Positions 1 to 64,000 of a stretch of 64,000 bases of DNA are shown one piece after another. A model generated the notes under the pieces. That model was given only the letters and a program-made list of their open reading frames with translations, was not told the origin of the DNA and did not search any database. The stretch is from Owenia fusiformis. Lineage: Eukaryota; Annelida; Polychaeta; Sabellida; Oweniidae. How positions within the stretch are numbered: position 1 is the first letter of the stretch; every line of letters starts with the position of its first letter. The stretch spans positions 38,257,375 through 38,321,374 of the forward strand of contig CAIIXF020000005.1 of assembly GCA_903813345.2 (NCBI GenBank). The letters are read 5' to 3'. Position numbers and translations under genes: made by a program.

Positions 1-54
1 AGCTTCATATCAATTAATAGCTACATGCAATAGATTTAAATTAAATAAGATATA

Positions 55-1949
55 GTATAGTAGGAACAAGGGGTTCCCATGCACCCATAAGGTGTGAATA
101 AGTTACATACATTTTTGTAATCCCTAGGGTGTCTATTTAATGAATTCATTTGTTAACATTGCCAACTAATGTCCCATAGTACTTTTATGGGGGCATTCAG
201 TTACCATGGTTACGCATCTTTAGACATCTTACCTTGGTATCTTAAATCATTTGTAGCTCTGTCATTATTTGGTCTATAGAAATGATATTAGTACCAAATT
301 GAACCTCGTTAAATTTCCAATAAATTTCTGATATTCAATAATGCAAATTATCTAATTTGCATAAATTATGATGTCATCAATCTATTTTTGGTTCAGAATT
401 TCCAACTATAGCAACGTATCTATTAAAACTGAGGCCGTATGGCAAAATTTCTGAAAGGTTTTGTCCTTTATTCTATTAGTATAAGGTATAAGCAACATAA
501 AAGTGAAGTTATGTAACTTTCGAGGCAGCTATCGTGAATGTCATTATTTGACAATAATATATATTACGTCTTACCTTGGAGTCTTGAATCAATGTAGCTT
601 CGCCATTGTTTGGTCTATAGAGATGATATTGGTATTTGATTAAACCTTATTAAATTTACTATATGGCTACTATATTCAGTTATGCAAGTTAGCTAATTTC
701 CATTAATTGTGATGTCATCAATCCATTTTTGGTTCAGAATATCCTAGTATAGCAACATATCTATTAGAACTGAGGCCGTGTGACAGAATGTGTGCATAGT
801 TTTGTCCCTTATTTGATGAGTGGAAGATATAAGCAACATTCAAAAAAGACAACAAATCTTCAAAATTGGATCAGAATTAACAAAATTTTCCAGCTTTGGA
901 GGCAGCTACTGTGAACGTCATTGTTTGACAATTATAAAAAGAATATTAAATTAACAAAAAAAGATTGATGCACATTTTTACTCAATAAGATTGAAACAAC
1001 TATGGTTGTTACTTTTTTGTTAATTTAATATTCTTTTTATAATTGTCAAACAATGACGTTCACAGTAGCTGCCTCCAAAGCTGAATAATTTTGTTAATTC
1101 TGATCCAATTTTGAAGATTTGCTGTCCCTTTCATGTTGCTTATATCTTCCACTCATCAAATAAGGTACAAAACTATGCACACATTCTGTCATACGGCCTC
1201 AATTCTAATAGATATGTTGCTATACTAGGATATTCTGAACCAAAAATGGATTGATGACGTCCCAATAAATGCAAATTAGCTTATTTGCATAACTTAATAT
1301 TGTTACCATATAGTAAATTTAATAAGGTTTAATCAGATACCAATATCATCTCTATAGACCAAATAATGGCGAAGCTACATTGATTCAAGACTCCAAGGTA
1401 AGACGTAATGTATATTATTGTCAAATAATGACATTCAAGATAGCTGCCTCGAAAGTTACATAAGTTTCGTAATACTGATTCAATTTTGAATCTGTTTTCA
1501 CTTTTATGTTGCTTATACCTTCTACTAATAGAATAAAGGACAAAACCTTTCAGAAATTTTGCCATACGGCCTCAGTTCTAATAGATTCGTTGCTATAGTT
1601 GGAAATTCTGAACCAAAAATAGATTGATGACGTCATAATTTATGCAAATTAGATAATTTGCATAATTGAATATCAGAAATTTATTGGAAATTTAACGAGG
1701 TTTAATTTGGTACCAATATCATTTCTATAGACCAAATAATGACAGAGCTACAAATGATTTAAGATACCAAGGTAAGATGTCTAAAGATGCGTAACCATGG
1801 TAACTGAATGCCCCCATAAAAGTACTATGGGACATTAGTTGGCAATGTTAACAAATGAATTCATTAAATAGACACCCTAGGAATTACAAAAATGTGCGTA
1901 ACTTATTCACACCTTATGGGTGCATGGGAACCCCTTGTTCCTACTATAC
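55..1949. mobile_element. 1.9 kb foldback (palindromic) non-autonomous element
   Basis: The two halves are inverted copies of each other. The left end begins GTATAGTAGGAACAAGG and the right end is its reverse complement. The arms meet around 960-1010, where a short unpaired stretch forms the loop. A TA dinucleotide flanks each end (53-54 and 1950-1951), which is consistent with a TA target duplication. Each arm also holds two diverged copies of a unit about 340 bp long (for example, GATGTCATCAATC at 370 and again near 711), so the element carries four related segments. Short open frames inside it have no protein-like features and follow the repeat. No transposase is visible, so it is non-autonomous; superfamily not assigned. 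Confidence 0.85.
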
Positions 1950-1951
1950 TA

Positions 1952-2788
1952 ATACGTTCACCCTAGCTTTTCTCTGTTTTTGAATAATCGTTTGACATGA
2001 AGTCGCCGCTTTGTAAAATTATCTTTTATTATTTTGTCATCACCATCTATAGCTCTCTGTAACAGAATTCTCCCATTTCTTGGAGTATCTTAATTTTGGT
2101 ATTGCCTCAAATGTGTCATCGGCGAATGTATACGAATACTTGAACAAAGCATATTTTACAGTTTTAGTGACAATGATCACACTGTTTGTACAAGTATAAA
2201 GATAAAATCCTAAAGACAATCCATATTGACAGTGTTTATAAATTGTAAAATGTTAGTAGGCCTAACAATGGATTAAAATAATAAAGTTCCTGGTTTGAAT
2301 GAATTGCACGACGGAATAAAAATCCCATTGTGTTTTCGTCCATTCAGCTGTTTTATATGAATACGCCATTAAAACCATGTAAATCCAGATACAATAATAC
2401 CAGCAACATTTATAGTTGTCGATGTTTAGATACAGGATGTATGTATGATCATTGTGTCATGAGAACCCGATGATAATGGACGCCGATGACATATTTAATG
2501 ATTGTAGTAAAAATCTTAACTCAAATGAATACTTATCTAGGACTTGTACACATGAAACACTGACAATACGTTTGTTAATGTAATGCGTTACCATGGAGAT
2601 GTGGCTAGTATATACTATAATTGAAGTGAGTATTTTACGTACAGTGCAAAACGTAGTTAATCAAGATAACAGTAAATAAGGACCACATGATATGAGGAAA
2701 CTAGCCAATGTGAGGTAAACGAAAATACACAAACGAGACATACATACCGTGACTGACTTATTTTATACTATTATTTGACATATTTTAG
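1952..2788. other. Intergenic, nothing recognised
   Basis: AT-rich sequence between the foldback element and the candidate small gene. I found no convincing exon, RNA gene or repeat. A TATATACTATAA stretch near 2610 could be promoter-like but has no other support. Confidence 0.4.
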
Positions 2789-2833
2789 ATCCAGTTTCCC
2801 CAGTCCCAGCTGGTTTACGCATCGACACTAAAT

Positions 2834-3067
2834 ATGAATGTAACCATAGTAACAACAACACCAAACATTGCCACCGACATGACCTACGAAGAACTGATCA
2901 AATATAAACTGAGTCGGTACAAAGACGGAGATGACGCCGTAAAGGCTGTGATGTACGTGATTTATGTCCTGTGGGGACTTTCTGGGATATCCGTAGTTTG
3001 GCTGGTTGTCTTTCTTGTCGTTTATTGCAAAGAAAGATATACTACGATATGGCAGACCAGACCATAG
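2834..3067 (+). CDS. Possible small single-pass membrane protein (77 aa)
   Basis: This open frame begins with an Asn-Val-Thr N-glycosylation motif. A polar, charged segment follows to about residue 35, then one strongly hydrophobic stretch (about residues 37-65, ending in FLVVYCKERY), then a short basic tail. The topology (short glycosylated N-terminus, one membrane helix, short cytosolic tail) resembles KCNE-type potassium-channel beta subunits, but I see no decisive family motif. A splice acceptor (TATTTTAG) lies at 2781-2788, just before the start, and AATAAA follows at 3184-3189. The reading could therefore be the last exon of a gene with an upstream noncoding exon. It could equally be a chance frame. 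Confidence 0.35.
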   Translation: MNVTIVTTTPNIATDMTYEELIKYKLSRYKDGDDAVKAVMYVIYVLWGLSGISVVWLVVFLVVYCKERYTTIWQTRP

Positions 3068-3183
3068 AATGCCGAGATTCAAGAGGAGCTACCTTCAGAA
3101 GGTCGGGGAGGTTAAAGTAAAAGACTAATCCTATTTACAATGTTTATGTGTTGACAGCTAGTGCTGTGCTAGTGATTTAATGA

Positions 3184-3189
3184 AATAAA
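3184..3189 (+). terminator. Candidate polyadenylation signal
   Basis: AATAAA lies about 117 bp after the stop codon of the small membrane-protein frame, at a plausible distance for its transcript end. Confidence 0.35.
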
Positions 3190-3349
3190 AATATGACAAG
3201 AACACAAATGTGCACAACCATGGGCTTTCAATTCCTTCTAGTTGAAAGCCCATAGTACAACATTTCCCCTCCAATGGGTGATCCCAATAGATTTTTTTAT
3301 CCTGAATGGCCAACAATAATTAATTAGTTGAAGAGACATCGTTTTAGGA

Positions 3350-4275
3350 CAAAAAATCCAAAATGGCGGCCTTGATATTTGCCCAGAATGCCCGAAAGCT
3401 AACCAGTTCAAGATTTTCATACAAAAAAATCATCCCTGAAAATATGAAAGCAATCCATCGAACGGTTCAACTGGAAACACGTAGACAAGATTTTAAGACA
3501 AAATGGCAACCTGAACATTTACCCAGAATGCTAAAAAAACTAATCAGGTCAAGATTTTCATAAAAAAATCATCCCTGAAAATTTGAAATCGATCCATAAA
3601 ACGGCTTGCCTGGAAATGCGTAGACAATACTTTACATACAAGATTTCAGGACGAAAAATCAATTTGAAATTGATTTGTCAAACGGTTTGCCTTAAAACAC
3701 AGAGACAAAACTTAACAGGTAAGATTTTAGGACGAAAGATCCTAAATGGCAGCATTTACCCAGAATGCCCAAAAACTAATACAAGGAATCATCCCTGAAA
3801 ATTTGAAATTGATCCGTCAAACGGTTCGCCTGAAAGCGTGTAGACAAGACTTTACAGACAAGATTTTACGACGGAAAATCCAAAAATGGCCGACAATAAA
3901 AAATAAAAAAAACAGATAGAAGTTTTTATTAACAATGAGATGAGCTTTTACAATACAGGACACCTGGAATTATTTATAAAGCTACGAAATAATGAAAACT
4001 CAAAAACACCATATTAATATTGTACAAGTATTAGACTCTATTGCTCACTGACCTTTTTTACGTCATTCAAAATGGCTACCATGACTTAGCCAACATGTCC
4101 TAAGTTTGAAGTAACAAGGATTTTAGCATTTGACTTCAAAATGGCCGACAAGAAGTATTTGGCAGAATTTTTGTTCACATCTGTATGCACTCATAAGTTA
4201 TCCCTGAAAATTTGAAGGTGATATCTGCAGCGTACAGACGGACAGACGGACGGATGCGCCTAGGCCGACAATATG
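3350..4275. repeat. Degenerate tandem/dispersed repeat ending in a GACGGACA-type tail
   Basis: Units of roughly 120-150 bp recur with the phrases AAAATGGC, CCCAGAATGCCC, CCCTGAAAATTTGAA and AAGATTTTAGGACGAAA. The block ends near 4235-4255 in a short GACGGACAGACGGACGG run. Related text with the same type of tail is found at 30400-31150, 60330-60810, 61270-61450 and 61920-61990. All reading frames across it are repeat artefacts. Origin unknown. Confidence 0.6.
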
Positions 4276-5799
4276 GCGCCACACTATGCGGTGAGGACAT
4301 GAAAATTACTTGTTCAGAAACCACTCGATTCATCATATTGTTCATTATTTTATCGCTTGAGTTTCGTTGTTGAGATTAGATTGCCTGAACTATACATACT
4401 TGATAGTTTTGGGCCCCGGCTCCGCCATCGAATGTGTTGAATAAGAAAAGTGCAATGAATATGTCCCGGGAATATGTTCACCCTACAAGAATAGATCGGA
4501 CATGAACCGTGCACCATGTGGATACGGTAAGGGACGAGAAACGGTAACAAGAAATCAAATAAGAACAGTTAGCACAACAGCTTTCGTATGTCGTAGCTGT
4601 ATAGCACTTGGTGATTATCAATATTGTCGCCCATAATTATAAATTATATCAGATCCCAAAGGTATGCTGTTTTATAAGCGACAGATATTAAAGCATACTG
4701 TATGTTTCCAATATAATCAAACATTTTGTCACCGTTTCTCATCCTCTACCGTAATGCCGTATCCATATGGTAATGAACTTTGTATAGGGTGATTTCTAGG
4801 TGTGAATCGTAACGATTGTTGTTTTTATTCACCGCATGTGGATCTACTGTCATGGTTTATCAGAAATCAATAAATTACGATTGAGGATCGAACGTTGGGG
4901 TATCAGTTAACGAAGAACAACATGATCGAATTGTTGGCCTTTGATTTTCTTTGAAATATGATTAACTAAAATTAGTGCGGATTTATATCAGGTCTCACCA
5001 TTCTGGTTTACCAGACCCTTTCTTATCTGCTATTTGCCGCTTTGGAAAGATCAGGAGAAAGGGGCCCAGTTATCGCGATGAGGTATCACTACTCTTATTC
5101 ATTCAGGTTAATCATTATCAGTAACTCTAAGGGGGCGTGAGAGCATAACATGCTCCTTATGTGGTACCAGAGCACTACGCAGAACAACTGATAGATTCAG
5201 GGAACAAAACCATTTCTTCCATCATAAAACCAAATTGAATCTTTATTCATTTCTATAAAATATAAATATATTCTGTAATTACTGCAATATGTATAAGTTC
5301 GCAAGCTCAGTGAAGTAAATAATCTCTGAGTATATTAATCACATAATACTGGTTATCAATATAGCTATCACAGCCTTATAAAATCGATGAATGTCTGATT
5401 TATATAATACATATTAGGGGGCCCGCAATACACACTTTTAAATTACTAATATCATATTGTATTTTAGAGAAAAAGTAAAAGACTGTGAAGGATCAGAAAA
5501 TGCTGTGACAACACGTTTTAACACCTTATAATTTGAAGCATTCTGGAACCCTGGTAAATATCATACTTGAACATATTACATGGAAATCACTTGCTCTTCA
5601 ACGTCATTTATATTCTTATGGGACTGAAAATAACTAAACTAAAAATGTTTTTACATTTTTCACAGTAGGCAGGATTTCCACCAAACTCATCATGTTATTG
5701 TATGTATATATACCCCGTATATACTGCAAGGTCAAATGTTCACAGGGCTTATGAGGTGTGAGTTAGGTTGTGAGATGATGTAGTGGCCAATGACATTTC
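4276..5799. other. Intergenic, downstream of PYROXD2; one weak inverted repeat
   Basis: An imperfect inverted repeat (arms about 4512-4550 and 4729-4790, sharing GTGGATACGG and GAGAAACGG) is the only structure I see. The part next to 5800 should contain the 3' untranslated region of PYROXD2, which reads leftwards. No clear gene. Confidence 0.4.
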
Positions 5800-8700
5800 C
5801 TAGTTGTCCTTCACAGCAGCTAGAGCAGCCAATCTTCCTGGTGACCCCATAACACCTCCACCTGCAGCATGCAGTGATAAATATGCAACTTTCTATGGAA
5901 ACTTTATATACACACGTACTGATACTAAGACTATGACATAATAAAACTATATATATGTGGAACTTGTAATTTGGAATAATTCTGAAATGGTTATGAAGAG
6001 CTTCGGTTACCAATTTTATGAGCATTTCATCTGCTTGCTTTTTTGCTTATATTTCCTCAAATTCTTTTACATGAATCACATAGTATTAGTATAATTATTA
6101 GTATATATCAATACTCAAAAGAATCTGCTGACTGATAAAATAACTAATGATTGGTAGAGACAGGATTCTTGTATCAAAGTAATATTTTATATGTCATTTG
6201 AAGAATGTAATCTTATTTTCTTTACTTTACTGCTATTTTTAATGAAAATTAAGTTGGATGTACGTTTGATTATTCAAACAAGGCATTAACATGCAAAATG
6301 TCACAACGTCAAAAAAGTTGGAGACTATAATAACATGTCCCCACTAAATGTGGTGGTGACACAATAATACTAGGTTACATTGACTAATCTAATCACATTT
6401 TAAGAATATCTTGACTAACCAGGATGTGTCCCACTTCCACAGAGGTAGAGTCCTTTTATTGGAGAACGGTAGTTGCAGTAGGACGGCACTGGACGACACA
6501 TGTACAACTGATCTAAGGCCATACCACCATGGAATATATTCTACAATCATTAACAGGTCTATTTAACTTAAAAACACATGGGTTAAATATGGAATGCTGT
6601 AGAAACATATGATTGACATGATGTGCCTGTTAAAATGCACGTCACGTGGATGCTATGGAAAACATGAATAACATACGGTGCTAAAGAATCACATGAATAA
6701 CACTGGCTCCTATATGGAGATTCACTGTATGTACAGAGATCGCCTAGTATTAAAAGTGGGTGATCAAAGACTCGACAAGATGCGCAAAATCCAAAATGTC
6801 GGAGGAAAGGTATGTTTGTTTGTCTTCTCTTTACCAGTTTAAAGTCATTTTACCTACAGATGGTATTCCATATGCTGTATAAGAGACTCAAGATTCATTT
6901 GGTAACATGATTCAGTGATTAAATCAACCGAAATACCTGAACTGAGTTGATAAAAGAAGCAAAATCAAAACCCCGTCGAACGAAAATGTATTTTTCACAA
7001 AATTTTCTGTTTTTAGATTGCCAAAACCACAAAACCAATATCATCTATGGTTAATATACATAAAACTTAACATTACATGCATATCAGACGTTCCAACTCC
7101 CCCTTCAGTATCGAGTAAGGAGGATGTTATAAAAAAAATTTATGATCAGCCAAGTGAGTGATTTTACCATGTGGATTCTAATGATATGTTCTTTGCATTT
7201 CAGAGTGGTTTGATTTACATGTTTCTATTGTCCTTCACTACGAACTGTTAAATTTCAAAACATTATAAATCACCTTATAGAACATCATGAAGATGAAATG
7301 ATGAAGATGAGAAAGATTATTGAAAATAGAGGCCAATTTAGAATGATTAGAATATTTATGAGCTTGACAAGTAAAGATTTGGTTTAAATTATAAATCAAA
7401 CAAATCTTTAATGTACATATGACCAAAGCCTAAACTGGAACTTTTCCTCAGCCCATCCACATAACGCTGTCTAGAATAGCAGAGTATTTATTTCACTTTG
7501 TTTCTCTAAAAACGCCCACTGGGCGTTTATTTTGCATTCGATTACACACAATTTTTAACATTTTCAAGCTAATCACCTATACACCTTAGTTGAAAATTGA
7601 TCAATAAATCTTCTGAATATTGAACTATAGAGCAGCTTTCCCCTATACCTATCATTTACATATGACCCAAGTTAGCCACCTCGTGGTGAAACTGGGAACT
7701 GACTACTGGCATCTACTGAAGGTCATTACATTTTTCTATAACTTATTGATACCTTGCTGCAAAAGAATGATTTAACTCCCCAATGAAATAGGAAGTGTAC
7801 AATTCAGATTTAATAAGTTTATTATGAGACCCCATGTCCATAACAACCACAATCATGACAATGGATGATACAGTGACATAACATTTTCATTTATGATTTA
7901 TTCAATTCTTGCATTACAATTCGACAATCTTCTTGGATGCCAAGGTGTTAAGTTTTCATACCTTGGAATCAGAGGGTAAAATAAATGGACTGAAATGTGA
8001 CTTTAAAAACTGTTCCATTTATAAGGTGTTACGCTTCAAGAGGTTTGTCTTTTAGCAGTGTACAGTGTACATATCATATTGTATTCAAACATAGACAGAA
8101 TAACAAAATATACGCACACAGTGACCATTTAATCGAATGAATCAATGAACGGTGATGTACATGTTTATTTTAATTTGGACATACATTTTGCATGAAACCC
8201 CATTTTTCTTCTCTTTAAAGCATATAGTGTATGATCTGCTGAAACTCACGCTATAGGCCGATCAATTCATTTCTGTGTTAAAATATTTATTCCATATTAT
8301 TTAAGAGGAAACGTGGACTTTATCATGGTCAAATGGAAGCCCAAGACCCTACCTAAGTATAAAAAATTAAAGTGAGTAAAAATCTTCTATTGTTTTTGAT
8401 ATTTTAAAGCTTTTTAAATAAAACAGCACATATTATATCGCATTTGTATCTTTACATCGTAAAATCAATCTTATATACGAAAAATGGTCAAAGTGATATA
8501 TATTTTTCAAAGCATATGGGTGTTCTTGTGCCTACAAAACCTTATTGAATCACCAGTAGCGTGTAATATAAACACAAATAAATCTTTTAAAAATAACCGT
8601 TACAAGATATTTGAATTTTGCGCATCTTGTCGAGTCTTTGATCACCCACTTTTAATACTAGGCGATCTCTGTACATACAGTGAGATTATGGGGTGCTTAA

Positions 8701-11700
8701 AAGAAACACATCAATAGCATGGGATAATAAAGCAACATATACTGTAGGTAAACACAGGGGTGCTATAGAAACACATAGATGACATGGAATACCACAGAAT
8801 CATATATATCCACCAATGTATTTGTCTTTGGCCTCCTATTCTGTTATTTTAGCACACTTACCCCACCAGTCAGGCCAAATGTTTTCTCTAGGTCAGGGGG
8901 AGTCAAGATATCTCTACCAACCACGCTCTCCTTGAATCCTGGGGCATACTCCTCAATACAGTCAAACACTGCAAACAGCACAAAAAACTCTTTAATTCTA
9001 TGTTTGTAACACCCAAAATGCTGATAATAATTGTGTTGCAAATTACATTCTTACTCGACAAAATTTTGCAATCAACAATCTACACTTATTTCTTCCACTA
9101 AATTGATACAAAATTAATATTCCTTGTTCTGTCTGTAAATATCTCTGATCTCCAGAACATTTAAGCAACAAATTTCTAAGATGCTAAGGAATATGAAGAA
9201 AATCTAAGCTTGGAAATTCATGAAAATTGTTTTTGAACATTTGCCAGTCAGCATCCATGTACATTGTATGTCCAAAATCCTGTTGAGATTGATACTTACC
9301 TGTATCTGCGTATTGATTTCTGCGCTCATCTGTCCAGGTCTCACCCCCAGGGAGAGAGTATGGCGTGTACTGTGTGAAAAGAAGCACCACGTGGCAGCCA
9401 GGGGGTGCTATAGTCTTATCAAGACTGGATGGTATCGTCATTTCAATCATTGGCCTAGAAACAAACATAAAATGTTTTCTACTTATTCAAAGGAAAAACT
9501 ATAGCCAATGGATTGTTATATTGATAGACAAAACTGTCAATTTTGATACATATTTAAATTCAAATTTTAGGAAAGGAAATTTTGTACAAATATCGTGAAA
9601 ATAACACACAACCTCTTATCCCCAAAAACATTCTATTCATCAAAATGTTAACATTCTGTTACTAACAAGAACTTTTCAATTCATAGGGTATTGCGATGAA
9701 TTTAAAACAACTAACCTCTTAGAAGGTATTCCCTTATCAACTGCATCTCTGTATGAGTCCATTACGAGACTAGTATTCTCACAGTTCATATGTATTGTTG
9801 CCCTGTGATGTGGCATAGGTTCTGTTCCAATGTTAGGTTTGGCTAGGAAGTTTGGCAGCTTATTGACAGCAACTGAAATTAGAAAAGTCCTCCTTAATGA
9901 TGAAGAGTTTATTCTGGACTCCAAATAATGTTCCAAATACATGTTCACCTATCAATATCCTCCTATATACTACCAGGTCAATCAATAAGTTCTGAGAAAA
10001 AGTCTCAAAAATTCAGAGTTCCATGATATACCGCATATTAAACAAATACTGGATGATCAGGAGCTGGATATGGCAGAATACCTATTCGAGAAAAAATATT
10101 GGGCTCGGCTGCCGCCGAGGATAGGTATTCTGGCCATATCCAGCTCCTGATCATCCAGTATTTGTTTTATTATGCACCTCCCAATCAAAGTTAAGTGGAG
10201 TACTTACTGGAGTACAGGCTTAAACTGTCGTTTAGTTGACATTATTTTGTACATTTATTTATTTTTTCTTTCAAAACTCAGACGACTTCCGGCCAGTATA
10301 TTCGCTACACTGGACAAAAATATTTGCCCCGGGAATTTAATTTTTATTTATTCAGACGTTCTTGCAGAATTATATGTAACTTTTGAATGATAAGGGTAAT
10401 TGTGATTGATTAAGTGCATTTCTTTCTTCTATTTTCCGCCAGTTTAAGATGTAAGCTTTAAGTAGTACTCCAGTTATTAAGAAATAAAACTCTGAAGTGG
10501 GAATGTTGCAAAAACATTGAAAAAAATATCCGACCCTTTTTCTCGAAAGGGTCAGATATTAAAAAAATATCCGTCAGTTTTCAGGAAAGAGCAGAGTATT
10601 GCCAAATTACAAGCAACTAAGAACCAATCAGATTTGAGTATTTTAATGAGGTGCATAATAAACTGAGATATGATACTGTGAAGTGTTGAATAAAATTTGT
10701 ATATCTGACTACCTCTCTAATCCAAACATCTCTTATTTGTGACCATATTTTATGTTCCAAATTTTGATGTCTCTCATTAATAGAAGTGCAACCCTGACCA
10801 AAAGTCAACCCAAATCTCAGGTCAAAAGGTTCAGATTGGGTCACAAACAACTTCTTACCAATTTCGGGTCCGGTCAGAACACTTAGAATTATCATAAATT
10901 ATCGTAAAATTCTTTCTATTTCACGCAAAGTTTCAAACTTTTGGCTAGCCTATTTCTTGAATACATATAAATTACGAATGGGGAATAGTTTATGGTTCTT
11001 CCCGAATGATTTAATGCTAAGTTTCTATCATTTTCCCTTTATTAAAGCATAATATGCAATAATGCAGGCTTAAACAGCAAGTCAAATTCATTTTTCTGTT
11101 TTCTTCAGACCTTTTCTGCCAGGACCCGACCAAAAAGATATCTGGCCCATGACACCTCTATTGATTAATAAGAAACCTTGAAAGCTAAACACTTCTGACT
11201 TGTCCAAATGGCGTTCAGATTAGACAGTTTTTACATGCAGTATTTTCATCGATATTGATTGAGATAATGAAATCAAGAAAGTATTAACTGACCATTTATC
11301 TTTGTGACTGGAGATGTATAGTCTATGGCAGACACTTCATTGATGAACTCCTCAGGTAGGCTGTTCTGAAAGCAGATGTTTTAGAGTTGAAGTGAGAGCA
11401 CGATACGATAATAGATACTGTAGGCTAATGTTGCCAGTTATAATTGTCAGTCAATGAAATGGCATCAGTGACAGTTATACAAATGTTATGTCTAAATACA
11501 TATTATTCTGAATTTAAAATTTGACTGCCAGTGGAAACTTAAAAAGCAGATTAAGGAGAGGTCTCTACAGCCGTAAGAAAAACAAGTTTTACCTTTTCTA
11601 AAAGGTCCAGGAATGTGATCTTGGGTGTTGCATTAGACATGACAATATCTGCCTTTACTTCAGTGCCATCTATTAAGACAACCCCAGTGGCCTGGTTGTC

Positions 11701-14700
11701 TGCATCAGTTACTATTCTATCTACAGCCTGAAATACCAAGGATTTGAACTTCAAATGAATCATGTATACATTTGCTTAAATAAGTTTTTTCACCCACCTT
11801 GAACCAAGAACATGACATCAAAGATAAAATACTCTTGCCCCGCTTACCTCAGTTTAATTCTTGTCTTTATAAAACAACAATTAGAGAACAAACAACACTT
11901 GAGAGTTTTTTAATTTAATCTAATTTAATTTAAAGAAATGTATAATATATCAAAATTGAAAAGTTGCAACAAAGCTGATAGAATGTATTTCTATGTGTTC
12001 CTATGTCATATGGTACATAAAAACTGAAGGCACTTGAAATAAAAATAATTATGCATTTGTAAGTTAACAATGTTGTCTTATGAACAATCATAGTAAGATG
12101 CAACTTCAGTAGAACATGTGTTAGTGGAACACCAGTGATACCTCTAAAGTGTTTCACTCAGGAGGTGTTCAAATTATTGAGGTTTATTCAACAATAAATC
12201 AATAGATTGTGGGACTTTGAAAAGTGTTCCACTTATAGGTTTTACTATAGTTAGTCATACCAACCTTTTCTGTAAAAATACTAGCACCATGAGACTGTGC
12301 AGAGTTAGCTATGGCCTGTGAGACAGCCCCCATACCACCCTCTGCATAACCCCAGGCCCCCTTTATACCTGCAACAATATGTAGTTTAAGAATGGGTTAT
12401 ATCGCTATGCTCCTCTGAATCATCCACCACATCAATTAGAATTTTACACATAAATTTGAATCAAAACCATAGCGGACAAGAAATGTGTTTTGGGATTTCA
12501 CTAGAATGGTCCTGTAATTCCCAATTAATACTGTTCTATCACACAATACCATGTTCTACTGTACCTTCAAGTTCCCCCATGACGTGATGTAGCAACACAT
12601 AGCCACTACCAGGTGTGTCAGGGCTGATCATAGCACCAATCACACCATCAGTTGCTAAGGTAGCAATTAGAGGCTCAGATTCAAACCATTTACCTAACAC
12701 CTAAAAATTAGTCCAAACCCAAATCAGGGAAAATGAATGACAAAGGGATTCCACAATATACAACATATAAAACAGAATAAAAATAGTTTTCACATGACAC
12801 ATTGTTTTGGATATGCAAAAAGCAATTAAAAACTATAAAAACTATATGTTCAAACTTTATGTGAGCCTAAAAAAACTATGTGTGAGCTTCTAGCACAGAG
12901 TTTCATTCTGTGTTTTCATTAAAGCAAGGGTATAAATATTCACCTTTGAGGCAGGAGCTGTAAGCAGTTCATAGAACCCAGGAATGTTTTTACCAAGTAG
13001 TCTGCCTGAAATATTAGCAATATGATAGAGATATAATGTGTGTATTTGACACAAAAACTAAATGGCATTTCCAAAACTTGCTTCTTGTACGTACCACTAT
13101 GCTGAACTAGTTTGGAGTATTTGTTTGGAGTTAATGTTTTAACAAAGATTTCCTAAAAAGCTGCCACTTATTGCTTGAATTTAAACATCAACACCTATTT
13201 TGATGAACACCTTATAAAAATCGTTCATCCCCACATGGGATATTTTCCATTCCTGAACCTACCTGTCATAGTAAGTGCTTTTATAGCAGGCAACATGTCT
13301 ATTTTCTCCCTCATAGAACGAGCATGTACAGGACTGATGGGCATGTTGTCAAGTAAGGGATCTATGGCAACCACTAGCTCATTTAGCCACTCTTCATACT
13401 TGGCATAGTTCTACAATCACATGTCAACACATTTTCAACAATTTAATTGCTTTTTTCAAATGGACAGGGCAATATGATATGCTTGGAATAATCCGTAATA
13501 TCATGATTGATGAGATCATATTAAAAGCTTTCTTTAAAAAATGTTTAACTCGAACCAGATATGACTCGCATAGTTATATGATAATTAAACCATTCAAATA
13601 GAACAAAATATTCACAAGAAACTTCATACAGAATATTCTCATTCACCCAATAATACAGCATATGAAAATGTTAATCCTGTACATGATATCCTTATAAGTA
13701 TGTCCCTCTAATATTACAATCTGACAAAATGTTATGTTCTCTATATGCAATGTACCTGGGCATCTTTGACAGAAAATTGAGCAATTGATTCAGCAGTCAG
13801 CTTCTCATCCCTGCCCAGTGTTAGAGACTTGTACTTGCCATCAGGTCCTGGGTCGCGAAGAGGAGTGAATGAGTTGGGGTCCCTCAGATGGACCTTCAAG
13901 CCATGTTTCTATAAGACAGTTAAAATATGCTAAAAATTGGTTTTCAAAATTTGTAGTTTTCGCAAATTTTTCTAAAAAGTAAGAAATTTAGAAATTAATT
14001 CAACATTGTACAAAATGCAACTCTTATATTTTGAACAATAGTACAACTAACAGGGTCTAAACTTGAGAGAATTTTTCAAAGGATAAAAAGATCATGTTCT
14101 CATAGGTACCCTCTCATATACTGTACATTGTAAGTAAAAGTCTAGCATCATTTGTTGGTTGTCTTGGTGGAGCTCATGAATTTGTAAATGGAGTGATGTG
14201 AGGAGAATGTTAAGCCTGGCACTACTGTTCTCCCGGTTAATGTTGCGAGTTTTAATTTTGCAAATTCTGAGAAAACATGATTTTGGAGCGATTAAATTTC
14301 GGGAATTTCACTCTTTATCTCCTTCTCCTGATTGCTACATACAGTTTATCTACCTTCAGTTCTAGTTCATCATGGATCTGTGGACGGAGTAAACTGAGAA
14401 CATAAGATGCCCGAGAAAACTTGAATCCTGGCACCATTTCTTCTGTGACTGCTGCACCTCCGATGACGTGACGTCTTTCAAGCACACAAACATCTAGTCC
14501 TGCTTTTTGCATGTATGCAGCCTAAAGACAATGATGTTATAAAATATTGATCTTAAGTTTGATGTGATTTTAAGATTTTCTCAATTAAAATTATATGTGA
14601 TAAGTCAACAAAATTTTCTTTTCATACATGGAGCTTCATGAATTCTGATTCAAAAAAATGTTGCTTTTATTATATCTTATAAAGTTAGGGTTTTTAATAA

Positions 14701-15609
14701 AATTCATTAGCCTTAATCCTCAACATACATATTGTACATATTGTACATTGTATATAACATGCACTTTTAAAAGAATTTAACATGTCAATTCGAATTCAAA
14801 CTTACCGCCACTAGGCCATTATGACCTACAAAACAAAGAACGTAGAATAAATCAAAAAAAGTTAATAACCAGTTACCAGAGCACACAGTATGTTTGGAGG
14901 GATATGTCACACTTATATATTTCGCTCACGAAAAAGATCAAACTCCAAAGGCATGGCATGAGGCAGGAGAGGCAACTGCCTTCAATTTTTTACATTAAAC
15001 TATGTATTGAATCAGATGCTTTTTTCACGAAAAATATGAAAGCCCATGGTTTAAACTTTGCTGCACATGCGCACAATGTGTGCCATGGCTTTTTCTAATG
15101 ACGTTTCGTTTAATGGAGTATGCGTTTCAGTGAAACTTCCGCCAACATGGCTGACCAAGTACAGAATTAACAGGTAAAATCACAAATTCTCACCTATAAT
15201 AGCAAAACTTTTGTTTTATTTGTGCATTCTATCTATCAGATAAGAGTCTCAGGGGTATGTAGACAAATTAATTTTGGTAGGAGCACTCTGTTTAGTTTGA
15301 AAACGCACCCTTTATTATCATATATCAGCACTGTACTTTTACATATAATAACTGCAGTTTGCACACACATGTACATGTTGATGTGTATGTGTCTGGGTGG
15401 CATTAGCATGCCTGAATATACAGAGAGTTTGTTTAAAACTTACCTCCTCCAATTATAACAGCATCGTATTTTGATTTCAATGTACCTCCCCCATGATTTG
15501 CATTTGAATTTGAAGTTGTTGAAAACTTTTTAATTTTTTTTAATCGTGCAGAGAAGATTCCTAATTTCTTCCATGTATGTAGATGTGATGGGCAGCATGA
15601 AGCAGCCAT
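5800..15609 (-). CDS. PYROXD2: PYROXD2, mitochondrial FAD-dependent oxidoreductase (588 aa, 15 coding exons)
   Basis: Coding exons in transcript order: 15609-15444, 14825-14806, 14521-14354, 13908-13756, 13410-13263, 13005-12944, 12700-12565, 12368-12265, 11727-11593, 11365-11293, 9872-9716, 9454-9300, 8968-8862, 6540-6420, 5861-5800. All junctions are GT-AG and the phases agree. The total of 1767 nt is close to the human protein in length. The protein is a phytoene-desaturase-like flavoprotein of the mitochondrial matrix; its reaction is not firmly known. The FAD dinucleotide fold is visible as IIGGGHNGLVA (about 52-62), then [12 protein letters not shown]. The family signature [12 protein letters not shown] follows, and the C-terminal flavin segment [17 protein letters not shown] comes near the end. 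The first 45 residues are basic and poor in acidic residues, fitting a mitochondrial targeting peptide. The start was chosen as the first in-frame ATG of exon 1. Exon 2 is a 20-nt microexon. Introns carry repeats and a 1.96 kb transposon. Confidence 0.95.
6280..6375 (-). repeat. Copy of a short dispersed repeat (GTCACCAC...GTCTCCAACTTT family)
   Basis: On the minus strand this reads GTGTCACCACCAC, then AGTCTCCAACTTTTTTGACG, then GTGACATTTTGCATGTTAATG. The same order of phrases is found on the plus strand at 34125-34265 and 35750-35880. It lies in the last intron of PYROXD2. No coding content. Confidence 0.55.
6723..8682. mobile_element. 1.96 kb DNA transposon with 68-bp perfect TIRs and 5-bp TSD
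   Basis: The ends are perfect inverted repeats of 68 bp starting CACTGTATGTACAGAGATCG and running to GATGCGCAAAAT. A 5-bp direct repeat, AGATT, flanks the element (6718-6722 and 8683-8687). The interior is AT-rich with no transposase that I recognise. The only coding-like text is a 16-codon start at 8325 ([16 protein letters not shown]) followed by a GTGAGT donor, which could be a remnant first exon. The element lies inside the PYROXD2 intron between 8862 and 6540. Perfect ends imply a recent insertion. A CAC start plus 5-bp TSD is compatible with the Transib/RAG-like group, but the heptamer is not canonical. Confidence 0.8.
10033..10175. repeat. Long hairpin with GC-rich loop (hairpin A)
   Basis: Arms of about 55 nt (outer GCATATTAAACAAATACTGG, inner CAGAATACCTAT) pair with their reverse complement at 10121-10175. 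The loop contains CTCGGCTGCCGCCGAGG, itself a 6-bp stem. It lies in a PYROXD2 intron. The loop resembles those of the hairpins near 33.1, 33.66 and 57.57 kb, although the arms differ. Confidence 0.8.
10176..10670. repeat. Repeat segment attached to hairpin A
   Basis: TTATTATGCACCTCC at 10167-10181 recurs inverted as GAGGTGCATAATAAA near 10649-10663, so hairpin A may be one end of an element of about 640 bp. A second small hairpin sits at 10527-10560 (ATATCCGACCCTTT paired with AAAGGGTCAGATAT). GGAGTAC is repeated at 10197 and 10209. No coding content seen. Confidence 0.5.
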
Positions 15610-15954
15610 TATTATCTCCTAATTTTTTCCACTACTATGCACATAAAACATATATTAATTTATCATTCAAAGAGCATATTACAAGTAAAATGAGCAGAGA
15701 AAATATTTTTTCCAAAGTTCAAAAGTTTACACTCGTTGGAAAGTCGGGACTGACATATTGTCATTTGAGCAATAATTAATGAAATGCATCAAATAGAAAT
15801 GATAAAGTCTTTTACAACTTTCATCGCAGATAATAATTTTTATTTTGTCATTTTTGTGATTTTTAGAGTATTCAAACCTGGAAGTAATGATATATTGGCA
15901 TAATAGTGCGATTTTATTAGAAATGACATATCCCCAAAAGTCCCGGATATTCGT
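15610..15954. promoter_or_regulatory. Shared promoter interval between PYROXD2 and RPL26
   Basis: The two genes point away from each other. The PYROXD2 start codon is at 15609 (minus) and the likely RPL26 first exon begins near 15954 (plus), leaving about 345 bp for both promoters. I see no TATA box at a convincing distance. The arrangement is that of a bidirectional housekeeping promoter; exact start sites are inferred. Confidence 0.5.
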
Positions 15955-15980
15955 CCTTTTAGTCGGCCATCTTTGAATTG
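15954..15980 (+). other. RPL26: Probable RPL26 5' noncoding exon with TOP-like start
   Basis: The stretch TCGTCCTTTTAGTCGGCCATCTTTG has a pyrimidine tract (CCTTTT), as expected at a 5'TOP transcription start of a ribosomal protein gene, followed by a YY1-like GCCATCTT. A donor (GTAAAA) follows at 15981. The coding exon has an acceptor at 16331-16332, seven bases before its ATG, so an upstream noncoding exon is required. This is the best candidate. Confidence 0.5.
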
Positions 15981-16339
15981 GTAAAATGAGAATTATATTT
16001 TCATCTTGATATCTCCGAATATCTAGCCAATCTTAGAATAGATTATAGCAAGTCTGTAAAAATGTTGTAATATAATATAATTCACATCGACGTGTCATCA
16101 TATTTTTCCCTGAATAGCTTTATTATTTAGTTAAAATCACTTTGAACGGAACTGGTGCTCCAGTAAAATCTTTTTTCTGTACACTTTTACAAATTATTTC
16201 GAATTCAGCATGCTTTCTCGTGTGTGTTGCACTAAAATTTGGTACCTATGACCAACTGACAGGACACAACTTCATAACCATTTTACTTGTCAGTATTTCA
16301 ATCACAAAACCAAAATTGTTTTCAATCTTCAGATTAGCC

Positions 16340-19300
16340 ATGAAGTTCAACAAGATGGTAAGCGGTTCCCGCAGCAAGAACCGAAAGAGGCATTTCAACG
16401 CACCTTCTCACATCAGAAGGAAGATCATGAGCTCTCCATTGTCTAAGGATCTGCGTGCAAAATACAATGTCCGCAGCATCCCCATCAGGAAAGATGATGA
16501 AGTTCAGGTGGGTGTTTTGGATCGGAAATCTTGAGTGAATTATTTTAAGGTGACATTTAAGTTAATCAAAAGTACAAAAACATGGGAGCCATATTTTTTT
16601 GATAAAGTCAGAAGATTTTGTATACTGTTTTCCTTGTATGTGAATGCATTTCCTGACTAAAGAGACACATAAAAGAAAACCTCACATTTAAACGCATTTT
16701 TTATAACTATGAATTGGAGGTGTATGGCTCCCAAAAGCTAGCATGAAGAGTGCGAAGTGAGGCTATTTTTTGAAAGTTTCAAGGAGTAGCCTTGCAACAG
16801 ACACACATTTGCAAGAATTCAAAATTTCTAGATATAGTCTTACCTTACCAAGGAACAACGAAGGAGCACGAAAATGTGTACTTCTTGCATTGTTAGAGTA
16901 TAATAAAGCTCAAACCATTGTGAATTCTAAATATTTCATGTCCACCATTTTGTTTCCTGGAACTATTTTTTATCTTCATTCATGTTTCCATTGTTTATCA
17001 TTCATAAAGCCTCTATCATGTATCTATCATGATAATTACACTGTAATAGATAAAACATACAAGTGATAATCCATGCCACTTGGTGTAGTCACAAAACTTG
17101 CATGAGGATTAATCAGGAAGTCTAGAAGTAGTTCCGGCAAACAAAATGTGGACATGAAATATTTAGAATTTACAATGGTTTGAGCTTTATTATACTCTAA
17201 CAATGCAAGAAGTGCACATTTTCATGCTCCTTCGTTGTTCCTGGGAAAGGTAAGATGATTTGTGGAAATTTTAGACTCTTGCAAATGTGTGACTGTTGCA
17301 AGGCTACTCCTTGAAACTTTCAAAAATTAGCCTCACTTCGCACTCTTCATGCTAGCTTTGGGGATCCATGCACCTCCAATTCATAGTTTGGAAAAATGCG
17401 TTTATGTGTGATGTTAACTTTGACATGTTTCATTAGTCAAGATATACAATTCATATACAAGGTAAACAGATTTTAAAAACATGTGTCTTTATCAAAAAAA
17501 TATGGCAGTCATTTTTTGTACTTTTTATTTAATATAGCGTCGCCTTAAGACTTTCATCATGCAAGCTTCAATGTGCTATCATATATCCACAGGAATCTCA
17601 AATTCAATAAAAATTCTACTACTGCTTAGACTACTTTTCTGGGAGAAAAGAATTTTTGACCATTGAACATGTGCATCTTGTGAAATTCTGGAGTGTACAT
17701 TTACCTCCTTCTTTCAAGGCCGTGTTTGTATATCGTTGCACTAAAAATTTTCTTCCATTTTACCTCTGCCTGACCAAGTTGCCACCTTTAGATGAGAATT
17801 ACTTCTATTTTGAAATAATTTTAGATTAGAAATACAATATTTTCTTTCGAAGTTTCTTTTACTGAAGTTGAGATCTGATCAAAATAGTACAAGGCCTGTG
17901 ATAGGATAATCACTAGTTGCTACAGTACCGAGTGGTAATTGGTATGAGTCCTATGATTGGCCGCGATTATTAATCGCGCATGCGTCTTAATAATTTTAAC
18001 TAATCAAATTACTAGATTTGATGCGCATAAAACAGAACTAATAAATGGAACCTCGCAGAGATTGCCCATATTGAAATTTTCTGTCTTATCAAAACCAATA
18101 GCAAATTGCTTCGAAATACGAAAAGAAAATGCGTATTTAATGGTTGAATATTAGTTATCTCTTTCAAGTGAAGATATCTGTATCATTTAGTGACCTACTA
18201 GACGTGTGTAGAACACTGATTTAGGCCGACAAATAACAAAACTGATTAGAAACTTCATCAACACATTAGGCTCCATTTCAAATTCTTCTGTAATGTCATT
18301 AAAATATATAAATTTATTATATAAACTTGTCTTCAAATGCTAATATGATACTCAAAATGTTGAACTGAAGACAAAGTTAACAGATGAGTTGATGTGATTT
18401 ATTTAATTATATAATAGAAATATAATACAATTGGCAAATTTCATGGTCCTTTATGAAATTCAAAAGGTACATGCAGGTTTCCTTTTCGTTCTAGGGTGAA
18501 TGCATGCCCAGGCAAGAATCCTGTTAGTTAAGCAAATTGATACAACACAGGCATTTTCAACTACTATTGTACATGTAGTATTCAATTGTAAATCATGCCT
18601 AGTCTCAGATGCTTATTTGACACAGAGATCAGGTTTTTAGATACATATTCAATTTGAGAAACACCACTTTATGTTCATCATATCTTCATCACATCCTATA
18701 CAAATACTTTGTACATTCCATTTACTTTGAAATCTTAATTCCAGGTTGTACGTGGACATTACAAGGGGCCTCAGTACGGCAAAGTGGTCCAAGTATACCG
18801 TAAAAAGTTTGTGATCCACATTGAGCGTATTCAGAGAGAAAAAGCCAACGGTGCATCTGTAAATGTTGGTATCCACCCCTCAAAGGTAAGTCAACAAATA
18901 ATTTTATCCCTGAGGTTTCAATTACAATGAAATTTATATTTTGACATCAGACTGAACACAAAATGTATATGTAGAATTGCATTTATTTGCGAGAGCTCAA
19001 CCCCTGCTTCTAGTTTTAAGTTATCTCAAATTTTAATTCAATAGTACATACAGTACATCCATTGAAAACAAAATCTCTAAATTCACCAAAATTAAATGTG
19101 CCAAAAATGAACTTGAGTAAATATCTACGAGGATTCTTAATATGAACTGCCAGATCTCATCCATTGCCTAATTTTTGACATTTTTTTATTACATCAACTT
19201 CTGTAAGACATAAATGTCAATCCAGGTGTTTTACTCGGACTTACTCATGGATCCTAATTTCCAATATCTTTCCAAGACGAGAAAGTGATTATTAAAAAAG

Positions 19301-20170
19301 CAGTGAGCTTTTGAAATGGGGATAATGGGCATGTTTTACTTTTACAACTTCCACATCTTATTGAAACTGTCAATCATACATCAAGCCTCTAAGCCTCTGT
19401 ACTGTAGTCAGGGTATGGCCCCAGTGAGGGTGGATCATCTGGTCATTAATCAAGTTACTTTTTATAATGACCAGTTGATTTTTTCACAAGGTATGGGAAA
19501 ATAACATAGCTACTGGTCTGTGGTGCCATTTTGACCAGCAGCTCTCAGATCTTAGGGCATAGATTGACTGTAGTCTCCACCTTTCCCCAATTCTAGTTCA
19601 TATACTACAAGATTCCTTGAGTTCATGAAGAAGTACAGGGGTCTGATACATAGTCATTCAATGTCCATTCAAGCAAAACTATTTTCTTTGAAAAAGAGAG
19701 CTTGTTCTATCAACAGAAAACATGTTAATATATCAGTTTTCGAAGATCCTTAATGTTATGTTAATGGGGATTTTGATATGTCAATAACGATTCTTAAGTA
19801 ATTTCAGAAAACTTAACAATCGTTGGAAATTGAATACAGGAAAATAACTTTTAGTCAATTTTATGAAATTGTCATCATAAAGCTGTGTAACAGTGTTTTA
19901 GTAGTACATCATGTAGAAAGTAACCATTATTATAGAAATCTTGGAATAATTTTGAAATTCAAATCATTTGCATATCCACATTTTTCGATGTAGTTTTTAA
20001 GATATTCAAACATGTATTTGAAAGATCTTATGTTTGTGCTTTTCCAGGTGGTGATCGTGAAGCTTAAACTAGACAAGGACCGCAAATCAATCCTGGAGAG
20101 GAAATCAAGGTCCAGGCAAGTTGCAGACAAGGGAAAACACACAGAAGAGACCATTATGGAATCATCATAG
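16340..20170 (+). CDS. RPL26: 60S ribosomal protein L26 (uL24), 143 aa
   Basis: Coding exons 16340-16507, 18745-18885 and 20048-20170 join in frame through GT-AG introns (168+141+123 nt). The product is the eukaryotic uL24 protein, which sits near the peptide exit tunnel of the large ribosomal subunit. Diagnostic stretches are [20 protein letters not shown] near the N-terminus, then [16 protein letters not shown] (the KOW motif), then [18 protein letters not shown], then the basic tail [16 protein letters not shown]. Length and layout match animal RPL26. Residues 5-10 (KMVSGS) differ from the vertebrate form. Intron 1 of the coding part contains a 1 kb foldback element. No AATAAA follows the stop at once; AGTAAAA near 20213 is a possible variant poly(A) signal. 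I found no intronic snoRNA, but a covariance search would be needed to exclude one. Confidence 0.97.
16549..17544. mobile_element. 1.0 kb foldback element flanked by TTAA
   Basis: The arms (about 16549-16980 and 17115-17544) are inverted copies about 430 bp long with minor differences. Both contain, for example, AGGCTACTCCTTGAAACTTT (or its complement) and TTGTTAGAGTATAATAAAGC-like text. TTAA lies on both outer edges (16545-16548 and 17545-17548), matching the target duplication used by piggyBac-type elements. Ends read GGTGACATTTAAG and, in reverse complement, GGCGACGCTATAT. There is no transposase. It is inserted in an RPL26 intron. Confidence 0.8.
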
Positions 20171-20746
20171 ACTCTATACACTCCCTTTATCTGTAAATTG
20201 CAATCTTTTAAATAGTAAAATACTGATGCTACATAACATCTGAGTTTTGTTTCATAGTTTCAAGATATGCCACTACATTCGATTTATAGTGATTCAGGCT
20301 GAGGGGTAGAAGAATGTGTTACATTGTTTTTACCAATGAAGGTTTCAGTTGCTCCTACTTAACCTTGATGATTTAAAAATGAATCCACATTTGCTGAGTA
20401 AACAAAACAAAATGCTTCTAACCCCATTAAAGGCCATAAAGTGAGAATTTATGAGTGTGACTGCTGGTGGAACAAATATCTGGACACTATTGATATTCAA
20501 ATAGAGTACCAATCAGTCATCAACAGCATTTATGGCTCTGCACCCATCCCATAGGCTATTAGTTAAGAAAAACTCATAAATATTTTGAGAAATTTTTGGC
20601 ATGGGTAGTCGGAAGGAGCAGGATACCCGTTTTGAAATTTTTGGAGAGCTCACACAGAGATTTATGATATCAAGCAACATCCATACATCCATCCAGTCAA
20701 ACCTTTTAGAAAGCAGGATAAATTTTTTGAAAAAATGATCATTGGT
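20171..20746. other. Intergenic, RPL26 3' side, nothing recognised
   Basis: This contains the RPL26 3' end and AT-rich sequence. A minus-strand open frame of 99 codons (20513-20812) has no recognisable domain and runs into the neighbouring foldback repeat, so I do not call it. Confidence 0.4.
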
Positions 20747-21085
20747 CACAAAAATCATCATAGTTTCTAGAATTCTAACTCTGTCATCTTGAAATATTGG
20801 TAAGATTAGCAATACATTTTTTATACATCATCCAGACACTTTAGTATCCTAAATCAATGAAAGAATTCTGAGCAATTAATTTTTCGTTGAAAGTGTATAC
20901 TCATACGACGTTAGGGGGGTATATATATTTCATTGTATATTTTTAATTCCCTGAACGTCGTACTCCGTTGTCGTCGTACACTTTCAAAGAAAAATTAATT
21001 TCCCCGGAATTCTTTCATTGATTTGGAACACTGAAGTATCTGGATGAAATGTAAAAATTGTATTAAAACTATGATGATTTTAGTG
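20747..21085. repeat. Inverted repeat / foldback, about 340 bp
   Basis: Left-arm phrases AAAATCATCATAGTTT, CATCCAGACACTT, AATCAATGAAAGAATTC and GAAAGTGTA recur in inverted order on the right (to 21085). The centre near 20910-20950 holds AACGTCGTA and ACGACGTTA stretches. The left arm has extra sequence at about 20770-20810, so the arms are unequal. No obvious target duplication. Confidence 0.7.
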
Positions 21086-22565
21086 AAAAGCTATCATTGT
21101 TTTTCAAGCAATTGTGCTTTCTCGAAGGTTTAAGAAGTGTAAGACTGTGTTCAGGCGAAATGTCCAGACGTAGTGATACTAGAGGTATGGTATGGTATGG
21201 TCAATGTTTCTACGAAAGGGAAAGAACCATATTCTGTCAAAACGTCGAAATAAATAAATACTTACAAATCGCCCGCGGAAATTACTGGATATAACGTCGT
21301 AAACTTCGGTGCTACGACGAATAAGAGAATGGGGTGTGACATAGTCCTTGAACAAAAATTATGTAAATCAAAATTCCATTCAGTTATAAATGAAACTCAT
21401 CAGTGTGAGACTCTTCGAAAGTAAATTTCTTCATCGATTATGGCTCAATATAATCAGCCCCTCCCGACCGTTGGTGTAATTTCTTAAAATCTGCAAGTTC
21501 AGAAGACAACAAAATTGTCGATTTAGTACCTCACTATTGTTACGTAAACGGAAAAACTGCAGATCTTAACCGTTTTTGGACTCTGTTTACGTAACACGTA
21601 GAGGAATTATATGGACGATTATGTAATCCCACGAACTATCATTTTACCCATTGTGTTCTTTTCAGGTTAAAACAAAGGCAAGCAAACAAAGCTCTCAGTT
21701 AAATTATAATGCCTTAGGTTCCTGACCTGCCAGCCTGTCGTTTCTATGTGTTACTGATATTCAACATGTGCCTGTATGAAAATCACGTTTTTCTAATAAA
21801 AATGTTGTTTAAGTAATCTGATTACTGAACATAAGATGTAATGGTACGTGCGTTCTCTTGTCAGGACCAAAGGTGACTCGCCATTTAAACACACCATCGG
21901 AAAGCTTTTTGTCATACTGAATGTAGTTCTTGCCAGATTCGGACTAAACCCCGGAATAGCCTGACAACGGTAAAGTCAGATACCATTGTCACAAATGGCG
22001 GACATAACCGTCGCTTCAATTAGATTTCCATGAACTGTATGTTTAATAGAGCACCTAGACTAAATTCCTTTGGAAGAACAATCAATCAAAGTGTTTTATT
22101 ACTCATTGTATAGTTAATAATGTTCTACCATCGAAATAAAGTCTTTGATTTAACCGATCAAAATGAGATACGGGACAACGGACACTGTAATTACCATATG
22201 CCGTTGTCTTTCTACATTACTCAAATTCCGATTCCGTTGTCATTAACGATATCGAATACTCTATATTGTGGCGATTCACGACCCAATTTGATCGAAAATG
22301 GGATTTCATATGATATAATACTTTATCACAAGAGCTTAACACATGCACAGAATTAGCGACGATAAAATCCCAAGAAATGCATGAGGACCAAGCGATTAAA
22401 CAGTTGAAGCGACGGTTATTACCGCCATTTGTGACAACGGCATGACTTTGAGCTTCAACAGACAACCTGACAGACAAGCAGCTATTTTATATTAAAATGC
22501 CCTTTTTACTGCAGCAAGAACGTAGCTAGGCTCTCTTAACAGGACTTTTAATGAAAACCTTACTA
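21086..22565. repeat. Intergenic with nested inverted repeats
   Basis: Two structures stand out. At 21539-21597, GTTACGTAAAC...GTTTACGTAAC forms a hairpin. At 21973-22019 and 22403-22450 a 45-nt inverted pair shares GTCACAAATGGCGG and ATAACCGTCGCTTCAA, about 380 bp apart, with several ACAACGG/CCGTTGT motifs between them. This is probably a small transposon, but I could not fix its termini. No gene is visible. Confidence 0.5.
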
Positions 22566-22802
22566 CAGTTGGGGACAAAAATAAATGACAGGTCGATTTT
22601 CGATCACCATTTCCTAATTATGGTGGTCTGAAAGCCCATAATTTCCAATATTGTCTAGATACATATCCCTTAAAATTTGTATATTTTACATTTTGTATAA
22701 TCTCATCCACTGATTTATGGCCTCTTGTAAATTCTCTTATTTTTAACATGGGAAATCCCCACTTCAGCAAATCCACCTGTCATTTATTTATGTCCCCAAC
22801 TG
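22566..22802. mobile_element. 237-bp Tc1/mariner-type MITE
   Basis: The ends CAGTTGGGGACAAAAATAAA and, reversed, CAGTTGGGGACATAAATAAA form inverted repeats of about 28 bp with one or two mismatches. TA flanks both sides (22564-22565 and 22803-22804). The length, TA duplication and CAGTTGGG start fit a Tc1/mariner-derived MITE. Confidence 0.8.
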
Positions 22803-23082
22803 TAGTTGATTTTCTGATGTTCAATCTTTATTATTTGGAGATAGTAGATTCACTAAATTGGACAATGAAGCCAAGGGTGTATCAACGTAACCATACACCC
22901 TTTTTAGCGAACATGCTTTGCCCACACATGTCATATAATCACAGTTTTTACATTTTTGTACCATCAAGCCAGTGAGACACTAAGTTTCTCCAAGGGCGGG
23001 CCGTTTTTATTAAAGAGAATATAAAATTGTCAATTTTTTGCCGCGTGGATCAAATCGCGTAAGTCAGAGGGGGGAGGGGGGT

Positions 23083-23320
23083 CACTGGCGGATCTGGGGG
23101 GGGCTGGGGGCCAAAAAAGGCCCCAAAAAGTGGGCTTTTTTAGTCATTACTGGGCCTCTAAAAGCCTTATTTTTTAATTTCAGGCCAAATTTTGAAGAAA
23201 ATGGGCCTCAAAGTTTCTAAATTTGGGCCCACTTTTGGGTTTTAGGGGCCCAAAAGTTTTTTCTCTGACCTGACATTTGGGCCCCCCTCCCCCCCTTGTT
23301 GGTTCCCAGATCCGCCCCTG
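23083..23320. mobile_element. Short MITE with GGCGGATCTGG ends
   Basis: The left end GGCGGATCTGGGG at 23087 pairs with CCCAGATCCGCCCC at 23306-23319. The interior is made of GGGGCC and AAAAAGGCCCC-like blocks. GGGGT lies on both sides (23078-23082 and 23320-23324), a possible 5-bp duplication, but runs of G make this uncertain. Confidence 0.6.
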
Positions 23321-23489
23321 GGGTTAGTTACTCTATAGTGGGGCCACTCAGCCTATTTTGTAGTATTTTATTGGTTTTAGACTAAATATTGTATGAGCAA
23401 ATTGGAGAAATATTGGAAGAGGGGAGGGTGTGCCAGAAGGGCATAAATGTTTTTTTCAATGATACTCGAATATGCATGGTAACTGACAT

Positions 23490-23502
23490 AAAAAATAAAA
23501 AA
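23490..23502 (-). terminator. RNA polymerase III terminator of the tRNA gene
   Basis: On the minus strand, two T6 runs (TTTTTTATTTTTT) lie just downstream of the tRNA 3' end, as expected for Pol III termination. Confidence 0.75.
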
Positions 23503-23505
23503 GTT

Positions 23506-23620
23506 TGTCAGATGTGGGATTCGAACCCACGCCCACATACGTGGACCAGAACACTCGCCCGCACATAGTGCGGAAGGCTCACCTTGAGTCTGGCGCCTTA
23601 GACCGCTCGGCCAACCTGAC
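23506..23620 (-). tRNA. tRNA-Leu(CAA) with 31-nt intron
   Basis: Read on the minus strand, the acceptor stem GTCAGGT pairs with ATCTGAC (one G-T) and the discriminator base is A. The A box is TGGCCGAGCGG. The anticodon stem is CCAGA/TCTGG with loop CTCAAG and anticodon CAA. The B box is GGGTTCGAATCCC. A 31-nt intron (plus-strand 23552-23582) interrupts the loop after the base following the anticodon, the standard position for tRNA-Leu(CAA) in animals. The mature form is 84 nt with a long variable arm. CCA is not encoded. The gene lies 170 bp from the probable PUS7 promoter, pointing away from it. Confidence 0.95.
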
Positions 23621-23790
23621 AAGTTGAAGAAAAGGCAATTTCAATACAATTTGAAATAAAGATATCATATAATCATTTAAACGTGTAATAAACAAAGAAG
23701 AACTGAATAATGATGATGGAATCTTATATAACTGACTTTTAAGACATATTGAATGCGCAATATCCAATATTTGCATGTGCTCATTTGTCT

Positions 23791-23805
23791 CGGAAGTGAC
23801 GTCAT
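23791..23805 (+). promoter_or_regulatory. ETS-CRE composite site, likely PUS7 promoter
   Basis: CGGAAGTGACGTCAT joins an ETS core (CGGAAGT) and a full cAMP-response palindrome (TGACGTCA), a combination common in animal housekeeping promoters. It lies about 100 bp upstream of the donor of the proposed PUS7 noncoding exon. Confidence 0.5.
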
Positions 23806-23809
23806 GAAT

Positions 23810-23904
23810 TAAAGATGTCAGCGCCCATTTTTTAAACGTTTTGTAGATTTTCTCAAATTCTTCATCAAAATTGAGGAGTTTTCCATGTGCCTGAATATTA
23901 TAAG
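23810..23904 (+). other. PUS7: Probable PUS7 5' noncoding exon
   Basis: The coding exon of PUS7 starts after an acceptor at 25328-25329, 37 nt before its ATG, so at least one upstream exon must exist. The segment ending ATTATAAG with donor GTATGT at 23905 is the best candidate, just after the ETS-CRE site. When joined it contains a seven-codon upstream frame (ATG at about 23885, MCLNIIR) that ends at a TGA made across the splice junction. The transcription start is a guess. Confidence 0.45.
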
Positions 23905-24035
23905 GTATGTCATATTTGCGTTTTTAACCGCATAAGTCGATCAGATCGTTTTTGCAGCTCATGGTGTGCGTCAATTCAATAACTAGGCTAGATCTAGATG
24001 TTGAAAAATAGACTTCCATTGATTCATTCATTCAT

Positions 24036-24953
24036 GGGTTTGTATAAAAAACCGGGTAACCTGTCGACCGGGTACCTAACGTTCCTAGCAGGGTTACCAA
24101 CTTTCAAAGTTCCACATTTCCCCCGATATATAGTAACGAATTGAGCCTATACCGAGTACACTGCTGTTCGATATTTTTACCCTATACGAGACAGAGCACT
24201 TTATAGATAATAGATCCAGCAAACAGTTACGTCCATGTCACGTTGCTCATAAGTAGCATATAAGTTCCTAGAAGACGTTGCACATTTTCGTTCTTTACAC
24301 ATCGAGGCAACGTAAACATGAGACATCTATTGATGGTATAAAAAGAACGTTGTTGTAACGTGTCCGTAAAGTTCGTTAGTGTGGAAAACATAACAAACAG
24401 GAACGTTTGATTTTTTACTACATTGGTCCATATGTGACGTAATTCAAATTTTAATATCAAAATATTTGTTGGTGGAAAAAAGCATGACAAAAACTTTGTG
24501 TTCTCACTAAGTCGGTTCATTTCCGATGTATTGTTAACGTTAAAATTTAACGTTGTCGGAACGTTTTTTTCGATTTGAAATAACCTCAAAACATGACGTC
24601 AATAATGACGTTTTTGGATCGTATTGATCTGACGTTATTTAAATATTCAGCAAAACGTCGATGGATGGTTGAATTTTAACATTGTGGAAATGGTTTCAAA
24701 ATATTTGTGAGTTAAGGAAACGTTACAAAGAAGTCAATATGTTCTCACTAAATCGGTTCATTACCGACGTTATTTTAACGTTAAAAGTTAACGTTGTCAA
24801 AACGTGCTTACGATGTGAAATAACCTCAAAACGTGACGTCAAAATAACGTACATGTATCGTCCAGATCAGACGTTATAAATAAAAAAATTCCTAACCCTG
24901 CTAGGAACGTTAAGTACCCGGTTACCGGGTCACCCGGTTTTTTACACAAACCC
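24036..24953. mobile_element. 0.92 kb foldback-ended element rich in AACGTT, 9-bp TSD
   Basis: Terminal inverted repeats of about 65 bp begin GGGTTTGTATAAAAAACCGG and include AACGTTCCTAGCAGGGTTA. TTCATTCAT is repeated on both sides (24027-24035 and 24954-24962), although the left copy lies in an ATTC run, so 8 bp is also possible. Inside, a roughly 140-bp unit occurs twice (about 24503-24640 and 24743-24880), dense in AACGTT and ACGTC. It is inserted in the first intron of PUS7. No transposase. Confidence 0.8.
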
Positions 24954-25366
24954 TTCATTCATTTCAACAAGTTTCTATTCCATTTGATTTATTCACATTA
25001 GCTGTACAAAATGTACCATTTAGCATGATCAATGATCATCTTGACTGCAACTGAGTATGGCCTGGAAATATTGAATTCGAATGTTTGGCAACATTATATC
25101 GTCTTTGTTTCTGTCGGATCATTCTCAGTATCCTGGTGGTAATCCTGAGTGTACTTTGAGTTTTCCACTTACATGTGTGAGTTTTCCTTGGAATATGCTC
25201 ATTGATAAGTCGTTTAAAGTGCTATGGAAGTTAAGTAAAATTGTACCTACATTCACCCCAAATGGAATTAAAAGTTTGCCTGTTGACATACATTGATATA
25301 TCAATAAGATAGATGTTTTCTGTATGTAGGTGATTATTCAAACATTCCATAAAGTACATCCCAACA

Positions 25367-28300
25367 ATGAGTACACAAGGGGATGAAGCAGCTGCAGGAC
25401 CTCCAGCTAAACGTATAAAGTGTGAAGACAGCATTACTTCCACCCCTGATGAGCAACTAGATGTTAAAAATGTGCCATCTACTGATCCTAATGAAGCAAA
25501 AATAAAGGACAGTTCATCAAGTCAGTGCTTAAAAGAAGGAGATGTGGGAATTACTGAATACATAAGTCAACATGAAGGTTTCAATGGTGTCATCAAGCAA
25601 AGGTACTCAAATCTTTTCATTTTGAAAGTGACTTGATGTAAGATAAATGTAGCCTTTAAATGTTTTATGTTTTGAATGCATGATAGGACATGTCCTAGTT
25701 TCAGTTACAGTTAATTTAGATGATTTTACCCTCTTATAATCCAAATGTTGAGCTGCTGAGCGGTAATGTTCATGATGATTATCATGAAAGACGGCAGCTG
25801 GTTTCCACCAGATTTTCTGCAGCATCCTTCTCACAAGACCAAAAATATTATGTCTTGATATGATAATTTTTATTTTTTATTTTCATGAGCACAGGTTCTC
25901 TGACTTCATTGTTAATGAGATCGATGCTGATGGGGACACTGTTAGACTGACTGATATAACTGACCCTAAACTAAAGGAAGAAGAAGCAAATGAGGACAAA
26001 GACCAAGTGGCTGACTCTGCAGTAAGGGATCATCGTCTAAATACCATATATCTCTGCAACTTAGCTGGGGGATCTTATTCATTGTATTATGAATAAATTT
26101 AAACCTGTCTAATTCAAATGCTATAGGTAGTACAGGCCAAAAGTGTTAAAGACTACCAGGTGTTCACATTTTCAACTTTTTAATATGGTAGTGGGAGATA
26201 CCAAAATTTAGACTGAGCAAAAGTGTGCACATTGAGTTATTAGATAAGATGTTTAGGTTTAGGTTCTACTGTGGGCGCAACATCCACATGAGATTTTGAA
26301 AATAGGCTTGCACCCACTCGAAAATCCATTTGCACCAACTTGAAAATGAGAAAAGTTGGCACCCACCTAAGAAAATATCCTGGGGAAATCACTAGATACA
26401 TATTTAAATTTTACACCCAATTAAAACTTATGATTCATTCATTTAATATTTGACTACTGGTACATATGTATGAAACTTGTAAGGCTTCAATAGAAAAGGA
26501 AAACAAATTTTTAATTTCTAGGATGAGGTCAAGGCAGGGGTTCTAGAACAAGCTGATATAGAAAAGCTACAACAACTTGTCAACGATAAAGATAAAACTT
26601 CTGTGGTCAATATAAAGGTATGTTTTTTCAATAAAATTACTTAAAGTTTTAATCTGCTAAGGAGATGATTCACAAACAAGTAATTGCTTTACTTGGGGTG
26701 TTCGTGATTTATACAAACTCCAATGCATGATCTGAATTGTATTGTCTACATAAGTACAATGAAAATCAATCTATTGTGTGCCATTGAGTTTTGCATCATT
26801 TTAGGGATCAATTATTTCTTTTCATGGCAGTTTCAGAGTTTTACTGAAATTGTTCAAGCATTTTCCTGATTATAACTCAATGATTCTGTAACTTTTCTCA
26901 TGGAGAGATTTGACCAAAATCATTCCTTAAGCACAGTCAAGTTAAAAATTATAATATCCTTGGAAAAAAGCAGATAATAAGATCATACTAACTTGGTAGG
27001 CTTCAAATATTTTAATGGTAAAATATCTTACTGAATGTAACAGTAAAAAATGCAAATTCTACATATATTTTCATAAGATATGATAAAGAACTACTACTAC
27101 TACTACTAAAAAATACCCTTATGTGTAGGTACCTGAAGACAAACAGCAAAGGACGTTGATTCATCAGTCCATCAGGCAAGTCAACAGCAGACTCTCAAGC
27201 TCAACCGTGGAGCTCAATGGGGAACGTGTCATTCAGGCGAAACTTGGTGGTGATAAAAGAAATGGTATTACATTAGAAATCACATTTCATCACATGATAT
27301 GACACTCATTCTTGACTCTCATTGGTCGATCCCATACCATGTGACTAAAACAAAATACAGGTATTCATTGTGTGTGTGTCAAATGAATGTATTCATTGCT
27401 GAAAACTTGGTCATATAAAACTATTATGACATCTATCAAATACTTTGGGAGAATTTGACAGTATGATCTTGGTATCAATGATTCAGTGGTCATATTATAT
27501 ACTACACAGATGTGAAAATATAATCATTTATTTTTTGCCTTAGAAATCATAATTGCACAATGGTATATTTACTAATCTTGATGTTATTTCAGAAGGAGGC
27601 AGGTTCGGACCAAAGTGGCCAAAGAATCGTTTGCCATACTGTAAATGTGTAATGTACAAGGAAAATAAAGACACCATTGAAGCTGTAAATCTCATCTCAA
27701 AATATCTCAGGTATCTAGATTTACATGTTAAACATCCTCAGTCTACACAGTTTTTAATAATGGATCAGATCTTACAGACATCAAGTTATAGGTAATTTGT
27801 AACATTGTTGCCAAATCTGGTAACAATGTTGAACCCATCTGGTAACATTGTTGCACCCATCTGGTAACATTGTTGCCCCCATCTGGTCCATTATCAGTAG
27901 CTGCATGATACTAAGGGTGTTAGTGGAATGAAAATAGGCAAAAGGAGAGGGGGATTATCCTGTCAAATCAAGTGGCAATTATTCAGCATTTCTGACCATA
28001 AGGCTCAAATAACCTGTTCTTCCTCATGAACTCATTACCCAAAATTACTAATTAATTAATAAAAACTAATTAAAACTTTGTTTAAATTTTCACACTGAAG
28101 TTTCATTGTAAATCTAGGAATACACCTTTCTAATAATTTTTGTAATTTGTGTTTACTTAGAATAAATAATTTATTTTAATTAAAAAAATACAATACAATT
28201 GCATGATTAAAATGAACTAGATCGGTATATTTTATGCATTTCAAAGTCAGACATTTTGTCAGAGTTACTGATTTATTCTACCATTTTTACATTAAATGTT

Positions 28301-31300
28301 TTATTTTCAGAGTTAAACCAGGGACATTTGCCTATGCAGGAACCAAAGACAAGAGGGCCAAGACATCACAACACCTAACCATTTACAAGTAATTATAGGG
28401 GATTTCTCTCTAAGCAGATTTGATCACAGGTTTACATATATCATATTAAAGGGACTCCATGCCTAATTTTGTCTGTTCTAAAATTAACTATAATTCAACA
28501 TATACTATAGTTCTATAGAATACATGTACATGTATATCTGAAAAGAAGGTAAAAACATCTAGCTCACTTCCTGCGAAAGCTATTTGGATTTTGATATAAT
28601 AGCTTTCCCACGGAGCATTTGGACAGCTCAATGATCGTGACCTTTGAAATCGAATTAAGTCGATCAGCGGCTTACTTTTGGTCTCTAACTGTGTCTTACA
28701 TCAGTATCATCAATCCGTGTAAGTATTGGAGCGCTGGAGTACTTCTTTTTCGATCAAGACTTGTAATTGTTAGTCGAGTGAATCGTTTTACTGCCAAATT
28801 CCAATATGGCGGTTTCTGCTCGGACATTTTCGTATATCTCCGGAGGAGGTTGTCCGAACCTAACTAATTCTCAAAATTCGTTTCGTTCGTTGCGTATCTC
28901 GCACCTAGCAAACCGCCATATTGGAAATAGGTCTGTAAAACTTTAACTCGATGAACAATTTACAAGTCTTGATCGAAAAAGAAGTACTCCAGCGCTCCAA
29001 TACTTACACAAATTGATGATACTGATGTAAGACACAGTTAGAGACCAAAAGTAAGCCGCGGATCGACTTAATTCAATTTCAAAGGTCACTATTGATCAGC
29101 TGTTCACTTCTCCGTTTGAGAGCCATAAGTTTCAAAATCTAACATGGCTCTCGAAGTGAGTAACATCTAGCCTGTTGCTTATAGATTGATAATGATAATT
29201 AGTTACATGGGTTTTGATTTCAGGGTCCCTGCAGAAAGGCTGTATGCTCTGAATAAGTGCCTTCGGGGAATAGTTCTCGGAGACTTCAGGTTTGCATAGT
29301 TAGTACACTATTCACTGAGTGTATGAAAATTGAATTCAATGATATTATTAGAAGAGTCGGTTCTTCCTTTTATTTGTAACCCTAGAGTAATGTATTATTT
29401 TCTTAATATGGCATTAGAAAACAAGAGTTCTTCGATGGACAGATCTTTCATTATAACCCAATACACAAGAATGACACATGTTTCTTTCTTTTTTAGATAT
29501 TGCAAAGATCAACTGAAGCTTGGGCAACTCAAAGGCAACCACTTTGTCATTGTATTAAGGTATGGTCATTTCTTACTTGGTTCTGCCAAAACATAATTCT
29601 TCCAAATTATCTAGGATCCAAGAAATGCTTACACATATTGGAAATTAATAAAGTGATTAAATCTGTCATTTTAATTGAAGAGGTGGTAAAACTCAAATAA
29701 ATATCCATTTTGAATATCTACCTGAAAAAATCTCTTAACAAAATCTATATAATCAAATTATATGAAGCTAATTACAGATTTTTTAAATTGTCCAAACCTG
29801 AATTTTATTGGTATATTTGAGAAATAAAATAAACTTTGTAAAACTATGATCATAATGTACATTTGATGGTATTGATTTTTCTGTGCAACTACAGAGATAA
29901 GTTAATGTACATGTACATGTGGTCATAAAGAATCATATAGCTGCCCTAATTTTCACCTTACACTGGTATGCTGATATGCACTTTTCTATTAACATTTAGT
30001 TTGTTTTTAAGGAATATGACTGGCTCAGATAAGCAAGTGAATCAAGGAATGAGTTCACTAAGAGATGTGGGTTTCATCAATTATTATGGGATGCAAAGAT
30101 TTGGTACAACATCAGTGCCAACATACTTCATTGGAAGGTAAGATTTCTTTACTATCAAGACACTTTCTTAAATTTGTCTTATCAATAACCATACGTTTAG
30201 AGGTACAAACTTACAATACAAACATCATTGCGATACAACTAACTGCATCACAATACAATACAATATTGTATATACAATTTATGATACCTTAGAATGATAA
30301 TAAATTTTATCCTACAGATCAAAGTTCTTGTACGGGTATAGAGAAGCTGATGGTGGTACTAATAACTAGAACATATCAACTCCAGATTTAATGTCCATTC
30401 GGCATCAGCATAAAAACATTTACCAAATCTGTCAAAGGGTATTCAAGTTATGAAAGTGACCATTTTGAATGAAGTGATAATGTTTGAAATTCCTTCTTGT
30501 GCAGAGATCCTTTGCCACTATGACACTAGCCTATTAAATTTGCACCAAATCCTATAATTGGTATTTGGCTTTTTTCATGAAAATTATAGCCATTTTGAAT
30601 TGAGTGACCATCTTGAAACTTCCTCCTTGAGCAGAAGCCTATTTCCTAAAGCAAATCCATCAACTGGTATTCGAGTTATAAATCATAACATTTTTTATGA
30701 AAATGGTGGCCATTTTTGAATAAGAAGACATATCTCAAATGCCTCTCTTAAGCAAAGGTATTTTGCCAATGAGATATTAGCCTACAAAGTTCCATAATTT
30801 AGACCATAAATGGTATTTAAGTTATCAAAATCACATTTGTTTATGAAAAACGATGGCCATTTTGATATTCAGTGGCGCTCTTGAAAATTTCTTGTTGGGC
30901 AGAGCTGACGTTTTCCTCTGCATCAGCTTATAAAGTTTGAACCCAATCTATCAACTGGTATTAAAGTTATCAAAAATTACATTTTTTAATGAAAAATAAT
31001 GACCATTTTACATTGAGTCGCAATATTGAAAATTCCTTCTCAAGCAAAAGTTATACACCCATAAGGCATAAGCCTATAAAATTTGAATCTAATCCATTGT
31101 ATATAAAAAATGATGAACAGACAAATGGATGGATGAATGGACAGAAGGATGCCTTCTCAATATATCCGTACACACTTCATTCTGTGAGATGATACATAGG
31201 AGTATCAGGCCCGTAGCCAGGGGGGGTTCGCAGGGTTCGGGCGAACCCCCCCCTGGCCAAAAATTCTTTCAAAATCATGCAGTTTTTCACCATTTTGAGC

Positions 31301-34300
31301 ACTTCTCAAGTGATTTTAGCCATATTTGGGCCAAAATTGTCAAATGTGAACCCCCCCCTGGAAATTTTTGAAAACTGAACCCCCCCTTGGCAAATCCTGG
31401 CTACGGGCCTGAGTATAAGGATTAAATAAATTCCAAGTAGCCGGGCCAAACAGCAAAATGTAAAATTAAAACATGGTCTATAAGAGATAGTTTCTCATAA
31501 TTGTAAAGTGTGAATAAATGTATGTTTAGATAATAAACAATGGCTTTGTCACCAGACATTAATTATAACAATTTTGTTAAAAAACACATCATGATGATCA
31601 GATCTATTACAAGAAATCTGAGCCTAGACTAGGAAATAATGTTCTTATAAATAGATTGTAGACATTTGCTCAGTGCTAAAGGCTTATTGATAGCGTATCT
31701 TATTAAAAAAAAGGAAGAACGTGGTCATATTCGTAATTTTAACTTTTCAACTCACCTTCGGGGAAGGGATTTGAAGAAGTCTGTCTGGATTGGTAAGGAA
31801 ATGGGATTTAATAATAGTTTACCTTTTCAACCCTTCGTGATTAAACAAATTAAGAGAAGTCTGTAGACTACATGTACTTGTATTTCAGTTATTATTCCTA
31901 TCTATAGTTCTTGAGACGTATTGTGTACTTAGTGTTCAATGGATCAGTGAACTGTATGTACAAAGAAGAGCTTCAGAGACATTTTCTTCTATGTATGCTC
32001 TTATGTTAAATAATGCATATACATGAGCTCCTTTCCATTAAACTAATTAACCCTTTCACGACGATGGGCTCCATATGGAGCCCTATTATGTAATACATTT
32101 CGGGACGATAGGCTCCTTTTGGCACTACTATCTCTATTTACATACATCAATGAAATGACAATACCTCCAGTTCTATTCAGTATTTTTACACCACATTTTG
32201 ATAAGTTGTTGACATGTGATAATGCTCATCAGAAATTGTATTTGAGCTAGGCCACAGGAAAAGGGGTCTTATCACAATTTTTTTCAATATTCTGATATTT
32301 TGTTTATCTTGAAAAGCACAAAGAGACCTTTCAAATGAGCCATTGCTTATGTCTTAACACTTTTTTCTTGCATATATAGACCAAAAAGTCGGATTTGAAT
32401 TTAGCACATTTTCCTCTTAATCTTGGGCACATTTTGGGCTCTGTAGCACAATTTTAATTTTGTGATAAGACCGGTTTTCCTATGGCCAGGCTCATTTAGT
32501 GATACAAGTTAAAGAATAGGTTCTGGGTATATGTCATTTCCAGTTTTTACTTAAAAACCTCTACTTATCCGTCACCAGGCCAACATTTTCCTCTTATATT
32601 CACATTGGGAAAATTAATTTCAAAGCCTTCCTTATGCATACATGTACATGTGCTCCTTGCTATTAACTAATTATTTCATTCCAGAGCCCTCCTACAGAGC
32701 AAGTGGGACAAGGCCATTGATCTGATTCTCCAACCCAGATCTGGAGGTAAGGATATTATTTAATTAAAACTGCACTATATGTATAGAATCTCCTTACAAA
32801 CATGGTTTAAATACAGAATGCATGCAGCTGGCGGAACATACAGCTTTGGTAAGTGGAAAATCTTCTTAGTTAGGTTCATAAAATGGGCACATGCAGCTCA
32901 GGAGGGCAATCCATTCGATGCCAGAAGATAGTGGATTGTGGCTACTACACTGTACATAAACTATCAGAAAGGAGTATTTCTGTGTTCATCTGTACCAGTG
33001 TACCACACTCGTGCATGGTGCTACTGTAGCATAATTTTATCAAACTCAGATATATAGAGATTATCCTATATGAGGTTCAGGATATTGGGATTATCCCGAG
33101 GCTAATATAATATATTTGCCCGAGGGCCGCAGGTCCCGAGGGAAAATATATTATATTGGCCAAGGGATAATCCCAATATCCTGAACCGACTATAGGATTA
33201 TATGTTTATCCCATACCAATCTTGGTCATCTGGTTCACATTGTTCAATCGTGGAAATATTCTAGAATAGTCATGTCCAGTTTTGTTTTCTTGGCCGTGGG
33301 CGGATTTTTTTGTTCTCTCAAATATTCCCACATTTATTTTCTCGAATTTTTTAAGTGAATGCTCCTTCCATTTTTTTAAACCATCAAACAGATCGCCGTT
33401 GTCGTTTACAGTCATTACGCGAACGTTACAAATTATGAACAAATATGCGAGCGGCGATTATGACGTAGCGGGCAGATATACTATATCTGCCCGCTCAGAG
33501 CGGGACGTAAAGCTATATCTGCCCGCTGATGAAAATATAAGTTTTTACAAACCGGCTTTATGTACCTGTAACACGTCCAAGTATGGGATAAATAAGGGTT
33601 ATGTACTGGGAGGTTTTGGATATGGGGTTTATCCAGAGGGAGATATGCATATCTACCTGAGGGACCATAGGGACCGAAGGTAGATGTGCATATCTCACGA
33701 GGGATGAACCCAATATCCAAACTGACCGTACATAACTGCTTTATCCTATACCAAGTAGAGCTTTCAGGGGCATATGGCGATATGGAGGTTCTGCATATGG
33801 AAACCTCAAAATCAGGATACGGGATATATCTTACCAACTTATCTCCCTAAAACTCTACTTGGCATAGGATAAAATATCTTATTTGGCCTTAGTCTTTGAT
33901 ATATTTACAGTACAGGGGAAATGTTCTAGGTATAGGTCATTTCAATATATCTATCGTGTGTATGAGAGTTAACATTAAGTGTCAAGCAAATATTGCATAT
34001 TCCCAACATTCTGAACCTCATAATGTCTATGTATCTGATGGTGTAGAAGGATATCCCATGATTAAGTGAAAATTTGCAAAAAATAAATATTTTTCCATGG
34101 GTTTCAAAAATAGTGACTTATTTAATTTATCGTGTCACCACGACCAGAAGTGGTGACATATAGTCTCCAACTTTATTGTGGATGGTGTTCTGTGTTTGGT
34201 GTTCAGAGATAGGCATCTGTAACAAATGGCAGCTGGTGACATTTTGCATGTTAATGCCTTGTTAATTATTTAGACATGATCTTAAGCCCTGTATACACTG

Positions 34301-37300
34301 GCAGGTGAAATACTTGAATCGTGGGCGAAACGGCCAAATTGCTTAAAATGGTTGAAATGAAAAAGAACTTGGAAATAGCTCTGGTGAATTGTTTGAAATG
34401 CTTGAAACGCCGAAACAAGCAAAAGCAACAAAACTGCAATTTCATTTTAATTTAAAGATGTAGATTGAAATAATTGAAATGGTTGAAAAGCCTACTGGGC
34501 AAAATGCTTGAAACAAGAAAACAAGAAACGTTTCGTGTTCGTTTTTATTTTCAGTCGTTCGCCCGTTTCTTCTTAAATTGGTTGTGTGATTGAAACAATT
34601 GAAATGCTTGAAATGACGTTAGCATTGCAACGGAGGAACGGATGCATTGAAACGATTGAAACAAGTGAAACACAACTTACAGTTTATACATTGCTTTATG
34701 AAAATCACACTACATGGTATAAATTAACAATAAATCATGACAACTCTCATTAATCTAATTCCCATATGTTTATAGACACTGAGGATATGAAAGAATGTCG
34801 AGATATTTGGGCAACCAGCAAGGATGCCGCAGCTGCTCTAGCTAAAATCAGCTCCAAACATTGCATAGAGAAACACCTGTTGAATGGCCTGAAGACAAAG
34901 GGGAGCAACAAGGTCATGGCTCTGGCATGTGTAAGGGAAATTTTAATATATTCAACATTTTTGAATTAAAGTTGAATTTTAATCTGCTTTATAAACATTT
35001 TGTCAACGCTTGTTTTTAATATTGGATTTTGTAATTGTAACCTTAGTGGAAGAAAAGGTGTTGCATTGATCAAGTTTCTATCCCTTTTAAATTTAAACCT
35101 GTTGATGTATTATTTTCATAGCTTTTATGGTAATTGGGGCCATGGGGTATTAAATTACCAACATGTGCAAGAAGTTAGCAACATATCTGATATACCAATC
35201 TAAAAACTGATCTCCAAATATTTCTTGATGTTTCCTTAAGAAGGTCACCATGCTGGAGTATTTTGTCTATCTCACATCATCACTCTACTATTCCTAACCC
35301 CTAGAAATGCATAAGATACTCTGTTTGTCTAATTGTATTGTTTAGTATATTTTGAAAGTACCTTATTAACACCTAACAGTCATCCGATAAACCATTAATA
35401 AGGAACAAATAGAAACAAATAACATAATCATTACTAATAAGCCAAATGGGTTGCTCATGAACACCAAATGCAAGGTATAGTAGAGCATTTAAAAATAAAG
35501 GTTCAATAATGTATGAATACTAAGTTTCTAACTTTCTACTAACTATTTTTGATGTCAAGAGTATTGGTTATCAATTTTAAGGAATTTTTCAACATTTGTT
35601 CTAATCAAATGGTCATCAGTATGAATGAAATATCCCATGGTCTTGATGTCTTGGATCTTAATAATGGTTCCTGTATGATGGGGAGAAGGCATTGATACTT
35701 TAAAGTTTGATCATAGTTTCTGATATTTTGGGTTTGTTTCTCTTAGAAGTTTTTATGTCACCACCCTAAGTGAAAATATGCTGCAGTAGTCTCCAACTTT
35801 TTGTGGATGGTGGTAAGAGTTGGGGGTTCAGCATCTGTAACAAATGGCAGATGGTGACATTTTGCATATTTTTCATTTACCTTTGACATTTGTGCATATA
35901 CAAATGTATGTACATATTTCATTGAGATTCTGACTTTTATTACTGCTCCCTGATCACCCATCAACTTCAAACCCAAATGTATCTCATATCTGTAGGTGAC
36001 GATCTATTTTGAAATATTATTTCTTGAAACGAAAAGTTCACTCTGGAAAAAAACTAGTTTTGTTGTCTCCATGTATTTCACTACTTAGCCCTAAAGTCAG
36101 TAAGTAACATCAAACTAATCCTCCACTAGCTTATTCAATTGAAGTGCATCAGAGAATAGTGCATAATCTTGTTTGTACTGATCCTGTAGTTTGATTATTT
36201 TCTCAAGTGAAATATGAGAATAAAATTCTTTTAATTTGCTTGTTTCAACTGTTTTATTGTAACCATTAAGAATTGATTTTGTATTATTATTCCCAAGATT
36301 TGCATGCGGCAATGTCATGTTGGATTCGTTAATATCAAGGTTTTTAAAGACGAATTTACTCTCTTCTTCTACATTGTAGAAGTTGCCATACATATCATAG
36401 TCGATGAGACAGGGATGGCAAAGGTCAGTCATAGGCCTCCAGTGCTCATCGGCTCTCTGTATCACGTCAATATCCGTGATGTAACTCACCAGCTCATTAA
36501 ATGTGACATTGTCTCCAGTTTGTACAGCCTCGATTGATGGATTTGCCCGATAGCGTTGTATTATTTCAGTGCCATACCTGTGTGAGTAGTAAGGTTTTGT
36601 ATGGTTGAATTTATCGTCCCAAGCAGAGATAAGCCTATCTAAAGGATCTCTTATGAACATAAATTTAAAATATTCACCTAGAATTTTTTTCTGAATCTCT
36701 GTAGAATAATCAGTGAGGTGTGGTGGATGAACATTTTCTTTCCATATGGGCCATACATCCAGTTCTTCTATAGCAATGCCCATGTGCAGTGTAAGAAGTG
36801 CAGTAAGCCATGATGATGATGCAACCTTCGGTATCATACAATAAACCATTTTTAGTTTATTGCTGACTAGTATATATTCAGACCAAGGTAGACCCTCAAT
36901 TGTAGGATGTGGTGTAGTTATCTCACATGCTTGTTGCATTGATTGCCGTCGTTTATTCAACACCAACTCTATGTCATGTGATTGTACTGTGGAATGTTCA
37001 TGCTCCTTCCTTTGTGAACCTTTCATTTCATTATATTCACTATCTAAAAATGTGTTCGTTTTTGTTGAGGTATTTGTTTTAGTTTCTATGGTTTCATGTT
37101 TCATCTCAGTAGTATTAGTTTTCCGAAATTCATGTGACGTCCAAGTTGGTCTCATGTTTTGTGGTGATTCTTTTATTTCAAAGTTACTAAAACAATCCTT
37201 TAAAAGATACAAACCATTAATAGAAATACTTATACATAAGAAAACACTCAAGGCTTTTTTTGAGATCATTTTACTTGTGGCTGAATTACAATGTATTAGT

Positions 37301-40300
37301 ATTTATGTGAACAGTAAAACCTGTATATATACACTTCCCTTCTGACTTTTACAGTCCACTTTTGCAAAAAGTTTCTGATGTGAACACCTTAGATTTTGAA
37401 CATTTAATGTCATTTTTGAGAAATCAGCCAGTCTTATAGAGTTTTATGGGCAAGCGAGATGTATATTTGTTAATTATGTGCTCACATTTCTTCAAAATCC
37501 TGAATCATGTAAAGGATGAGTCTGGGAATGAGTCTGGGTATCGACTTAGAAAATATTGAAAATTTTAATGTCTGTAAAACCAACTCAATCACACATATTA
37601 TTAAACTTCAATATCTTATCCTTCTTCTGAGAGTACAAAAATATCAATTTGTATCACAATTAATGAAGAATATTGGCATCTTTGTCAGAATTGAAAAAAA
37701 ATCAATGGCAAATATTAAATGAATTATTTATACAAAAGGTTTGAAACATATCCCCCAAATCATTGCTTACTTTCTTTGTATAGACATTGAATGGTATTTC
37801 TGGATAAGTGAATTGGTATTTATCTGGGTAATCAAGGGATTATAGTCACTAAAAGTTACTGAGCGTCCAGATTTGAGACTTCAATTGTGTTGGTGAAGTT
37901 ACACATATTTCAGTCAAATTCATGCTGAGCACAACATTTTGGTTTCAATTTTATAATCTCTATACATGACCCTGGTGATGAAGAGTCAGAATCAGTCAAA
38001 AAACCTAAACCGGAAAACTGTGCTCATTGTGAAAACTAAAAGTGAAGCAACTTTTTTTCTGATATTTCTTACATCAAATGGCAGCCATCTTGTTTTTCCC
38101 CCTTCAAATTAAACTGGCGGGAAATTCAAAAATTAAAAAAAAAATTTAATCCTTAAATATATTTCAAAAATATGATTTTCTTTTAAATTCTTCATGGTTC
38201 TTAAGCTATTTCTTCTTTGTAAGTCATACATGTTGCCATTGGTGTTTTTTCCATGATAATGACTATTTATTTTTTGTTAATATACTTATTCTGACTCTCA
38301 GCAGGGGGTTAATTATGCATCAAAACTCGTGAAAAAGTAAATATACTTCTCAAATATAACTAGGACAGTAATAAAAAACATATTTCACATACATTTAACT
38401 GAGGGACCAAAAGGCCATATACCCGGACACATCCTTTCAGATTTCAGATTAAAGTTTAACTGTACAATAATTTATTGTGTACACATTAACCTTAATACTG
38501 GCAAAGTATTGTTTTAAACATGTTCACCTTTAAACAAATTACTAGTTTCTTTTCTTTGAATTGTATTGATATAGAACATCAATGAAATACAAGTTGTAAA
38601 TGCAATAGATGTAAGTGCATGCAATAGATGTTAAGTTACACATTTTAAGAGAACTTGAACATGAATGTGTAATATTGCTACCGTAATATTATAACCGTGT
38701 GGAAAACTGTCCCCTCTCAATTTTTTTGAGAGACTGAATTACAACTTTTTTCATTTTACCTTTATAATCAATACTGTAGAGCATTGAGATACTATGAAGG
38801 GGAGACTTTATCATACTATGTCATTGTGTCACTGTAGCCATAAATTCAGTGCAGTTCTAGTCCCCATAGGGCATTAGCCAATTTAAAAATTGCAAAAATA
38901 ACATGTGCAACTATGTTTTATACCTGTAGCACATCTTTAAAAGGCCCCATATAAAATTTAGATAATGTTGGCATATATTATGTTCCAGCCCAATACTACC
39001 AAAATGTTGTATGTGACACTTTTCAATTTAATTTGAAAAGGTTGATTTTGAAGGAATTTGGAATTTATTTCAAATGAAATATTAGTTGTAAAGCACATAA
39101 ATTGTTTTAAAGCACTAATTTACACCATAGCATAAAATGAATAATCTATTTTTTGTTGAAAAAATGAGAAAATCAGTTGAAAACTAAGCAAGAAATTTAA
39201 TCATAAGTGCAGGAAATTTTAAAATAGAATGGCCCACAAACTTAGAAATGCTTTGAAATGCATTTATGAATACCTAGAAGCATGTAACATTTCCAGTGAC
39301 ATTTTGGTTTGTAAGCAGGCATTTTCAATACAGGCCATTTCTGTGCTATGTTTTCAGCTATATCTGAAAAAGTAGTGGAAGTATTTTGTTGAAACTGTGA
39401 ATACTTAGAAGGGAATTACACTCTAAATTGTTTAACATATATATCATATAATCATTCAGATTGCCAGGAATACAAGGCTGATGTACATCCACAGTTATCA
39501 GAGCTATATTTGGAATACATTGGTGTCCAGGAGGATCAGAGAACATGGCCTTTTACCTCTAGTGGGTGACTTGGTGCTCAGACAGGACACAATTGCAGAC
39601 CAAGAGAACACTGGTAATTAAGGCTAATTTACATAATACAGTCATGATCTTATTCATCATTTGTCTGGCAGGCCCGTAGCCTGGAACCCATCGAACCCCC
39701 CCCCCCCGGCCAAAAATTCTTTCAAAATCATGCAGTTTTTCATCATTCTGAACACATTTTAAGTGATTTGGGCCATTTTTGTACCAAAAATATCAAAAGT
39801 GAACCCCCCTGGAAATTTTCAAAAAGTTAACCCCCCTTGGCAAATTCCTGGCTACGGGCCTGTCTGGTGCAAGACTTTGCTTCAATAGTACTGTCAAAGT
39901 ACTACTGAAACATAAGCTGCAATAGGGAATGACATGATTGTACAAAGACCTAAGCTAGATAGACTCTGCATTTAAGAGAAATGGATATACAATTATGAAA
40001 CTGAAAAGGTAATTGATAAATAAACTTGAAAGTACTTATCATGGCCTTTAATGAGAGTTTCTTTTAATAAGTGCCAAATACTTACGAAAGCATAACATTC
40101 AGTGGATGCTATTTTGATTGGGTAGCTTGATATTGATCAACTGTTTTCTCAGTATTCTAATTGTTGAAGCTTGCTTGATTTAAAAGATGGGATTTAACTC
40201 AAAGAGTATAGATGAAGTTCTGTTTAAAGATCAAACTATTGGAATGGATAATCTGTTACAATTTTTATGTATGGTTTTATGTCTGTTGATTTTATACATT

Positions 40301-42107
40301 ATTTGTTTGCATGTTGTCTAAATGAAACCCCTGTTTATATAACCTTCATTTTAATCCTTAATTAGTACCTTCAATACTGTGTCTGAGTAATCATGAGAAT
40401 TAGACCCTGTGGGCATTCATTTCAATTATCCTACTTTCAGAAGAAGGGCAAGAAAGTGAGATCCCCAAGAGGTTGACCCCAGAGCTTGTAACAGGGGAGA
40501 CATTGTCTAGCTATAGTATAACTGATGTTGTGATGCCGTTGCCAGGCTTTGATATAATATACCCTTCCAATGAAGGTATAGTAATAAATATTGTCCTGCT
40601 AACGTATAATATATTGACCTTGTTTAATACATGTTATTTTCATAACAGTTTTGACTTAATTATTGAGTAAATAGTAAATATGTTCATTACATGCACATGT
40701 GTTTTGTGTTTCAGTTGGTCAGTGGTATAAGGAACTTCTAGCTGTGGATGGGTTTGACATCAGCAGCTTTAAACATAAAGTCAGGTTAGAAAAATTATAT
40801 CCCATAATAATCTCATATTTGATGTCATCATATCTTCTAAAAAAATGGATGCCTCTTTTAAGTAATAATATTTAGCCAATTGCCTGTAGGCTGTTCACTT
40901 TGTAGACTTTTGGAGCTTAAGAGGGACTGGGAATTCTCGTTTGTATAAGCTTAATGTAATTTCTATATCTACTTGTTTAGATTAAGCAAGCACTTGATTG
41001 GAAGGTTTTGTTCATTTATTAAAAGTATTGTGAATATACATATCTACACTGTATACTCTTCAGCAGAATCTTAGGTCATTATGATACCTGCAAATTGACA
41101 CCCTAACATACGGGTCCAATTTCATAATGGTATTAGTGTTACTTATAATTCAAAAATATACATTCTAGTACATTTTTATTAAAACTACATTATGTAATTT
41201 GGAAGAACAAATGACATAGGAGAAAGACCTATATCGTTCAAGTTCAAATTCAAAGTTTTGGCACATTTATAGGTACAGTAGTATTTTGGTGAGTTTTGAA
41301 AAAACTGTAAGATTTAAGATTTTCATAGATTTAATGACTACAACATCAAAATGACTGGCATTTTCACAGACTTTATAAATAATTTTTTATCACCCATCAA
41401 CTAACTGAAATTAAGACTAGTAGCCTATAGGCTATCTAGATGTCATCTTAATCATGTCTTGTATTTTGTGTCAATTCAGAGATTACTCCTTACCAGGATC
41501 ATATAGACGTCTACTAGTGAAACCTACTGATGTATTATGGGAAACATATGAATATGATGATGTCACAATACCACTAGCCAATAGTGACTTAGATAAACTG
41601 AATGGTGCTGCTGATCATGTGTCTGTACAAGGTATGTCTAATAAAATATAAGTTGTTGTATAAGTCCTCATTGTTGCCACTTACCTGTACATGGAAATGG
41701 TAGATAATTGTAATTATACCACTGAAATGAAATACCGAAACTTGAATACAAATTGTCCAATTTTTTGGAAGAAATTTTCAATATTAGGCCACTCAATGAA
41801 TTTAAAAATGGCTGCCACCTTTTATCAAAAATTAATCACTGATAACTCATATACAGATGTCAGATTTGGTTTTAAAGCTTGATGGGTGTAACAAATGCAA
41901 CCAAGCTGACATTTTGTTATTTATATCAGTTGTTACAATTGCAACCGCGTAGTTTTTCATTCATTTTTTTAATTTGCAGGGGGGAAGTACAAGGCCTTGA
42001 AGGTGGAGTTCACTCTTCCATCATCCACCTATGCTACTATGGCAATCAGAGAAATACTCAAGTCAGATACATCTGCAGCGCACCAAGCTACGCTGAACAT
42101 TTCATAG
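25367..42107 (+). CDS. PUS7: PUS7, tRNA/mRNA pseudouridine synthase of the TruD family (633 aa, 16 coding exons)
   Basis: Coding exons: 25367-25602, 25895-26021, 26522-26617, 27129-27264, 27593-27710, 28311-28388, 29224-29289, 29497-29559, 30012-30137, 32685-32746, 34776-34930, 39460-39613, 40441-40575, 40715-40784, 41480-41631, 41980-42107. All introns are GT-AG with consistent phase; the total is 1902 nt. PUS7 converts uridine to pseudouridine in tRNAs, mRNAs and some small RNAs. TruD motifs are present: [11 protein letters not shown] near residue 80, [11 protein letters not shown] with the catalytic Asp, and [13 protein letters not shown]. The TRUD insert includes [14 protein letters not shown] and [14 protein letters not shown]. 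The acidic, disordered N-terminus has a basic AKRIKCED patch. The C-terminus diverges from the vertebrate ending because the last codons lie in the first unit of a 30-bp tandem repeat. A sulfotransferase gene is nested antisense in the intron after 34930. Confidence 0.96.
27795..27885 (+). repeat. Short tandem repeat, about 29-bp unit
   Basis: About three to four copies of a unit like CATCTGGTAACATTGTTGCA lie in a PUS7 intron just after exon 5. Confidence 0.6.
28563..29161. mobile_element. 0.6 kb foldback element with 9-bp TSD in a PUS7 intron
   Basis: The arms (about 28563-28840 and 28890-29160) are inverted copies. Shared phrases include AAGTACTCCAGCGCTCCAAT and TTGGTCTCTAACTGTGTCTT, read in opposite orientation. 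The ends are CTCACTTC and GAAGTGAG. AACATCTAG is repeated outside both ends (28554-28562 and 29162-29170), a 9-bp duplication as seen with Mutator-like elements. No transposase. The family is inferred from duplication length only. Confidence 0.75.
30385..31150. repeat. Tandem repeat of about 140-150 bp units in a PUS7 intron
   Basis: About five diverged units follow one another. Each has the order: ...CCATTTTGAATTGAGTG, CTTGAAATTTCCTTCTTGAGC, AGCCTATAAAGTTTGAACC, AATCCATCAACTGGTATT, AAGTTATCAAAATCACATTT. The block ends at about 31100-31150 in ACAGACAAATGGATGGATGA. The same text recurs at 60330-60440 and 61307-61450. Confidence 0.7.
31206..31411. mobile_element. MITE with CAGGCCCGTAGCC ends, copy 1
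   Basis: The terminal inverted repeat starts CAGGCCCGTAGCCAGG, next to GGGGGGTTC-like G/C runs. AGTAT is duplicated on both sides (31201-31205 and 31412-31416). A second copy at 39669-39862 has the same ends and interior (CAAAAATTCTTTCAAAATCA). The 5-bp duplication argues against typical 8-bp hAT insertion. Confidence 0.85.
32045..32600. repeat. Repeat with internal inverted pair
   Basis: GGCCACAGGAAAAGGGGTCTT at 32250 pairs with AAGACCGGTTTTCCTATGGCC at 32467-32487, both followed by or preceded by ATCACAATTT-like text. The left side begins CCCTTTCACGACGATGGGCTCC, a style common among invertebrate MITEs. I could not fix the ends or a target duplication. Confidence 0.5.
33063..33198. repeat. 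Long hairpin with GC-rich loop (hairpin B)
   Basis: The arms pair over about 60 nt: left GGTTCAGGATATTGGGATTA, right TAATCCCAATATCCTGAACC. Next come an AT-rich inner stem (TAATATAATATATTT) and a loop CCCGAGGGCCGCAGGTCCCG. It lies in a PUS7 intron close to three more palindromes. Confidence 0.85.
33467..33530. repeat. Perfect short palindrome AGCGGGCAGATATA (hairpin C)
   Basis: AGCGGGCAGATATA-C-TATATCTGCCCGCT is perfect over 14+14 nt at 33467-33495. A third copy of the right arm (CTATATCTGCCCGCT) follows at about 33513-33527 after CAGAGCGGGACG. It lies in the same cluster as hairpins B and D. Confidence 0.8.
33586..33880. repeat. Long hairpin with GC-rich loop (hairpin D) and adjoining inverted repeat
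   Basis: Arms 33586-33655 and 33680-33746 pair in blocks (GGTTATGTAC, TTGGATAT, GAGATATGCATATCTACC) around a loop near 33658-33680 (GAGGGACCATAGGGACCGAA). The right outer arm then takes part in a second inverted pair, ACCAAGTAGAGCTTTCAGGG at 33749 with CCCTAAAACTCTACTTGG near 33846. D resembles hairpin B in layout, with many base differences in the arms. Confidence 0.75.
34125..34265 (+). repeat. Copy of the short GTCACCAC...GTCTCCAACTTT repeat family
   Basis: Reads GTGTCACCACGACC, then TAGTCTCCAACTTTATTGTGG, then CTGTAACAAATGGCAG and GGTGACATTTTGCATGTTAA. It matches 35750-35880 directly and 6280-6375 inverted. Confidence 0.6.
34283..34700 (+). repeat. TTGAAA-rich element
   Basis: About a dozen TTGAAA(T/C)G or TTGAAAC motifs recur at irregular spacing between 34350 and 34670. 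The block is bounded by GCCCTGTATACACTGG on the left and ACAGTTTATACATTGC on the right. It looks like a simple-sequence-expanded transposon remnant in a PUS7 intron. Confidence 0.5.
35750..35880 (+). repeat. Copy of the short GTCACCAC...GTCTCCAACTTT repeat family
   Basis: Shares TAGTCTCCAACTTT, TGTGGATGGT, CATCTGTAACAAATGGCAGA and TGGTGACATTTTGCAT with the copy 1.6 kb upstream. Confidence 0.6.
36115..37269 (-). CDS. Carbohydrate sulfotransferase, CHST8-14 (HNK-1) family, intronless, nested in PUS7
   Basis: A single 384-codon frame encodes a Golgi type II membrane enzyme that should move sulfate from PAPS to a sugar acceptor. A membrane anchor ([18 protein letters not shown], residues 6-23) is followed by a Thr/Asn-rich stem with several N-glycosylation sites. 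The 5'-phosphosulfate loop is PKVASSSW (147-154) and the 3'-phosphate motif is [11 protein letters not shown] (207-217). The downstream family block [20 protein letters not shown] is intact. Length is normal for the family. No intron interrupts it and it lies wholly inside the PUS7 intron 34931-39459 on the opposite strand, so it may have arisen by retroposition. Whether the acceptor is chondroitin, dermatan or another glycan cannot be told from sequence. Confidence is high for the family and low for the subtype. Confidence 0.92.
   Translation of the reverse strand: MISKKALSVFLCISISINGLYLLKDCFSNFEIKESPQNMRPTWTSHEFRKTNTTEMKHETIETKTNTSTKTNTFLDSEYNEMKGSQRKEHEHSTVQSHDIELVLNKRRQSMQQACEITTPHPTIEGLPWSEYILVSNKLKMVYCMIPKVASSSWLTALLTLHMGIAIEELDVWPIWKENVHPPHLTDYSTEIQKKILGEYFKFMFIRDPLDRLISAWDDKFNHTKPYYSHRYGTEIIQRYRANPSIEAVQTGDNVTFNELVSYITDIDVIQRADEHWRPMTDLCHPCLIDYDMYGNFYNVEEESKFVFKNLDINESNMTLPHANLGNNNTKSILNGYNKTVETSKLKEFYSHISLEKIIKLQDQYKQDYALFSDALQLNKLVED
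37270..39459. other. PUS7 intron sequence upstream of the sulfotransferase; nothing recognised
   Basis: The 5' flank of the sulfotransferase gene and AT-rich intron. I see no obvious TATA box, repeat pair or RNA gene. Confidence 0.4.
39669..39862. mobile_element. MITE with CAGGCCCGTAGCC ends, copy 2
   Basis: Same terminal repeats and interior as the copy at 31206-31411. It is flanked by TCTGG on both sides (39664-39668 and 39863-39867), again a 5-bp duplication. It is inserted in a PUS7 intron. Confidence 0.85.
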
Positions 42108-42450
42108 TACAAAAGACCACCCTAAACATTTTATGTTGACACCAGGCTATCCTGAACATTTCATGATGACACCAGGCTATCCTGAACATTTCATGATGAC
42201 ACCAAGCTATCCTGAACATTTCATAGTACAACAACTACTATGAAAATTTCAAACTATATCAGACTTCCCTGAACATTTCAAAGTACGTCAGACTTCCCTG
42301 ATTTTTTTTTATTTTGACACTGGACTACCCTGAACATTTTATAGTAAATTAAACTATCCTGAAAATTTCAAAGTACCTCAGACTTTCCTGAACATTTCAT
42401 AGAGACACCAGGCTATCCTTAGCATTACATGATGACACCAGGCTCATTCG
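42081..42450 (+). repeat. 30-bp minisatellite starting inside the last PUS7 exon
   Basis: The unit is like CACCAGGCTATCCTGAACAT plus TTCATGATGA, about 12 units, most degenerate and two nearly identical. The first unit (from CACCAAGCTACGCTGAACAT) encodes the last PUS7 residues HQATLNIS and the TAG stop. The rest lies in the 3' untranslated region. Confidence 0.85.
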
Positions 42451-42807
42451 GCTATTCTGATTGAATTATATCATTGAAATATTTTCTCACATTTTGTAAC
42501 ACATAATGAAATGTAAATGAAATCTTAGTTCTTTGTTATGTAAACTGAGATTAGGTAATCAATCTCCTGTCTGATGGTCTGTTTGTCTATTAACAATAGG
42601 GGCACTTTTATAACCTTCCATACGATTCAAGTATGAAATTTTTTTTTTTTGTTAATTTATGATACAAATGACCCAAGGTTTTAATCTTGACTCTTTTTAA
42701 AAGGGGTGGCTACTTTCATTGCTGAATATCATTTTTCCTATTGTGATTTATCAATGTTTGGGGAATATTCTAATATTTGTTTCTGTTTAATGTCAAATTA
42801 TCTTTGG

Positions 42808-42813
42808 AATAAA
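42808..42813 (+). terminator. Candidate PUS7 polyadenylation signal
   Basis: AATAAA is found about 700 bp after the PUS7 stop. This is the first canonical signal I see downstream. Confidence 0.45.
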
Positions 42814-43110
42814 ACTCTGACTTAGAATTGAGACATTCATTAAATAAACTACAAAAGTTTTTCTTAAAACTTTTTAATATCACATTTCGACTAATAAGGC
42901 TTTTAAGAAATTAATCAAGATTGAAAGATTCATTACTTTTAATTGATACGTCACGGTTTTGTTATATGTTAAAATATATGTCTTTATTAAACACATCCTC
43001 TCTAATTACTTTCTTATTACTAATTGATTACATGTTGAGGGTTAATGTTTTTAAAGCTCTTAACGTCTCAATCCAATTATGATTTTCTTAAGTATGATAT
43101 TGGCAAAATA

Positions 43111-43235
43111 GATCAATTGATTGGTTTGAAATGGAGAATATATCTAAAAGGGGGAAGGCATAGCCTAGTATGATCAATTGATTGGTTTAAAATAGAAAAT
43201 ATATTTAAAAGGGAGAAGGCATAGCCTAGTATGGG
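43111..43235 (+). repeat. Tandem duplication, about 61-bp unit, two copies
   Basis: GATCAATTGATTGGTTT through GGCATAGCCTAGTATG is present twice in a row with a few differences. Confidence 0.75.
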
Positions 43236-43793
43236 GGGAGGCGGAAATAAGACAACTCGATATTCCATGGTTTCTGATGCAATGTGGTCACACCTCAGTT
43301 CTGAATGGGTTAACGTTCGAAGTGTCCATCTAATATCCTTCGCCAAAATTTGAGAGATCTAGAAATTGGTGAAGGGATGGGGGACTGAGTTAATAAATTA
43401 TTGATTGATTTGTGGAGCGAGATAAAATATGTTTGACGGCTCTCTTCAGAATCATAACGGTACCCCCAACACCCCCCCCCCCTCTCTCTCTCTCCTCAAT
43501 GTTGCTTTATCAAAATCCTTTAATCGTTTAGGTGTTGTCATTTAACGAGGACAACACATTTAGTTCAGAACAAAGCCGATCCAATATAACAACTAGTATC
43601 TACAACTATTTTTGATTTTATGAATGGCCATCACTTTTTTTCAACATACAGTATATTTTAATGACTTTAGTATGAATGAAATGTCCCTTGGCGTTATGAG
43701 ATGATGGAGACTTTAAGCTAGCGATGTTTTTCACAACGTAACCGTGAACGCAAAGTCAATGAATCAATACAGTAATCGTGTATAGCGCGCATA

Positions 43794-44603
43794 CACTCCC
43801 CTCCATAAGTTTGGCAACCTTAGCTCCCCCCATTGAACTACGTGTTAAAGCCTCTTTACCTTTGAATTTTTATTTACTTAACCTGCGATGAATATACTTA
43901 TACTCTTGATGGAAATGTAATTTGACTTTATTTCCAATACCTCCAAATTTTTTGCTCAATTACAATAAGTCGAAAATTGATAATAAATTTTATGAATTTT
44001 TGAAAATCGACATTCCCATGTTAACCAATGGGAAATGGTAGGTTTGCCGCAAGTCATATTACAGACTATCCATCCATCCGAGTCCTTGCAAAAATACGAG
44101 TTAGGTAGCCAATTGAATTTGCTAACTTTATTTAACAAAAAATTGTTATGTTTCTTCAGGATCAACAAAGTTGTAGGGCTTCAAAGTCAAAATTGTTTTT
44201 CAAAAAACCTCTCCCATTGAAATAACACAGGAGGCGAAAAATTATTTTCAGTACAAAAAAGTTAGACAATTTAATTTTCTATATAAAAATATTTTTTGCT
44301 GAATCTTTTAATGAAAAGATATCCTGATTTCTGGTTTGCCTCGAACCCTCCATTTCCCATTGGATTACATGGAAATGACGATTTTCAAAAATTCATCAAA
44401 TTTATCATCAATTCTCGACTTATTGTAATTGAGGGAAAAAATTGAGAAAATTTGGAGGTATTGGAAATAAAGTCAAGTTACGTTTCCATCAATATTATAA
44501 GTTATGTCATCACCGGTTAAGTAAATAAAAATTCAGACGTAAAGAGGCTTTAACACGTAGTTCAATGGGGGAGCTAAGGTTGCCAAATTTATGGAGGGGA
44601 GTG
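43794..44603. mobile_element. 0.81 kb foldback element flanked by TA
   Basis: Arms of about 250-270 bp begin CACTCCCCTCCATAAGTTTG on the left and the complement of CACTCCCCTCCATAAATTTG on the right. TA lies at both edges (43792-43793 and 44604-44605). Shared internal blocks include TTAGCTCCCCCCATTGAACT and TCCAATACCTCCAAATTTT. No transposase. Confidence 0.8.
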
Positions 44604-44728
44604 TACAAAAACAAATGGTACTTGGTCTACTTCAGATACCCGATCGGATTCAGTTTCGTTTTTGTCGACTGGAGCGCGGTCTCGTTCTAAGGGACCTGGC
44701 AGATATAGCCTATTGTCTAAGTTCCCCT

Positions 44729-45006
44729 AAACTACCTGGTTGAACGAACGATACTGATCTGCTCAGTTCGTGTAGGACTAAAATACCCATCGCTGACAGT
44801 TGAAATCACTTGCAATAATTGGAGTTTCAACAAGTTCCCATTTTTCATAAAATGATCAGCTTTATTCCGTAGAAATGTCAACAAATCGTCTACTTCGGAA
44901 TTGGTCTTCACAGTGCGTGTTAATTCCACATTTTGGTATCGGATGGTTGATTCTAGTTGAATAACATGAATACGATCTTGATATTTGGCATATCTACGGC
45001 ATTATT
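44729..45006 (-). other. Open frame of unknown nature, 92 codons
   Basis: The minus strand is open from just after a TAA near 45006 down to a TAG at 44732. It has a composition more protein-like than its surroundings (VELTRTVKTNSEVDDLLTFL, then LLKLQLLQVISTVSDGYF). There is no in-frame ATG at its beginning and no family I recognise. It could be a decayed exon, a transposon fragment or chance. Confidence 0.2.
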
Positions 45007-45109
45007 ATACTGCATTCAACTTGAGCAGAAGGTAATCAAAGTAAACCGTTCACCCGTTCCATCTGGTCAGATCGACTGATGAAACAAGCTTTTTGGATTT
45101 GTCAAGTCG

Positions 45110-46685
45110 GCTAGGCGTGTTCGGTGCTGATATACGTAGGCTATGCATTTTGATGAAAATAAACACGTCATAGTACGTATATATCTGTTGACGCCGTCAT
45201 TAGTTCGAGTTCATTTAACAATTTTTTAATCTATTTTGAATATTAAAACGATACATGGGAATGAGATGCAAGTGTTGAAAATAGTTGACAATTATCATAT
45301 TATGTTGACTACAGCAACTACGTTTGCAATACACAATCAGGAGATAATATGTCTGCATAATGGTCAACCCCTAACGTCTGTATGCATTTTGATGAAAATA
45401 ACCACGTCATAGTACGTACAGGGTGGTCCAAAAAATGGGACACTCGTATTTCAAAAATAAATATTGATATTATTGATGAAAATATATCATATTAATTATA
45501 TACTAGTGGACAGGGAATTTACTTATCTTTAATTTTGTATAACATTAGTTCAAATTTATTATAATGCCTGTCAACCAGCGTCCATAATACAAATGATGTC
45601 ATTTTCATTTCAAAACAGTTTTTCAAAAACCTGCAAAAAACATTTTTTTTGTCAACGTAAACAGAAGTTTAATATGGTCACCATTCTGATCAATTTAGCA
45701 CTCAATCTTGGCATACACTTGTTGATATTATCATTGATATGATTTTGAAATAAGAAATTCCACTTCTCAACAATTTAGTCTTGCTCAAGGACTGTATACA
45801 CCCCCCCCCCCATCACCTTCACTCTCTTTACCTGGCAATATACCTAGAGAGAAGGATAAAGGGGGGGGGGTACAGGGTATTTTAAGCAATACTACAACAA
45901 TTCTGTCTTTATGGGACTGAATAGATGCAAGGGGTTCATTGTTCACCAAGTCTGTTAATTCTCCTCATCCGTATTAGTCGCAGACATTGGCATCGGGTGA
46001 TTTGGGGGCCAGTGGTTAGGGGGATGAATCATTATGTCCTACACAGAGGACTTATTCCTGATCTCATATCATTACATTTTCCAACAAGATGGGGTTCCAA
46101 GTCAAAGATCTCACAAGACAGTAAAATATGTAAATGAGAATGTGCCTCAATTAGTACCCCCTAATCACTGGCCCTCCGGATCACCTGATGCCATGGCCAA
46201 TGTCTGCGACTACCATGTAGGCTATGGGGAGAACCAACAAACTTGGTGTATTATGAACTCCTTACATCTTTTCTGTCTCTAAATGACAGAATTGTTTAGA
46301 AGTGAAATTCCCTGTTTAAACAGCATTTCAATGATGCTACTGATCAGTTTAAGCCAATATTGGGGGCTATCATTGATCAAAATGGAGGATATATTGAACA
46401 TCTGTTTCTGTTGACAAAATAACTTGATTTTGCAAGTTTTAAAAACCCGTTTTGAAACGAAAATGAAGTCATTTGTATTATGGACGCTGGTTGACATGTA
46501 TGTAAATTCCCTATCCACTGGTATATAATATGACATGTTTCCGTCAATAAAATCAATGTTTATTTTTGAAATACGAGTGTCCCATTTTTTGGATCACCCT
46601 GTATATCTGTTGACTACGACAAATACGCCAGACACACCAAATCAGGATCTTGTCTACGTATATCAGCACCGAACACGTAGGCCTA
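45110..46685. repeat. Inverted/duplicated element interrupted by a mariner
   Basis: CGTGTTCGGTGCTGATATACG near 45117 is repeated inverted near 46652 (TATATCAGCACCGAACACG). TGCATTTTGATGAAAATAA...CACGTCATAGTACGTA occurs at 45144 and again at 45382. The second copy is split by the mariner at 45419, with its continuation TATATCTGTTGAC resuming at 46602. The interrupted repeat shows that the mariner is the younger insertion. Confidence 0.6.
45419..46601 (+). mobile_element. Decayed mariner transposon, 1.18 kb
   Basis: Inverted ends start CAGGGTGGTCCAAAAAATGG and extend about 45 bp. TA flanks both sides (45417-45418 and 46602-46603). The interior keeps transposase text on the plus strand, split between frames, including FQQDGVPSQRSHKTVKYVNE with the second catalytic Asp region, then PPNHWPSGSPDA. 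Frame changes and stops show it is inactive. Poly-C and poly-G runs (about 45799 and 45862) lie inside it. Confidence 0.85.
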
Positions 46686-46841
46686 CCGTCATAATAGGCC
46701 TAAGCTAGAGCTGCTATTGGGCATCGTATTACTATGCGACGTCGTATAAATTACAAAATTGTGTTTGTCATCATACAAATGACATCTTCCTTATGGTGAA
46801 CATTAATAAGATGTTTGCGGAGTTAAACTGAGGTGTTAAGG

Positions 46842-49800
46842 ATGAATAAGAACAAGCGACAATTTTTTCCGAAGAACAGAATATTTCCAGATGACACTGA
46901 ATCAACTTCTGGAAGTATCCGATCTCGCAGACGACATTGCTGCGGATTGCCATATGACCCGATCACCAAGAAAGGAAAAAAGGTACAAGTCATTCGTATG
47001 TTGTTTCTGGCATCCCTACCTATCATTGTACTTGGCGTCCAAGCGTTTGTTGTTCTGCTCGATGGATTCAATGACAAAGCTAAAAAAGACGATATCCGTG
47101 ATAAAATCGTGTTATCAACAGAAACTGGAAAAATCGTCCATCTGTTACAAATTGAGCGAATGGCATCGGCTTTCTTCCTCAACTCTGTCAAAAATGCTTC
47201 TCAGTTTAAGGAGCTAACGGCAACTTACCTTGAAACTGATGCGGAACTGAAACATCACCTAAAAGGAAAAACAAGTTTAAATCCATCTTCAGTGGACCAT
47301 TTTGAATATGTTGAAGCTCAGCGGCTGTACATTCAAAGCTTTAGGGAGCGAGTGGCGATCGACCAGGAGGTTACCATTGCAGACGCCATACGATTTTATT
47401 CCGATATTAACGACGAATTGCTGAAATGGGTCGGAATAAGTGTGAACGAGGCAAAAGATGTTGGGAATTGGAAAACGCTGGTTGCCTACCATATGTTAGT
47501 GTTAAGCAAAGAACAAACTGGAATGGAGAGAACCTTGGGATCTTCTTATTTTGCAGCTGGTGAATATAATCTGTTATAGTTTTTATTTCTCTCACCATTC
47601 AGTCATGTTATAGAAGTAATAATCATTGTGTAATCTAAATTATAATTTAATCCGCAAGTGGAGTTATAGCATGTACATCAATTCATGTCTACCGCCTTAA
47701 TTTAATTAGGGGGATTTATGATATTGAAGCGGGGTTTTAAATATTATTTATAAAACTTCAATTATGATGTTATATCAAGCTCAATATTTTGAAAAAAAGC
47801 TGTTTTTTGAGAAATGCCCAATGCACTGGTTACAATTAAACTACTAATATTATTTGGACATGATGTAATATAAATGATATGTTAAATATGAAATATTTGC
47901 CCATCCTGCACTCTTTAATAACTATATCGACTATTAATTACTAATAAGTACTTTCTTCAGGCGGACTTGACAGGAAGGGCCATCTTTCATACGAGAGAAG
48001 GAAACAGATGGGCGCGACATATTTGAAGACATGCACAGAATATAATCCCGTCGTTGCCTCTCGAATTGAGCACAAATTCCCGAAAACTAAAGTTGCTATA
48101 GCATCCATGAGAGAGGACATAACATTAAACAATATTACTGGACCGTCTGCACAAAAGGGGAGATACTGGTTCCTGAACATGACCAAGTTGATCACGTTTA
48201 TGGGAACCATTCAAGATGATATGGCACACGAGATAGTGGTGACATTACGGAAAGAAGCGAAAGACTCTATCACTACAATAGTCGTCAACGTTCTCGTTTT
48301 GACTGGAGTTTGCATTCTTTGTCCGACTGTTCTGTTTTTTATTCAAAAAGTGACAGCTGACATCCAGAACACCGCCTCTGTTTTAAAAGAGCAAACAAAA
48401 GATCTAATCGCAGAGAAGAGAGTTACAGACTTTCTCATGTGTCAATGGCTACCAAGAACTGTCGCTGATCAATTGAAGAACCACCTGCCCATCAAGCCTG
48501 AAAGTTTCGACCATTGTACGATTTACTTTGGTACAGTTGTTGGTTTTAAACATATTGCTGCCCAAATTACACCTCGACAGGTGATAGCCTTGCTGAATAA
48601 CTTGCATCGGACGTTGGACGCAAGGATGGAACTGTATGATGTCTATAAGGTAGAAACGATGGGTAAGTGACATAATAGTATAATGTGCTGCAAATTTTAT
48701 TAAATGTATTGTATCAATTGCGAGCATTTGTACCATCCCATATCATGCAGGCATAACCTTTACACATTTTTGGTTGGATGGAATATCTTACTTAGAGTCG
48801 AATGGCTTTCAGAGCTGACCTCGGGGGCTGACCACAATCAAAATACTTATAATCAATATATTAATTCCTTTACGTACCGTAATCAAATCTATGTCTATTG
48901 AGCACTTCAACAGTTTGGAGTTTCAAAGTATTTCCACAGCTATTCTGAGACCTCATCTTATCGAATGTCATTATCATCTGAATCTGAATCCATGGACTTT
49001 ATTCATCGGCCCAGGAAATGGTATCGGAAAAGCTCTTGAGGAGGAGGCTGGTAAAATGATGCACAAATCTAATTGCAACTATATTTTATAACTTCAGAGG
49101 ATGCATCATGTATGGTAGCATCTGGAGTCCCAAGGCGTAATGGCGTCAACCATGTGACGGAGATAGCTACCATGGCACTGGATTTAGTTAGCGCTGTTGC
49201 TAAAAAAGATGTGCCACATATGGTGGACAGTCGTCTTGAACTTAGAAGTGGATTTCATTCAGGTAAGTTCTGATTTCTACGATAGGAATTCGTTGAAAGT
49301 ATATGTAGTAACTTATATGTACTATCATCATTCTCTGGAAATGCTTTTCGGAAACATTTCGTTCTTGTTTACTTTCTACCGTACTAGTACCTGTTCTAAA
49401 TTGATCCATTTTCACATTTGTAGTTTCATATTTTCCATTACTTTTGTTATGCAAGCTTTTATATTTGCTGTTTTCTAGCTTTTATCGCACTTTGAAAAAG
49501 TGCTACTGTATAGGGTGGGCCAAAAAATTGGAACTTTTTCCATCCATTGTAAGTTTTGGTTTGTCAAGTATTATCTTCAATATTTTAGTAAATTTCCTAA
49601 ATACAAACAAATATACAATGAAGAGACGGGTTGGGACAAATCGTCTTCCGGCATTTCATGTCCCCATAGAAAAAGTTACAATAGAGAGCATATGCAAGAT
49701 AGTTATAATTTAACGAAACGTTCGTTTTTAGAGTGCAGTAGTTGAAATTTGGACGAATATAAAATAAAGATCTGTTGAATACAAGAATTCTGTTCAAGGG

Positions 49801-52800
49801 AATGGAGTTGCTGCTGCTTATCATAGGAAATTGAAAAACAATCCATTGTCAACAGCTTGAGTAAATATGAATACACAAGCTCAACATTTAATTACGCAAT
49901 GGCTTCCCTGAACGTGTCCACCAAATGGTTTTGAGACATATTTTGCAAGTTAGGAAAAAACCTTAGGTGAAATTTTTACAGATGCAATGATTAAGTTCTG
50001 GGTATGCTGGCAAAATTACATGACTCCCAATTTTAATTCTTTGATAAATTAGCCATTTTGAGTTGTTTCATCAATCGTAGCATCAAAATTCCGTTTAACT
50101 TAAAATATTTACAGATGCAAACCATTTCACTGTCATGTAACCATTTCGCTCTTCAAAGTGCGATATTTATCACTGTCATGTCAACCATTTCGCTCTTCAA
50201 AGTGCGATATTTATCACTGTCATGTAACCATTTCGCTCTTCAAAGTGCGATATCACTGTCATGTCAACCATTTCGCTCTTCAAAGTGCGATATTTATCAC
50301 TGTCATGTCAACCATTTAGCTCTTCAAAGTGCGATATTAATCACTGTCATGTCAACCATTTCGCTCTTCAAAGTGCGATATTTATCACTGTCATGTAACC
50401 ATTTCGCTCTTCAAAGTTCGATATTTATCACTGTCATGTAAATATTTTGCTCTTCAAAGTGCGATATTTATCACTGTCATGTAAATATTTCGCTCTTCAA
50501 AGTGCGATATTTATCACTGTCATGTAACCATTTCGCTCTTCAAAGTGCGATATTTATCACTGTCATGTAACCATTTCGCTCTTCAAAGTGCGATATTTAT
50601 CACTGTCATGTAACCATTTTGCTCTTCAAAGTGCGATATTTATCACTGTCATGTAACCATTTCGCTCTTCAAATTGCGATATTTATCACTGTCATGTAAC
50701 CATTTCGCTCTTCAAAGTGCGATATTTATCACTGTCATGTAACCATTTCGCTCTTCAAAGTGCGATATTTATCACTGTCATGTCAACCATTTCGCTCTTC
50801 AAAGTGCGATATTTATCACTGTCATTTCAACCATTTCACTCTTCAAAGTGCGATATTTATCACTGTCATGTAACCATTTCGCTCTTCAAAGTGCGATATT
50901 TATCACTGTCATGTAACCATTTCGCTCTTCAAAGTGCGATATTTATCACTGTCATGTAACCATTTCGCCTTTCAAAGTACGATATTTATCACTGTCATGT
51001 CAACCATTTCGCTCTTCAAAGTGCTATATTTATCACTGTCAAGTAACCATTTCGCTCTTTAAAGTGCTATATTTATCACTGTCATGTAACCATTTCGCTC
51101 TTCAAAGTGCGATATTTATCACTGTCATGTAACCATTTCGCCTTTCAAAGTGCGATATTTATCACTGTCATGTCAACCATTTCGCTCTTCAAAGTGCGAT
51201 ATTTATCACTGTCATGTCAACCATTTCGCTCTTCAAAGTGCGATATTTATCACTGTCATGTCAACCATTAAATTTTGTTTTTCAAATTGGGATATTTATC
51301 ACTCATATCAACCATTAAATTTCGCTCTTCAAAGTGCGATACTTACCACTGTGTCTTGTTTATTTTCAAGTCATATTCACAATTCTGATAAATGTCTTTT
51401 CAGGCGTATGTGTTGCTGGATTGGTTGGCTTCAAGATGCCGCGCTACTGTTTGTTTGGGGATACCGTCAGAACTGCGTCCATCATGGAGTCCACTGGAAT
51501 GGGTAAAGTAATTTTTGCGTTACATTATGGAAGATAAGCTACACGTTCTTGAAAGAATTATGTGTAGAATTATAGACCTCTACAGTTCTTCCCCCGTCGT
51601 CCGATTGAATACTAGTATCTAGCTTAGTTTTTTTAATTTAGTTTAGTTTAATATAGTATAAACGTATAAGGAAAATACTTTTAAATATTATACTACTCAA
51701 AAAGGACAACATGTCTAATAAGTTCTCATCATGAAATTGTGCATCAGATGCTTTGAAACATGTTTCATTGTTGTCTTCCAATAAATCGTGGTCCTTAACT
51801 TTTTGGTTGTAGTCCTACATGTCCCTGGAAAACCAACTAAAGGGCAGCAGTAAATGCCTGAGGGATAACACGTTCACAAACAAGTTTATTTACGAGGGTT
51901 GTCCCATAAGTCTTGAAATTTTTATTCTAATTCAAAAAGATTTTAATGAATTTGGCTGAAAATTGGTATGTATCAAGATCAATCGATTATCTTCAACATG
52001 TGATAGTTTCATAACAAAATTAAGGATTTGAGTAACTATTATGGTTGCTATGGTAACCGGGGGAGTCGGGGGGTGGGTCAGTCATGAAATAGAGTAAAAA
52101 TGTAAAATGAAACCATGGAAGTATTAGGTATTTTAAAGGATGGTATGCATCTTAAATTGTGAACCACCTGTCTAGATTGACAAAAACACCATATTCTTTG
52201 TAAAATCTTGAGAAATACCTCTGCGATATCATAATAAAGTAGCACAATTGCTCAATTTTGGTACAGAGACACAGCATTTTGAAAATCAAATTGGCAGGGA
52301 TTTTGTCACCAGATGTTAAATCATTGCATGCAGTTGTGCAATACCAAGCCTGCTTAGGGCATACACCTTCACAAACAAGAACTGTCATGGGAAAGGTATA
52401 TAGACAGTATACTCCCAGTGCACCTACAATATGGAGCCTGAAGGATGCACCTAGAAAGCCCTAGAAGTGGAAGGCCAAAATCGATTGACGATCTCATACC
52501 ACATATTGCAGAGAGTATAAGGGCTGGAAGGAGAACTTCTTGTAGGAAGATCGCCCTAGACTTTGATATTAGTAAGAGTACTGCTCACAGAGTGATAGAG
52601 AAAGACATTGGGATGTCAAAGGTAGCCCCTAGATTCGTCCACATATTCTGATAGAGGAGCAGAAAAAAATAAAATATAACATGGGATGTGCTCCCAAATC
52701 CTTGATTTTTATGTCATATTTTGTATAGTATATCCTGTTTTCTGCCCCGGGTACCTCCAACTTTCCGTTTTAAATCATCTGTAACATTGCCAAATTATGC

Positions 52801-55001
52801 TATGCTTATTATGCTATGAAACTTTCAGAGATAATAGAAATATATCCAAGCTACAAAATGTGAAATTTTTATTATTGTATCTCAAATATTCTATGAATTA
52901 GAATAAAAATTTCAAGACTTATGGGACAACCCTCGTAATATACTTTAATACCAAATATGATGAAACGCATGTCACACGATCGTTTACTTATTCATGGAAA
53001 ATTGCAAATGAAATATTCTTCCAAATGTTGCATATCATCATTGCATTCTACATGTACTTCATTCTATTCTTCAGCTTCTGAGATTCAGATTAGTGAAGCA
53101 GCGTTCATTCTCTTGAGGTCCAACAACATGTATGTAATGAAAAAGAGGGAAGAAACGAATTCCAAGGTATGTCTATATTCGTATATGTCAATGGCTATGC
53201 CTTCACAATTTCCTCATATGAGGCAAATAAGTTTTTAACAATAAAAACAATTTTACCACTCCCCTACATTTTTGTCGCCCAATTTGATGTGTTAAAGATG
53301 CATGTCAAAGAAGAACAACTACGCCCGATACGTTCAAGTTAACCTCCGGGCAAGACGCCAAGCATGTTTAATAAAAAGGCCATAAAATCGTGACCATTAG
53401 AAATAGACCAAATAAACTTGGTAGAATGAAGAAACATTGAAGAAGGTTTAACTGTGCGAAATATGACACTAAACTTATACTGAATGACTGAGTTGTTATT
53501 TGTTTGGGTTACCTTTTTTATGGATCATCCTGTGCAATGTTATATTGTTACCCCCGAGAGGCCACGTGTTAAATCCAAACCAACTGTTGATGATGTCCTT
53601 AGAGAAATGAAACTAATTCTAAACATGGTTTCGAGATTTTATATGAGATGGAAAGGATTCTTGAAACGAGCGTAAAATCCCGTAATGCGTAGAAGGGCTG
53701 GAAATCCAAGACACGTCGAAGAAGGTGACAAAAATGTGTGTGGGATATTATAGAATATAATACTCTCTCAAAGTAGTCTCTAAAAGCAGCAGTCTTAAAA
53801 GCAATATTATCAATAATGAGGATATCATACTTGACAAGGAAACTTATTCCTTCATCAACTCTGTGGTGACGTTTTGTGGCCATACCAAGTAAACTCATTA
53901 CGCACAATTGAAAAGGGGGTAACTGGAATCGTTTAAAAAGGACCCAAGGATTTCACGAGGAATTAGTATACAGTGTCGACCCCCCCCCCCCCCCCCCACC
54001 ATTCACCAATCTCTCCATATGTATGGAAGCTTGTTCCATTCTGAAATTATTGCAGCAACTTTGATTAGCTCAGCAGCTATACAGCTTGCTACATATCACT
54101 GCAAAGGGTGACTTTTTGATGGAATGGATGGCATGCAATCGAGCAGACGAATTTTATAAAAATTAACTGTGAACCCTGTAACGTGTCAAAAACATAAAAG
54201 CAATGATAACCAAGGGTCAGACCACTATTATATTAAGTAATGACCAACTTTAGAATTCGATAGATGCTAATTAAGGATGTATCTTAATATTTGAAAGAAA
54301 AATTGAAGAACTACCCAAAGAATTATAAATGCTACAATAGATCATACAATTATCTGCTCTTCTTTTTATATATTCATTACAAAAGGCGGCCATAAATCTA
54401 GCAAATTAGGGTAATGGTGACTTAGCAAACAAGTGTGGACAAATTATGTTCCCGATGATCAATCATACCAGTAGTTGGCAAACAAGTCCAAAAAGCTTTA
54501 TGATAATATTATATAGATTGTGATGCCGTAATCTTAGCTGTGAAGGTGGGGACCGTGATTATGAAACACCCTGTATAAATACATCTTATGTTACGACATA
54601 GCGTGTAGAAGCACACATAAGAGAATAGTATCATCCTGAATGTCCTCTATATGTTCATCTATAAGATTTTTTTTCAAATCGATGTCCCCTCTCAAAATGA
54701 CTACTGTCGACTTTTGAAATCTGTTTACTTTTACTTTAACTTGAATACTGCTTTGGTTCATATTTGCAATTATAATGCATCAAGGATTCACAAAAACACG
54801 GTATCGGTGAATTTGGGGGAAATTTTGCAAAATCTACTTAATCTTTGCCGCTAAAATTTTGCCTTTCACTAATTTTATTGTTTTCAGGGATCGCAGCAAA
54901 CAACATGGTGGCTGATTTCGAAAGAGGGATTTGTCAGTGAAGAACAAATTGTTACTTCGTTTAGTAGCTTCCCCGACTTGCTTCAACAGGTGAAAGATTG
55001 A
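46842..55001 (+). CDS. NIT-domain receptor guanylate cyclase, likely catalytically degenerate (629 aa, 6 exons)
   Basis: Exons 46842-47559, 47961-48662, 49098-49262, 51404-51502, 53075-53166 and 54888-55001 join in frame via GT-AG introns (1890 nt). A membrane helix at about 49-72 is followed by an extracellular NIT (nitrate/nitrite-sensing) domain (about 75-340, with [12 protein letters not shown]). A second helix (about 344-368), a coiled dimerisation segment ([10 protein letters not shown]) and a class III cyclase domain (about 420-592) follow. The family makes cGMP; some NIT cyclases are linked to nitric oxide signalling. The catalytic site is unusual. The first metal-binding Asp of the FSDIVGF motif is Thr431 (FGTVVGF). 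The VETIGDAY motif is altered to VETMEDASC. The NTASRMES motif is RTASIMES, losing Asn and Arg. Base-recognition Glu471 and Cys544 remain. The start is the ATG preceding NKNKRQFF. Confidence 0.9.
49508..50050 (+). mobile_element. Probable mariner relic in a cyclase intron
   Basis: AGGGTGGGCCAAAAAATTGGAAC at 49513 has the look of a mariner/Tc1 terminal repeat. I could not find a matching right end, and no transposase motif is clear. Confidence 0.35.
50115..51345 (+). repeat. 43/44-bp minisatellite, about 28 copies
   Basis: The unit is ACCATTTCGCTCTTCAAAGT followed by GCGATATTTATCACTGTCAT and GTA (or GTCA). Copies are about 95% alike, with the last two or three more degenerate. The array lies in the third intron of the NIT cyclase, between exons 49098-49262 and 51404-51502. 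Open frames across it are artefacts of the repeat. Confidence 0.95.
51893..52935 (+). mobile_element. Decayed mariner transposon, 1.04 kb, with intact TIRs
   Basis: The inverted ends (CGAGGGTTGTCCCATAAGTC...) match over about 42 bp. TA flanks them (51891-51892 and 52936-52937). A partial transposase remains at 52260-52650 in two frames: an N-terminal part, then [20 protein letters not shown] and a helix-turn-helix ([20 protein letters not shown]). The catalytic DDD/DDE half is missing, so it is internally deleted. It lies in a NIT cyclase intron. Confidence 0.88.
53280..54590. other. Intron sequence with possible transposon remnants
   Basis: A run of 20 or more C at about 53981 and GAAACACCCTGTATAAAT near 54561 (a mariner-like end without a found partner) are the only marks. 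Short open frames are not recognisable. Confidence 0.3.
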
Positions 55002-55611
55002 TCGGGTAATAGAGTTTGGTGGTCAATTGCCATTTTTGAAGGGCAGATGTATTTTTGTAATGATGAATGACAGTACTCCCAAGAGCCACCAGAATTTTGT
55101 ATAGTTAGTTATATAGAAATTGAGCAAGGATTTGTGAACTCTAATTGTTGTTCACTTTGAAGAGAGTTCACAAAACACTGATCGCTGTCTCAACAAGAGA
55201 TAATACAATACGTATGGATGACAATAATGAACTAATTTATTGCATTGAAAAAGCCAAAATTCAAGGGACACACAAGAGCCATCTAGAAAAATAACCAGAT
55301 ACATGACTGTATGGTATGGCACTGATGAGATCAGATATAGATAAATAATTGTACAGTTGATCTAGATTCAGTCACAATGGACTGGAGCTAAATGCATGAT
55401 ATGTTAAATAAAAATTGGATGGAGAGAGGGGAGCAAGCAATTTCTGCTAGAATTTCCGATCACCGAGTCAGTGTGCTTTAAATAATTTGAAGTTCATCGT
55501 GTAATATTAGAGAGCTTTTGATATAGGTTTTCAGCAGTTCTTTGCAACTAGCTCCAACTTTTACTGGGGAGGAAGGTTTCCCAAAGATTACTTATATCGA
55601 AAGCTTTCTAC
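55002..55611. other. 3' flank of the NIT cyclase gene, nothing recognised
   Basis: Contains the cyclase 3' untranslated region. AATAAA is seen near 55346 and 55408 as possible poly(A) signals. No other structure. Confidence 0.4.
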
Positions 55612-55616
55612 TAACA

Positions 55617-57378
55617 CACGAGGGGAAAGTGTACCCGTGTATATACAACCCACCGCCGAGCAAGACACGCATATACCGCCTATCAAATGTTTGGTTAACT
55701 ACATCTCATAGGAAAATGGACAATAAAGGTAATATTGGATCTCTATCGATTCCCTTGGATGGTTAGAATCGTTATTAAGATGTTCTAGCAGGCGGAATTG
55801 GCCTAGAATTATAGTTGAAATATATTTGTTATGTCCAAATTGAGAGATAAGTTAAACGTATAATGGTTTTCGATTTGTTTTTCTCATTCATACTCGCTTT
55901 AATTGATAATGAGCCATACATAAGACATACTTGGGCCAGCAAATGTATGTCATATGTATAATATATTAAGTGTCAAAATATTAGGTCAAAATAGCACTTT
56001 TGAACAGCAAAATCTTAACATAAACGTTGTCCCAAAAGATCCGATGTTATCGGACATCGGACCCGATGTGATCGACGAGTTATATTATAAAGATCCGAAA
56101 ATATCTTGAGTAAATGATCTCAGAATCCGAACATTACTTGAGTAAAATCTGTTGAGATCCGATTATATCGTCGAGTCTATGACATGCTGATGATGAAATA
56201 GTGTTAGTGTTACTTTTGGGAGTTTTTGAACCTTGATTTAATTGCCTTTATTAGAAGGGTTACTCGTTATTAATACTATTGTAACATTTTGACCCAGACT
56301 GACACAACAGAAATTAGGCTATCAACATTGGAGGATGGGAAAAGCGCGGAATTGCGTTTAAATCAATTATGAATATGATCTCTCTTCATTTTAGGAGCCG
56401 TTGTACTGATATTTTAGTCAAACTTGAGAGCGAATGAATTGCATTTAAATCAATTTTTATCCATATTTATGGATAAAAATGAATGTGTCACGTTCCTAAT
56501 CTCTACTGGTCAATCCTTTTTCATTTTAGTAGCCTTTCTACTGATATCATATTGTATTCAATATTGAGATCGAATGAGCATAATTGGTAAACTTTGCACA
56601 TTTTAGACCAATCAAAATATATAACTATTTTTCATATGTTTACCGTCTTGGTAGATACAAAATAACACGTACCAAACTCATTGGATTATGAGCATAGTCA
56701 GATAATAGAAGTGGTGATATCATCAACAATGAAAATTATGGTGATTCGAGTGAAAGCATGAATTCAATGTTTTAAAGAACTTCGCGGGACACAGACATTG
56801 ACGTATAGTGCTGCGGGGATTATATCATATTAACAGGAATATTTGTGATATACTTCACGTTATTATATGATCATTCGAAAGCTTACTCACTACCTCATCG
56901 GGTTTTACTCACGGTATAATCGGAATACTCAGGCGGTAGCATCGGGTCTTATTGAATCGTACTCGTGGTATAATCGGGTCTTTCATTTTCAACTTTCACC
57001 GGTGATTTCAATGATATGCAACGTATGGCAGTGAAACAAATGTAATATATTTGCACCTATTGTATCTTTGAATCAAATGGAGTAAATACAGCCATGGTTC
57101 TTACTTATTTAAGATGTAAAACATCATTCTAATATTTAGAAGTTGAATTTAGCGATTTGATAGTAAATATATGCATTAAGTACTCATTATTCTCTAAACA
57201 TGAGTGCATGGAACAACAATTATATCGGTTACAAACAATTCTGTGTTTTATCTATTTCTCATTTTGAGAAATTCAATATAAAACAGGAGGTTATTAACTT
57301 ATCCCCTACATTTTCAGACATCTTCGGGTCTTTGCTCGGCGGTAGGTTGTATATACACGGGTACACTTTCCCCTCGTG
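55617..57378. mobile_element. 1.76 kb DNA transposon with CACGAGGGG ends and 5-bp TSD
   Basis: The inverted ends start CACGAGGGGAAAGTGTACCC and match over about 47 bp with one mismatch. TAACA is repeated on both sides (55612-55616 and 57379-57383). The interior has subterminal motifs such as GATCCGA and CGGGTCTT in repeated and inverted order but no recognisable transposase. CAC starts and 5-bp duplications are shared with the element at 6723-8682. Confidence 0.8.
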
Positions 57379-57512
57379 TAACAGTTAGCTTGTTAAACGT
57401 TAGTTAAGATGACACGTGTACAATATTTTACGATTACATGTATATTGTATAATTTGTTGCTCTATATACTCTAGATACTATTGTATACTCAATATGCCAT
57501 ATTGTATACTAT

Positions 57513-57642
57513 ACAAATATTGAGTTCTGTGGAGATCTGTATATATTTCTGAAGGTGTTTTCACTGCAACCCGAAGGGCGAGGTGAATACATCCCTAAGA
57601 AATATATACAGATATAAAACGACCACAGAATTCAATATTTGT
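57513..57642. repeat. Long hairpin with GC-rich loop (hairpin F)
   Basis: Outer arms ACAAATATTGAGTTCTGTGG and CCACAGAATTCAATATTTGT pair. Inner arms ATCTGTATATATTTCT and AGAAATATATACAGAT pair. The loop contains CCCGAAGGGCGAGG. The layout is like hairpins A, B and D with unrelated arms. Confidence 0.8.
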
Positions 57643-57970
57643 TTAATTATTTCCTCATTAAAGTAGCACACCGTATTAAAGTTAGAAGTACACAATATTG
57701 TTATTATATGACGTTTAGTTTCAACTTCCAAACGGTTGCCAATATTCTGTTATAAATCACCATCTCTGTCACACCATAATATATAAAATTAGATTCGGAT
57801 CTTCCATGTTAAAGTCCATAGTCTTCGTGCTTTGATTAGTTGACATTTTGAATGCATTTGTAAAATCTTTATGGATCCCGCGTTTGTTATGCAGTATTGA
57901 ACATTTTCTTGGGAGGACTTCCTGATACAACTTCACCGCCTGTCATATCGGATGAAAATACTTTTTACTA

Positions 57971-58695
57971 AAAGAGCACGTGGGTTATCGCAAACAATTT
58001 CAGAAGGTTATATCTTGGATTATGACTATTTTCTGAGAATGAAGACAAGTTTATCTTTTAGATCAATTCATTATCTCTAAGAAAATTATGCACAGTAATA
58101 ATAAATTCAAACAAACTCGGAGATATTTAACTAGAAATTAACCCATCAACACACTTTTTGACCCCATTTTGAAGATGTTGACGCCATTTTCACCAAAAAT
58201 GCAATCATTTTTTACAATTTTTAATGCATTACTATTCTTTATTTTGATGTATCAAATAGTTCTTAAAAGAAAAACTTAATTGCATTAAGATAAGTGTTCC
58301 CCATGTTATTATTCCATTGAAAAATCTCATGCTATCCATTGGTTTCAGTTCATTTTGGTCATCCAAATTGAATATCTTTAAAGTCCCTGGAGCAATCAAA
58401 TTTTCCTTTTAAAAATCGAACATGTCTCAAAGCACATTCTAATTATGGATTCAACAATATAATAATGGGTTGCATTTTTGGTGAAAACTAGGTCAACATT
58501 TTTGAAAAAGTATGTTGATTGGTCCATTGCCCCTTCAATATCACTTAGGTCTGATTAACTAAATTATCATTATATATACTTTTCTTGAAGATAATGAATG
58601 GATCTAAAAGATACACCCATGTTCATGATCAGAAAATATTCATAATTCAAGTTAGAATCGTTTGAAATTGTTTGCGATAACCTACGTGCTCCTTT
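57971..58695. mobile_element. 0.72 kb foldback element
   Basis: The left end GAGCACGTGGGTTATCGCAA and the reverse complement of the right end GAGCACGTAGGTTATCGCAA match. Matching internal blocks include TTTTAGATCAATTCATTATC and TTTTCACCAAAAATGCAA. The centre is near 58300-58350. No clear target duplication; no coding content. Confidence 0.7.
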
Positions 58696-58854
58696 CAGGG
58701 AATTAAGTGATGTGACGTCATTTTAATTGAATATATAGTGGTATTCACTAAAAATGACGTCACTGCCGGTGAATACACTCTTCACACGTTTTCTAAGCAG
58801 GGAGACATGGAATACCTCTATATATTTTTAGTTCCATGGTATCTAATTGACGGC

Positions 58855-59045
58855 ATGGAAATAATAATATTGTATACTCAATGTGTTTATATACTCTGTT
58901 TACTATTGTAGTATTGTAGACCCAATGTGCCCTATTGTTATATGCCCTATTTGTATACTCAATGTTTTATATACTATGTATACCATTGTATACTCAATAT
59001 GCCCTATTGTATACTGTTGTATACTCAAAGTGCCCTAAAATAACA
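58855..59045 (+). repeat. Degenerate tandem repeat, TTGTATACTCAATATGCCCTA-like
   Basis: Units of about 21-35 bp with TTGTATACTCAAT and GCCCTATTGT recur here. The same text appears at 57460-57515, so the sequence between (including hairpin F and the foldback element) may have been inserted into one array. Confidence 0.55.
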
Positions 59046-59129
59046 AGTTACAAGTAATACATTGTGCTTTAGCTTTTGAAATGTAAAATGAAATAAATGA
59101 TAATGAAAATAAAAATAAGTTTGTTGTAT

Positions 59130-60300
59130 ATTGGCCCGGGTATATTGGTAAGAATGGATCGTGTCAGTAGAGTGGTAATACTAATAAAGGAATCGCCTTG
59201 CTGGTGTGGTATAAAGTGGTCGTGCTGGAAGAGTGGTAATGTGGTAAAAAAGATCGCGTTGGTTAGTGATAGTCGGGGATTGTGTTGGCCGAATGGTAAT
59301 GTGGTAAAATGGATCGCGTTGGTTGAGTAATAAGGGATTGTGTTGGCCGAATGGTCATGTGATAAAGGATCAAGTTGGTAGAGTGATAATAAGAGATTGT
59401 GTTGGCCGAGTGGTAATGTGGTAAAAAGCATCAAGTTGGTTGAGTGATAATAAGGGGTTGTGTTGGCTGAATGGTAATGTGGTAAAAAGGATCAAGTTGG
59501 AAGAGTAATAATAAGGGATTGTGTTGGCCGAGTGGTAATGTGGTAAAAAGGATCAAGTTGGTAAAGTGATAATCGGGGATTGTGTTGGCCGAGTGGAAAT
59601 GAGTTAAAGGAGCAAGTTGGTAGAGTGATAATCGGAGATTGTGTTGGCCGAGTGGTAATGTGGTAAAAAGGATCAAGTTGGTAGAGTGATAATCGAGGAT
59701 TGTCTTGGCCGAGTGGTAATGTGGTAAAAAGGATCAAGTTGATAGAGTGGTAATGTGGTAAAAAGCATCAAGTTGGTTGAGTGATAATAAGGGATTGTGT
59801 TGGCTGAATGGTAATGTGGTAAAAAGGATCAAGTTGGTAGAGTGATAATAAGAGATAAAAAGGATCAAGTTGGTAGAGTGATAATAAGGGATTGTGTTGG
59901 CCGAGTGGTAATGTGGTAAAAAGGATCAAGTTGGTAGAGTGATAATCGAGGATTGTCTTGGCCGAGTGGTAATGTGGTAAAAAGGATCAAGTTGATAGAG
60001 TGGTAATAAGGGATTGTGTTGGCCGAATGGTAATGTGGTAAAAAGGATCAAGTTGATAGAGTGATAATAAGGGATTGTGTTGGCCGAATGGTAATGTGGT
60101 AAAAAGGATCAAGTTGGTAGAGTGATAATCGGGGATTGTGTTGGCCGAGTGGAAATGTGTTTAAGGAGCAAGTTGGTAAAGTGGTAATAAGGGATTGTGG
60201 TGGCCACCGAGTGGCAATGTGGTAAAAAGGATAAAGTTGGTAGAATGGTAATAATGAGTCGTGTGGGTGGAGTGGTAATAAGGAATCGCATTGGTAGAGT
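59130..60300 (+). repeat. 61-bp minisatellite, about 19 units
   Basis: The unit is GATAATAAGGGATTGTGTTG, GCCGAATGGTAATGTGGTAA, AAAGGATCAAGTTGGTAGAG, T, with partial units and small deletions. Most units contain TGGCCGAGTGG or TGGCCGAATGG, the same as a tRNA A box, but no B box follows at a proper distance. Confidence 0.9.
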
Positions 60301-60329
60301 AACTAGAAAAAAAACACAGCAACTCCACG

Positions 60330-60810
60330 GAGAAGCAAATCTCACTGAACATATTTTGATAAGTGGCCATCTTGAAAATTTCTTCTTGAATAGAGCATAT
60401 CAGCATATAAAATATGACCCAAATCCATCAAAGATTATGTTTTTTCAAAAAATAGTACCGTGGGTACTGGGATTACATGGGGTTGCTCAAAAATGAATGA
60501 TGGCTAAAATGGATACATTTTTTTGCCGTTTTTTTGTAACAAAATTATTTCATACAACTACTCTTTACAATGACATGGCTTTTTACTATGCAGGACAAAG
60601 CTTTGTTTGTGAATTTCGCGGTACAAAAATGGCGACCATTTTGACAATAGGCGAGCTTTTGAACCAGGAGTCGTATGGGAGTTTTCTGTATTGATGTTGA
60701 ACAAAAATAACTCAAAACGGGAATCCTATTGACAGAGGTTTTAAAACGGGCCAATTGTTGACAGGCGGACAGACAGATGGACGGACAGACATACAGACAG
60801 ACGGACAAGT
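60330..60810. repeat. Dispersed repeat with GACGGACA-type tail
   Basis: Contains GTGGCCATCTTGAAAATTTC, CCCAAATCCATCAA and, at 60762-60808, GGCGGACAGACAGATGGACG followed by more GACAGAC units. Same family as 3350-4275 and 30385-31150. Confidence 0.6.
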
Positions 60811-61269
60811 GAGTGATTGCAATAGCTCAACATGTGAGCTAAAAACAGTTGTCTCAAACCCTCATGCCCGACTTCGCCCATGTGAACGTTCTCCTTCCTT
60901 TGTTTAATTAGATATAGACTAATATGGGTGAAAAGGTAAATTGATTCACACTAGTAGTCCTGCGGCACTGAGGCAGACGTTAACAATCTGTTTATATGAG
61001 AATTGTCTCATAGCTTATAAGACTCTGGTTTCTTTTATGTGACTTTTTCAACTTTTGCTGGTGTTTCAACTTTTAACATTTGTTGGATGCGTGATGTTTA
61101 CGATGCAATATATCTTGTACAACTAGAAAAAACGGCAACTTCCCGTAGTAGCAATTCAAAAACATTTTGTCAAATGATAATCACTCATTAAACATTATAT
61201 GATAGTACACAAAACAAGTCAGTTGCATTACCTCCGTTTGGCAAAATCAGAACCCATGATGTCATGTGA
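60811..61269. other. Intergenic, nothing recognised
   Basis: AT-rich sequence between two copies of the dispersed repeat family. Confidence 0.35.
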
Positions 61270-61460
61270 CACCATATTATGTATACACAAATCGCCGGAG
61301 GGCATCTTGATAAAACATTCTCGAGCCTATACAATTTGAACCAAATCCATCAATTTATATTCCAGTTATCAAAACTTACATTTTTCATGAAATATTGTAG
61401 CCATTTTGATTTGAGTGGACATATTGAAAATTTCTTCCCAAACAGGAGGAGGGAAAACCC
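61270..61460. repeat. Further copy of the dispersed repeat family
   Basis: Contains TTTGAACCAAATCCATCAAT, CAGTTATCAAAACTTACATT, TGTAGCCATTTTGATTTGAG and TTGAAAATTTCTTCC in the family order. A short piece recurs at 61925-61990 (AATTTGAACCAAATCTATCA). Confidence 0.6.
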
Positions 61461-61990
61461 CAGAGGTCAGAGATGACCTCGTAATTACCTCTCTTGCCTC
61501 CCACATTGCCTCCAAATTTCAATTACCTAGTTTCTGAATACCACTAATGTCGATGTAATGTTTTAATCGTAAATATAATCCTTATTCCTTTCTTCATCTT
61601 GACGTGAAATCAAATAACAAAATATACATGTAATATCAATTAAAACACCATGTACATTTATCTAATACTTTTTGAAATACATGTATTACTATAAAAGGAG
61701 AGCATGGTATTGCCATTTTGAAGGTCTCATGTTATTTCACAGAGTTGCATACCCTTCTAATTGAGCCCTAATTGAGTTTTTAGAAAATTTAGTTAGCGTC
61801 TATGACATATGACCAATCAGCGATGATGATCATTTCATTGAAGTTATGATCATCTTTGAAATCTGTACTTTCCCTCCTCTTAACTCAAGCAGATATCCTA
61901 CTGTTAATACCCCTTAAGACATCAGTCAATAAAATTTGAACCAAATCTATCAACCAGTATGACAGTCAAATGGACAGAAAAACGAGCAGA

Positions 61991-62867
61991 TTATCTCTTT
62001 TAATAACCCATCAAACTTACATCACCACGTTTCATATATCTCTAGTAATTAGGATGTGGTAGAAATTGGTCTACGGACGTCGGACGGAGGTAAACTTGTA
62101 TTATCAAATGGTTTCAAAGATGGCTGGATATCTGCAATGATGCAGTAATACCGTTATACTATGTACCCTGACACTCTTAGATTTTCATGTAATATTTCCA
62201 CCAAATGTTAATAGAAAAGTGATATCATGGATACAAGTTTGCGAGGTCATTAACAAAACCATTTGTTGTAACCATGGATATAATGACATCACAGTTAGAG
62301 AACAATAGATTTGACGAATTCTTAACTTTACGAAGTTTCTGTTAATGGCCCCCAGTTTAAAAAGGTAATAAAGGTAATAGCCTGTATGGCTGTTTAACAT
62401 CATTGATGCCTGTCAATGCAAAATTATATGCTATTCTTGCCTCAATATAAAATCTTCCAGTCACGCTAAATGTAGCTAATGGAGCTAATGTCAAAAATGT
62501 ACATGACTAATATAATATAGAATCTTCAAAATATAACACAAACTGCCCAAAAACCAGTCATATTGTGCCTATTCATAAATATTGCAAGTTGCCATTTATT
62601 CATTGGGTAATAAATATTATTCATGTGTAGAACTATTTCAGAGCTCATACGAGTTCATATTTCAACAATAATTTCCTCCATTCGTGCTGTGCCTTAAGCT
62701 ACAAATCATTTCCAGATATCTTAGCTCTTGGAAGATAATTTGATATGTTTTCTCGACAGGATCTCCTGATGAGATAATTAAAAGATGCATTTTCAAAAAA
62801 ACAGTCCACTGCTTAAAGCTAGCATGGTTTGTGATATTACAAAACAGTTTCCAGTGTTCATTTGATT
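61991..62867. other. Probable RNGTT 3' untranslated region and downstream flank
   Basis: On the minus strand, AATAAATG and AATATTTATT near 62590-62615 lie about 260 bp after the RNGTT stop and may hold its poly(A) signal. Nothing else is recognised. Confidence 0.4.
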
Positions 62868-63735
62868 CTATGGTAGTTTTGGTGGTGGCATTAATTGTTT
62901 GTCAGCTTTCTCAGCAGGTTGCCATCTATGATGATCTATCATATCAAACAGTTTGTCTTTATTTACTGGCTGCTGTATACTTTTTATCACTCCGACAGCT
63001 GTGTTGTAGCCATTAGGGAATGACTTATCAGTCCTCTCTCGCATAAATTTCCATGTGTTCATTTTGGCATCCCATGAGCACTCAATGATCTTGCCATCAT
63101 ATTGTTTTAAAGATTTTGTGATTTTCATCGTTGAGAATGGTTCTTTCATTCCTCCAACGAATAAATATCCTATTGTCTCTGGTAAACAGCCAGGTTTCTT
63201 TTCTTGTGTAACCTGAAGTTTGAAATCTACAGAATTCAAACTTGGTGGTTTCCACTTGAGCACCTCCTTGCAACGACCACATACATAAGGATCTGCAGCT
63301 GGTTGAAAGATGAGGCCATCCACCTCATGACTGACATCCTTACTGAACTGACCATCTAGTAGTTTTCGAACTTGTGTCAGATCCCAGAATGGTTTCATTC
63401 TTATACTGAATGGCTCCCTGGTTTTGTCTAATTGCCCAGCTTGGATCATGGCATGCCGGGGTGTGATGATTTCTTTGTTAATGCATAACATTCTACGATC
63501 AAAATCAGTTTGTCCGACATCAATACCTTCAAACTTTACAATATCGTAAATGAGGAATCTTGGTATTTTCTTGCCTTCCACTTCATCTAAGATCATTTCT
63601 CCATCTACGAGGGTATTACTCAAACACTGTTTGGGATTCTTCCGTTTCGGGAAGATCAGGTGCGGGATGTGGAATACAGCATTGTCTCTGTCGAACATAT
63701 AAACTGCATCCACCCCATCTATCAACATCAGATAT
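62868..63735 (-). CDS. RNGTT: mRNA capping enzyme, C-terminal guanylyltransferase exon (partial)
   Basis: This 868-nt last exon encodes 288 residues after an acceptor (TTTTGTAG) at 63736-63743; the upstream exons lie beyond the right edge. The enzyme caps nascent mRNA: an N-terminal triphosphatase and a C-terminal GTP:RNA guanylyltransferase. The exon starts at the Tyr of the active-site KxDGxRY motif, so the catalytic Lys is off the window. Visible nucleotidyltransferase motifs in order are [15 protein letters not shown] (III), [13 protein letters not shown] (IIIa), [10 protein letters not shown] (IV), [13 protein letters not shown] (V) and [15 protein letters not shown] (VI, OB fold). The C-terminus ends MPPPKLP, like the proline-rich ending of animal homologues. 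No defects were seen. Confidence 0.95.
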
Positions 63736-64000
63736 CTACAAAACATTTTGCAGATATATTTTATTAAGTACTATTATATATATGTACATGTAATTAGTTT
63801 GAATTTACAAAATATCTACATGTAGTTCATTATTAATTTGTCAATTTATCAATGTATTTAATATGTATACATAAAGTAAATCTGTACAATATACATTATG
63901 TAGTTAGTCTGTACAATATTCACATGTACAGCAGTTAGTCTGAACAATAAACATGCTATTTATCTGTCAATACACCTGTAGTAGTCTTAATTTTTCTCAA
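63736..64000. other. RNGTT intron, AT-rich, right edge of window
   Basis: Begins with the intron acceptor of the last RNGTT exon (minus strand). Short ACATGTA and CAATATAC motifs recur, but there is no exon before the end of the window. Confidence 0.5.

Follow-up and report, generated by a model that had tools for sequence, protein, structure and literature searches.

An apparently intact NIT-receptor gene for a predicted pseudo-guanylate cyclase, possibly a non-productive partner of active NIT cyclases

A six-exon gene on the + strand of the analysed window (the whole stretch of 64 kb, eukaryotic DNA with a GC content of ~35%) encodes a NIT-domain receptor guanylate cyclase with an intact reading frame and replaced catalytic residues. 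The reading that we favour, at a probability of roughly 0.45, is that the product is a pseudo-guanylate cyclase which pairs non-productively with active NIT cyclases and thereby lowers or gates their output, with a decoy receptor as a close alternative. Judged from its sequence, the protein probably senses or restrains rather than producing cyclic GMP.

Results

The six exons (Table 1) agree in phase and join to 1890 nt encoding 629 aa followed by a stop codon. All five introns are of the GT-AG type with all ten splice dinucleotides intact, and a search within the six exons for marks of a pseudogene, namely stops, frameshifts or broken splice sites, found none. The open frames of exons 1 and 2 are not due to chance, since neither was stop-free in any of 5000 base shuffles (0/5000 for each). 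The six-exon model with open frame and good splice sites that had been proposed in the initial annotation was therefore retained. Using NPR1, GC-C and sGC-alpha1 as tblastn queries against the 64 kb window, exons 2, 3 and 4 were matched, and neither a second cyclase nor an alternative exon was detected in this window, where all matches outside the gene had E >= 0.67.

Table 1. Exons of the NIT-cyclase gene and a downstream sequence motif (positions in the window)
Feature	Position	Strand	Content
Exon 1	46842..47559	+	Cytosolic N-terminal tail, membrane helix 1 (~50-73) and the first half of the NIT domain, which includes R106 and R230
Exon 2	47961..48662	+	Remainder of NIT, membrane helix 2 (~343-367), linker, start of cyclase domain; T431 (metal Asp-1 lost), E471
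Exon 3	49098..49262	+	E474 (codon spans junction), D475 (metal Asp-2 kept), inserted residue at 477/478, R523
Exon 4	51404..51502	+	C544 kept; R551 and I555 replace ribose-orienting Asn and transition-state Arg
Exon 5	53075..53166	+	Late cyclase domain; last codon is K592
Exon 6	54888..55001	+	End of cyclase domain (GSQQTTWWL, corresponding to the TYWL strand), C-terminal tail, TGA stop
Possible polyadenylation signal	55407..55412	+	First AATAAA 3' of the stop codon; motif only

Intron 3 contains a tandem array at 50127-51269, in which a 43-bp unit is repeated ~26 times (95% matches) and which ends 134 bases before exon 4. In intron 4, a ~1.05 kb element with perfect 45-nt inverted ends occupies positions 51890-52938; we take it to be probably a degenerate mariner-type transposon, and an ORF inside it (52442-52651) gave only sub-threshold Pfam matches to helix-turn-helix domains. 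Just upstream of the gene lies a short ORF (46028-46282) without Pfam match at E 0.01, whose wording (FQQDG...WPSGSPD) presumably corresponds to the end of a Tc1/mariner transposase. Elsewhere, the window carries a second large tandem array (59231-60279; 61-bp unit, ~17 copies), a single-frame ORF of 395 aa on the - strand that matches Sulfotransfer_2 (36115-37302; Pfam, 159 bits), a single-frame stretch of 300 aa, also on the - strand, that matches mRNA capping enzyme (guanylyltransferase) domains (62868-63770), and an exon-like stretch matching ribosomal protein L26 (16118-16534; 72 bits).

The predicted protein is built, in this order, of a membrane helix, a NIT domain, a second membrane helix, a linker and a class III cyclase domain. 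Pfam assigned residues 98-331 to NIT (PF08376; 98.3 bits vs a cut-off of 24.9, E 1.1e-27) and residues 418-602 to Guanylate_cyc (PF00211; 154.3 bits vs a cut-off of 21.9, E 3.4e-45), and HNOBA gave a weak match below its cut-off over the linker (371-411). Hydropathy peaks in windows starting at residues 46-57 and 339-352 place one membrane helix on each side of the NIT domain. With both Pfam domains and the flanking membrane helices found, the NIT receptor guanylate cyclase architecture assigned initially is affirmed. No kinase homology domain between NIT and cyclase was among the four Pfam families listed, and the C-terminal tail beyond the cyclase domain is short (~27 residues). The same domain layout is described for animal NIT cyclases of Placozoa and other phyla in the portion of PMC7400543 consulted; by its predicted architecture, the gene is probably one of the animal NIT-domain cyclases.

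To place the catalytic positions, the cyclase domain was aligned (MAFFT) with three sequences of solved structure, NPR1, GC-C and sGC-alpha1. NPR1 and GC-C were the nearest among the 39 sequences listed in a phmmer comparison with solved structures, from which five alignments were inspected, three of them with NPR1 variants. Identity over the cyclase domain amounted to 46% with NPR1, 44% with GC-C and 38% with sGC-alpha1. Among the columns identical in NPR1 and GC-C, 80/116 are kept and 36/116 are lost; where sGC-alpha1 shares the residue as well, 56 of 73 columns are kept.

A competent cyclase requires two metal Asp residues and the Asn and Arg of the motif NTASRMES (NxxxR). Compared to all three sequences, metal Asp-1 is replaced by Thr431, and Asn and Arg are replaced by Arg551 and Ile555; the protein thus has neither the Asp pair nor the NxxxR motif. 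The guanine-selecting residues Glu471 and Cys544 are kept, and so are Arg523 and Lys592, the latter of which, going by the motif, is presumably the equivalent of the triphosphate Lys. T431, E471, E474, D475, C544, R551 and I555 all stand where the initial annotation had placed them. For the second metal motif, which it had described as altered by one extra residue, with a possible Asp at 475, the emphasis needs correcting. The extra residue is present, at 477 or 478 since phmmer and MAFFT placed the gap differently, and the change of GDAY to EDASC additionally includes the replacement of Gly474 by Glu. However, Asp475 stands in register with metal Asp-2, so that this motif keeps its Asp.

Furthermore, the initial annotation had pointed to other splice sites as a way in which the canonical residues could be restored. 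For the exon 2/3 junction (48662/49098), GT or GC donors between 48600 and 48719 were tried in combination with AG acceptors as far as 49129; six in-frame pairs keep exon 4 and none of them yields GDAY. Thr431, Arg551 and Ile555 cannot be altered by this junction because they are located inside exons 2 and 4. We consider it likely that the predicted protein is catalytically incompetent.

Class III cyclases assemble their sites from two chains. In Cyg12, according to the excerpt consulted, the metal Asp pair and one Arg come from one monomer, and Asn, Arg and Lys from the other. The rhodopsin cyclase paper (PMC12264004), in the sections drawn on, gives base-selecting roles to Glu and Cys. In a complementing heterodimer of the NeoR or sGC type, one half or more of the composite site must be complete in the chain concerned; here, the positions of Asp-1 and of Asn/Arg fall on opposite halves and both are affected. 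With a canonical partner, one site would combine the Asp pair of the partner with Arg551/Ile555 and would be incomplete; the other would combine Thr431 with the Asn and Arg of the partner and would be incomplete as well. Because the chain is without a required residue on both faces, class III cyclase chemistry implies that no complete site would form, whether it pairs with itself or with a canonical partner. The heterodimer with an active NIT cyclase that the initial annotation had suggested is thereby redefined: pairing with an ordinary cyclase would give a dead or allosterically altered dimer in which no site is completed, unlike NeoR/RGC or ODR-1/DAF-11.

The sensor domain appears to be preserved. 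When the NIT domain was compared to three bacterial NIT proteins, NasR (4akk; a weak match, E 0.49), an Ensifer protein and an Aliarcobacter protein (E 7e-21), Arg106 and Arg230 aligned to Arg in all three, and Met107, the residue following the first of them, takes the place of a Gly shared by all three. According to a figure legend in PMC7400543, ligand binding is presumably due to two conserved arginines located where the two helix bundles meet. Arg106 and Arg230 are presumably these two ligand-binding arginines, and the NIT domain may still bind its ligand.

To arrive at the five altered motif codons, canonical codons must have undergone no fewer than 9 substitutions, and there is an in-frame 3-nt insertion besides. 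In a neutral simulation of the coding sequence, which assumed a canonical ancestor (4000 replicates per distance), 0.05 substitutions/site left a mean of 4.4 stops and 33/4000 stop-free replicates (0.8%). At 0.1 substitutions/site the mean rose to 8.4 stops, and none of the 4000 replicates was stop-free, likewise at larger distances. The likelihood of the motif codons kept increasing as the distance grew, through to the highest value tried (2); the distance that these codons imply is exaggerated because they were chosen for having changed. Since neutral decay that deep leaves many stops and the gene has none, the reading frame was apparently preserved during the change of the motif. This suggests that the gene is probably maintained and not a pseudogene.

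An enrichment of loss at the catalytic residues was rejected: 3/8 catalytic positions are lost, compared to 33/108 of the other positions invariant in NPR1 and GC-C (Fisher p 0.70). As catalytic losses are no commoner than others, constraint on the cyclase domain may have relaxed overall, so that the domain is drifting instead of being remodelled. The GC3 of the gene is 0.435 vs an intron GC of 0.342; however, GC3 is no reliable sign here and carries little weight because it is only 0.311 in the sulfotransferase ORF of the window. Pattern searches for relatives in collections of viral and prokaryote contigs gave 4, 15, 5 and 23 matches, none of which was confirmed by tblastn; little is to be expected from such non-animal collections.

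Discussion

If the protein is catalytically incompetent and the gene is maintained, a role as inhibitory partner or decoy is rather likely. A non-productive partner or a ligand decoy is favoured because neither site would be complete with a canonical partner. The linker and the cyclase fold would still dimerise, and, supposing that the gene is expressed and that a partner is present, the non-productive chain would lower or gate what the active NIT cyclases of that cell produce. Alternatively, the protein would act as a ligand-binding decoy receptor. A narrower version, in which a NIT pseudo-cyclase dead on both faces binds nitrate or a nitric-oxide product and, as a poison subunit, silences active NIT cyclases by drawing them into site-less dimers, is tentative and on balance doubtful.

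The main rival to these roles is a young pseudogene, whose function is lost and whose stops have yet to accumulate. Conserved positions have been lost throughout the cyclase domain (36/116) and the introns are repeat-laden, both of which are consistent with decay. A stop-free frame, though, is still plausible only at distances below ~0.03-0.05 per site, which the number of substitutions in the motif codons (at least 9) and the in-frame 3-nt insertion do not fit, and all ten splice dinucleotides have survived; a young pseudogene is therefore unlikely. Quite unlikely, too, is an allosteric, stabilising or localising partner that lacks a complete site and leaves the output unchanged or raises it. 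Such effects have a model in NeoR/RGC, whose degenerate sites are allosteric and where activity increased up to ninefold once a metal Asp in the non-catalytic site was broken, according to the sections of PMC12264004 consulted. However, the NeoR/RGC dimer retains one complete site, and here there would be none with a canonical partner, so that raised output would need a higher-order assembly.

Retention of sensor and fold along with loss of the chemistry would also suit a stand-alone receptor that signals via cytosolic binding proteins instead of cGMP, but the tail after the cyclase domain offers only ~27 residues, and we regard this reading as improbable. Finally, the enzyme might have been rewired and be active, with Arg551, which lies a single turn of the helix away from the lost Arg at 555, and Glu474, beside Asp475, as substitutes. 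Each lost function would then have a plausible replacement nearby, and the guanine-selecting and triphosphate residues are kept. Against this, Thr431 provides no carboxylate at the Asp-1 position, the metal loop is changed by the extra residue, and no precedent was found in the literature searched, as far as the consulted portions reach; an active rewired cyclase is thus highly improbable.

The gene shares its layout, with NIT between two membrane helices and a C-terminal cyclase, with the animal NIT cyclases, including Platynereis NIT-GC1 and NIT-GC2 (PMC10584369; PMC7400543, the latter in part), which also carry two NIT arginines at equivalent motifs. These proteins are described as cyclases, and the portions of text consulted mention no catalytic loss, whereas metal Asp-1 and Asn/Arg are lost here. 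Known inactive partners of class III cyclases resemble the predicted protein in other respects. According to the sections of PMC12264004 drawn on, NeoR is likewise a receptor-linked cyclase domain without NxxxR that is inactive alone, the inactivity of NeoR-cat is tied to the missing NxxxR, and the opposite protomer supplies the metal Asps. In contrast to the chain described here, NeoR retains the metal Asp pair, so that one site becomes complete in its dimer with RGC1. ODR-1 and DAF-11 of C. elegans form an obligate heterodimer of receptor cyclase chains that are also unable to act alone; as set out in the excerpt of PMC5225109 consulted, each monomer supplies essential residues to one shared site, whereas the present chain is deficient for both roles. 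In our alignment, sGC-alpha1 likewise has no Asn and Arg (Thr and Lys stand there), but it keeps both metal Asp, is soluble and is not a NIT receptor.

Class III cyclases with inactive partners are thus known, and in the cases covered by the literature consulted one complete site is left in the dimer; a deficiency on both faces would be new, as far as the searched portions of the literature show. A catalytically dead NIT cyclase is not described in that literature, which excluded the primary Platynereis NIT-GC paper, and an earlier description is possible. If the gene is maintained, its product would serve nitrate/nitric oxide signalling as a dedicated brake or decoy, following a logic like that of pseudokinase regulators, and would help to explain why some animals have many NIT cyclase genes.
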